This document shows positions 1 through 37,160 of a stretch of DNA of 37,160 nt, one piece after another. The DNA comes from Bdellovibrionales bacterium CG12_big_fil_rev_8_21_14_0_65_38_15 (GTDB lineage: Bacteria > Bdellovibrionota > Bacteriovoracia > Bacteriovoracales > Bacteriovoracaceae): contig PCUW01000024.1 of NCBI GenBank assembly GCA_002787775.1, positions 1 through 37,160 on the forward strand. Reading direction: 5' to 3'. The notes beneath the pieces are model-generated. The model was not told the DNA's origin and made no database searches. It saw only the letters and a program-made list of their open reading frames with translations. Every line of letters begins with the position of its first letter. Position 1 is the first letter of the stretch. Position numbers and translations under genes: made by a program.

Positions 1-857
1 GACGTCATATCTACTTTGCCCATTGTTTTAAAGGACAAGATGGATCACAAGAACTTTTGGCTCGCTTTGCCCAAGGTGATGGCAAACTGTATGATCTTGA
101 GTTTTTAGTCGACCAAACAGGAAAGCGAATTGCTGCTTTTGGTGTTTGGGCCGGTTTTGTTGGAGCAGGGCTTGGAGTTGATTTTTGGGTGGCAAGACAA
201 CTTGGAGTTGATCCCAATTCAATGGCCCCACTTCGTCCTTGGACCTCTTCTGAGGATATGATCCTTTATTTAAAAGAAAGACTGGCCTTAGTTGATTCAC
301 TTCCAAAAACGATTGTGATTGGAGCACGCGGACGATGCGGCCAAGGTGCAACAAAACTTTTAAAAGCGCTTGATATTAAGGCTGAGTGTTGGAATTCAAC
401 TCACACAAAAAATAAAGGACCTTTTAAAGAAATTTTAGATTTTGATGTTTTAGTGAATTGCGCCTTAATGATGAATCAAACAAAACCATTTCTTACCAAA
501 GAAATGTTGGAGCTTAACACTCGCTTGCAAGTCATTTCAGATGTGGGTTGTGATCCAACTGGTCCATGTAATCCACTTCCTATCTATGATTCAATCACGA
601 CAATGAAACATCCTGCGAATAAAATTAATATCGGCAAGCAAGATTTATGGCTTACAGCAATTGACCATTTACCTTCACTTTTACCAAGAGAGTCAAGTGA
701 GGATTTCTGCCAACAACTTCTACCGTATCTAGAAAACTTCTTATCAGGACAGATTGAAGATACCCCATGGGAGCGCTCGCTAGCGCTTTTCTATCTGCAT
801 TTAGGAAAGCATGGCATTGCACCTGAACTATCTACAGGAACTTCCCTTCCTCTATAG
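1..857 (+). CDS. Saccharopine dehydrogenase (NAD+, L-lysine-forming) type, 5'-truncated by window edge
   Basis: The frame is open from the first bases (complete codons from position 3), so the TTG at 57 is not the start and the N-terminus lies outside the window. The visible 284 residues match the C-terminal two thirds of fungal Lys1-type saccharopine dehydrogenase: HIYFAHCFKGQDG near the edge, LYDLEFLVD, AAFGVWAGFVGAGLGV, a glycine-rich nucleotide-binding segment (IGARGRCGQGA) and the hallmark IDHLPSLLPRESSEDF near the C-terminus. The family oxidises saccharopine to lysine and 2-oxoglutarate, or runs the reverse reaction. In a bacterium it could serve lysine breakdown or an aminoadipate-type route. 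No neighbour here decides the direction. Confidence 0.88.
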   Translation, partial: RHIYFAHCFKGQDGSQELLARFAQGDGKLYDLEFLVDQTGKRIAAFGVWAGFVGAGLGVDFWVARQLGVDPNSMAPLRPWTSSEDMILYLKERLALVDSLPKTIVIGARGRCGQGATKLLKALDIKAECWNSTHTKNKGPFKEILDFDVLVNCALMMNQTKPFLTKEMLELNTRLQVISDVGCDPTGPCNPLPIYDSITTMKHPANKINIGKQDLWLTAIDHLPSLLPRESSEDFCQQLLPYLENFLSGQIEDTPWERSLALFYLHLGKHGIAPELSTGTSLPL

Positions 858-925
858 TTTTACTTGTCCATTAAGTTTATTTCCATAACAATAAAGACTA
901 CTAAAATCATTTTCATGGAGGAAAT

Positions 926-1327
926 GTGAAGAAAATTATTCTTTGTGCTGCTCTTTTTATGAGTGCCGGTGTTTTCGCTGCTGATTCAAGCAGTGGCTGT
1001 GGTGTTGGCTGGCAAGTGACTCAAAAAACGAGTTTATCAGCTTCATCAACTCGTAATACGACTAATTATATTTTGCCAAATACAATTAGTATGACTTTTG
1101 GGATCTCAGGATGTGCTCATCACTCAATCGTTAAAGTTGATAAAGAAATTCAATACTTTGCCGAAGCAAATCTTGAAAACCTACAACTTGATATCGCTCA
1201 AGGCAGTGGTGAAAGCTTAGCAACACTATCATCACTTATGGGTTGTGGTTCAGACTATGCCGTAAAAACTCAATCTCTTCCAATTCCATCTAACGCCAAT
1301 GAGCTTTTAAGCCGCGGTTGTTTATAA
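926..1327 (+). CDS. DUF3015 family secreted protein
   Basis: 133 residues. It has an N-terminal signal peptide (MKKIILCAALFMSAGVFAAD, probable cleavage near residue 19) and a short mature domain with SSGCGVGW, NTTNYILPNTISMTFGISGCAHHSIV and YFAEANLENLQLDIAQG, the pattern of DUF3015. The start is GTG at 926, with GGAGG five bases upstream; the overlapping ATG two bases earlier runs straight into TGA. Four cysteines (SGCG, SGCAH, MGCG, RGCL) may form disulfides in the periplasm. The next gene starts on the base after this stop codon, so the two are almost certainly co-translated. Function of the family is unknown to me. Confidence 0.85.
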   Translation: MKKIILCAALFMSAGVFAADSSSGCGVGWQVTQKTSLSASSTRNTTNYILPNTISMTFGISGCAHHSIVKVDKEIQYFAEANLENLQLDIAQGSGESLATLSSLMGCGSDYAVKTQSLPIPSNANELLSRGCL

Positions 1328-3142
1328 TTGAAGATTTTTCTTAGCCTAATCTTTTTTAGTCTAAGCCTTGGCGCAACTGAGCTGGAAGTGCTTTCAAAGC
1401 ATCCCATCTGGTTGCGCTTATTACATTTTGAAGATTCAACATCAAGAGTTGATTCCCAGGAATACTTCATTCATCCTCAGGGAAATGTTAATTCTAAGCT
1501 CGAGCTAGAGGCTACCATCAAAGCTTTTAATGAAAATCAAACACTTGGAAATGATCCATGGAAAGCTGCTTGTTCTTTTCCTGCTCGTTATCAATTCTTA
1601 ATAGATCATGGTTTTAAATTTCCAAAACCAGACTGCGTTGATTACAACGCTTGGAGAAAACAGTTAGATATTAAAAGCGTGTCTCTTGTTTTCTCATCTT
1701 ATTACCCAGGAAATCCTGCCAGTATTTTTGGCCATACTTTTTTAAAATTAAACTTTGATGAAAACCATGTTTCGAAGTTAACCGACTATGCGGTGAGTTT
1801 TTCTGCCAGAGCAACTGATCCAATGGGAGTCATCTACGCTTTAAAAGGATTACTTGGCGGCTATCAAGCTTTTTATGAGATCAGTCCGTATTATATGAAG
1901 CTCAACGAGTACGTCCATACCGAAAGTCGAGATATTTGGGAATATCCCATTGTCTTAAGTCCATTACAAATTGATAGGCTCTTAGCACATTTATGGGAAC
2001 AATATAAAAAAGCCTCTTATTCCTATTGGTTTACAAAAGAAAACTGCTCTTTTCAATTGCTCGCCTTATTAGATGTTGCCTTTGGCGATACAAATTTGGC
2101 CGAAGAAAGTGAGCTTACCGTTTTACCTGCCAAGACTGTCAAACAAGTCGATGCCACTGGAAAACTTGGTCTTGGTACAATTAGACCTTCATTTAAAAAG
2201 CAACTTCTCTATCGCTACAACTTATTAAATCAATCAGAACGCCAAGAATATGAACAAGAACTTGATCAAAAGTTTCAAAGTACAAATGCAAATGTTCTTG
2301 ATGCGGTTATTGCAAAAATTCGTTATGAACAACTTAAAGTCAATGAAGATGCTGAGAAGAGAAAGGAAATTTCAAAAAAACTTTTACCTATCCTTCAAAG
2401 ACGTGCCGCTCTTAAAGTTAAAACTGAAGACTTTAATAAGCAGTGGTATGAGTCCATGAGTGAAGAAAATCCAGTACGATCACACAATTCAAGCAAGATT
2501 CAAATCAATTCTGGTATCAGAAATGATAAATCGGTTCTAGGAATTGAAGCGAGATTAGGTCTTCACTCTCCTACTGATAGAGAAGAAGGCTTGCCTCATC
2601 ATAGCGAAGTAAATTATTTATCTTTTTCAATCGATCATCGTGATGATCAAACTCTTGTTCAAAGTATAAGAATAGTTGATATTCTCTCCCTTCAACCAAA
2701 GACGACTGCAAACTCAGGTTTTTCTTGGCGTGCAGGTGCAGGCGCAATTCGACGTCTTGGCTACCGTGCAGGCTTAGCGCCACAAACGGCCTTCTCAATT
2801 GGTTATTCAATTGCCCCAATACGTAGTCTTTCACTTTATTCACTCATTGGAGCTGAAGCTTCTGTGCATACAAGAAAGATCAAAGATGTCGCCATCGGCA
2901 ATAATTTTGAGCTGGGTTTAATTTATACGCCTAGCTGGTTTAAATTACGTCATCATTTAATGGGTTATGTTTTTCATGATTACAATAGAAGACGTCCATG
3001 GATCAAAGCCTCTCTTACCTCGCAATATGCCTTAAATAAAAAGTGGGAAGTTGGTCTTAAGGGACAATATATTTTTAACACTCCTTATCAATATCAAAAA
3101 AAATCAGACGAATATCTGGCCATGATCCTTCGACATTTCTAA
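1328..3142 (+). CDS. Lnb N-terminal periplasmic domain (DUF4105) protein
   Basis: 604 residues with a signal peptide (MKIFLSLIFFSLSLGA). Residues about 115-250 carry the DUF4105/Lnb signature: SSYYPGNPASIFGHTFLKL (His136), the ESRDIWEYP block near 199-207, and KENCSFQLLALL (Cys240). The order GH then NC fits a circularly permuted papain/NlpC-like fold, so an enzymatic role on lipid, peptide or glycan amide bonds is plausible but unproven. The C-terminal third (about 380-604) is rich in beta strands with alternating aromatic residues (RAGAGAIRRLGY, PQTAFSIGYSI, MGYVFHDYNRRR) and ends in ILRHF, like an outer-membrane barrel. The TTG start abuts the upstream stop (TAATTG) with no clear Shine-Dalgarno, suggesting translational reinitiation. 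Confidence 0.8.
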   Translation: MKIFLSLIFFSLSLGATELEVLSKHPIWLRLLHFEDSTSRVDSQEYFIHPQGNVNSKLELEATIKAFNENQTLGNDPWKAACSFPARYQFLIDHGFKFPKPDCVDYNAWRKQLDIKSVSLVFSSYYPGNPASIFGHTFLKLNFDENHVSKLTDYAVSFSARATDPMGVIYALKGLLGGYQAFYEISPYYMKLNEYVHTESRDIWEYPIVLSPLQIDRLLAHLWEQYKKASYSYWFTKENCSFQLLALLDVAFGDTNLAEESELTVLPAKTVKQVDATGKLGLGTIRPSFKKQLLYRYNLLNQSERQEYEQELDQKFQSTNANVLDAVIAKIRYEQLKVNEDAEKRKEISKKLLPILQRRAALKVKTEDFNKQWYESMSEENPVRSHNSSKIQINSGIRNDKSVLGIEARLGLHSPTDREEGLPHHSEVNYLSFSIDHRDDQTLVQSIRIVDILSLQPKTTANSGFSWRAGAGAIRRLGYRAGLAPQTAFSIGYSIAPIRSLSLYSLIGAEASVHTRKIKDVAIGNNFELGLIYTPSWFKLRHHLMGYVFHDYNRRRPWIKASLTSQYALNKKWEVGLKGQYIFNTPYQYQKKSDEYLAMILRHF

Positions 3143-3150
3143 GATGAGTT

Positions 3151-3789
3151 GTGGAAGAAATTATCTCAGAAACTCTTAAATTCGGTATTTCACTCATTTC
3201 GATTTTGAATCCAATTGGTGTCATTCCTATTTTCTTAGCACTTACGACTCGCTATTCTGATCATAAAATTAAACTTGTTGCTCATTCATGTTCTTTTACT
3301 GTAGCCATCACAATTATTACGTCGTTATTCTTAGGACAAAAGATTTTAGGATTTTTTGGAATTTCAATTGCCTCTTTTACCATTGGCGGTGGAATTCTAA
3401 TCTTCAGCATGGCCTTTTCAATGATTAGTGCTCAACATGCTCACTCAAAAATGAATCCTGATGAAATTGATGATGCTGAAGAGACTGCGGAAATTGGCAT
3501 TGTTCCATTAGCAATACCACTTCTTTCAGGGCCTGGAACGATATCAACCTCTATTATTCAATCAAAGAACTTTGATAGTTTTTATCAGTGGGCCGGCGCC
3601 ATCATTATGGTTGCCATCGTTGCGTTGATTGTGAACTTGATTCTTCGCTACAGCAGACCTATTGGAAATCGCTTAGGAAAGATTGGTCTTAATGTGATGA
3701 CTCGAATTATGGGTCTTATTCTCTTATCCATTTCGATTGAAATGATTGTCTCAGGCGTTAAAGAAATTCTACCGATTCTTAAAGGTTAG
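3151..3789 (+). CDS. MarC family integral membrane protein
   Basis: 212 residues with about six hydrophobic membrane helices, typical length for MarC. Family marks include LNPIGVIPIFLALT near the N-terminus, GISIASFTIGGGILIFSMAFSMI, and EEETAEIGIVPLAIPLLSGPGTI-like residues in the middle (here EETAEIGIVPLAIPLLSGPGTI, split by the loop). The GTG start lies eight bases after the stop of the Lnb-like gene, with AAGATGAG as a weak ribosome site. It is the last gene of a three-gene unit. The family's transport role is unsettled; the old link to multiple antibiotic resistance was not upheld. The stop codon overlaps the stop of the convergent L,D-transpeptidase gene in the bases TTAG. Confidence 0.9.
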   Translation: MEEIISETLKFGISLISILNPIGVIPIFLALTTRYSDHKIKLVAHSCSFTVAITIITSLFLGQKILGFFGISIASFTIGGGILIFSMAFSMISAQHAHSKMNPDEIDDAEETAEIGIVPLAIPLLSGPGTISTSIIQSKNFDSFYQWAGAIIMVAIVALIVNLILRYSRPIGNRLGKIGLNVMTRIMGLILLSISIEMIVSGVKEILPILKG

Positions 3790-4508
3790 CCACCGATCAC
3801 AACAACAAGTGAATCATAGGTCCACATTTGTTCTTGAAGAAATTTACCAGTCATACGATCAACTGTTGGAAACTTGTCACGGTTTATATACAACACGCGC
3901 TTAAGCATGGCTCCATCAATAACTTCTGATTGATCGACAGTATTCATATTTGCTTCACCGCGAGAGACGATTAATTGGTTAACCTCTTCAGCTTCTTCTA
4001 GCTTCATTCGGATACAGCCTCCACTAGCTCTATGTCCTAGTTTGGCGTAAGCACCACGAGTCGTTGCATGAGTTGCAATTCCACCATTAAAGAACACGGC
4101 CCAAGTCATTGGTGCTGATAAGAACGTACGAGACATATAGTCTTTGTAAGCACGAATGGGACGATAAATTCCAACAGGAGTCGTTGCTACATATTTACGA
4201 CCTGATGTTGTTTCTTTTAACTCTTCCGTGCCGCTAGAGATGTCGTATTCAGAATAATAATGACCGTCAACATAGACTGTTGCTGTCTGACCACTTGGAC
4301 GATGACTTGTTCTGATTGATTTATCAACCACGACCACGACACCTGCTTTCGTAATCAAGTTATCAATACTAGGATCGAAGCTTTGGCCTTTTTGAATTTT
4401 CTCCAAACTCTCAACAGGAGTCATACCTAAATCAGCTGCCTCTTGATCAGTAAGAGCGAAAGCTTGGGATTGGGACATAAGAATCAGCGCAACCAATAAT
4501 GACTTCAA
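3786..4508 (-). CDS. L,D-transpeptidase (YkuD domain), secreted
   Basis: 240 residues from the TTG at 4508. I chose this start because AGGAG (4516-4520) sits seven bases upstream and the protein then begins directly with a signal peptide (KSLLVALILMSQSQAFA). An ATG ten codons further out has no ribosome site. The YkuD catalytic block is HATT...LGHRASGGCIRM, with His147, Ser162 and the nucleophile Cys165. The family makes 3-3 peptidoglycan cross-links, attaches lipoproteins, or exchanges D-amino acids in the periplasm. A predator could use it on its own wall or to modify prey wall, which I infer only from the lineage. It converges on MarC with overlapping stops. Confidence 0.9.
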   Translation of the reverse strand: MKSLLVALILMSQSQAFALTDQEAADLGMTPVESLEKIQKGQSFDPSIDNLITKAGVVVVVDKSIRTSHRPSGQTATVYVDGHYYSEYDISSGTEELKETTSGRKYVATTPVGIYRPIRAYKDYMSRTFLSAPMTWAVFFNGGIATHATTRGAYAKLGHRASGGCIRMKLEEAEEVNQLIVSRGEANMNTVDQSEVIDGAMLKRVLYINRDKFPTVDRMTGKFLQEQMWTYDSLVVVIGG

Positions 4509-4582
4509 CGGAGTACTCCTAATAATTTTTATACCCATTGAATACTGCTGATAGCTAAATTTTTCGAGATCCCCTGCAATAA

Positions 4583-5527
4583 TTACAGTAATTTATTTAG
4601 AATATGCTCAATAAGATCAGCTGCGACGGGGTTAGAGAGAGCTTTTTCTAGCTCAAGTAGCTGTGTACTCGATTTAGCTCCACAAAGACAAACAGCCCCT
4701 AAGTCACCGTTTTCAAAGCGACTTAAATTAAAACTTAAAGCAAATTCAAGCCCTGTATGCCCATTATCAGCTAAAAATGGAAGTACGCGCTCCATTGTTT
4801 TGATTTTTGGCAGGTTAATTTCATCATTCCACCAAGGTGCTTCAGACGCTCTGACATCATTCTTATCAAACGTTCTTGAGCGGCTTACCGAGCCCGTGAT
4901 GATACCTTTATCAAGGGTTCCCCAAGACATAAATTTTATAGCTTCGCTTTTAAAATATTCAAAAAGTTCACTACTCGAATTTTCAAAAAGATTGAATTGA
5001 TTTTGAACGACATCAATCTTGGCCGCTTCACGCGCAAGTGTAAGCTCCTCCATGTTTGTATTACATAAACCAATATAGCGGATCTTATTTTGCGCTTGTG
5101 CCTTCGCTAAAACATCTAGTGTATGGCGAATATCAACATCACCATCAGGCCAATGAACCATGTATAAATCAATGCAATCATCATCAAGACGCTTTAAACT
5201 CTCATCCAACATACGCTTCGTTGTTTGCACATCATTTCGAATAGCGACTCTTTTTTTGTGATCCCAATCAATTCCACTTTTTGAAATAACGAAAACGTCG
5301 TCACGAAATTTTTTAATTGCTTTACCAAGTCGCTCTTCAGACAAGCCAAATCCATAGATTGGAGCCGTATCAAAAATTTTATAATTACGTTCAAAAGCAG
5401 ATTGAACCAGTTCAATGGCCTTAGTCTCACTCATCGATCCAAAGCCGTATCCTCCACCCTCTCCAGATAATGAGGCACCACCAAAGGCAATAGGTTTAAA
5501 TTCAAAAGCTTCTTTTAGATTTAACAT
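4583..5527 (-). CDS. Aldo/keto reductase family oxidoreductase
   Basis: 314 residues forming an aldo/keto reductase barrel. The tetrad is visible: Asp53 (IFDTAPIYG), Tyr58, Lys83 (VISKSG) and His125 (LYMVHWPDGD). Further family blocks are SEERLGKAI and IRYIGLCNTN. These are cytoplasmic NADPH-dependent reductases of aldehydes or ketones; the substrate cannot be told. The start ATG has TTAGGATAA just upstream, which overlaps the stop codon of the preceding gene (5536-6432), so the two genes are probably translated from one message. The protein ends in VAADLIEHILNKLL, a normal C-terminal helix. Confidence 0.92.
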   Translation of the reverse strand: MLNLKEAFEFKPIAFGGASLSGEGGGYGFGSMSETKAIELVQSAFERNYKIFDTAPIYGFGLSEERLGKAIKKFRDDVFVISKSGIDWDHKKRVAIRNDVQTTKRMLDESLKRLDDDCIDLYMVHWPDGDVDIRHTLDVLAKAQAQNKIRYIGLCNTNMEELTLAREAAKIDVVQNQFNLFENSSSELFEYFKSEAIKFMSWGTLDKGIITGSVSRSRTFDKNDVRASEAPWWNDEINLPKIKTMERVLPFLADNGHTGLEFALSFNLSRFENGDLGAVCLCGAKSSTQLLELEKALSNPVAADLIEHILNKLL

Positions 5528-5535
5528 GATTTATC

Positions 5536-6432
5536 CTAACTTCTTGGCATCTCACTGATAATATTCTCAGTAATTTCATTAATTTGAGTATGCACGTCTT
5601 CAGAGTATTCCATATAGGAGCGAAGCAGTTCCTGATTAGTTCTTTTGTCATTTTTTTCGCTAAAGTCACTTTCAAAATTCTGAACGTTTTGAATGATACG
5701 CTGTCTTAAGCTTACGAGTTCTTCACCGTATTTACTTGGGATTAAATTATTATCTAAAAGCCCAAACAAGACTTCCATTGCAAAGAATTTATATTCAATA
5801 GGTTTTCGGTTTCCAGAAAATGCTGAAGCCATAAAAACAGTCATAAATAACATGCTATCTCTTTTATCATCTTTTAGGTTCTTATTAGTAAAACTTCTAA
5901 TCATTGAGTGAGTAAGGTTGGTATAATTAACATCTTGGCAGATGACTGACTGAGACATTTTTGTTTTTATTTCTAATGGGTCCCAATCATCAGATAACAT
6001 AATTTTTTCGATTGTACCGTCTGCAATATCTCCTTCGTTAGAAATACGACTTAATTCCGTAAAGAAATCCATTAATTTTTCTGTACCTTCTTGTGTTTTA
6101 AAGAAATCTGAATCCTTATCTAAAAAATTCTTATCACGACTAATTTGTTTAAATTTACTTCGACAAATTTCGTTATTTTTTTCCACACCATAGTTAATAA
6201 AATGGTTGAGATCCTTATAATAGTCCGCTAAGGAAAGATCGTTGGGTTGAGTTTTTTTAGATTTTCTAATACTCAACTTCTTCATTTGGTTTGAATTTAA
6301 ACTCTTTTTTTCTTCCTGGATTGAATTCAAAACAGTCGGCGAAGTTTGATTGACTTTAGTGTTATTAAATAACAAAAGTCCGATCGCTACTGAAACTCCA
6401 AAAATAGAGAAAATGATTAAAAGTTTTTTCAT
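5536..6432 (-). CDS. Hypothetical membrane-anchored protein
   Basis: 298 residues that I do not recognise. Residues 1-23 form one hydrophobic segment (MKKLLIIFSIFGVSVAIGLL) that could be a signal anchor. It is followed by a Lys/Ser/Asn-rich linker to about residue 65 and then a charged, mostly helical domain with one Cys pair candidate (ICRSK and VICQDV). No catalytic motif is apparent. The composition (many Lys, Asn, Ile) is more AT-driven than its neighbours. It lies immediately upstream of the aldo/keto reductase on the same strand, and its start is 23 bases from the divergent 2OG oxygenase gene. The product is probably periplasmic and tethered to the inner membrane. Confidence 0.7.
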   Translation of the reverse strand: MKKLLIIFSIFGVSVAIGLLLFNNTKVNQTSPTVLNSIQEEKKSLNSNQMKKLSIRKSKKTQPNDLSLADYYKDLNHFINYGVEKNNEICRSKFKQISRDKNFLDKDSDFFKTQEGTEKLMDFFTELSRISNEGDIADGTIEKIMLSDDWDPLEIKTKMSQSVICQDVNYTNLTHSMIRSFTNKNLKDDKRDSMLFMTVFMASAFSGNRKPIEYKFFAMEVLFGLLDNNLIPSKYGEELVSLRQRIIQNVQNFESDFSEKNDKRTNQELLRSYMEYSEDVHTQINEITENIISEMPRS

Positions 6433-6455
6433 TATTTTTATTATAAGCTGCTCTT

Positions 6456-6911
6456 ATGCAATTACCCAAGGGACATATCATTCAGACTTTAGTTCTTGAT
6501 GAAGAAGTAAAACTGCTTATTCAGCAAGAGCGTTGGGATGATCTCGACGCTATGGCCAAGCGTTGGCTTTCAAAAGGTGGAATTATTCATCAAAAGCTAT
6601 TAGAAGTTGTCCCCTTCGAACATATTGAACATATTTTGGCCTTAAGACAGGGCCCAGATGACGATGAAGGAATCTGGCATGATGATGGCTCTAGACTATT
6701 AGCCTTCTCGCTCAGCTTAACTAATGATCCTTCTCTGGTCGATGGTGGCGAGATCGAAATTCGCCACAAAGAAGATGACATTTACACCAAGCTTCTTTGC
6801 CAAAACTTTGGAACTCTGGTGATTTTCAACACTGGCAAGGATGGATTTGAGCATCGTGTCAGTGCTGTAAAGAGTGGAAAACGCCTGGTTTTGGCCGGAT
6901 GGTGCACCTAA
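6456..6911 (+). CDS. Stand-alone 2-oxoglutarate/Fe(II)-dependent oxygenase (prolyl-4-hydroxylase-like)
   Basis: 151 residues with the facial triad and co-substrate residue of 2OG-Fe(II) dioxygenases in order: His75-x-Asp77 (GIWHDDGSR), distal His133 (DGFEHRVSAV) and Arg143 (SGKRLVLAGW). The strand GGEIEIRH and the GTLVIFN segment match the double-stranded beta-helix core. It is close to the minimum size for this fold and has no export signal, so it would act in the cytoplasm on protein, small molecule or nucleic acid. The target is unknown. It is transcribed alone, between a divergent membrane protein gene and rpmB, and has no strong Shine-Dalgarno. Confidence 0.75.
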   Translation: MQLPKGHIIQTLVLDEEVKLLIQQERWDDLDAMAKRWLSKGGIIHQKLLEVVPFEHIEHILALRQGPDDDEGIWHDDGSRLLAFSLSLTNDPSLVDGGEIEIRHKEDDIYTKLLCQNFGTLVIFNTGKDGFEHRVSAVKSGKRLVLAGWCT

Positions 6912-6942
6912 ATTCTTAATAATACGTAAAGTTAAAAAGAAC

Positions 6943-6971
6943 TTGTCGAAATTCGATAACTTGGATAGATT
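6943..6971 (+). promoter_or_regulatory. Sigma70-type promoter of rpmB, with a small dyad on the -35
   Basis: TTGTCG at 6943-6948, a 17-base spacer and TAGATT at 6966-6971 lie about 50 bases before the rpmB start. The -35 is overlapped by an 11-base dyad, TCGAA-A-TTCGA (6946-6956), which could bind a repressor or be chance. Confidence 0.55.
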
Positions 6972-7019
6972 ACGTGCCTTATTGCACCTAAAAAAGTGAA
7001 TTTAGAAAAGGATCTCGAT

Positions 7020-7256
7020 ATGGCACGCGTTTGTGATTTAACTGGAAAACGTCGTCTTGTTGGTAACAAAGTTTCTCACGCCAACAACAAGACTAAAATG
7101 ACTCAAAAGCCAAACCTTCAAATGAAGCGTATTTTTGATCCTGAAACAGGACAAACTGTTAAGCTTCGTTTATCAACAAGTGCGATTCGTACTCTTGATA
7201 AAGTTGGCTCTCTTTCTAAGTTTGTTCGTAAGTATCGTCACCTTTTCGAAGCTTAA
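7020..7256 (+). CDS. rpmB: 50S ribosomal protein L28
   Basis: 78 residues, normal for L28, beginning MARVCDLTGKRRLVGNKVSHANNK and ending in a basic tail (FVRKYRHLFEA). I chose the ATG at 7020 because AAAAGGAT lies seven bases upstream and L28 conventionally begins MxxVC-x-x-TGK; the in-frame ATG eight codons earlier would add a tail foreign to the family. Only one of the four zinc-binding cysteines of the C+ form is present, so this is a zinc-free L28. The gene has its own promoter and a strong terminator, so it is expressed alone and not with rpmG as in many bacteria. Confidence 0.96.
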   Translation: MARVCDLTGKRRLVGNKVSHANNKTKMTQKPNLQMKRIFDPETGQTVKLRLSTSAIRTLDKVGSLSKFVRKYRHLFEA

Positions 7257-7276
7257 GAATAACGAAATTAAGAAAT

Positions 7277-7310
7277 AAAAAAGCCGCCTCTAAGGGCGGC
7301 TTTTCTTTTT
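7277..7310 (+). terminator. Bidirectional intrinsic terminator of rpmB and the subtilase gene
   Basis: GCCGCC (7283-7288) pairs with GGCGGC (7295-7300) around a six-base loop, flanked by A and T runs that extend the stem. A T-tract follows on both strands (TTTTCTTTTTT on plus, TTTTTTATTT on minus), so it can stop rpmB from the left and the protease gene from the right. Confidence 0.9.
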
Positions 7311-7328
7311 TAAGCTGTATTGTCTTTC

Positions 7329-9008
7329 TTAGTACTGAACTTCAACTTCAGTAACAACAAATCCCCAAGCATCAACTGAGCGATCTGAAGTGAATGTAGC
7401 GTGGATAGTGTCCCCTTCTACATAATCAGTCACATGACCTTCACCTTTACCAGAAACTTTCTCTACAACTTGGCGAGAAGCATTCTTAACAGTGATGAAG
7501 TCATAGTTCTTTTCAGTATCATACTTAGCTACTTTTAAGCGCATGAACTTAGCACCTGGAACATTGAACGTACGCTCAAGGTTTACGTTATGGCCGTATG
7601 GGTGTGAAGTTTCCCATGACTGCTCAAGAGTTACAGTTTTCCATTCACTTGGATTTGGCTCATTTCTTTCTGGACGAGTATCAGTAAGAAGATTGTAAGC
7701 GTTTAGACGACCACTATTGATGGTACGACCACGAAGGGCACCTACAGGCTCAGAAGTTGCCATTAGACGCTCGCGAACTTCAGATACTGGCATACGACCT
7801 TCTTGAGCAAGAAGAAGACCTAGAGCACCTGTTACGTGTGGAGTTGCCATTGAAGTTCCAGAATAAACTGCATAGCCACCATTTTTAACAGTTGAAAGAA
7901 TTCTGTGACCTGGAGCTGCAATATGAACAGTACGACGGCCATAACAAGAGAAGCTTGCAAGATCGTCTTGTGCTGTTGAAGCAGCAACAGAGATCACGTT
8001 AGCAACGTCATAGTTTGATGGGTAGTGTGGAGACTGATCATTGTTTGTACCTGAGTTACCAGCAGCAGCTGTAAAGATAATGCCAGCATCACTTGCACGC
8101 TCAATCGCTTCTTTTAGAGCTTCAGAGAATCCGCCGCCGCCCCATGAGTTTGACATAATGTCTACGTTTCTTAGAGTTGCATAATCAATCGCTGCAATAG
8201 CATCAGCAGTTGAACCTGAACCTGAGTCAGAAAGGAACTTAACAGCGACAAAAGAAACTTCACTCATGACGCCAGCAACACCAACACCGTTGTCATGAAC
8301 AGCGCCAATTGTACCAGCACAATGTGTTCCGTGAGAGTGACCGTCCATTGGATCGCCGTCTTTATTAGCAAAGTCATAGCCGTAGATATCATCGACAAAA
8401 CCGTTACCATCATCATCTACGCCAGCAGTCCCATTAAGCTCTGCTTCGTTAACGAGCATATTGTCTTTAAGATCTGGGTGATTGTAATCAATACCAGTAT
8501 CAATAACTGCGATTTTTACAGCGCGAGAACCTTTTGTGATTTCCCATGCTTTGAAAGCATCGATATCTGCACCAGATAAACCTGGTTGAGTTCTGCTTGG
8601 CTCGTTTGAACCATCATTGTTAAGACCCCATAGCTGACCAAATTGTGGATCATTAGGAGCACCAAATTGCATTAGTGGGGCCATCATTGATTGAAGGTTC
8701 ATTTCTTTTTCAGGAACAACTGCGCGGTAAACAAAGTTTGGCTCAGCATATTCAACTTCAGCATTTTGTGCCAAAGACTTAACAAGAGATTTTACATTAG
8801 CTTTTGTATCAACTTTTAAAACATGAACTTCACCGTATGAAAGCTTAATTGTGCGACCAAGAGTTGCACCAACGCTATCAAGTACTGATTTAAGTGCTGC
8901 CTTGTTATTACCTTTTAGTTTTACTAAAAGCTCACCTGGAACGGTTTCGACTGCTGCGTGGGCATTAGCGGCTAAAACAAGAGCGGCTAAAATTCCGAGT
9001 TTCTTCAT
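7329..9008 (-). CDS. Secreted subtilisin-like serine protease (S8) with propeptide and CUB-like C-terminal domain
   Basis: 559 residues. Order: signal peptide (1-18), inhibitor-type propeptide (about 21-95, ending VEYAEPNFVYR), S8 catalytic domain (about 145-445) and a beta-rich CUB/pre-peptidase-like domain (about 455-559, with HPYGHN and YDFITV). The catalytic residues are Asp170 (VIDTGID), His226 (GHSHGTHCAG), oxyanion Asn318 (AAGNSG) and Ser386 (SGTSMATPH). The acidic run GVDDDGNGFVDD suggests calcium binding. The start ATG has AAGGAG at good spacing. The enzyme should be exported and self-matured, and could degrade prey or environmental protein. It is a single-gene unit with a shared terminator. 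Confidence 0.95.
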   Translation of the reverse strand: MKKLGILAALVLAANAHAAVETVPGELLVKLKGNNKAALKSVLDSVGATLGRTIKLSYGEVHVLKVDTKANVKSLVKSLAQNAEVEYAEPNFVYRAVVPEKEMNLQSMMAPLMQFGAPNDPQFGQLWGLNNDGSNEPSRTQPGLSGADIDAFKAWEITKGSRAVKIAVIDTGIDYNHPDLKDNMLVNEAELNGTAGVDDDGNGFVDDIYGYDFANKDGDPMDGHSHGTHCAGTIGAVHDNGVGVAGVMSEVSFVAVKFLSDSGSGSTADAIAAIDYATLRNVDIMSNSWGGGGFSEALKEAIERASDAGIIFTAAAGNSGTNNDQSPHYPSNYDVANVISVAASTAQDDLASFSCYGRRTVHIAAPGHRILSTVKNGGYAVYSGTSMATPHVTGALGLLLAQEGRMPVSEVRERLMATSEPVGALRGRTINSGRLNAYNLLTDTRPERNEPNPSEWKTVTLEQSWETSHPYGHNVNLERTFNVPGAKFMRLKVAKYDTEKNYDFITVKNASRQVVEKVSGKGEGHVTDYVEGDTIHATFTSDRSVDAWGFVVTEVEVQY

Positions 9009-9202
9009 TGGGTACTTCTCCTTAAGCTTGACCTAATTCATCCTGATTTAGGTTGTTCATCCATAAACAATTTTTAATATTCATCTAAATGTATTGGGCC
9101 ATAGAAGACTAATTCAATGACTCTTTGCTCACCCAGATGGAAATCTTTTCCATTATAAGATTGAGCTGCATAAAAAGGGGGAATGAGAGAAAATATTAGA
9201 AT

Positions 9203-9958
9203 ATGATCTACAACAACTCAAATGATCCAGTATTGATTAAAAAAATCCCACTCCATGTTTGGACTCTTAGGGATGAAATCGAAGCCGTTATTCAAGCGCG
9301 AATTGAAAGTGGTCAATACACTAAAGATAATAAACCAAGCGTTGAAGATCTAATCCTTGAGTATGCTACTAAAAAGCCATTGGAAAAATTTGTTGAACCA
9401 ACGGCAAAAGGTGGACTCAAACTTGTTGCCGAAGAAGGTGCCGTCGAAGAATCTGCAGAAGAGGAACCTTCCGAAGAGACAGACAGTGAAGCAGAAGAAT
9501 CAGCTGAAGAGCAAGTTGAAGCAAAACCTGAAGAAGCTAAAGTTCCTGTGGATGTTGTTCAACGTAGACCAAAACTAAGTGAAGACAAACTCTATAATGG
9601 TACGTTGATCTTAGCAGAACTAGAGATGTCTCATCTTTACTTTTTCACCAACAAACAATTTACCGTTGGCCAGAGTATCGTTGTTGAGTTTCTTATTCCA
9701 AAGAAGTTCTCACTTAATTTGGATGTTGCCTACTGCCGAGCCTTTAATTTAAAAAGTCGAATTATTTCAAGTCAAAATTATCGTTACAGAGTGGCGGCGA
9801 AGTTTACGTTCTTAAAAGAGGGTGAACGAACATTACTTAGGCAATTCATTAAATCAGTTGAACCCGAAGTCAAAAAACACGTTGCAATTAAACCTGTCGC
9901 AGTTAAAGCCAGTGAGGCTGATGATGATTTTGGTGATTTGGACGATCTCGATATTTAA
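9203..9958 (+). CDS. PilZ-like domain protein with acidic linker
   Basis: 251 residues. Residues 1-65 are helical (VWTLRDEIEAVIQARI), 76-112 form an almost purely Glu/Ala/Ser acidic stretch, and 120-220 resemble a PilZ barrel: RRPKL at 121-125, VGQSIVVEFLIPKKF, YRVAAKFTFLKEGERTLLRQFI. The second cyclic-di-GMP motif (D/N-x-S-x-x-G) is absent: the equivalent position reads LAELEMSHL. Binding of the nucleotide is therefore doubtful. The C-terminus is acidic again (EADDDFGDLDDLDI). The ribosome site for this ATG is weak. A seven-codon frame from 9183 ends in TGA overlapping the ATG and might couple to it. The stop overlaps exbD's stop in TTAA. Confidence 0.6.
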   Translation: MIYNNSNDPVLIKKIPLHVWTLRDEIEAVIQARIESGQYTKDNKPSVEDLILEYATKKPLEKFVEPTAKGGLKLVAEEGAVEESAEEEPSEETDSEAEESAEEQVEAKPEEAKVPVDVVQRRPKLSEDKLYNGTLILAELEMSHLYFFTNKQFTVGQSIVVEFLIPKKFSLNLDVAYCRAFNLKSRIISSQNYRYRVAAKFTFLKEGERTLLRQFIKSVEPEVKKHVAIKPVAVKASEADDDFGDLDDLDI

Positions 9959-10371
9959 TTCGAACTAGATTCAGCCGCGATAGCAAATTGCTTAGCTCCT
10001 GCAAGCTTAGCAATATCCATCACTTTTACTGCACTGCCAAGATCAGCCGCTCTATCCCCTTCCAAAATAACCAGGGTCGTTTTTTCATTAGATAAAGCTA
10101 AACGGACGGCCTCTTCAAGTTGTTCAATCGCAACAACATTACCAGCGACAGAAATTGTTCCATCCGCCCCAAGACTTAGAATAACTGCCGCAGGAGTTTC
10201 ACTTTTTGCCGTACTAGCGGCTTCAGGCAGATTGATATCTAGACCAGACTCAAGAGAGACTGATGAAGTCACCATAAAAACGATAAGCAGCACAAGCATG
10301 ATATCAATCAACGGAGTGACATTGATCTCTGCATTGATTTCATCATCGCGATTTGAAGGATTAAAGCTCAA
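9955..10371 (-). CDS. exbD: ExbD/TolR-family biopolymer transport protein
   Basis: 138 residues from the TTG at 10371, or 143 from the ATG at 10386. The TTG has GGAG six bases upstream and gives the usual short cytoplasmic N-terminus, so I prefer it. ExbD features: one membrane helix (INVTPLIDIMLVLLIVFMVTS), with the proton-path Asp in PLIDIML, then a periplasmic domain with the strand-turn pattern TISVAGNVV and DRAADLGSAVKVMDIAKLAG. It works with the adjacent ExbB to convert proton flow into force for outer-membrane import or Tol-like envelope work. The coding start lies inside the end of exbB. Confidence 0.93.
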   Translation of the reverse strand: MSFNPSNRDDEINAEINVTPLIDIMLVLLIVFMVTSSVSLESGLDINLPEAASTAKSETPAAVILSLGADGTISVAGNVVAIEQLEEAVRLALSNEKTTLVILEGDRAADLGSAVKVMDIAKLAGAKQFAIAAESSSN

Positions 10372-10957
10372 CTTTATCTCCAACATTCATCTGATCTTTT
10401 AAATCCTCTACTCTATTTTTAAATAGAATTAGAGTTGTACTAAGTCGTGTTTGAAAATAATTATAAAGAACGACTGCAATAACGGCGACAATGATGCCTG
10501 CAGCTGTTGCAATCAAAGCCTCTGATAAACCAGCAGCGACAACAGCAAATCCACTCTTTCCTGTTCTAGCGATACTTTCAAAAGACTTAATAATTCCCAC
10601 AACGGTGCCAAACAATCCAATGAATGGAGCCGAAGAACCAATTGTTCCAAGGATCCAAAGAAATCGACGCATACCAAGTCTGCTCTCTTCTAAGCGTCTT
10701 TCAACTCCAGCTTTTGATTGTTCCATTAAAGCTAAATAAGGGGCGCCTACAATTGGGTGATAACTGCGACATAAACCACGGGCTTCATGAAGCTTGTTTT
10801 CTTTTAAAAGATCAGCTGCTTTGGCATGTAATGTTGAAGAGCGCTGATCAAATTTGCTCAAAAACCACAGTTTTTCCAAAGTGACTGCCCAAATTAAAAG
10901 GGAGCAAATGAGCAAAGGGGCCATGATAAAGCCGCCTTCTTGTATTAAATGTAGCAT
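10361..10957 (-). CDS. exbB: ExbB/TolQ/MotA-family proton channel protein
   Basis: 198 residues with three membrane helices: near residues 10-30, a long central one (RRFLWILGTIGSSAPFIGLFGTVVGI) and a last one (ATAAGIIVAVIAVVLYNYF). The GLFGTVVGI and AGLSEALIATAAGI blocks are diagnostic of the family, and the proline and threonine of the proton path are present. GGAGG lies seven bases before the ATG. ExbB forms the inner-membrane pentamer around ExbD and powers a TonB-like or Tol-like partner, which is not encoded nearby. The stop is 11-26 bases inside exbD, depending on the exbD start chosen, so the pair is translationally coupled. Confidence 0.95.
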   Translation of the reverse strand: MLHLIQEGGFIMAPLLICSLLIWAVTLEKLWFLSKFDQRSSTLHAKAADLLKENKLHEARGLCRSYHPIVGAPYLALMEQSKAGVERRLEESRLGMRRFLWILGTIGSSAPFIGLFGTVVGIIKSFESIARTGKSGFAVVAAGLSEALIATAAGIIVAVIAVVLYNYFQTRLSTTLILFKNRVEDLKDQMNVGDKVEL

Positions 10958-11045
10958 TCGATGGCCTCCAAAAAGACTTCAACTTGCCGCTCTATAAGTG
11001 CCACGATAGAATAGCCTTTGTTATAGTCCCAAGACAAGGTTATGC

Positions 11046-12089
11046 ATGGCGAATAGTAATATTCAGGCTCAAATTCAACGCCCCGCCAACTGGCTTATGG
11101 TCATCTTTTTAATGGTACTAGCCATTGCCACAGGTATTTCTGAATTTTTTCAAGCGCCAACAGAGCAAAATACTGAACTGACAAAATTTAGAACTCTTTT
11201 TTCAAATGAAGATTTTTCTAAAGTCACGGAGATCAATCTAAGAAACAGGCTTGGTGAATTTCGTTTCGCTAAAATTCCAGACGATCCTTACTCTCGTTGG
11301 AATATGACGGAGCCTAAAAAATTCCCAGCTAATAACGACGTTTTTAAAAAGTTATTTGAAACTTTAAAAGATTTAAAAATAAGAAAGATTTTCAGCTACG
11401 ACCCAATCAATATCGCCAACTTTTCTTTAGATGCGCCTTTATATGAAATCACATTAATTGCAGCAGATGGAACCAAGAAAGTTCTCTCCTTTGGTCTTGT
11501 TAATCCAATCGATAACTCTACTTATATTTCAAACTCAGCTGAAACAGAGGCTATTTACCATATCGATGCAGTACAAAGTGATCTTGCCTCACTAGATATG
11601 GCCGACTTTGTTGATAGTCATATCTTTACACCTAAAGCCGCTCAGGTTAGAAATCTTAAAATTTTTAGAGGAAATCCTACGAGTCAACCAAGCTTTCAAC
11701 TCTTTCGCGGAAAAAATGGTGAGTGGAATTCTGGTAACAGAGAGCTTGATGAAGCTAAAACACTACAATGGCTTGATGAGCTTTTACTTCTTAGAACGAT
11801 GCTTATTGTTGATAAAAGTACACCTGAACTTGATGAGAGTATTGAAAAACTTATAGAAGCGCCTCAGTTCACTATTCAAATTGAAGACCTGAATGAAAAT
11901 ATTTTAAGTTGGGTTGTTTCTCAATCGATTAATACTCTTCCAGATGTGAGAATTGAGAAGCGCGCCTACGTACTGGTCAAGGCTTCAAATCGACCTTATC
12001 CATATCTTATTCATAAAGATCAGCTGAAACTATTTCAACCTAGAGAAAGCGATTTAAGAAAGACAGGAATCAATAAAATATTCTATTGA
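11046..12089 (+). CDS. DUF4340 domain protein, membrane-anchored
   Basis: 347 residues. One membrane helix (about 16-36, NWLMVIFLMVLAIATGISEFF) is followed by a periplasmic domain with repeated DUF4340 units: WNMTEPKKFPANNDVFKKLFETLKDL, YEITLIAADGTKKVLSFG and YHIDAVQSDLASL. The family often accompanies gliding or ABC export components, but here the gene stands alone, divergent from exbB and convergent with the HD-GYP gene with a seven-base overlap of the ends. Function unknown; an extracytoplasmic scaffold role is a guess. Confidence 0.75.
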   Translation: MANSNIQAQIQRPANWLMVIFLMVLAIATGISEFFQAPTEQNTELTKFRTLFSNEDFSKVTEINLRNRLGEFRFAKIPDDPYSRWNMTEPKKFPANNDVFKKLFETLKDLKIRKIFSYDPINIANFSLDAPLYEITLIAADGTKKVLSFGLVNPIDNSTYISNSAETEAIYHIDAVQSDLASLDMADFVDSHIFTPKAAQVRNLKIFRGNPTSQPSFQLFRGKNGEWNSGNRELDEAKTLQWLDELLLLRTMLIVDKSTPELDESIEKLIEAPQFTIQIEDLNENILSWVVSQSINTLPDVRIEKRAYVLVKASNRPYPYLIHKDQLKLFQPRESDLRKTGINKIFY

Positions 12090-13477
12090 GTTGGGATAAT
12101 GATTTTCATTTTTTCAGGCTCAACGAAAATCTTAATGAAATTTTCTACAATTATGGTGTTGTATCTAGCGACCTTTAGTGGATCCATCAAAATAAATTTT
12201 AAGGCATCTGTTGGTTTCATCTTTCGCTCAACCATAATATGAACAAAGTCATCAACAAGGGCGATGATATTAGCCAGCGTTAAGATCTTTGCCCCTTTCT
12301 TTTTGAAAGGAAAACCAGTGCCATCAAAGTACTCATGATGCTGAATAATAATTTGCTTAACTGAATTATTAATGAGGTTGTTACCATCAACCATCTCTGC
12401 ACCAAGTACGGGGTGGTTTTGGTAGAGTTCTAAATCCTCAGCTGACATATCACCAGGCCTAACTTCAAGAAGTCTTTCAGGCATTTTCATTTTACCAATA
12501 TCATGGAACATACAGGCCATTGAAGCGGTCTCAATTGTTGCCTGACTTTGCCATTCGAATTGCTTAATAATAGATGTCGTGAACAAAGTAACGAGGTAGG
12601 AGTGATCAACAGAAGTTGGATCAAACTCTTGATAACCTCTTAAAAGTTTTGCGAGGTTTTTTTCTTTATCAACAAGTTGAAACACTTGCTCACAGATCTG
12701 TTTTCCTTGCTCAATAATCTGAGGTTTTAATCCTTCAGACATGACCTCTTCAACATACTTTGATGTCACGTTTTTAAGAAAACGCGCTTTCATTTCAATA
12801 GGCACTTTTTCAGAACTGATAATTTTTGTTGTGAGGTGAGCTTGATATTTTAAATACTTGGCACGATCAGTTTTTTTAAACCAGAGATATTCTATCTTTT
12901 TATCATTTTTATATTTATCGATTCGCTGTTGATCAAAAGTATCACCAGCATGAAGGATCTTGATATATTTACCACTATTAAGCTGAATGAAGACATCGAA
13001 GAGAACAGCTTTTGAAGAATAGAACTCTCCAATTTTAATTTTTGTAAATTCTGTATCTTCGCCGGAAACTTCAACCTCATCAGAGACACCTTCTCGTCTC
13101 TTCATACCTGCCAAAAGCTCATTAACGTTTTTTCCACCCTCAATGGTGCGCATAATTTCTTCAATGGTAGCAGCAAGGGGAAAGACGGTTTTAGCTCCAA
13201 GCTTAATCCACTTATCACCTTCGTACTCTTCAGCCAGAAAGATGACTGTTAAGCCTGTCGAATTTGATTTTGCAAATTTAAGAACCTGAGCACCAGTATG
13301 ACTTTGAAGTTCTTCACTAATAATCGCTGTAAAAAATTTTTCTTGGGAGATTGAAATCTGAGCAACTTTACCCTTATCGGCCGTGATCACTTCATAGCCA
13401 CTATCACTTAAAACTTTCGCTGAAGTTTCAAGCCATTCTAAAGATGGGTGGGCCAATAGGATCTTTAACTGGGCCAA
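12083..13477 (-). CDS. Receiver-like domain fused to HD-GYP-type phosphodiesterase domain
   Basis: 464 residues. Residues 1-115 have the fold pattern of a response-regulator receiver (ILLAHPSLEWLETSAKVL, GYEVITAD, VFPLAATIEEIMRTI), but the phospho-acceptor Asp position reads IISEELQS, so normal phosphorylation is unlikely. Residues 155-215 form a small module also seen in the gene at 35623 (FDVFIQLNSGKYIKI, EYLWFKKTDRAKYLKY). Residues 285-455 are HD-GYP-like: His292, His325-Asp326 (MFHDIGKMKMP), His355, HHE 380-382 with GTGFP for the usual GYP, and Asp410. The metal ligands look intact, so cyclic-di-GMP hydrolysis is plausible. No diguanylate cyclase lies nearby. Confidence 0.85.
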   Translation of the reverse strand: MAQLKILLAHPSLEWLETSAKVLSDSGYEVITADKGKVAQISISQEKFFTAIISEELQSHTGAQVLKFAKSNSTGLTVIFLAEEYEGDKWIKLGAKTVFPLAATIEEIMRTIEGGKNVNELLAGMKRREGVSDEVEVSGEDTEFTKIKIGEFYSSKAVLFDVFIQLNSGKYIKILHAGDTFDQQRIDKYKNDKKIEYLWFKKTDRAKYLKYQAHLTTKIISSEKVPIEMKARFLKNVTSKYVEEVMSEGLKPQIIEQGKQICEQVFQLVDKEKNLAKLLRGYQEFDPTSVDHSYLVTLFTTSIIKQFEWQSQATIETASMACMFHDIGKMKMPERLLEVRPGDMSAEDLELYQNHPVLGAEMVDGNNLINNSVKQIIIQHHEYFDGTGFPFKKKGAKILTLANIIALVDDFVHIMVERKMKPTDALKFILMDPLKVARYNTIIVENFIKIFVEPEKMKIIIPTQ

Positions 13478-13546
13478 AAGTTCTCCAAGTTACTCAATAT
13501 ACCGGTATTACTATACTTTATTTATGCTCAAGACTGAATAAAACTC

Positions 13547-13574
13547 AAAAAAAAAGCCACCTAAAAGGTGGCTT
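13547..13574 (-). terminator. Intrinsic terminator of rpmG
   Basis: Read on the minus strand, AAGCCACC and GGTGGCTT (13567-13574 and 13554-13561) pair around a five-base loop and are followed by a T run (13547-13555). It lies 27 bases after the rpmG stop. Confidence 0.9.
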
Positions 13575-13600
13575 CTATAATATCGTTCAAAAAGAGGCGA

Positions 13601-13780
13601 TTATTTAACTTCTTTATGAACGGTTACACGCTTAAGAAATGGGTTATATTTTTTTAACTCAATACGATCTGGTGTATTTTTCTTGTTTTTCATTGTTGTG
13701 TAACGAGATGGTGACTTCCCCTCTTTACGAGCTTCCGTACATTCCAAAGTAATTACAAAACGGTTACCTTTCTTCGCCAT
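13601..13780 (-). CDS. rpmG: 50S ribosomal protein L33 (zinc-free type)
   Basis: 59 residues, starting [21 protein letters not shown] and containing the family block [22 protein letters not shown]. The ATG at 13780 has GGAG seven bases upstream; the in-frame start five codons earlier does not. Of the four cysteines of zinc-binding L33 only the first (Cys14) remains: the second is Ala (CTEA) and the later pair reads YNPFLK. It is thus a C- protein that looks derived from a C+ ancestor. It has its own promoter and terminator and is not next to rpmB or secE. Confidence 0.95.
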
Positions 13781-13823
13781 GACGAACTCCAACATTATTA
13801 CTATTAGCTAAAATCGAGACCGT

Positions 13824-13852
13824 AAATTACACGCTCTATCTTGCACTGGCAA
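13824..13852 (-). promoter_or_regulatory. Sigma70-type promoter of rpmG
   Basis: On the minus strand TTGCCA (13847-13852), a 17-base spacer and TAATTT (13824-13829) lie about 45 bases before the rpmG start, consistent with a ribosomal protein gene expressed alone. Confidence 0.6.
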
Positions 13853-13889
13853 TCATAAATTGCTAAAAATGCATCTACTGGAGCCCCTA

Positions 13890-14156
13890 ATGACTATTAG
13901 TCCCCTAAATTGGAATACAGCTTTTTATAAACTATCGAATTTAAAGGCTTTTATTGCACTTGGTGCCGATCCAGTTTCTCCGGATGAAGTGCTTTATATT
14001 GTGAATCTGACCGACCAAGAGCACAAAGAATACTTTCAACAAGAGTTTAAGGCCCTAGATCAAGCTTGCAGCTTTATTAATAATCGCTGGGGTGAATGGG
14101 AACTTAGTGATTTAGCGGATTCTGGCTCAGGCTGTGGAACTTGTGCAGCCCATTAG
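13890..14156 (+). CDS. Small hypothetical protein with Cys-rich C-terminal tail
   Basis: 88 residues from the ATG at 13890, which has GGAG six bases upstream; earlier in-frame starts at 13860 and 13869 lack one. There is no signal peptide or membrane segment. The body is helical and acidic (DQEHKEYFQQEFKALDQACSFINN) and ends in the striking tail GSGCGTCAAH, with a C-x-x-C that could bind metal or act in thiol exchange. I do not recognise the family. It lies between rpmG (divergent) and rpmE2 (same strand, 99 bases downstream with its own promoter), so a link to metal-dependent ribosome remodelling is conceivable but unsupported. Confidence 0.7.
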   Translation: MTISPLNWNTAFYKLSNLKAFIALGADPVSPDEVLYIVNLTDQEHKEYFQQEFKALDQACSFINNRWGEWELSDLADSGSGCGTCAAH

Positions 14157-14162
14157 TAGATA

Positions 14163-14191
14163 TTGACAAACACCTGCAAATTCGCGAAATT
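14163..14191 (+). promoter_or_regulatory. Promoter of rpmE2 with imperfect dyad
   Basis: TTGACA (14163-14168), 17 bases, then GAAATT (14186-14191). An imperfect inverted repeat, CTGCA(A)AATT and AATTGTGCAG with TTCGCGAA at its centre (14174-14197), covers the spacer and -10. It is a candidate operator, since type B L31 genes are often repressed by Zur, but the sequence is not a Zur box I recognise. Confidence 0.5.
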
Positions 14192-14255
14192 GTGCAGACT
14201 TTTTGATAAACCGAGGCTTTGTGATTGGCAAGGCCACTATTAAGGATCCATCATC

Positions 14256-14519
14256 ATGAAAGAAGGCATTCACCCTAACTACCGTGAAGTTGTTTTTGAA
14301 GATATCTCTTGTGACTTCAAAATTCTAACTCGCTCAACAATTAAAACAGACGCAACTATTGAGTACAATGGCAAAGAGTATCCATACTATAAGCTAGACA
14401 TCTCTTCTGGTTCTCACCCGTTCTATACTGGTAAGACAAAAGTTCTTGATACTGAAGGTCGTATCGATAAATTCAAAAAGAAATTCGGTGCTTCTTTCTC
14501 AAATGCAGTTAAAAAATAA
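14256..14519 (+). CDS. rpmE2: 50S ribosomal protein L31 type B (zinc-free)
   Basis: 87 residues, the normal size of type B L31, with [51 protein letters not shown]. The CxxC pair of zinc-binding L31 is absent: only one cysteine is seen. AAGGAT lies eight bases upstream of the ATG. In many bacteria this form replaces the zinc form under zinc shortage. Here it may be the only copy, given that L28 and L33 nearby are also zinc-free. A strong terminator follows at once. Confidence 0.96.
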
Positions 14520-14545
14520 TTCGCATTTCAAAAGAAATTTAAAAG

Positions 14546-14575
14546 AAAGCCTTCCAATCGGAAGGCTTTTTTTTA
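14546..14575 (+). terminator. Intrinsic terminator of rpmE2, probably bidirectional
   Basis: AAAGCCTTCC (14546-14555) pairs with GGAAGGCTTT (14560-14569) around AATC, followed by T to 14574. Read on the minus strand, it would also stop the PAP2 transcript, whose stop codon at 14573-14575 lies in the T tract. Confidence 0.9.
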
Positions 14576-15280
14576 ATATGACATTGTAAAAACAAGACCT
14601 CGATTCACCTGATCAACGATTGGTAGAAATGCCACAGTTGATTCTTTAGCTTGAAGCTTTGAAATTCCTAAACCATAAGCAAGACCAATGGTAGCCCCTG
14701 CTAGGACATCATGCAGATAATGTTTATTATCATTGATGCGACTAAAGCCAGTAAGCAGTCCTACTCCCATAGCAGGTATTCCCCACTTCCATCCGTGTTC
14801 TTGCCAAACATAACCGGAAAAAGCAAAAGCTGTGGTCGTATGACCGGAAGGAAATGAGTTTCGATCACTACTGTTGGGTCTTTTTTCTCTAATGGTATAT
14901 TTAAGAGTGGTTGTGACGAGAGCTGCGTAAGATGTCGCTTTAAGCATGCCAATAGCTCTTTGATAGCCTTTATTATCACCGTTGTATCCCAATATAGTTT
15001 GAGATAATGCGTAAACAGTATTTGGAACTAACTGACCTGCGTAATCACCAATTTTTGAAAAAGATCCTAGTGGTTTGTGATCCACGACTTCACTTTGAAG
15101 TGGATCTACAATCTGATCTTCAAATATTAACGAAGTTAGTGTTACTCCAGTTCCTATTAGTAAAACTGTATTTGCTTCGTTATAAGGAGAAGTGAATTCC
15201 GTTTTAAAATCTTCCCAGCCCCAACTATAAGCATTCAAACTAAAGCACAGAGATAAAAGCGTTAATAATTTTTTCATCAA
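14573..15280 (-). CDS. PAP2 superfamily phosphatase (membrane or periplasmic)
   Basis: 235 residues with a signal peptide (MMKKLLTLLSLCFSLNAYSWG). All three PAP2 motifs are present: K127-x6-RP (KYTIREKRP), PSGH at 144-147 and S180-R-x5-H187-x3-D191 (SRINDNKHYLHD). These enzymes remove phosphate from lipid phosphates, undecaprenyl pyrophosphate or lipid A. The hydrophobic stretches (about 37-52, 157-178, 192-207) suit a membrane-associated form. It is the last gene of a likely gltA operon, starting four bases after the EamA gene ends, and its function need not relate to that operon. Confidence 0.9.
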   Translation of the reverse strand: MMKKLLTLLSLCFSLNAYSWGWEDFKTEFTSPYNEANTVLLIGTGVTLTSLIFEDQIVDPLQSEVVDHKPLGSFSKIGDYAGQLVPNTVYALSQTILGYNGDNKGYQRAIGMLKATSYAALVTTTLKYTIREKRPNSSDRNSFPSGHTTTAFAFSGYVWQEHGWKWGIPAMGVGLLTGFSRINDNKHYLHDVLAGATIGLAYGLGISKLQAKESTVAFLPIVDQVNRGLVFTMSY

Positions 15281-15284
15281 TAAC

Positions 15285-15713
15285 CTACAAGACTAAAAAG
15301 ACTGAACCTGCAAAAATCAAAGCCCCACCAATGAAGGTTTTAATCGTGATCATTTCCGCTAGAAAAAGATAGGAAAATAATATTGTAAACAAGATACTTA
15401 ATTTATCAATCGGTGCAACTTTTGAAGCAGGACCTAACTTCAAAGCATGAAAATAAAATAACCATGACATACAAGTTGCAAGCCCGGATATAAATAAAAA
15501 AACCAATGACTTCGCTGGTAATGTTGTCTCTAATTTCCACTCGCCTCTAAATAATAAAAGAATACTGGTAAAAATTAAGATCACGACGGCACGAATCCAA
15601 GTGGCTTGATTCGAGCTTAAATCATGCATTCCAAGCTTTCCAGTTATGGCGGTAATCGAGGCAAACAAAGCTGACATTAAAGCGTAGAAACGCCAATCTT
15701 GAAGAATCATCAT
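15285..15713 (-). CDS. Single-domain EamA/DMT-type transporter
   Basis: 142 residues with about five hydrophobic helices and one EamA repeat; full transporters have two. Marks are the N-terminal ALMSALFASITAITGKLG, WLFYFHALKLGPASKVAPIDKLSILFT and FIGGALIFAGSVFLVL at the end. Such half-size proteins are thought to form dimers that export small molecules. Two ATG codons are adjacent, and the second has GAGG at better distance. It sits ten bases after the Rsm22-like gene and four before the PAP2 gene. Confidence 0.85.
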   Translation of the reverse strand: MMILQDWRFYALMSALFASITAITGKLGMHDLSSNQATWIRAVVILIFTSILLLFRGEWKLETTLPAKSLVFLFISGLATCMSWLFYFHALKLGPASKVAPIDKLSILFTILFSYLFLAEMITIKTFIGGALIFAGSVFLVL

Positions 15714-15722
15714 GAGCCTCTA

Positions 15723-16712
15723 TTATTTAAGACGTAAAATTCCATCTGGTAATTCTTTTTCCACTTCAAATTCAAACTTCTCACCAACAGATTTTTTTTG
15801 CATCTGCTTCACTTCAGCTTTTGAGAATTTCTTTTTTTGCCATTGAAGCTTTTTAAGCTCTGGGCCAGGAGTACAACTCTCCCACTCAAAAGAGAATTTT
15901 GTTTCGGTTAAAAAGCGAACAAAGGTGGCACGAGAGTCGCTGACTTCTTTTTTAGAATAAAGATGAGCTGTCATCGCTTGAGTACGTCTATCAATATGTC
16001 CAAGCTGACAAAGTCTTTCTAATTCTGGGTCATGAGTGCCCCGCCATACTTGATGACACCAATCATTGGGACAAGCGCCAAGGCTTGGGCATGGATAAGC
16101 AATGCTCATCCCCTTTTCAATCATAGATTTTCTAAACTCTTTTGCAGATTGAAAAAATTCAGAAGTTCCTGGCTCTATAAAGAAAACATAGTCAGGATCA
16201 AGGCGATTAACAACCTTTAGACTTTCTTTAACTCCGATTTCATTGATGGAGTGACCAAAAAACAAAACAGTTTTTCCCTCAGGAGCTTGGCTTATAACAG
16301 TTTGAGCATTCACCTCAATATCAGGCCTAAATTGCGTTAAGAGATTTTCGGCTTGCTTAAGCATCGACTTAGAGTAATCGACCAAGGTTATACTTTTGGT
16401 TTTGATACTCTCACTCCAAGCGAGTGAATACGTGCCCGGGCCACAACCAAAATCGATGAAGTTAGCATTTTCAAGATCGGCGCGAACAGCTGGTTTGAGT
16501 TGATCTAGGATGTATGAAAGCTTTGGCCAGTTGGTTGGAAGATAGAGAAGTGTGTAAGCCGAAACAAGATCGGCATCATCGCCGTACTTGCCCATTTTAT
16601 CTCTAGAAACAGTAAACCCAGCGCTTAATGAGCGGATTGCTTTAATACAATCCGCCTCACTTAACTCTGGGTTTAAAAGATAAGGTCTTAATTCGCTAAG
16701 ACTAGGTATCAC
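15723..16712 (-). CDS. Rsm22-like (METTL17 family) small-subunit methyltransferase-fold protein
   Basis: 329 residues from a GTG that overlaps the citrate synthase stop (GTGA). The SAM-binding loop is FIDFGCGPGTYS (85-96), followed by ITLVDYSKSML. The family marks of Rsm22 are VFFIEPGT (177-183) and the cysteine cluster YPCPSLGACPNDWCH (Cys208, Cys214, Cys219) with Cys235 in LERLCQLGH. In mitochondrial METTL17/Rsm22 such cysteines hold an iron-sulfur cluster and the protein helps small-subunit assembly. A similar role on the bacterial 30S is inference. The C-terminus is Lys-rich (KKLQWQKKKFSKAEVKQ), as expected for rRNA binding. Confidence 0.8.
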   Translation of the reverse strand: MIPSLSELRPYLLNPELSEADCIKAIRSLSAGFTVSRDKMGKYGDDADLVSAYTLLYLPTNWPKLSYILDQLKPAVRADLENANFIDFGCGPGTYSLAWSESIKTKSITLVDYSKSMLKQAENLLTQFRPDIEVNAQTVISQAPEGKTVLFFGHSINEIGVKESLKVVNRLDPDYVFFIEPGTSEFFQSAKEFRKSMIEKGMSIAYPCPSLGACPNDWCHQVWRGTHDPELERLCQLGHIDRRTQAMTAHLYSKKEVSDSRATFVRFLTETKFSFEWESCTPGPELKKLQWQKKKFSKAEVKQMQKKSVGEKFEFEVEKELPDGILRLK

Positions 16713-17995
16713 TTACGTTCTTCAACCTTCACATAATCGCGAACAGTTGGGCCTGTATAAATTTGGCGTGGACGACAAATCTTTGCTGTTGGTGAACCAA
16801 CTTGTTCTTTCCACTGAGCTAACCAACCTGGAAGACGTCCAAGCACGAACATCGCTGTGAACATATTTGTTGGGATTCCTAGGGCACGATAAATGATACC
16901 TGAATAGAAATCGACGTTTGGATAAAGATTACGCTCAACAAAGTAGCTATCACTTCTAGCTTCTTCTTCAAGTCCTTTAGCAATATCGAGCATTGGATCT
17001 TGAACACCAAGTTTTGATAAAACAGTGTCACAAGCTTTCTTAATAATATTAGCGCGTGGATCAAAGTTTTTATAAACACGGTGACCAAAACCCATCAACT
17101 TGAATGAATCATTCTTATCTTTAGCCTTCTTAATAAACTTTTTATAGTCGCCACCGTTCTTCTTGATTGTCTCAAGCATTTCAATAACAGCTTGGTTAGC
17201 TCCACCATGAAGTGGTCCCCAAAGAGCGTCAACGCCGGCTGAGATTGTTGCGAAAATATTAGCGTTAGAGCTACCAACCATTCTTACCGTTGAAGCCGAG
17301 CAGTTTTGCTCGTGATCAGCGTGAAGAATTAAAAGAACATTTAGAGCTTTTGCGACTTCATGATCAACTTCATAGCCAGGCTTGTATTGAATCATATTCA
17401 TAAAGTCTGCACAGTAACCAAGACTTGGGTGAGAGCGAACTGGATCCTCACCTTTAGCGCGACGATAGAAATAGGCCATCATCACTTTTACTTGGGCCAT
17501 CAGCTGAGCAACAGCGCGATCTTTTTCAGAGTCTGATAGATCATGGTCTAAAAAGTCTGGGTAGTATGCAGAAAGAGCGGCGATACCAGAAGATAGAACA
17601 CCCATTGGGTGCGCATCTCTTGGAAAGGTATCAAGCATGTTGGTAATGCCTTTTGGCAACGTTGCAAAAGAAACAATTTTTTCGTTAAAGAAATCTAACT
17701 GACGCTTGGTTGGAAGAACGCCGTTAACCAAAAGATAAGAAGTCTCAATAAAGTTTGAGTGTTCTGCAAGATCTTCAATTTTATAACCACGGTAACGAAG
17801 AATACCCTTCTCACCATTAAGGAATGTAATATCAGAAGTACATGAACCAGTGTTCATATAACCATTATCAATCGTAATAAAACCAGTTTGAGAACGAAGC
17901 TTTGTAATATCAATCGCTCTTTCTCCTTCTGAGCCAGTAACTATTGGTAACTCAATGGTCTTCTCTCCAAGATTGAGCTGTGCTGTGTCTGACAT
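16709..17995 (-). CDS. gltA: Citrate synthase
   Basis: 428 residues from the ATG at 17995, which has GGAGG close upstream; the longer in-frame form to 18070 would add 25 unrelated residues. The catalytic residues are His263 (GPLHGGANQAV), His305 (GFGHRVYKNFDPRA) and Asp362 (VDFYSG), nearly the same numbering as the E. coli hexameric enzyme (264, 305, 362). It condenses acetyl-CoA with oxaloacetate at the entry of the citric acid cycle. It is the first gene of an apparent operon: its stop overlaps the Rsm22-like start, and EamA and PAP2 follow with gaps of 10 and 4 bases. Confidence 0.97.
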   Translation of the reverse strand: MSDTAQLNLGEKTIELPIVTGSEGERAIDITKLRSQTGFITIDNGYMNTGSCTSDITFLNGEKGILRYRGYKIEDLAEHSNFIETSYLLVNGVLPTKRQLDFFNEKIVSFATLPKGITNMLDTFPRDAHPMGVLSSGIAALSAYYPDFLDHDLSDSEKDRAVAQLMAQVKVMMAYFYRRAKGEDPVRSHPSLGYCADFMNMIQYKPGYEVDHEVAKALNVLLILHADHEQNCSASTVRMVGSSNANIFATISAGVDALWGPLHGGANQAVIEMLETIKKNGGDYKKFIKKAKDKNDSFKLMGFGHRVYKNFDPRANIIKKACDTVLSKLGVQDPMLDIAKGLEEEARSDSYFVERNLYPNVDFYSGIIYRALGIPTNMFTAMFVLGRLPGWLAQWKEQVGSPTAKICRPRQIYTGPTVRDYVKVEERK

Positions 17996-18051
17996 GTGTC
18001 CTCCAAGTAACCTGTATATGAATGAAATAACTAAGAATTTTAAACACTTAA

Positions 18052-18079
18052 ACTCTACACCCAAGAGCATTTAATTCAA
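18052..18079 (-). promoter_or_regulatory. Candidate promoter of the gltA operon
   Basis: On the minus strand TTGAAT (18074-18079), a 16-base spacer and TAGAGT (18052-18057) lie between the pyrE stop and the gltA start, leaving a leader of about 50 bases. Confidence 0.4.
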
Positions 18080-18122
18080 AGACGCGGCCTTTTAATGGCC
18101 AAGATTTCCGCTAGAATATTTC

Positions 18123-18761
18123 TTAGACTGACCAGGCTTTTGGATCTTGATGCCAAGTCTTAATTGCCTCGACATCAGTGGCCGACAAAGTTCCTTGGCT
18201 TTCGGCTTCTTGCAGTAAACTTTCAAAGTTTGTTAAAGAGTGAAGCATAAGGTCATGCTCTTTTAACACAGCACGTGCACCACTTGTTTGATAATCAACA
18301 ATGGTGAGACATCCAACAGGTTCAAGTCCAACACTTTTAACAGCAATAACTGCATCACCAAGACTCTTTCCCTGATTAACTAAGTCTTCTACTAAAAGAA
18401 CTTTCATCCCCGGACGCACATCACCTTCAACTTGGTTTTGTTTACCATGAGATTTTGAACCACCTCGAACATATAAAAGAGGTTTTTTAATTTCCCATGC
18501 AAGAATACTGGCATGGGGAATCCCTGCCGTGGCCAAACCACAAAATGCATCGAACTCTAAATTTTTTTCGCTGGAAACATTTTTAAACGCGTCGATAATC
18601 TTTTGCCTAGCATCGATATGCGACCAAACCAGACGATTGTCGCAGTAGATTGGGCCCTTTAAGCCTGACGCATAGGTAAATGGAGGATTGATTGATAATT
18701 GGACACAATTTTTTTCAATCAAAACTTTCGCGATGTCACGTGGACTCATGTTTTTCCCCAT
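18123..18761 (-). CDS. pyrE: Orotate phosphoribosyltransferase
   Basis: 212 residues from the ATG at 18761, preceded by GAGGT at eight bases; length is normal (E. coli 213). The family blocks are FTYASGLKGPIYCDNRLV, GLATAGIPHASILA, YVRGGSKSHGKQNQVEG and the PRPP loop VLLVEDLVNQGKSLGDAV, where Asn replaces the usual Thr. It makes OMP from orotate and PRPP in pyrimidine synthesis. Only 16 bases separate its start from the divergent sfsA start, so its promoter must lie inside sfsA. It is followed by a weak GGCC...GGCC hairpin and the gltA promoter. Confidence 0.95.
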   Translation of the reverse strand: MGKNMSPRDIAKVLIEKNCVQLSINPPFTYASGLKGPIYCDNRLVWSHIDARQKIIDAFKNVSSEKNLEFDAFCGLATAGIPHASILAWEIKKPLLYVRGGSKSHGKQNQVEGDVRPGMKVLLVEDLVNQGKSLGDAVIAVKSVGLEPVGCLTIVDYQTSGARAVLKEHDLMLHSLTNFESLLQEAESQGTLSATDVEAIKTWHQDPKAWSV

Positions 18762-18777
18762 ACTAAGATACCTCATT

Positions 18778-19473
18778 ATGAAATTTGATAAGCCAACGGT
18801 CAAAGGTAAAATTCTTAAACGCTATAAACGTTTTCTAGCCGATATTGAGTTAGAAGACGGTGAGGTCGTTGTTGCACACTCCGCCAATACCGGAAGCATG
18901 ACAACGTGTTGGGAGCCAGGCTGGCCGGTCTTACTAACTAAGAACGATGATCCTAAACGTAAACTCAAGTACACGCTTGAACTTACCCATAATGGAAAAA
19001 CTTGGATTGGGGTTAATACTGCTCTTCCAAACAAGATGGTGCTTGAAGCAATTAAAGATGGAACCATTAAAGAACTTCAAGGCTATGACGTTATTAAGCC
19101 TGAAGCTAAAATTGGAAAATCACGAATCGATGTCTTGTTAACCAAAAATTCTGGCGAGGAGTGCTACGTTGAAGTTAAAAATACGACCCTTTGGCAAAAC
19201 GATGTCGGCATTTTTCCAGATGCTGTAACAGAGCGCGGGCAAAAACATTTAAGAGAGCTCACTGAGCTTGCCAACAGTGGTATTCGCGCTTGTATGCTTT
19301 ATGTTCTTAACCGTGAAGATGTTAAAAGTTTTGCGCCGGCCGATCAAATTGATAGCGAGTATGGAAAATTACTTCGAGAGGCTCACAAAGCAGGAGTTGA
19401 AATCCTGCCTTATGTTTGTGAAGTCAATGAGCAGGGACTTAAACTAACCCACTCACTTCCCTTTAATCTTTAG
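18778..19473 (+). CDS. sfsA: SfsA family protein (sugar fermentation stimulation protein A)
   Basis: 231 residues from the ATG at 18778 (MKFDKPTVKGKILKRYKRFLAD); an in-frame ATG 30 codons earlier lies antisense within pyrE and is unlikely. Family marks are VVVAHSANTGSMTTCWEPG, SRIDVLL, CYVEVKNTTLW and FPDAVTERGQKHLRELTEL. The E-V-K core recalls the PD-(D/E)XK nuclease fold; SfsA was first described as affecting maltose genes and as DNA-binding. No good Shine-Dalgarno precedes the start. The end overlaps the convergent acylase gene by 11 bases. Confidence 0.93.
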   Translation: MKFDKPTVKGKILKRYKRFLADIELEDGEVVVAHSANTGSMTTCWEPGWPVLLTKNDDPKRKLKYTLELTHNGKTWIGVNTALPNKMVLEAIKDGTIKELQGYDVIKPEAKIGKSRIDVLLTKNSGEECYVEVKNTTLWQNDVGIFPDAVTERGQKHLRELTELANSGIRACMLYVLNREDVKSFAPADQIDSEYGKLLREAHKAGVEILPYVCEVNEQGLKLTHSLPFNL

Positions 19474-21841
19474 GTAAAAGTTCTAATATCTGATTGGTTT
19501 TAATCTCACTGATATTTAGTAATTGTGGTCTAAATTTATTATCAAGATAAGTTTGTACCTGATCTTTATAATAAACGCTTTCAAGATGGCCCGAATTTCC
19601 TGTCGGTAAAATTCCTAGCGAATGAGCAGGATCGGCCAGATCAATCAAGCGACGAGTTGATGGCCCAAGTGTTACTCCATAATGATCATCAAAACGTGGT
19701 GAGCTCATATTATTCACTTGAAAAGATCCGCCTCCGGCTGGATAAGGTCCTACATCAAATAACTTTCCCGCTAAAGGAAGCTTTGAAAGAGGGTGGCGAT
19801 AAGTCACCGTATGAAGCTTTCCCCATGCCCAATTGTTTTGATCGCTTCCAAAGCGCTCCTCTAAATCTTCTAGAGCATTAGCAAAAGCCTTCACCAGTAT
19901 TTCATCTCTAGTCTCTTTATCTTGTGTTTCAATATTATCCCACCACGGTGAATCGGGATTTTGCATATGACTTTTAAAGGTATGCCAATAATCTGCAACA
20001 CGAGTAAAAGCTTCGTATCGATCTTTCATTTCATCTTGAAATGTTAATCGCATCACCCAATAAGACCATAGATGATAAATGGCACTCTCTATCGATTGGA
20101 CAGAGCTATCACCATTCCAACTTTCTAATTTCTTTATTGCGGCTGAGGCGACGCCGAGTTTTTGAGCGGCAGCAACTAAAATATCAATTTGATTTTTTTG
20201 CGATACTGTATTTTCATCCGTCATAACGGCGCGAAGATCACTTACCTTCCATTTTTGTTTTTTAGCTAAAAGACTATTGATTCGTAGGTAGCGTTCTGAA
20301 GGCTGCCAATAACCATCCATAGGATAGTCTACTTTGACAGGAGGAATATAATTAGTTGAAACGATTACTCCTGATGCTGGATTGATAGCATGTGGATTTT
20401 TCTCATAATCAACATAGCCTTGATATTGATGGTCGGGATTTTTGCCATCAAGCAAGATGTCCGAAGCGACACCCTCTTTTCGAAGAGGAATCTTACCGAC
20501 AACTTGCCACGCAATATCACCAGATTCATCAATCCAGCTTATATTAAGAGCGGGTGCGGCGGCACTTGAAAGCGCTGATCTAAACTCTTTCACATTATTA
20601 GCCCGTGACAGATTATAAAAAGCGCTTACGATATCATTATCAGGGTGATGAAATGACCAAGCAATCGCAATTGGTTTTTCTTTTTCTTCATTGATCATCA
20701 TGGTGTCATTAAGAAATGGTCCATGAATAGAGCGACTCACTTTTATAGTTTCATCTTTACCAAAGCGAACCTTAATGAGTTCCTCTTCAGTGTTTACGGC
20801 GAAAGACTGATCACCAACAATAACTTCGCCTTTATCATTTAAAGACTCTTCGTATAAGTCGAGATCATCCACTTCTGACATAGTAATGCCCCATGCTTTT
20901 TGTTGATTATGACCAAGCACAGGAAAAGGAACGAGCGGAATGAAGTGACCATAGATTTCAAACGTTGGGCTTTTAAGATGAGCTTCAAACCATGTCCCTG
21001 GACTTGAAAAAGCAATATGAGGATCATTAGATAAAATAGGTTTGCCACTTTCAGTGCGTGATCCATCTAAGACGAACGAGTTGCTGCCATGAAAAAGTCC
21101 AAAGCTCTCTTCAAGAATTTTTAATGGTTTTAAAAGATTATTCCAGCTGACTTTATTGACAGCATCTCTACCTAGATCTGGTACAGGAAGATTATCTCCA
21201 GTGGCTCCTCTTCTAAGAAGTGCGACTTTTTCAGCACCAAATTCTTTTTCTAGATCAGAAAATAACAGATCGCCGATCAAACCTTCAGCAAAACTAAGCG
21301 ACATATAACCCGAAATGGCCATGGCATCGACAAGCTCAAACGCCTCAGGTCTATCAAGTCCTAGAAGTGAAAACTCTGGGGTAAGTGGCATTGTCGCAGC
21401 ATATTCATTAATACCTTTAAAGAATTGCTGACAAAGTTTAAGCATATGAGGATCAAGACGATCTTGATGCTTGTTTAAAAATTCCTCCATGCTTTTTCTA
21501 AGTCTTAGTGTTCTTAAAAGCTTGTCCGCTTCAATCACCGGGCTGCCTAGGATCTCGGATAGTCTGCCACTACCAATTCTTCTAAGCATTTCCATTTGAA
21601 ACAGACGCTCTTTGGCGGCCACAAAGCCAAAAGCGTAAAAAAGATCTTCTTCATTTTCGGCTTCAATATGAGGGATACCAAAATCATCTGTCGTTACAAT
21701 CACTTTTTGAGCAAGATCTTTAAGTTTTAGCTGTCCGGATAACATTGGTGCAGAATTTTTTGAATGATAGATAAAAAGGCCAATCCTTGAAGCTGTAAAA
21801 ATAAGGATAAGAAGAATAATGATTCCAAAAACTCTTTTCAT
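19463..21841 (-). CDS. Penicillin acylase family (Ntn) hydrolase, exported
   Basis: 792 residues, usual for the family. An N-terminal signal or anchor (about 4-25) is followed by the alpha region (DFGIPHIEAENEEDLFYAFGFVAAKERLFQMEMLRR). The autocleavage site is GLFHG|SNSFVLDGSRTESGKPILSNDPH, making Ser253 the N-terminal nucleophile of the beta chain. Later marks are VFGHN-like VLGHNQQKAWGIT and the C-terminal GTGNSGH-like LPTGNSGHLESVYY. Members cleave amides such as beta-lactams, acyl-homoserine lactones or related lipid amides in the periplasm. The substrate here is unknown; quorum-signal or lipoamide breakdown is possible. The gene is a single unit. Confidence 0.93.
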   Translation of the reverse strand: MKRVFGIIILLILIFTASRIGLFIYHSKNSAPMLSGQLKLKDLAQKVIVTTDDFGIPHIEAENEEDLFYAFGFVAAKERLFQMEMLRRIGSGRLSEILGSPVIEADKLLRTLRLRKSMEEFLNKHQDRLDPHMLKLCQQFFKGINEYAATMPLTPEFSLLGLDRPEAFELVDAMAISGYMSLSFAEGLIGDLLFSDLEKEFGAEKVALLRRGATGDNLPVPDLGRDAVNKVSWNNLLKPLKILEESFGLFHGSNSFVLDGSRTESGKPILSNDPHIAFSSPGTWFEAHLKSPTFEIYGHFIPLVPFPVLGHNQQKAWGITMSEVDDLDLYEESLNDKGEVIVGDQSFAVNTEEELIKVRFGKDETIKVSRSIHGPFLNDTMMINEEKEKPIAIAWSFHHPDNDIVSAFYNLSRANNVKEFRSALSSAAAPALNISWIDESGDIAWQVVGKIPLRKEGVASDILLDGKNPDHQYQGYVDYEKNPHAINPASGVIVSTNYIPPVKVDYPMDGYWQPSERYLRINSLLAKKQKWKVSDLRAVMTDENTVSQKNQIDILVAAAQKLGVASAAIKKLESWNGDSSVQSIESAIYHLWSYWVMRLTFQDEMKDRYEAFTRVADYWHTFKSHMQNPDSPWWDNIETQDKETRDEILVKAFANALEDLEERFGSDQNNWAWGKLHTVTYRHPLSKLPLAGKLFDVGPYPAGGGSFQVNNMSSPRFDDHYGVTLGPSTRRLIDLADPAHSLGILPTGNSGHLESVYYKDQVQTYLDNKFRPQLLNISEIKTNQILELLPKD

Positions 21842-21984
21842 GACTGGCCTTGAGAGAAAATGTTCTAACGGTTTTACATGATGGCGATAATGTAGAAGTT
21901 ACACAATCAAATCTTTATTATTGTGCCAAGCGCAATATCATGGTTTAACCCCCCCAAAATCAACTTTCCCGAATAGGAGAATAT

Positions 21985-22695
21985 ATGAAAGCTCTAATCC
22001 TAGCGGTTACTATTGCTCTTGGCTTATTTACAGCTACGACCAATGATGCCCAAGCTCAAAGAAGAGGTGCAAGCCGTGATGGTTATGCAACTCGCTACAC
22101 TACAACTTACTCTTCTTGGGATTACACATTCCATACCTATTATGGGTACGAGGAAAGTGTTTACTCAAGCTGTGGATATTACACATGTTATGAAGATTAT
22201 CGCCCTTCAACACGCGTTTATGTTGAAGAAACTGTGATCAGAAACGGTCAGTGGGCCGGTTATACTCGCGTAACGGTATATGATTCATCTCGCTATGATA
22301 ACTCAGGTCGTTATGTGACTTATTATACTCACAATGGCCGTGTCGTTCGTCGTGATTATCACCGTAACCACAGATATGTTAGCAATCGTACCTACGTTCG
22401 CCGTGAGTATGTTTCTGTAAATTATGTTGTACTAGATGAGTTTACTGCTGGTATTATCCTTGGTACTGAGTTTGTACGTTTAGGCGCAACAGTAGCTTCT
22501 GCTTGTGACCCACGTTCTGATTCTTATGATGCTTGTATGGCCCTTGCCCTTGCTTCATCAGTATCTGGTTCATTGATCTCAATCTCTGCTTCTGAAAGAG
22601 AAGCTGAAAGAACTGAGCTTCAACGCCAACTTGAAGCGGCTGAAAGAAACCGCGACGAGCTTAATATCGAAGACAGTTTCGACCCTAATTTCTAG
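21985..22695 (+). CDS. Tyrosine- and arginine-rich secreted protein of unknown function
   Basis: 236 residues with a signal peptide (cleavage after about residue 24, NDAQA-Q). Residues 34-147 contain 24 tyrosines in 114 positions, with many Arg, Ser and Thr (YYGYEES, CGYYTCYEDY, YVTYYTHNGR, RREYVSVNY). Residues about 150-172 are hydrophobic and glycine-spaced, residues about 190-200 are small and apolar, and the end is a charged coil (EREAERTELQRQLEAAERNRDEL). The alternating Tyr pattern suggests an extracellular beta-rich or cross-linkable coat protein. AGGAGA lies four bases before the ATG and a strong terminator follows, so it is a well-expressed single gene. I do not know the family. Confidence 0.75.
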   Translation: MKALILAVTIALGLFTATTNDAQAQRRGASRDGYATRYTTTYSSWDYTFHTYYGYEESVYSSCGYYTCYEDYRPSTRVYVEETVIRNGQWAGYTRVTVYDSSRYDNSGRYVTYYTHNGRVVRRDYHRNHRYVSNRTYVRREYVSVNYVVLDEFTAGIILGTEFVRLGATVASACDPRSDSYDACMALALASSVSGSLISISASEREAERTELQRQLEAAERNRDELNIEDSFDPNF

Positions 22696-22722
22696 GCTCG
22701 ATGTTTGTAAATTAAAGGACTT

Positions 22723-22752
22723 GGCCCTCTGAATAGAGGGCCTTCTTTTTTT
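22723..22752 (+). terminator. Intrinsic terminator of the Tyr-rich protein gene
   Basis: GGCCCTCT (22723-22730) pairs perfectly with AGAGGGCC (22735-22742) around GAAT, followed by TTCTTTTTTT. Confidence 0.93.
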
Positions 22753-22796
22753 CACACTCCCCCCTTTTCTTGTTTATTCGTGCTAACTTATGCACC

Positions 22797-24581
22797 ATGT
22801 CAAAACTTATTTTAGCCCTATTCTGTCTTTTAAGTACTAGCGCTTTTGCATCCAGCGATTTTGGTTTTGTCATTTCTGGAGCTGATGAAGCCTCAGGTAC
22901 CTCTAAAATTGAATACAATCGCCTTAAAGGTTTCTTTCAGAGTCTTGAAAGTGAAATGCGTGATGGAGTTACTTTTGGAGTTGATCGCATCATCGACATC
23001 CAATTTGTCGACTTTGGAATTGATCCAACACCAAAATGCGATGGCAGTAATAATGATGATATTTTACGAGTTGTTGGAGATTCAACTGTAGAGATTAACT
23101 CATCAATCAGAAATTCTATTTTAGATTTCGCTACTTTCAAGCAAGATGATAAAGGTTGTAGCCTTCAAAAAAATCTTCTAAATGCGCTTGAAACACAACT
23201 TCTAAAAATTCAATACGTCCGTGATCTTGATCAAGATTGGAGTAAAGTTGAAAGACGTTCACTCAACACTTGTTGGGATGAGCGCCGTGAGTACGGCCAT
23301 CGATGGTTCAGTGAAAATCCTCACTTTAGAGATCTGTGTGGAATCTTATTTAAGATTCAAGATCGCCGCCAGGACATGAAACGCCACAAGCGTAAAACTA
23401 AAAATCTTTTATACAATTCTGGAAAGCTCGAGTTTGATCCAAGCTCTTTTGCCGAAACAGACCTTCGTCGTTATAAAATATGCGAGCGAGATTATAAACC
23501 AACTAAAGTTTTAGATAATGGTACTCGCATGAAAATGCTTGGTATGGCCATCGTTTATATGTCACCTGGCTTTCAAACATCACAGGCAGGTCACGTTGCC
23601 GAACGCTATATCTATTGCAAAAATAATGAACTCGTCGATATGTTATTTGAATATACACAAATGACAGAAGAAGAACTTGTAAACGCTAGATCTGTTTATC
23701 AAAAACATCTTCCATTTGTTAGCGATGAGTATATTAGTAGCCTTAATGAAACCATCTATATCAAAGTCAGAAGTCATCCTGGCAGCTCACGTATGGAAGG
23801 TTATGGCTTTCATCAGCTGTATCTCAATCGTGATGTGGCTGAAGTATGGCCAAAAGTTTCTGAGACTGAAATTTATGAAGGACTTCAAGTTTCACTCAAA
23901 AACTATATTGAGCAAGGACAGAACTTTAAAAACCAAGTTCGTTTTGAACCTTATTCACTGCTTAAAAATAACTGCACTCATCCCATTCGCGAAAGACTTA
24001 ATCGTCTTGGCGGCGAATATGAAATTGATAATGTCACTGGCTTTAATCCTATTTGGATCTTTAATTTTCTTAAAAAGAAAACAGCTGATAAAATGATTAT
24101 CTACCCTTCACAGCGTCTTATGAGAAAAATGGAAATGCTTGAAACAGGTAAATCAATGTTCTGGGAAAATACTACTTTTTGGTCTAAAGCATCAAATGGT
24201 CGTGAAGGCTTAGGGCCTGGATTTATGGTTTTCTATCCTGAAGTTCACGGGACTCTAAAAAGCTTAATCTTAAAGCCTGCCATGGGTGCTGTTAATATTG
24301 CAGCATCAGTGGTTCAAGTGGCCGTTGGAATTCTACAATTACCACTTAAACTTTTATCAAAAGTTCCTGGTTTTAGATGGCTTGAGAAAGCGACAGGCGG
24401 CCATAATTTAGTCTACGGTCTACGTGGTATAACACTTCATCTTCCAGAACTGGTAGGTTTTAGACTTCGCTACCCTATGCCAACTCCATGGACCCCAGAA
24501 GAATTAGAATTCGTTGAGGATGTTCTTCCTAATCATGATCCAAAGATCGTCAACTATCTCATGGAGAAGGTTTCTAAGTAG
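22797..24581 (+). CDS. Exported GH...NC (Lnb/DUF4105-like) protein
   Basis: 594 residues from the ATG at 22797, where a signal peptide (MSKLILALFCLLSTSAFASS) begins. The first 200 mature residues are unrelated to known domains and contain six cysteines. Residues about 240-410 carry a permuted papain-like arrangement: YMSPGFQTSQAGHVAERYIYC (His266) and SLLKNNCTHPIRERLNRLGG (Cys393). This is the same order as in the Lnb-like gene at 1328. Residues about 487-515 form an apolar segment (AVNIAASVVQVAVGILQLPL) that may enter a membrane. No strong Shine-Dalgarno is seen. The product is probably a periplasmic or outer-membrane amidase or acyl-transfer enzyme, with moderate certainty for the fold and low for the activity. 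Confidence 0.7.
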   Translation: MSKLILALFCLLSTSAFASSDFGFVISGADEASGTSKIEYNRLKGFFQSLESEMRDGVTFGVDRIIDIQFVDFGIDPTPKCDGSNNDDILRVVGDSTVEINSSIRNSILDFATFKQDDKGCSLQKNLLNALETQLLKIQYVRDLDQDWSKVERRSLNTCWDERREYGHRWFSENPHFRDLCGILFKIQDRRQDMKRHKRKTKNLLYNSGKLEFDPSSFAETDLRRYKICERDYKPTKVLDNGTRMKMLGMAIVYMSPGFQTSQAGHVAERYIYCKNNELVDMLFEYTQMTEEELVNARSVYQKHLPFVSDEYISSLNETIYIKVRSHPGSSRMEGYGFHQLYLNRDVAEVWPKVSETEIYEGLQVSLKNYIEQGQNFKNQVRFEPYSLLKNNCTHPIRERLNRLGGEYEIDNVTGFNPIWIFNFLKKKTADKMIIYPSQRLMRKMEMLETGKSMFWENTTFWSKASNGREGLGPGFMVFYPEVHGTLKSLILKPAMGAVNIAASVVQVAVGILQLPLKLLSKVPGFRWLEKATGGHNLVYGLRGITLHLPELVGFRLRYPMPTPWTPEELEFVEDVLPNHDPKIVNYLMEKVSK

Positions 24582-24653
24582 ATTTAACTTCTTTTTCTAA
24601 TTTTTTTGATTATCATTTAACTAAAGAAAATAATCAAAATGTTAGGAGCTTTA

Positions 24654-25922
24654 GTGAATCAACGTGGATTTAGCCTTGTCTCTGTCATGGTCGCTGCAGG
24701 ATTAGTTGGTGGACTTGCTCTTGCTGTTATGCAAATTACGAAAAATTCTCAAACTGGATTAAAGTTTGCTGAATCTATAAGTGACGAAATTGATCTTCGT
24801 GAAAATATTAAAGCAATTGTCAGCAACCCTTCATTTTGTCGTTTAAGTATCGCTGGCAACGGCGCTGAAGGCTCACCATCAAGTCCGGTTATTTTTAAGA
24901 AAAATTTAAACGACCAAGATAATGAAGGTTTAGATATAGAGTTTTTCCTTGGCAATCAACTTGGAACAGCTCGAACCACAAAAAAATACAGTGGATCGGA
25001 CTCAAGTGCTAATACGTATAATGGTCTAACTATCAAATCAATTAAGCTTATTTTTGATAATGGAACAGGCTTTAATTATTCCACAAGTTCTTTTCATCAA
25101 GACATAGCAAAAATCAGATTAGTCTTTGAAAAAAAATACGATAAGGCCATTCGTGAAAAACAAATGGATTTTCAAACAACAGTATCGATGCAAACAGATG
25201 TTTTAGGTAATTCAACTCTTTTAGGATGTAATCTCACTCCAGCAAACGCACCCGCTGGAGCACCTCTTAATATTATTGCCATTCACTCTCAAACATCATC
25301 TCCTCCTGGTTGTCCTGCAGACTGGGATTTACTTTGGTCAGGCTATAGTTTCTTTACCGCGATTGGAGGACAAAGCTCAAATGCGAGGGCCGATCTAGGA
25401 AGTCCTGGTTCATGCCTTGAAACATTTAAACATCAACCCATGATCGAGTGTACGACATCGACATGTGACTACCATACATCAAATGATTTTTCCTACTGGC
25501 TAACAAATACTAATGCTAATACTGGAACAATTAATGGCTCAAGTGCAATGGGCTACATCAGTCGTTGTTCAGTTTGTGCAGCAAAAATACAAACACTAAC
25601 TCGACATAGTTTTTCTGGAGCTACGCCAGTGTGTCCTGCTGGATGGAGCAGCTTATGGGTAGGATATACATTCATGACAGGAGTTGGAGGTTTAGGCTCT
25701 AATGCCAACCAAGACCTAGCATCAACCGGATCTTGCTTGAAACTCTTTAGACCAATGCCATTTGCAGAATGCGAGGGGCCAGGTATTGGTAATTGTGATG
25801 TTGCCACTGGCGATGACTTCGCCTACTGGGGAACAAACAGAAGTGTCGACGAAAGCCCAGTTCCAGCAAATACAGCGACCAGTAAGCTTAGCCGTTGTAA
25901 CGTTTGTAGTTTAGGATATTAA
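24654..25922 (+). CDS. Type IV prepilin-like protein with C-terminal tandem collagen-IV NC1 (C4)-like domain
   Basis: 422 residues from the GTG at 24654, chosen because AGGAG is five bases upstream and it yields a classical short prepilin leader MNQRG|FSLVSVMVAAGLVGGLALAV; an ATG five codons earlier lacks a ribosome site. Position +5 of the mature pilin is Ser, not Glu, as in some minor pilins. Residues about 35-195 form a pilin-like globular part. Residues 207-422 are two repeats of about 107 residues, each with six cysteines: 220, 254, 266, 271, 305, 308 and 327, 361, 373, 381, 415, 418. Signatures IAIHSQTSSPPGCP, LGSPGSCL, FSYWL and YISRCSVC match vertebrate collagen IV NC1 as I remember it. 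There is no collagen triple helix. Probable role: pilus-tip or surface adhesion module. Confidence 0.85.
   Translation: MNQRGFSLVSVMVAAGLVGGLALAVMQITKNSQTGLKFAESISDEIDLRENIKAIVSNPSFCRLSIAGNGAEGSPSSPVIFKKNLNDQDNEGLDIEFFLGNQLGTARTTKKYSGSDSSANTYNGLTIKSIKLIFDNGTGFNYSTSSFHQDIAKIRLVFEKKYDKAIREKQMDFQTTVSMQTDVLGNSTLLGCNLTPANAPAGAPLNIIAIHSQTSSPPGCPADWDLLWSGYSFFTAIGGQSSNARADLGSPGSCLETFKHQPMIECTTSTCDYHTSNDFSYWLTNTNANTGTINGSSAMGYISRCSVCAAKIQTLTRHSFSGATPVCPAGWSSLWVGYTFMTGVGGLGSNANQDLASTGSCLKLFRPMPFAECEGPGIGNCDVATGDDFAYWGTNRSVDESPVPANTATSKLSRCNVCSLGY
25272..25919 (+). repeat. Tandem C4/NC1-like repeat inside the prepilin gene
   Basis: Two protein repeats (25272-25577 and about 25605-25919) with a period of 107 codons. 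Cysteine spacing is 34-12-5-34-3 in the first and 34-12-8-34-3 in the second. DNA identity is low, so the duplication is old, as in animal NC1, where the two halves are also ancient. Confidence 0.85.
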
Positions 25923-26004
25923 TAACCGAGCATTCCAATCGGAGCCCAGTTAAAGCTTTTGCTTTCATATTAAATATAAGTGCTTAAAAAACCGAAAAAT
26001 AACC

Positions 26005-27618
26005 ATGTTTTTCAAGCCTTATATTTTCATTTTTCTAGTTCTTTTATCATTCAAAATAAGTGCTCAAACTCAAGACATCCCAAGCGAACAAAGCTTCAGA
26101 CAAATGGTACTCAACATTGAGCTACCAATAGAGCAACAAGTTCAAGAAGAGCCTTGGAGAAAATCATTCAACCGATATATGGAATCATTAAAAAGAGAAT
26201 TCTCCTTACAGCGTTCAAATAGACCAACTCGCCAACTTGATACATCCAACGCTTTTACTGAATACAATAACTGTCTTACAAGTATGCAAGGACAAGCTCA
26301 TCAAGATTTTCTTAATGCTCTTTCAAGCATTGCTTCAAACTGCGATTCATTTTTCAAGCAATTTTCTATAAGCCACCAAGAACAGCTTTCACGCGAAGGC
26401 TTAGATACGCCTGAAAAACTTGCAAGAAGAATTGTCGAAGAAAAGAGAAGAGCTGATGCGAATATCGATAGTGGTAATAGCCAGAATGAAGTCATCAAGT
26501 TAGAAAATATTTCAACGTTAGAACAATCCGCCTATCTACTTGATCCTCATCAAAATGTAATGGGCGACTCAGGAAGACTTTTAGCCACGCAGGTAACATC
26601 GATACTCGTAAATTTATACCAACATAATGAAGTTAATGAAATCGAACCCACTCTGGAAGAAGAAAATCAAACTCTTTTAAACGTTATAGAGTTAGGCCAT
26701 TTGATTACAGTACTTCAAACGGGAGTATCTAATTGTGAACTAGATTTAAGTCATCAAACTGAAGAAAACGCAAGTGGCATTAAAGCTCGATCGATTCTTT
26801 TAAACTCTCATGTTGTTAAAGACCAAGAAGTTGAAATTCCACTCAAAGCCTTTTTTAATTTAAGCGAGGATAGGCTAGATAAAATCAAAGCCTTTCGAAT
26901 CTCTCAAAATGAAAAACAAACATGGTTATTTCAACACAAACTTAATGGACTTGAAGATATTTGGGTTCAAGCAGAGCTTGATGAAGCAACCAATGAAATA
27001 AGATATACCCATTTTATTGTTAAAAAAGGAAGACAAAGAAATCTTAGAGACGCACAAGATATTTCACTCTTGCCACAAATAAGAGTTGGAGACGCAAACA
27101 ACAACTCAAACTCACATGTTATTGTCGAAAGTGAAGTCGGCATTAGACTGAGTACTTCAAACAACTACATCCCAACAGTTGGAAATGTTCAACTACCTAA
27201 TGGACAAGTCTCACTAGCTTCGGCAAGTGTTAGATCAATCAATGAAAGAGTAAACAGTGAAACAAGACTAGATGTTGAAGTTGAGAGAATACAACTAAGA
27301 TCAACTCTTCTTGCTAATAACAATAACTGGAATTTAAGCGCAACGACTTACTACAATACCTTCGATGATAAATGGCATGCAGGAGCAGATGCAAGAGTTT
27401 ACAATATTATTGGGGGCGTTAGTGGAAACTCAAACAATGACTTGGAGTATCGTCTTGGCTTAGTCGTACGCCAAAATTATGCCAATGTTTCTGGCAATCA
27501 AGACAATGTCAATCTGACTGTTGGGAGACAGTTTAGAAATAACTCTGGGGGAATGAGTATCTCTACAGATTTTCAACAAAACACGCATTTTAAAGTCATC
27601 GTTTTTATCGGTAGATAA
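26005..27618 (+). CDS. Exported protein of unknown function, beta-rich C-terminus
   Basis: 537 residues with a signal peptide (FFKPYIFIFLVLLSFKISAQ). Residues about 30-150 are helical and charged with two cysteines (NNCLTSM, SNCDSFF), and about 150-260 are again helical with one more (VSNCELDL). Residues about 280-360 form strands (QTWLFQHKLNGLEDIWVQAEL). The last 170 residues alternate polar and apolar positions in long strands (RLDVEVERIQLRSTLL, YRLGLVVRQNYANVSG) and end in HFKVIVFIGR, suggesting an outer-membrane barrel or surface layer. It follows the pilin-NC1 gene by 82 bases in the same direction. I do not recognise it; a partner role for the pilin-NC1 protein is inference from position. 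Confidence 0.7.
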   Translation: MFFKPYIFIFLVLLSFKISAQTQDIPSEQSFRQMVLNIELPIEQQVQEEPWRKSFNRYMESLKREFSLQRSNRPTRQLDTSNAFTEYNNCLTSMQGQAHQDFLNALSSIASNCDSFFKQFSISHQEQLSREGLDTPEKLARRIVEEKRRADANIDSGNSQNEVIKLENISTLEQSAYLLDPHQNVMGDSGRLLATQVTSILVNLYQHNEVNEIEPTLEEENQTLLNVIELGHLITVLQTGVSNCELDLSHQTEENASGIKARSILLNSHVVKDQEVEIPLKAFFNLSEDRLDKIKAFRISQNEKQTWLFQHKLNGLEDIWVQAELDEATNEIRYTHFIVKKGRQRNLRDAQDISLLPQIRVGDANNNSNSHVIVESEVGIRLSTSNNYIPTVGNVQLPNGQVSLASASVRSINERVNSETRLDVEVERIQLRSTLLANNNNWNLSATTYYNTFDDKWHAGADARVYNIIGGVSGNSNNDLEYRLGLVVRQNYANVSGNQDNVNLTVGRQFRNNSGGMSISTDFQQNTHFKVIVFIGR

Positions 27619-27621
27619 TTC

Positions 27622-28404
27622 TTAGTGATCAAAAAGAAATAACTTTTTATCAAAGCGAAGTTGAGCTGCGTACACACCATTTTCGGCGCGCTTGCCACAC
27701 CCAATAACCATTACCACCTCAGCGTCATTTGGAAGATTCAAGAGCTTTTTAACTCGTACTTCATCAAAGCCTTCCATTGGACAAGTGTCATAACCTTGCG
27801 CTGTCATTCCAAGCATAAAGTTCTCACAAGCAAGCGCAGTGGTCTTAACAGACCATACACGCATATCAGCTTTAGATTTTGGACCTCTTGGAGTTGGAGA
27901 AAAAAGTCCTCTGATAAAAAACATAATTCGTTTAAAGAATCCTTTGATGCCTAAGAAACCTTGGCCATAGAAAAAGGGAACAATTTTTTCGTAATATGTT
28001 TTAGCAATGCTTGGAACTTTATCACCTTGCTTTTCAAACTCTTCAAGCATCAACTTATTGATCTTTGGCCAAGTTTTTGTGCGAGCAACTGCAACAACTA
28101 AAGCGCTTGCTGTTCTTGCCGCCGATTGGCCAAGACAAGCTTTAACTAAAAGTGCTTTTTTATCTTGCGACTTTACCTGATGGAATTCCCAACACTGTAG
28201 ATTGGAAGAAGTTGGGGCAAGGAGCGCCCAATCGAGGGCTTTGTTCATCACAGATTGGGGCATAGCTTCATCTTTGTATGATCTAACACTTCGACGAGAA
28301 CGAATCACGCGATCAAAACTTATATCATCGCCGCTTTGCACTAACGTCTCTTCACGGTGCTTAATTTTAGGTATTTTAGTAAGGATATCTGATGATTTAC
28401 TCAT
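27622..28404 (-). CDS. Nitroreductase family protein
   Basis: 260 residues from the ATG at 28404; a TTG ten codons upstream is the alternative and neither has a strong ribosome site. The FMN-binding marks are IRSRRSVRSYKDEAMP near the N-terminus, LAPTSSNLQCWEFHQV, and the C-terminal GMTAQGYDTCPMEGFDE and VVMVIGCGKR. The middle (about 115-190) is longer than in minimal nitroreductases and includes an apolar, basic stretch (GIKGFFKRIMFFIRGLF). The enzyme would use NAD(P)H to reduce nitro compounds, quinones or enones in the cytoplasm. It converges on the 26005 gene with a three-base gap and diverges from dppA. Confidence 0.9.
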   Translation of the reverse strand: MSKSSDILTKIPKIKHREETLVQSGDDISFDRVIRSRRSVRSYKDEAMPQSVMNKALDWALLAPTSSNLQCWEFHQVKSQDKKALLVKACLGQSAARTASALVVAVARTKTWPKINKLMLEEFEKQGDKVPSIAKTYYEKIVPFFYGQGFLGIKGFFKRIMFFIRGLFSPTPRGPKSKADMRVWSVKTTALACENFMLGMTAQGYDTCPMEGFDEVRVKKLLNLPNDAEVVMVIGCGKRAENGVYAAQLRFDKKLFLFDH

Positions 28405-28503
28405 AACGCTTTGTTTCCCGAGTTTTATGGACAAATAGATAGGCTAAGGGCAAGATAAACCGTCTAAAATGACTTCGACAAGCAATCACCATACGGAGAT
28501 AAC

Positions 28504-30087
28504 ATGAGGATTTTATTCGCCTTACTTTTAACGCTAGCGTTGTTCCAACAACCAGCAAGCGCACAAACTTTTGTTTACTGCTCTGAAGGTAGCCCAAGTG
28601 CATTTAATCCACAAATTTTTACAGATGGAACATCTAACAACGCTTCATCTCATACAGTGTATGAAAGACTAGTTAATTTTAAATATGGTGAGACAACCAT
28701 CGTTCCTGAACTTGCAGAATCTTGGAAAATTTCGAAAGATCGCATGACCTATACTTTCAAATTAAGAAAAGGCGTTAAATTTCATACAACAGAATTCTTT
28801 ACACCAACACGTGATCTCAATGCTGATGACGTTTTATTCTCTGTTAATCGTCAACGCCTAAAAGAGCATTACTACCACAATGTTTCAGGTGGTCACTATG
28901 AGTACTTCACAGGAATGGAAATGGGCGACATCATTAAGGATGTCAAAAAAATTGATGACTACACTGTAGAGTTCCAATTATCTCGCCCAGAGGCACCGTT
29001 TCTTGCAAACCTAGCCATGAGTTTTATGAGTATTTTATCTAAAGAATACGCCGACAAACTTGTTAAGGATGACAAAAAAGAAAGTTTTGACAACTTTCCT
29101 GTGGGAACAGGTCCATTTGTCTTTCTTCGTTATATCAAAGACACACAAATTCGCTACAAAGCTTTCGATAAGCATTGGGGTGGCGGTCCAAAAGTTAAAC
29201 AACTTGTTTTCTCTATTACTCCAGATGCTTCTGTTCGTTTTCAAAAATTAAAAACGGGTGAATGTCACTTGATCATCGAGCCTTCTCCTGCAGACATTCC
29301 AGCCATGAAGTCGAATAAAGAGTTAAAAGTTATTTCAGGTGCAAGTCTTAACGTTGGCTATCTTGCAATCAACACTCAAAAGAAACCTTTCGATAATTTA
29401 TTGGTTAGAAAAGCGATAAACCACGCTCTTAATAAAGCCTCTTATATCGAAGCTATTTATATGGGCAATGCAGTTCCAGCAACAAATCCACTGCCACCAA
29501 CGCTTTGGAGCTATAACAAAAAAATTAAGGACTATGACTATTCTCCAGAAAAAGCCAAAGCACTTTTAAAGAAAGCAGGACTTGCAGATGGTTTTGAAAC
29601 TGAACTTTGGACTCTACCAGTCACTCGTCCATACAACCCAAATGGCAAAAAAATGGGTGAAATGATGCAAGCGGATTTAGCCAAAGTTGGCATAAAAGCA
29701 AAGCTTGTCTCTTATGACTGGCCTACTTACCTTAAGAAATCTCGTGAAGGTGCTCATTCAATGATCCAACTTGGATGGAGTGGAGACAATGGTGATCCAG
29801 ATAACTTTCTTGCAGTTTTACTAAGCTGCAATAGTGTTGATGCTGGATCAAACGTTGCACGTTGGTGTCATAAACCTTTTGATGATTTAATTAATAAAGC
29901 AAAGATCTTAACTTCTGAAAAACAAAGATCTGCGCTCTATGCCAAAGCTCAAGTCATCTTTAAAGAGCAAGCTCCTTGGACGCCAATTGCTCACTCTACT
30001 ATCTTTAGAGGTATGAGAAATAATGTTCAAGGTTATAAGATTGACCCACTCGGTGGAGATATCTTTAAGCAAGTTTCATTAAAGTAA
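28504..30087 (+). CDS. dppA: Dipeptide ABC transporter substrate-binding protein
   Basis: 527 residues with a signal peptide (MRILFALLLTLALFQQPASA). It is a cluster 5 solute-binding protein with DppA-like blocks: FVYCSEGSPSAFNPQ, TIVPELAESWKISKDRMTYTFKLRKGVKFH, VGTGPF, LGWSGDNGDPDNFLAVLLSCN and ARWCHKPFDDLI. The last two are closer to DppA (dipeptide/haem) than to OppA. CGGAGA lies before the ATG. It leads a five-gene unit dppABCDF with gaps of 13, 1, 1 and -4 bases. In a predator this importer could take up prey-derived peptides released by the secreted protease; that link is inference. Confidence 0.95.
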   Translation: MRILFALLLTLALFQQPASAQTFVYCSEGSPSAFNPQIFTDGTSNNASSHTVYERLVNFKYGETTIVPELAESWKISKDRMTYTFKLRKGVKFHTTEFFTPTRDLNADDVLFSVNRQRLKEHYYHNVSGGHYEYFTGMEMGDIIKDVKKIDDYTVEFQLSRPEAPFLANLAMSFMSILSKEYADKLVKDDKKESFDNFPVGTGPFVFLRYIKDTQIRYKAFDKHWGGGPKVKQLVFSITPDASVRFQKLKTGECHLIIEPSPADIPAMKSNKELKVISGASLNVGYLAINTQKKPFDNLLVRKAINHALNKASYIEAIYMGNAVPATNPLPPTLWSYNKKIKDYDYSPEKAKALLKKAGLADGFETELWTLPVTRPYNPNGKKMGEMMQADLAKVGIKAKLVSYDWPTYLKKSREGAHSMIQLGWSGDNGDPDNFLAVLLSCNSVDAGSNVARWCHKPFDDLINKAKILTSEKQRSALYAKAQVIFKEQAPWTPIAHSTIFRGMRNNVQGYKIDPLGGDIFKQVSLK

Positions 30088-30100
30088 TTAAGGAAGATTA

Positions 30101-31120
30101 ATGCTTAGATTTATTCTAGGAAAATTAGGGGATCTCGTCCCTACTTTGATTGGTATTTCAATCCTATCATTTGTTTTAGTTCGTTTTGTACCGGGGGATC
30201 CGGTCATGCTACTTCTTGGAGAAAGAGGGGCTGATCCTGCAGTCTACGCTCAAATGAAAAAGGATATGGGACTAGACCTACCCGTTTGGCGTCAGTATAT
30301 CAATTTTGCCACTGATGCCGCTCAAGGAGACTTAGGCACTTCTATTATCTCCAAGCGTCCTGTTGTTAAAGAGTTTTTTGATCGCTTCCCAGCAACTCTT
30401 GAGCTTGGAGTCGTTGCGCTCTTATTTGCCATTATTATTGGTATTCCTTTAGGCATCATTGCTGCCGTTAAGAGAAATAGTTTTTATGACTATTTTTTAA
30501 TGGGTGGATCTCTATTAGGTTACTCCATGCCTATTTTTTGGTGGGGCTTAGTTCTTATTTTAATTTTCTCAGTTCAACTTGGTTGGACTCCAGTTTCAGG
30601 AAGAATGTCTGTCATGTTTTATATTGAACCTTGGACTGGGTTTATGTTGATCGATACACTGACTTCAGAAGTTAGAGAGCTTGATGGTTTAGCACCTTTT
30701 TGGTCGGCCCTATCACATCTTATTTTACCTGCCGTAGCCATGGGAACGATTCCCCTCGCCGTAATCGCACGTATGACAAGATCAAGTATGCTAGAAGTTT
30801 TAGGTGAAGATTATATCCGAACTGCAAAAGCAAAAGGTCTTTCGCGCTACCGTACTGTTGCTGTTCATGCCCTTCGAAATGCTCTCATTCCAATTGTAAC
30901 TATCGTTGGTCTTATGTTTGGCTCAATTATTACTGGAGCCATTTTAACAGAAACAATTTTTTCTTGGCCTGGTATCGGAAGATGGCTTGTTGCAAGTATC
31001 AATGCTCGCGACTATCCCGTTATTCAAGGTGGAGTTTTGTTTATCGCCACGATGATTGTCATTATTAATGTACTAGTCGATTTAGCTTATGCAGTCGTTA
31101 ACCCAAAGATGAGAGGTTAA
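30101..31120 (+). CDS. dppB: Dipeptide ABC transporter permease
   Basis: 339 residues, about six membrane helices. Family marks are VRFVPGDPVMLLLGERG near the N-terminus, the EAA loop DYIRTAKAKGLSRYRTVAVHALRNALIPIVT, and the DppB-type periplasmic loop after GWTPVSGRM (EPWTGFMLIDTL). It forms the inner-membrane channel with DppC. AAGGAAG precedes the ATG. Confidence 0.95.
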   Translation: MLRFILGKLGDLVPTLIGISILSFVLVRFVPGDPVMLLLGERGADPAVYAQMKKDMGLDLPVWRQYINFATDAAQGDLGTSIISKRPVVKEFFDRFPATLELGVVALLFAIIIGIPLGIIAAVKRNSFYDYFLMGGSLLGYSMPIFWWGLVLILIFSVQLGWTPVSGRMSVMFYIEPWTGFMLIDTLTSEVRELDGLAPFWSALSHLILPAVAMGTIPLAVIARMTRSSMLEVLGEDYIRTAKAKGLSRYRTVAVHALRNALIPIVTIVGLMFGSIITGAILTETIFSWPGIGRWLVASINARDYPVIQGGVLFIATMIVIINVLVDLAYAVVNPKMRG

Positions 31121-31121
31121 G

Positions 31122-32024
31122 ATGTCTGAAGTCGCTATGACCCCAATTCAAGACGAGCATGTCCCAGATTCATTTCTTAGAGAATTCTGGAATCACTTTA
31201 AGCCTAATAAAGGTGCTGTTGTTGGACTTGCACTGATTATTGCGTTTGTTATTATTGCTATTTTAGCACCACTGCTTGCCCCATATGATCCAACTCTTTT
31301 ACAAGATAATGCCTTAAGACTTCCGCCGATTTGGGCAGAAGCTGGCACTTGGTCATACCCGCTTGGAACAGATGATGTTGGTCGAGATATTTTATCAAGA
31401 CTTATTCACGGTGCTCGCATATCCATGGGTATTGGTTTTGCTGTTGTAATCTTATCTTTAAGCATGGGTCTTTTCCTTGGTATCTTTGCCGGTTATTACG
31501 GTGGAAAGGTTGATCGTCTTATTATGCGATTTATCGATATCGTCATGGCCTTCCCTTCCATTCTTTTGGCCATTACAGTTGTATCTGTCATGGGCCCCGG
31601 AATTAGCAACGCCATCATTGCCGTTGCCATCGTCGCTGTTCCAAACTTTACAAGAATTGTTAGAGCATCGGTTATGGCCGAAAGAAAAAAACAATACGTC
31701 ATGGCCTCAAAAACTTTTGGTGCTAGTGATTTAAGAATCATGTTTAATGAAATTCTTCCAAATTGTTTGGCTCCACTCATTGTTCAAGCAACACTCGGTT
31801 TTTCAGATGGTATTTTGAATGCCGCAGCCCTTGGCTTTTTAGGACTTGGTGCTCAGCCACCAACTCCAGAATGGGGAACGATGCTAGCTGATAGCCGTCC
31901 TTTTATTGAAAGCTCTCCTTGGATGGTAACTCTTCCTGGCTTATGTATTTTATTTTCAGTTTTAGGATTTAATCTTTTTGGTGATGGCCTACGTGATGCG
32001 CTTGATCCGAGGCTAAAGAAATAG
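31122..32024 (+). CDS. dppC: Dipeptide ABC transporter permease
   Basis: 300 residues with an N-terminal cytoplasmic stretch, then the OppC-type helix near 33-53 and YPLGTDDVGRDILSRLIHGARISM. The EAA loop reads AERKKQYVMASKTFGASDLRIMFNEILPNCLAPLIV. The C-terminal FNLFGDGLRDALDPRLKK is characteristic of DppC/OppC. It begins one base after dppB ends and pairs with DppB. Confidence 0.95.
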   Translation: MSEVAMTPIQDEHVPDSFLREFWNHFKPNKGAVVGLALIIAFVIIAILAPLLAPYDPTLLQDNALRLPPIWAEAGTWSYPLGTDDVGRDILSRLIHGARISMGIGFAVVILSLSMGLFLGIFAGYYGGKVDRLIMRFIDIVMAFPSILLAITVVSVMGPGISNAIIAVAIVAVPNFTRIVRASVMAERKKQYVMASKTFGASDLRIMFNEILPNCLAPLIVQATLGFSDGILNAAALGFLGLGAQPPTPEWGTMLADSRPFIESSPWMVTLPGLCILFSVLGFNLFGDGLRDALDPRLKK

Positions 32025-32025
32025 G

Positions 32026-33006
32026 ATGACTATGCTCTTAGAAATTGAAGATTTATCCATCACATTTGATACCGCAAAGGGTCCGCTTTCTGCTACCAGA
32101 CAGATTAGTTTTAGTCTTGAAGAAGGCGAAACTTTAGGAATCGTTGGTGAATCGGGTTGTGGAAAAAGTATTACAAATCTAGCGATCATGGGTTTACTTC
32201 CAGATACGGCAACGATCACAGCAAAGAAAATGATCTTTGACGGCGTTGATCTTCAAACAATCAAAGAAAATGATTTTAGAAAAATTCGTGGTGCAAAAAT
32301 TGGAATGATCTTTCAAGATCCCATGTCTGCTCTTAACCCTAGCTTTACGGTAGGCTTCCAGATTGATGAAACGTTAAAAATTCATTGTCCTGAAATGGAT
32401 AAATCTGCTCGCGGTGCTAGAGCCTTAGAGCTTATGCATCAAGTTGGTATTCCTGCACCTGCCGAGCGACTAAAAAACTATGCTCACGAGCTTTCAGGTG
32501 GCATGAGCCAACGTGTGATGATTGCCATGGCGATTGCTTGTAAACCCAAACTTCTTATTGCTGATGAACCTACAACAGCATTAGATGTGACGATTCAAGC
32601 GCAAATCATGAAGCTCTTAAAAGATCTTCAAAAAGAATATCAAATGGCGATGATCTTAGTGACTCACGATCTTGGTGTTGTAGCTCAAAATGCAGATCGA
32701 ATTCAAGTGATGTATGCCGGAGAAATTGTTGAGAGCGCAAAATCAAAAGTGCTTTTACAAGACCCAAAACACCCTTACACCGATGGTCTATTAAGTTCAC
32801 TGCCAGGTAAAAAGGCAACAGCTTTTAGAGCACCTCTACCAAGTATCGCTGGTATGGTTCCAGATCTAAGAGCACGACCAAATGGTTGTCAGTTTAATCC
32901 ACGCTGTGAATTTGCCGATGATAAATGCAAGACAACGCTTCCAAGTCTTGAGCACGATCAAGCTAGAACACTTCGTTGCTTTCATCCAGTTGGAGCTAGT
33001 GTATGA
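32026..33006 (+). CDS. dppD: Dipeptide ABC transporter ATP-binding protein
   Basis: 326 residues. Walker A is GESGCGKSI, the signature is [16 protein letters not shown], Walker B is [14 protein letters not shown], and the H-loop [10 protein letters not shown]. The C-terminal oligopeptide extension has four cysteines ([14 protein letters not shown] and LRCFHP), the pattern that holds an iron-sulfur cluster in this family. Two starts, at 32026 and 32032, are possible; the second has AGGA at better distance. The stop overlaps the dppF start (ATGA). Confidence 0.95.
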
Positions 33007-33941
33007 ATGTTATAGAAGTCACAAATCTAAAAAAGCACTACCCTATTAGAAAACCATTTAAACCTCTTCGTCATGTGAAGGCATTAGATGGCGTTTCTTT
33101 TCATGTTAAAAGTAAAAAGACTTTAGGAATTGTTGGTGAGTCTGGTTGTGGTAAATCAACCTTAGCTAAAACTTTAATGCGTCTTGAAATACCTACAGAA
33201 GGTAACGTTTCATTATCTGGCCAAGACTTCTCTGTCATGACAGGTAAAGATTTTCACAGCGCCATTCAAATGATTTTTCAAGATCCTTATAATTCGATTA
33301 ATCCTAGAAAAAAAGCATGGCAATTGATTGCTGAACCTTTATTTATCAACACTGATCTTTCAAAAGATGAATGTTTTAAAATTGCTTGTGAGACCATGAA
33401 AAAAGTTGGGCTTAGACCTGAACTTGCTCATCGTTATCCTCATATGTTTTCTGGCGGACAACGCCAGCGTATCGGTATTGCTAGGGCCTTAGTCATGCAG
33501 CCCAAAATTATGATTTTGGATGAGCCTGTTTCTGCTCTTGATGTTTCAATTCAAGCTCAAGTGTTAAACCTCTTGATGGAACTTCAAGATCAAATGGATT
33601 TAACCTATCTTTTCATTAGCCATGACCTTCATGTGGTTAAACACATTTCTGATGAAATTCTTGTCATGTATCTTGGTAAAGTTGTTGAGTATGGTCCTAG
33701 AGATCAGGTCTTTAATGATCCAAAACATCCATATACAAAAGCTCTTGTGGCGAGCTCCCCTTCTATTTTAAAAGAAGCTAGTGACGAGCCTGCGATTCAA
33801 GGTGAACTACCATCGCCTTTGAATCCACCATCGGGTTGCGCCTTTCACAAGCGATGCCCAATGGCGACGCCAAGGTGCTCTAGTGAGACACCAGTTTTGG
33901 AAGAAAAGTTTGGGCGTAAAGTGGCGTGTTTTGAAGTTTAA
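33003..33941 (+). CDS. dppF: Dipeptide ABC transporter ATP-binding protein
   Basis: 312 residues. Walker [10 protein letters not shown], signature [15 protein letters not shown], Walker [15 protein letters not shown], and the C-terminal cysteine extension [14 protein letters not shown] with a last Cys in VACFEV. It pairs with DppD as the asymmetric ATPase dimer. Translationally coupled to dppD by ATGA. The stop overlaps that of the convergent PilZ gene in TTAA, and no terminator separates them. Confidence 0.95.
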
Positions 33942-34411
33942 GCTGCTAGCCTAATATCAGACTCTTCTTGAATCTCAGTTTCCATTAGGGTTTCTTGAGA
34001 TTTTCTAAAGATTTGAACTGTTTCGTCTTCAATAGCCTTATCAAACTGAACACCAAGACGATATCCATGAGAAAGCTGTTTAAGATAAACGACTTTTCCG
34101 CCCACCATTTTAGTTGGAAATTCCCCGTGGCTATTTCTTAAAATAAATTTTGTGTGCTTGGCGAGACTAAAACCATCTGCAAAATGATCAATAAAGATGG
34201 CCATACCAGAACTTGATAAATCCAAAAGACAATACTCTCCAGGGCAGTTTTCAAGTCTAATTCGTAAACCAGAGTCGCGCATATTGAATCTTTGAGCAGC
34301 ATTTCTGGATGCATGGTATGAAATTTTTCTCGAGATATATTTAATACCCATCCATATACCAAATAGACTTAAAGAACAGGTTAAAAAGCAGCTAATATTC
34401 GTAAGGCTCAT
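33938..34411 (-). CDS. Membrane-anchored PilZ domain protein
   Basis: 157 residues with one N-terminal membrane helix (about 5-24, plus end inward by charge) and a PilZ domain that retains both cyclic-di-GMP motifs: RFNMR (R41-x3-R45) and D64-L-S66-x-x-G69 (LDLSSSGMAIF). The barrel continues as KHTKFILRNSHGEFPTKMVGGKVVYL and YRLGVQFDKA. It should bind cyclic di-GMP at the inner membrane and pass the signal to a partner. It is coupled by ATGA to the upstream unknown gene, with GGAGC as ribosome site, so the two probably work together. Confidence 0.88.
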   Translation of the reverse strand: MSLTNISCFLTCSLSLFGIWMGIKYISRKISYHASRNAAQRFNMRDSGLRIRLENCPGEYCLLDLSSSGMAIFIDHFADGFSLAKHTKFILRNSHGEFPTKMVGGKVVYLKQLSHGYRLGVQFDKAIEDETVQIFRKSQETLMETEIQEESDIRLAA

Positions 34412-35400
34412 TTAAGCTCCTTAATAAACCATTCTTGATAGCTTAAAATAGCTCGCTCATAATCAAACGAGCGGTCTTTAAATAATGTTTCGGCCTTAAT
34501 AAAAAAGAAGCTTTGCTCTCCACCAGCGTTACTAAGCCATACGCCATCTTTTTGTAATTCTTCACCTGTAATTTTAAATGGTAATTCTTCGCCTTTTTCA
34601 ATTTGACTGACAATTTGTTTGGAAGACGCACTAGCGCTAAAAAATGCTTTTGGAAAATGAACAATCGCATCTTCTTTAGTTCCATGGATTAATCGACTTA
34701 AATCACAACGGCTCTCAACTTTAAAAAGAATACCTTTTTGAGACAGCTGATGGACCGTTGCCTTAATGGCATCTAACGGAGAACTATGAAGCCACCAAGT
34801 ACTATCGACATTAGTACCTAAACGAAACTGCCTTTGTGGTACAAAGCCTAATAAAATTTTTCTAAAGACAAACAAACCATAGATATTTTTATCAAACCAT
34901 TTCATCCCTGCTAATCGCGTAAAAGGACCAGCTTCACCTACTTCTGAAAAAAGAATTTCTCTTTCATTATTATGCTGTCCATTGATACCGAATAACGAAA
35001 CTCTAAGTCTAGGATCAAGATAACTTTCATAAAGCTCATGCAATGATGTCACGATCGTTCCGCGAGAGCTTTTGAGGTACACCTCAATACGCTTTAAAGA
35101 TGAAAGTGCCTTCTCCAACGCGTCCAATCGTGCAGGATTCCCAGCATGTATTTCGCGTTGAAGCTGGCAAGTGTGGGACCAGTTGGCCCAATGGAAGTAT
35201 AGCTTTGCGCCTGGATCTAAATTCAGAACACTCTCTAATGGAGCTGAAGATAAATACTCTCGTATTGCCTTCGTTCCTGACATAGAAGCCGAACAAGGTA
35301 CTTTCATATTATCGAGGATAGCGAAAGGATCACTAAAGTCGAAATCTGAAGAATCGACCGCATTACGTGATGAACGTGTAGCGGAGGCGTCAAAGGCCAT
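34408..35400 (-). CDS. Hypothetical cytoplasmic protein, possible degenerate PilZ domains
   Basis: 330 residues from the ATG at 35400, which has GGAGGGG just upstream; longer in-frame forms exist up to 35502 but lack a ribosome site. There is no signal peptide or clear membrane helix. I do not recognise the family. Residues 185-300 have a pattern reminiscent of PilZ: PQRQFRLG near 188-195, then VHQLSQKGILFKVES (218-223, Q-x-S-x-x-G for D/N-x-S-x-x-G). Residues 80-120 contain helices (RLDALEKALSSLKRIEVYL). The gene overlaps the following PilZ gene, supporting a shared cyclic-di-GMP process. The reading frame is intact and codon use looks like its neighbours. Confidence 0.7.
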   Translation of the reverse strand: MAFDASATRSSRNAVDSSDFDFSDPFAILDNMKVPCSASMSGTKAIREYLSSAPLESVLNLDPGAKLYFHWANWSHTCQLQREIHAGNPARLDALEKALSSLKRIEVYLKSSRGTIVTSLHELYESYLDPRLRVSLFGINGQHNNEREILFSEVGEAGPFTRLAGMKWFDKNIYGLFVFRKILLGFVPQRQFRLGTNVDSTWWLHSSPLDAIKATVHQLSQKGILFKVESRCDLSRLIHGTKEDAIVHFPKAFFSASASSKQIVSQIEKGEELPFKITGEELQKDGVWLSNAGGEQSFFFIKAETLFKDRSFDYERAILSYQEWFIKELK

Positions 35401-35563
35401 AAGCCCCTCCATAAAAACATTTAAAAATTGACACCCAGATGTCATCTTAACCCCTAGCTCGAATCTGCCTGAACCTTTTGTGCAATATATATAAAAAACC
35501 AAACATTTCAGTCTGTTGTAGCCAATTTAAGCCTTTTGTTAAGAGCCTAGATGAGTCAAGAAA

Positions 35564-35575
35564 TTGCCAAGGCAA
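35564..35575. promoter_or_regulatory. Small perfect dyad in the divergent region before the HD-GYP-like gene
   Basis: TTGCC-AA-GGCAA lies in the 222-base divergent spacer between the minus-strand unknown gene (start 35400) and the plus-strand gene at 35623. TTGCCA could also be a -35 with TACTAC 16 bases on. It may be an operator, though a 12-base dyad can occur by chance. Confidence 0.3.
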
Positions 35576-35622
35576 ATGGGCACCCTACTACCAGCAGATC
35601 ATAAAGCAGGTTAAAATAAGTT

Positions 35623-36651
35623 ATGGTTCAATTTAAAGCTTCTCACGCCTTTAATTTATTAGAGAGAAATCATTTAGCATTTCAACTCACGCCAATCTCT
35701 GTTAGAGAACTTCTCTTTATTACTGATTTGCCGTGTGATGTTTACGGACTTGAAAACGATACGTTTAAAATTGTTCTAAAAAGACGCTCATATATTAATA
35801 AAGAAGTTATCAAAGGCTTAATACAAAAAGGCCAGCATGAGCTTTATTTAGCTCACTCTGAAAGAGAAAGCCTGATTCAATATCAACAAGATAATTTAAG
35901 AAAAGTAACCAGGTCCTTATCTGTTGGCGATCCACTTGAAAAAGGTAAAAAAGTTTTAAATCTTTTAACTATTAATATGGAGTATCTCTATAGAGATCCT
36001 ACGAATGACGAAACATTGAGTTTGCAGTACCAATCAGCAAAAAATCTTTCTTCTTTTTTAGCTGCCAATATTGATTTACACGAGCCGCTTTATAAAAGCT
36101 ATATACAGATGAAACATCATTTTGTTTTTTCTCAACCCCTACTTTCTTCAATTTTTCTTCTTGGTGTTTTAAAGATGTCGCATCTTTTTAATGCTAAAGA
36201 TGTCGAAAACCTTTTCATTACCAGCTATTTTAAAGACATCGGTATGTCTGCCATTCCAACAGAAAAGTACGATCAAATTGAACTTGATGATGAAGAAAAG
36301 AAATTGCTATCAAGACACGCTTCGCATTCTGTTAATATTTTACAGGGTCGCCTCACTCTTGGACCTCAATACCTTACGATTATAGAAAATCATCATTCAT
36401 TCTCCTTGCTCGCCAAAGAGCTAGACTATTTTTCAAAAAGTTCGAAGCAAGGCGAAGTTGTTGCGGGATTTGAAACAATACTCGTGTGTGTGATGGATGT
36501 TATTGCGGCAATGATTTCTGGAAGACCTTTTAGACCTGCTAGTAATCTTTTTGATGCACTTGAGTTAGTTAAAATACTTATGTCTGAGCAGTATCCTCAA
36601 GAGTTTAAAATCATCGTGACTTACTTTAAGAACTTTTTCTTTCGAAAATAA
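35623..36651 (+). CDS. Degenerate HD-GYP-type protein
   Basis: 342 residues. Residues 25-90 form the same small module seen in the HD-GYP protein at 12083 (LPCDVYGLENDTFKIVLKR, ELYLAHSERESLIQYQQ), followed by a helical linker. Residues 190-330 follow the HD-GYP layout, but key residues are lost: HD is KD (YFKDIGMSAIP, Lys204-Asp205), the HHE-x-GYP block is HHSFSLLAKELDY, and no GYP is seen. His235 and His257-258 remain. It is therefore likely a non-catalytic signalling or scaffold protein. It starts 222 bases from a divergent PilZ operon. Confidence 0.75.
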   Translation: MVQFKASHAFNLLERNHLAFQLTPISVRELLFITDLPCDVYGLENDTFKIVLKRRSYINKEVIKGLIQKGQHELYLAHSERESLIQYQQDNLRKVTRSLSVGDPLEKGKKVLNLLTINMEYLYRDPTNDETLSLQYQSAKNLSSFLAANIDLHEPLYKSYIQMKHHFVFSQPLLSSIFLLGVLKMSHLFNAKDVENLFITSYFKDIGMSAIPTEKYDQIELDDEEKKLLSRHASHSVNILQGRLTLGPQYLTIIENHHSFSLLAKELDYFSKSSKQGEVVAGFETILVCVMDVIAAMISGRPFRPASNLFDALELVKILMSEQYPQEFKIIVTYFKNFFFRK

Positions 36652-36748
36652 CGAATTGCTCTGCTATTATTTTCCAACTCTTTGAATATATGTTCTTTTT
36701 TCCTTTTCAATCCATCATACATTTCGCAAAATTAAATAGAGAGTATCG

Positions 36749-36771
36749 CGCATTCCAAGGAACGGAATGTG
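36749..36771 (+). promoter_or_regulatory. Leader hairpin with GGA in its loop, before the small ExoX-C-like gene
   Basis: CGCATTCC (36749-36756) pairs with GGAATGTG (36764-36771, one G-U pair) around loop AAGGAAC. It ends about ten bases before the AGGAGGG ribosome site. A GGA in a hairpin loop plus a second GGA in the ribosome site is the arrangement recognised by CsrA/RsmA; that is inference only. Confidence 0.4.
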
Positions 36772-36792
36772 ATAATTCTAAGGAGGGAATTG

Positions 36793-37008
36793 ATGGCTCA
36801 AGAAGTTAGCCCGGTTACGGGTATTATCGAAGAAGACCAAGTGTTCTTAGATTTTGGGGAGCATGAAGGCAAATCAATTTTAGAACTATCCGACACTGAT
36901 CCTGAATACTACGACTACCTGATTGAAAAGAAGAATGAAGGCAATTGCGCGATACGTCGTACTAAAGATAAAATCTTTCGCATGTATATGGCGAGAACGC
37001 TTAACTAA
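36793..37008 (+). CDS. Small protein with ExoX-like C-terminal domain
   Basis: 71 residues from the ATG at 36793, which has AGGAGGG five bases upstream; an in-frame ATG eight codons earlier overlaps the leader hairpin and is unlikely. The core FLDFGEHEGKSILELSDTDPEYYDYLIEKKN matches the short domain found at the C-terminus of exonuclease X and in DUF3820-like proteins (FGKHKGK...DPxYLxWL). It has no nuclease residues and no signal peptide. In other proteins the domain is an accessory, perhaps nucleic-acid binding. A strong terminator follows, so it is a single-gene unit. Confidence 0.75.
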   Translation: MAQEVSPVTGIIEEDQVFLDFGEHEGKSILELSDTDPEYYDYLIEKKNEGNCAIRRTKDKIFRMYMARTLN

Positions 37009-37028
37009 GATTCATTGTAATCTTTTAA

Positions 37029-37057
37029 AAAAAGCCTGTTTATACAGGCTTTTTTTA
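37029..37057 (+). terminator. Intrinsic terminator of the ExoX-C-like gene
   Basis: AAAAAGCCTG (37029-37038) pairs with CAGGCTTTTT (37045-37054) around TTTATA, followed by more T. It could work on both strands. Confidence 0.9.
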
Positions 37058-37089
37058 TGTCTAACGAACTTGTTTGTATTGCCAAACTT

Positions 37090-37118
37090 TTGTGATATTA
37101 ACCTAATATTGTTAGAAT
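37090..37118 (+). promoter_or_regulatory. Strong sigma70-type promoter of the last gene
   Basis: TTGTGA (37090-37095), a 17-base spacer and TAGAAT (37113-37118) just before the ATG at 37129. The short leader contains GAGGT as ribosome site. I see no convincing Fur box. Confidence 0.6.
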
Positions 37119-37128
37119 TTGAGGTGTT

Positions 37129-37160
37129 ATGACTCTTAATGAAATCAATGTTGGCCAAAC
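37129..37160 (+). CDS. Probable FeoA-like protein, 3'-truncated by window edge
   Basis: Only ten complete codons are visible: MTLNEINVGQ. The pattern M-(S/T)-L-x-E-(L/I)-x-x-G-Q is the usual beginning of FeoA, the small SH3-like partner of the ferrous iron transporter FeoB. GAGGT lies three bases before the ATG and a strong promoter precedes it. With so little sequence this is a suggestion; feoB would be expected next. Confidence 0.4.
   Translation, partial: MTLNEINVGQ

Follow-up and report, generated by a model that had tools for sequence, protein, structure and literature searches.

What is a tandem NC1 domain, known chiefly from animal collagen IV, doing at the end of a bacterial protein that begins like a type IV prepilin, and from where could it have come? 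NC1 is a trimer former, joining three chains in animals. The gene in question lies in a window of 37,160 bases, the whole stretch of DNA analysed here, which is one entire contig (G000:C45) of the 3.3 Mb genome (92.7% complete) of a bacterium with kinship to Bdellovibrio. First-pass annotation of this DNA had described a prepilin-type protein with a tandem NC1 and without a collagen helix, an observation confirmed by the sequence comparisons and the predicted structure given below.

Gene location and protein layout

The reading frame is open throughout (Table 1). The GTG codon at 24654 is preferable as the start to an ATG 15 bases upstream (24639), because it is preceded by the AGGAG motif and because P0003, a relative with 86% identity, starts at the matching residue. 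Between the leader and the NC1 module lies a stem that is rich in beta structure to about residue 193. The cluster to which the protein belongs has 10 member sequences, found on 12 contigs. By our own reading, with four of them put to Pfam, the remaining genes of the window are ordinary bacterial ones. The gene at 1328-3142 specifies a Lnb N-terminal periplasmic domain protein (PF13387, 165 bits), and the gene directly ahead of the pilin (22770-24581) gave no Pfam match at E ≤ 0.01.

Table 1. Positions of the NC1-headed prepilin gene and its parts in the window, and of the NC1 pilin runs in genome G358.
Feature	Position	Strand	Basis or remark
NC1-headed prepilin gene	24654..25922	+	GTG start, 422 aa; P0003 begins at matching residue
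AGGAG, likely ribosome-binding site	24644..24648	+	Read from sequence, 5 bases ahead of GTG
Short leader, VNQRG	24654..24668	+	Predicted cut site of prepilin peptidase follows Gly5; mature start FSLVS
Predicted long N-terminal helix, residues 8-57	24675..24824	+	Model (low pLDDT in first part); second estimate 9-57
Pilin-like stem, residues 6-193	24669..25232	+	Conservation with relatives bearing other heads extends to Cys192
Linker, residues 194-206	25233..25271	+	Between stem and head matches; pLDDT <50 at 195-202
NC1 module, first C4 half, residues 207-309	25272..25580	+	Pfam/sequence matches, Foldseek
NC1 module, second C4 half, residues 314-419	25593..25910	+	Sequence matches, Foldseek
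G358 NC1 pilin runs	L024 7973-13168; L025 3986-10793		Open frames of 521-624 aa

The NC1 head

The C-terminal part of the protein matches Pfam C4 (PF01413) in two stretches with 188.1 bits (E 5.3e-56, cut-off 27), which bears out the tandem NC1 proposed at first pass. In a phmmer search of PDB chains, residues 207/208 to 418 align end to end with collagen IV NC1, with E-values down to 2.8e-40 for single-NC1 chains, a match far beyond chance. Six cysteines had been claimed for each half and are found at positions 220, 254, 266, 271, 305 and 308 of the first and 327, 361, 373, 381, 415 and 418 of the second. All 12 fall on the NC1 cysteine columns of the alignment (12 of 12 in row P0001), and 15 of 20 bacterial-type rows keep the full set. 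The short motifs pointed out earlier (HSQT, GSCL, YW and SRC-x-VC) are present, but the second half has HSFS in place of HSQT.

The NC1 fold was met again in the predicted structure, an AlphaFold2 model made with 8 sequences (mean pLDDT 71, pTM 0.52). Searched with Foldseek, this model gave 42 matches at E ≤ 0.001, all of them collagen IV NC1 chains. The best 32 of the 42 superpose with TM-scores (by target) of 0.82-0.86 and an rmsd of 2.6-3.2 Å over 223-229 columns. Among the remaining ten are four chains in which several NC1 units are fused and which fit poorly as a whole (rmsd 13-15 Å). As had been suggested, the protein is devoid of a collagen helix: the 422 aa sequence contains no Gly-X-Y run and has no Pfam collagen match.

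Prepilin N-terminus and pilus machinery

The leader (VNQRG, followed by FSLVS) is short and charged, with a Gly cut site; the hydrophobic segment has a mean hydropathy of 1.99 over 22 residues, and position 5 of the predicted mature protein is Ser, not Glu. The description of this N-terminus as a standard prepilin signal holds in part. The leader is prepilin-like and a helix is predicted, but the match to Pfam N_methyl is below the cut-off (14.7 versus 21.2 bits). Of the 14 proteins scanned, 13 score below this cut-off, so that most such proteins would escape a survey with the Pfam prepilin model as its sole entry point. The stem had no significant match to a solved pilin, and it is by the N-terminal sequence and predicted helix that the pilin part of a modular-pilin assignment is supported.

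Of the 16 NC1 pilins whose N-terminus is intact, 11 have no Glu5. It is absent also from five of seven pilins with other heads, and its absence therefore marks the stem family.

The genome has eight matches to T2SSE-type ATPases and one weak match to a prepilin peptidase (29 bits, cut-off 26.5). Three more pilin-like genes lie in a row on another contig of the same genome (G000:C59; L064 6946-9717). The eight ATPase matches, and the name 'type II secretory pathway pseudopilin PulG' given to the relative P0004, would suit a type II secretion pseudopilin, one that helps to push substrates out instead of adhering. That name may reflect only the N-terminus, however, and the range of heads found on similar stems (S74, dermatopontin, NC1) fits surface display better, making a pseudopilin role improbable.

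Occurrence across the phylum

Among 368 genomes from the phylum, C4 exceeded its cut-off in 6 (that of the window included), representing 6 of 181 genera and four families, and in none of 14 control genomes. These six genomes carry 12 C4 genes, one each in G000, G022, G098, G222 and G349 and seven in G358, and a prepilin-like N-terminus (by a loose motif) is found in all 12. Listing bacterial C4 proteins with their N-termini, as the first-pass annotation had proposed, shows that the fusion of C4 to a prepilin is recurrent and extends beyond the window.

The seven NC1 pilins of G358 are arranged in two clusters, of three and four genes (Table 1). Five have two C4 stretches and two have one. Position 5 reads Glu, Glu, Gln along the run of three and Glu, Glu, Gln, Gly along the run of four. 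The G349 protein matches P0038, from an Oligoflexia bacterium. The NC1 pilin gene of G022 (L020 5846-7134) has its frame broken inside the first C4 half, reflecting either an assembly error or a pseudogene.

A second form of C4 protein is found on metagenome contigs, consisting of a membrane or signal anchor, a short motif and a C4 pair, with no pilin stem (P0008, P0009 and P0046). P0008 and P0009, whose contigs both measure 23156 bases, are likely to be on one contig, and the two C4 halves of P0046 are nearly identical. In P0133, which has the signal or membrane anchor form, the first C4 half is present.

A domain known chiefly from animals, on a contig of a draft genome, could point to an assembly chimera or to eukaryotic contamination. 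Against this stand the bacterial-looking genes on both sides, the open frame with its ribosome-binding site, the 12 contigs and the relatives in five further genomes; artefact was ruled out on these grounds, its probability being close to nil.

Stem family and head exchange

Relatives of the stem with 34-49% identity carry different heads or none. A head that we labelled GDVN is found on the stems of P0010, P0017, G043, G046 and G050. The stems of G043 and P0017, the latter from Halobacteriovorax marinus, hardly differ. The stem of G022:C43 is without a head. Dermatopontin is an animal-matrix domain, and a dermatopontin head (PF14704, 118 bits) is carried by P0035, a pilin of the stem family (387 aa, on a contig of 2016 bases). 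Similar N-termini are found in two further pilins, whose records bear the names Bdellovibrionales and Bacteriovorax; one terminates in an S74 chaperone head (L079, 3959-5167; 47.7 bits) and the other in a long fibre-like tail (L077, 3938-5890). A long fibre-like tail is also seen in the pilin P0044, and the S74 head and such tails recall the MAT fibres of Bdellovibrio. According to the description of those fibres, S74 domains ensure trimerisation (PMC10769870).

In a stem tree of 22 rows, where many forks are weak and from which the divergent stems P0038, G222 and G358 were left out, the nine NC1 stems do not form one clade; five changes were counted (bootstrap range 4-5), and a single clade of NC1 stems was rejected (p-AU 0.0003). 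Since the NC1 stems are dispersed in this way, the stem sequences indicate that heads have been exchanged, or lost and regained, on one shared stem family. On this sequence evidence, the NC1-headed protein can be classed as a modular pilin whose heads are exchangeable. With it, an animal-matrix head joins the heads found on one pilin stem family of Bdellovibrio-like bacteria.

Animal assembly residues and the origin of the bacterial NC1

The chloride switch of collagen IV depends on Arg76, Asp/Glu78 and Glu175, with Arg/Lys179 serving in the ring (PMC6527180), while a sulfilimine bond joins Met93 and Hyl211 (PMC13098435). These positions, numbered by a bird alpha-1 chain, were compared in an alignment of 20 bacterial-type rows in which six animal rows are shown. 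Arg76 occurs in none of the 20 bacterial-type rows (Ser in the window protein) and in all six animal rows, and Arg or Lys179 in none of the 20 (Pro in the window protein) and five of the six. Met93 and Lys211 are likewise absent from all 20 and present in four of six animal rows each, although the alignment is less sure here, the columns being gapped in two and in one of the six animal rows, respectively. Asp78 and Glu175 are each kept in 17 of the 20. Given the absence of these switch, ring and sulfilimine residues, an animal-type hexamer mechanism is not expected from the bacterial sequences; trimerisation may still occur.

An NC1 tree of 45 rows places 10 bacterial-type NC1s on one side (support 99/95) and 33 animal NC1s on one side (96/85), and the bacterial-type branches are longer; this tree leaves out ten divergent or near-duplicate bacterial-type rows, its labels were partly set by us, and ctenophores, sponges and Ministeria were not identified among its rows. 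P0043 and P0144, both tandem C4 proteins, adjoin the animal NC1s. Tree tests on the half-domains gave p-AU values of 0.11-0.36 and did not discriminate.

These data bear on whether the head is a recent acquisition from an animal, serving to mimic or bind animal basement membrane. Consistent with such an event are the 33-43% identity to animal NC1s found, the description of NC1 otherwise from animals and one filasterean (PMC5395295, PMC5560861), and a composition slightly apart from that of 13 neighbouring genes, the NC1 part having a G+C of 0.44, just above their range (0.359-0.429), and a codon score of 0.112, just below it (0.132-0.235). Its GC3 of 0.303 is within their range (0.266-0.331). 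The position of the 10 bacterial-type NC1s outside the 33 animal ones, on longer branches, nevertheless makes a recent transfer from the sampled animals unlikely. The missing chloride and sulfilimine residues and the spread of C4 genes over four families of the phylum argue in the same direction, and a recently acquired head acting on animal basement membrane is highly improbable.

Collagen IV has been described as animal (PMC5395295), with a C4-C4 collagen also in the filasterean Ministeria (PMC5560861). In these accounts, collagen IV and its NC1 are an animal, or at most a holozoan, invention. The question of where NC1 came from is raised anew by pilins with a tandem NC1 in four families of a single bacterial phylum. 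A speculative answer, which we consider doubtful, is that NC1 was first a bacterial pilus-tip trimeriser, and that collagen IV arose when an early holozoan gained this module and fused it to collagen repeats. If true, predatory and related bacteria would have built three-pilin adhesive tips from tandem C4 before its use in the animal matrix. The bacterial forms, being without the chloride and sulfilimine features, would offer a comparison for testing the oldest function of the domain, and the fusion may help to explain how a domain that is described as central to animal tissues arose.

Proposed function

According to PMC10191384, the tip complex that minor pilins form has as its cap a subunit without Glu5, and a CofB trimer is located at the tip. 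Variable proteins are used on prey by two predators, trimeric ones by Bdellovibrio (PMC10769870) and tip-pilin proteins by Myxococcus (PMC12075869), and by analogy with these the likeliest role of the NC1 head would be to bind prey or surfaces. The first-pass suggestion of a surface oligomerisation or adhesion head appears to be the best-supported reading, since other heads are found on related stems, the protein lacks Glu5 as tip-capping pilins do, and NC1 trimerises in animals. We consider it probable that the protein is a minor pilin of the tip, without Glu5, trimerised by its NC1 and acting as an adhesin for prey or surfaces.

Such a pilin would be cut by prepilin peptidase after Gly5 and, lacking Glu5 and bearing a bulky head, would enter the filament first. 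At the NC1 trimer interface three heads would then come together, tying three pilin stems into a tip complex, an arrangement suggested by the joining of three chains by NC1 in animals and by the trimerising role of S74. The resulting trimer would resemble the CofB/TcpB tip trimer or the PilABC and KilLMN heterotrimers, and its outer face may be the adhesin for prey, host or particles. The G358 run of three, in which the first two pilins have Glu5 but the last has Gln5, shows the pattern to be expected of a tip complex and resembles a heterotrimeric tip set.

Trimerisation could also serve assembly itself, the NC1 head bringing tip pilins together so as to prime pilus polymerisation, or docking a separate secreted protein. 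The trimerising property of NC1 and the G358 runs of three and four are compatible with this, and pilus assembly is described as starting with minor-pilin tip complexes (PMC10191384). A core assembly part, however, would not be expected in just 6 of 368 genomes, and the variation of heads on related stems is better explained by a ligand-facing part, so that an assembly function is possible but rather unlikely. Under the adhesive tip pilin that we prefer, a known trimeriser could organise a pilus tip, which is a suggestion of some interest for pilus biology.

Comparison with known systems

The closest counterpart of the head is the NC1 of collagen IV (PF01413; PDB 1li1, 5nay), with which it shares the tandem C4 halves, the 12 cysteines and the predicted fold. 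Collagen IV has a Gly-X-Y helix where the window protein has a pilin stem, and the window protein, without Arg76, Arg179, Met93 and Lys211, gives no sign of a chloride-driven hexamer or a sulfilimine bond. The collagen IV of Ministeria vibrans (PMC5560861) resembles it in having a C4-C4 pair outside the animals, but is eukaryotic and carries collagen repeats, neither of which is true of the window protein.

A term search of the text on Bdellovibrio MAT fibres (PMC10769870) found neither 'collagen' nor 'NC1'. These fibres have trimeric adhesive tips and exchanged C-termini, and an S74 head occurs also on a similar pilin, L079; unlike the window protein, they are not pilins. The Kil/Tad tip complexes of Myxococcus (PMC12075869) are likewise made by a predator, from minor pilins with variable C-terminal domains and with four tip sets in one genome; the likeness is one of description, at a level above that of individual heads and stems.

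Modular pilins are numerous, comprising more than 1200 proteins in 264 architectures (PMC8179133). PilB and PilC of S. sanguinis, as presented in that source, have a pilin module with a grafted non-pilus domain, forming a bulky head that is likely at the tip, as would be the case here. Their grafted domain is vWA or a lectin and that of the window protein is NC1, on a stem whose fold was not matched with confidence. The earlier statement that no system with this fusion had been described agrees with the literature matches listed, among which no paper describes a bacterial NC1 or an NC1 pilin, supplementary lists such as the 264-architecture dataset (PMC8179133) being outside that scope. Modular pilins are thus already known, and what appears to be new, going by the papers listed, is the NC1 of collagen IV as the head of a pilin.
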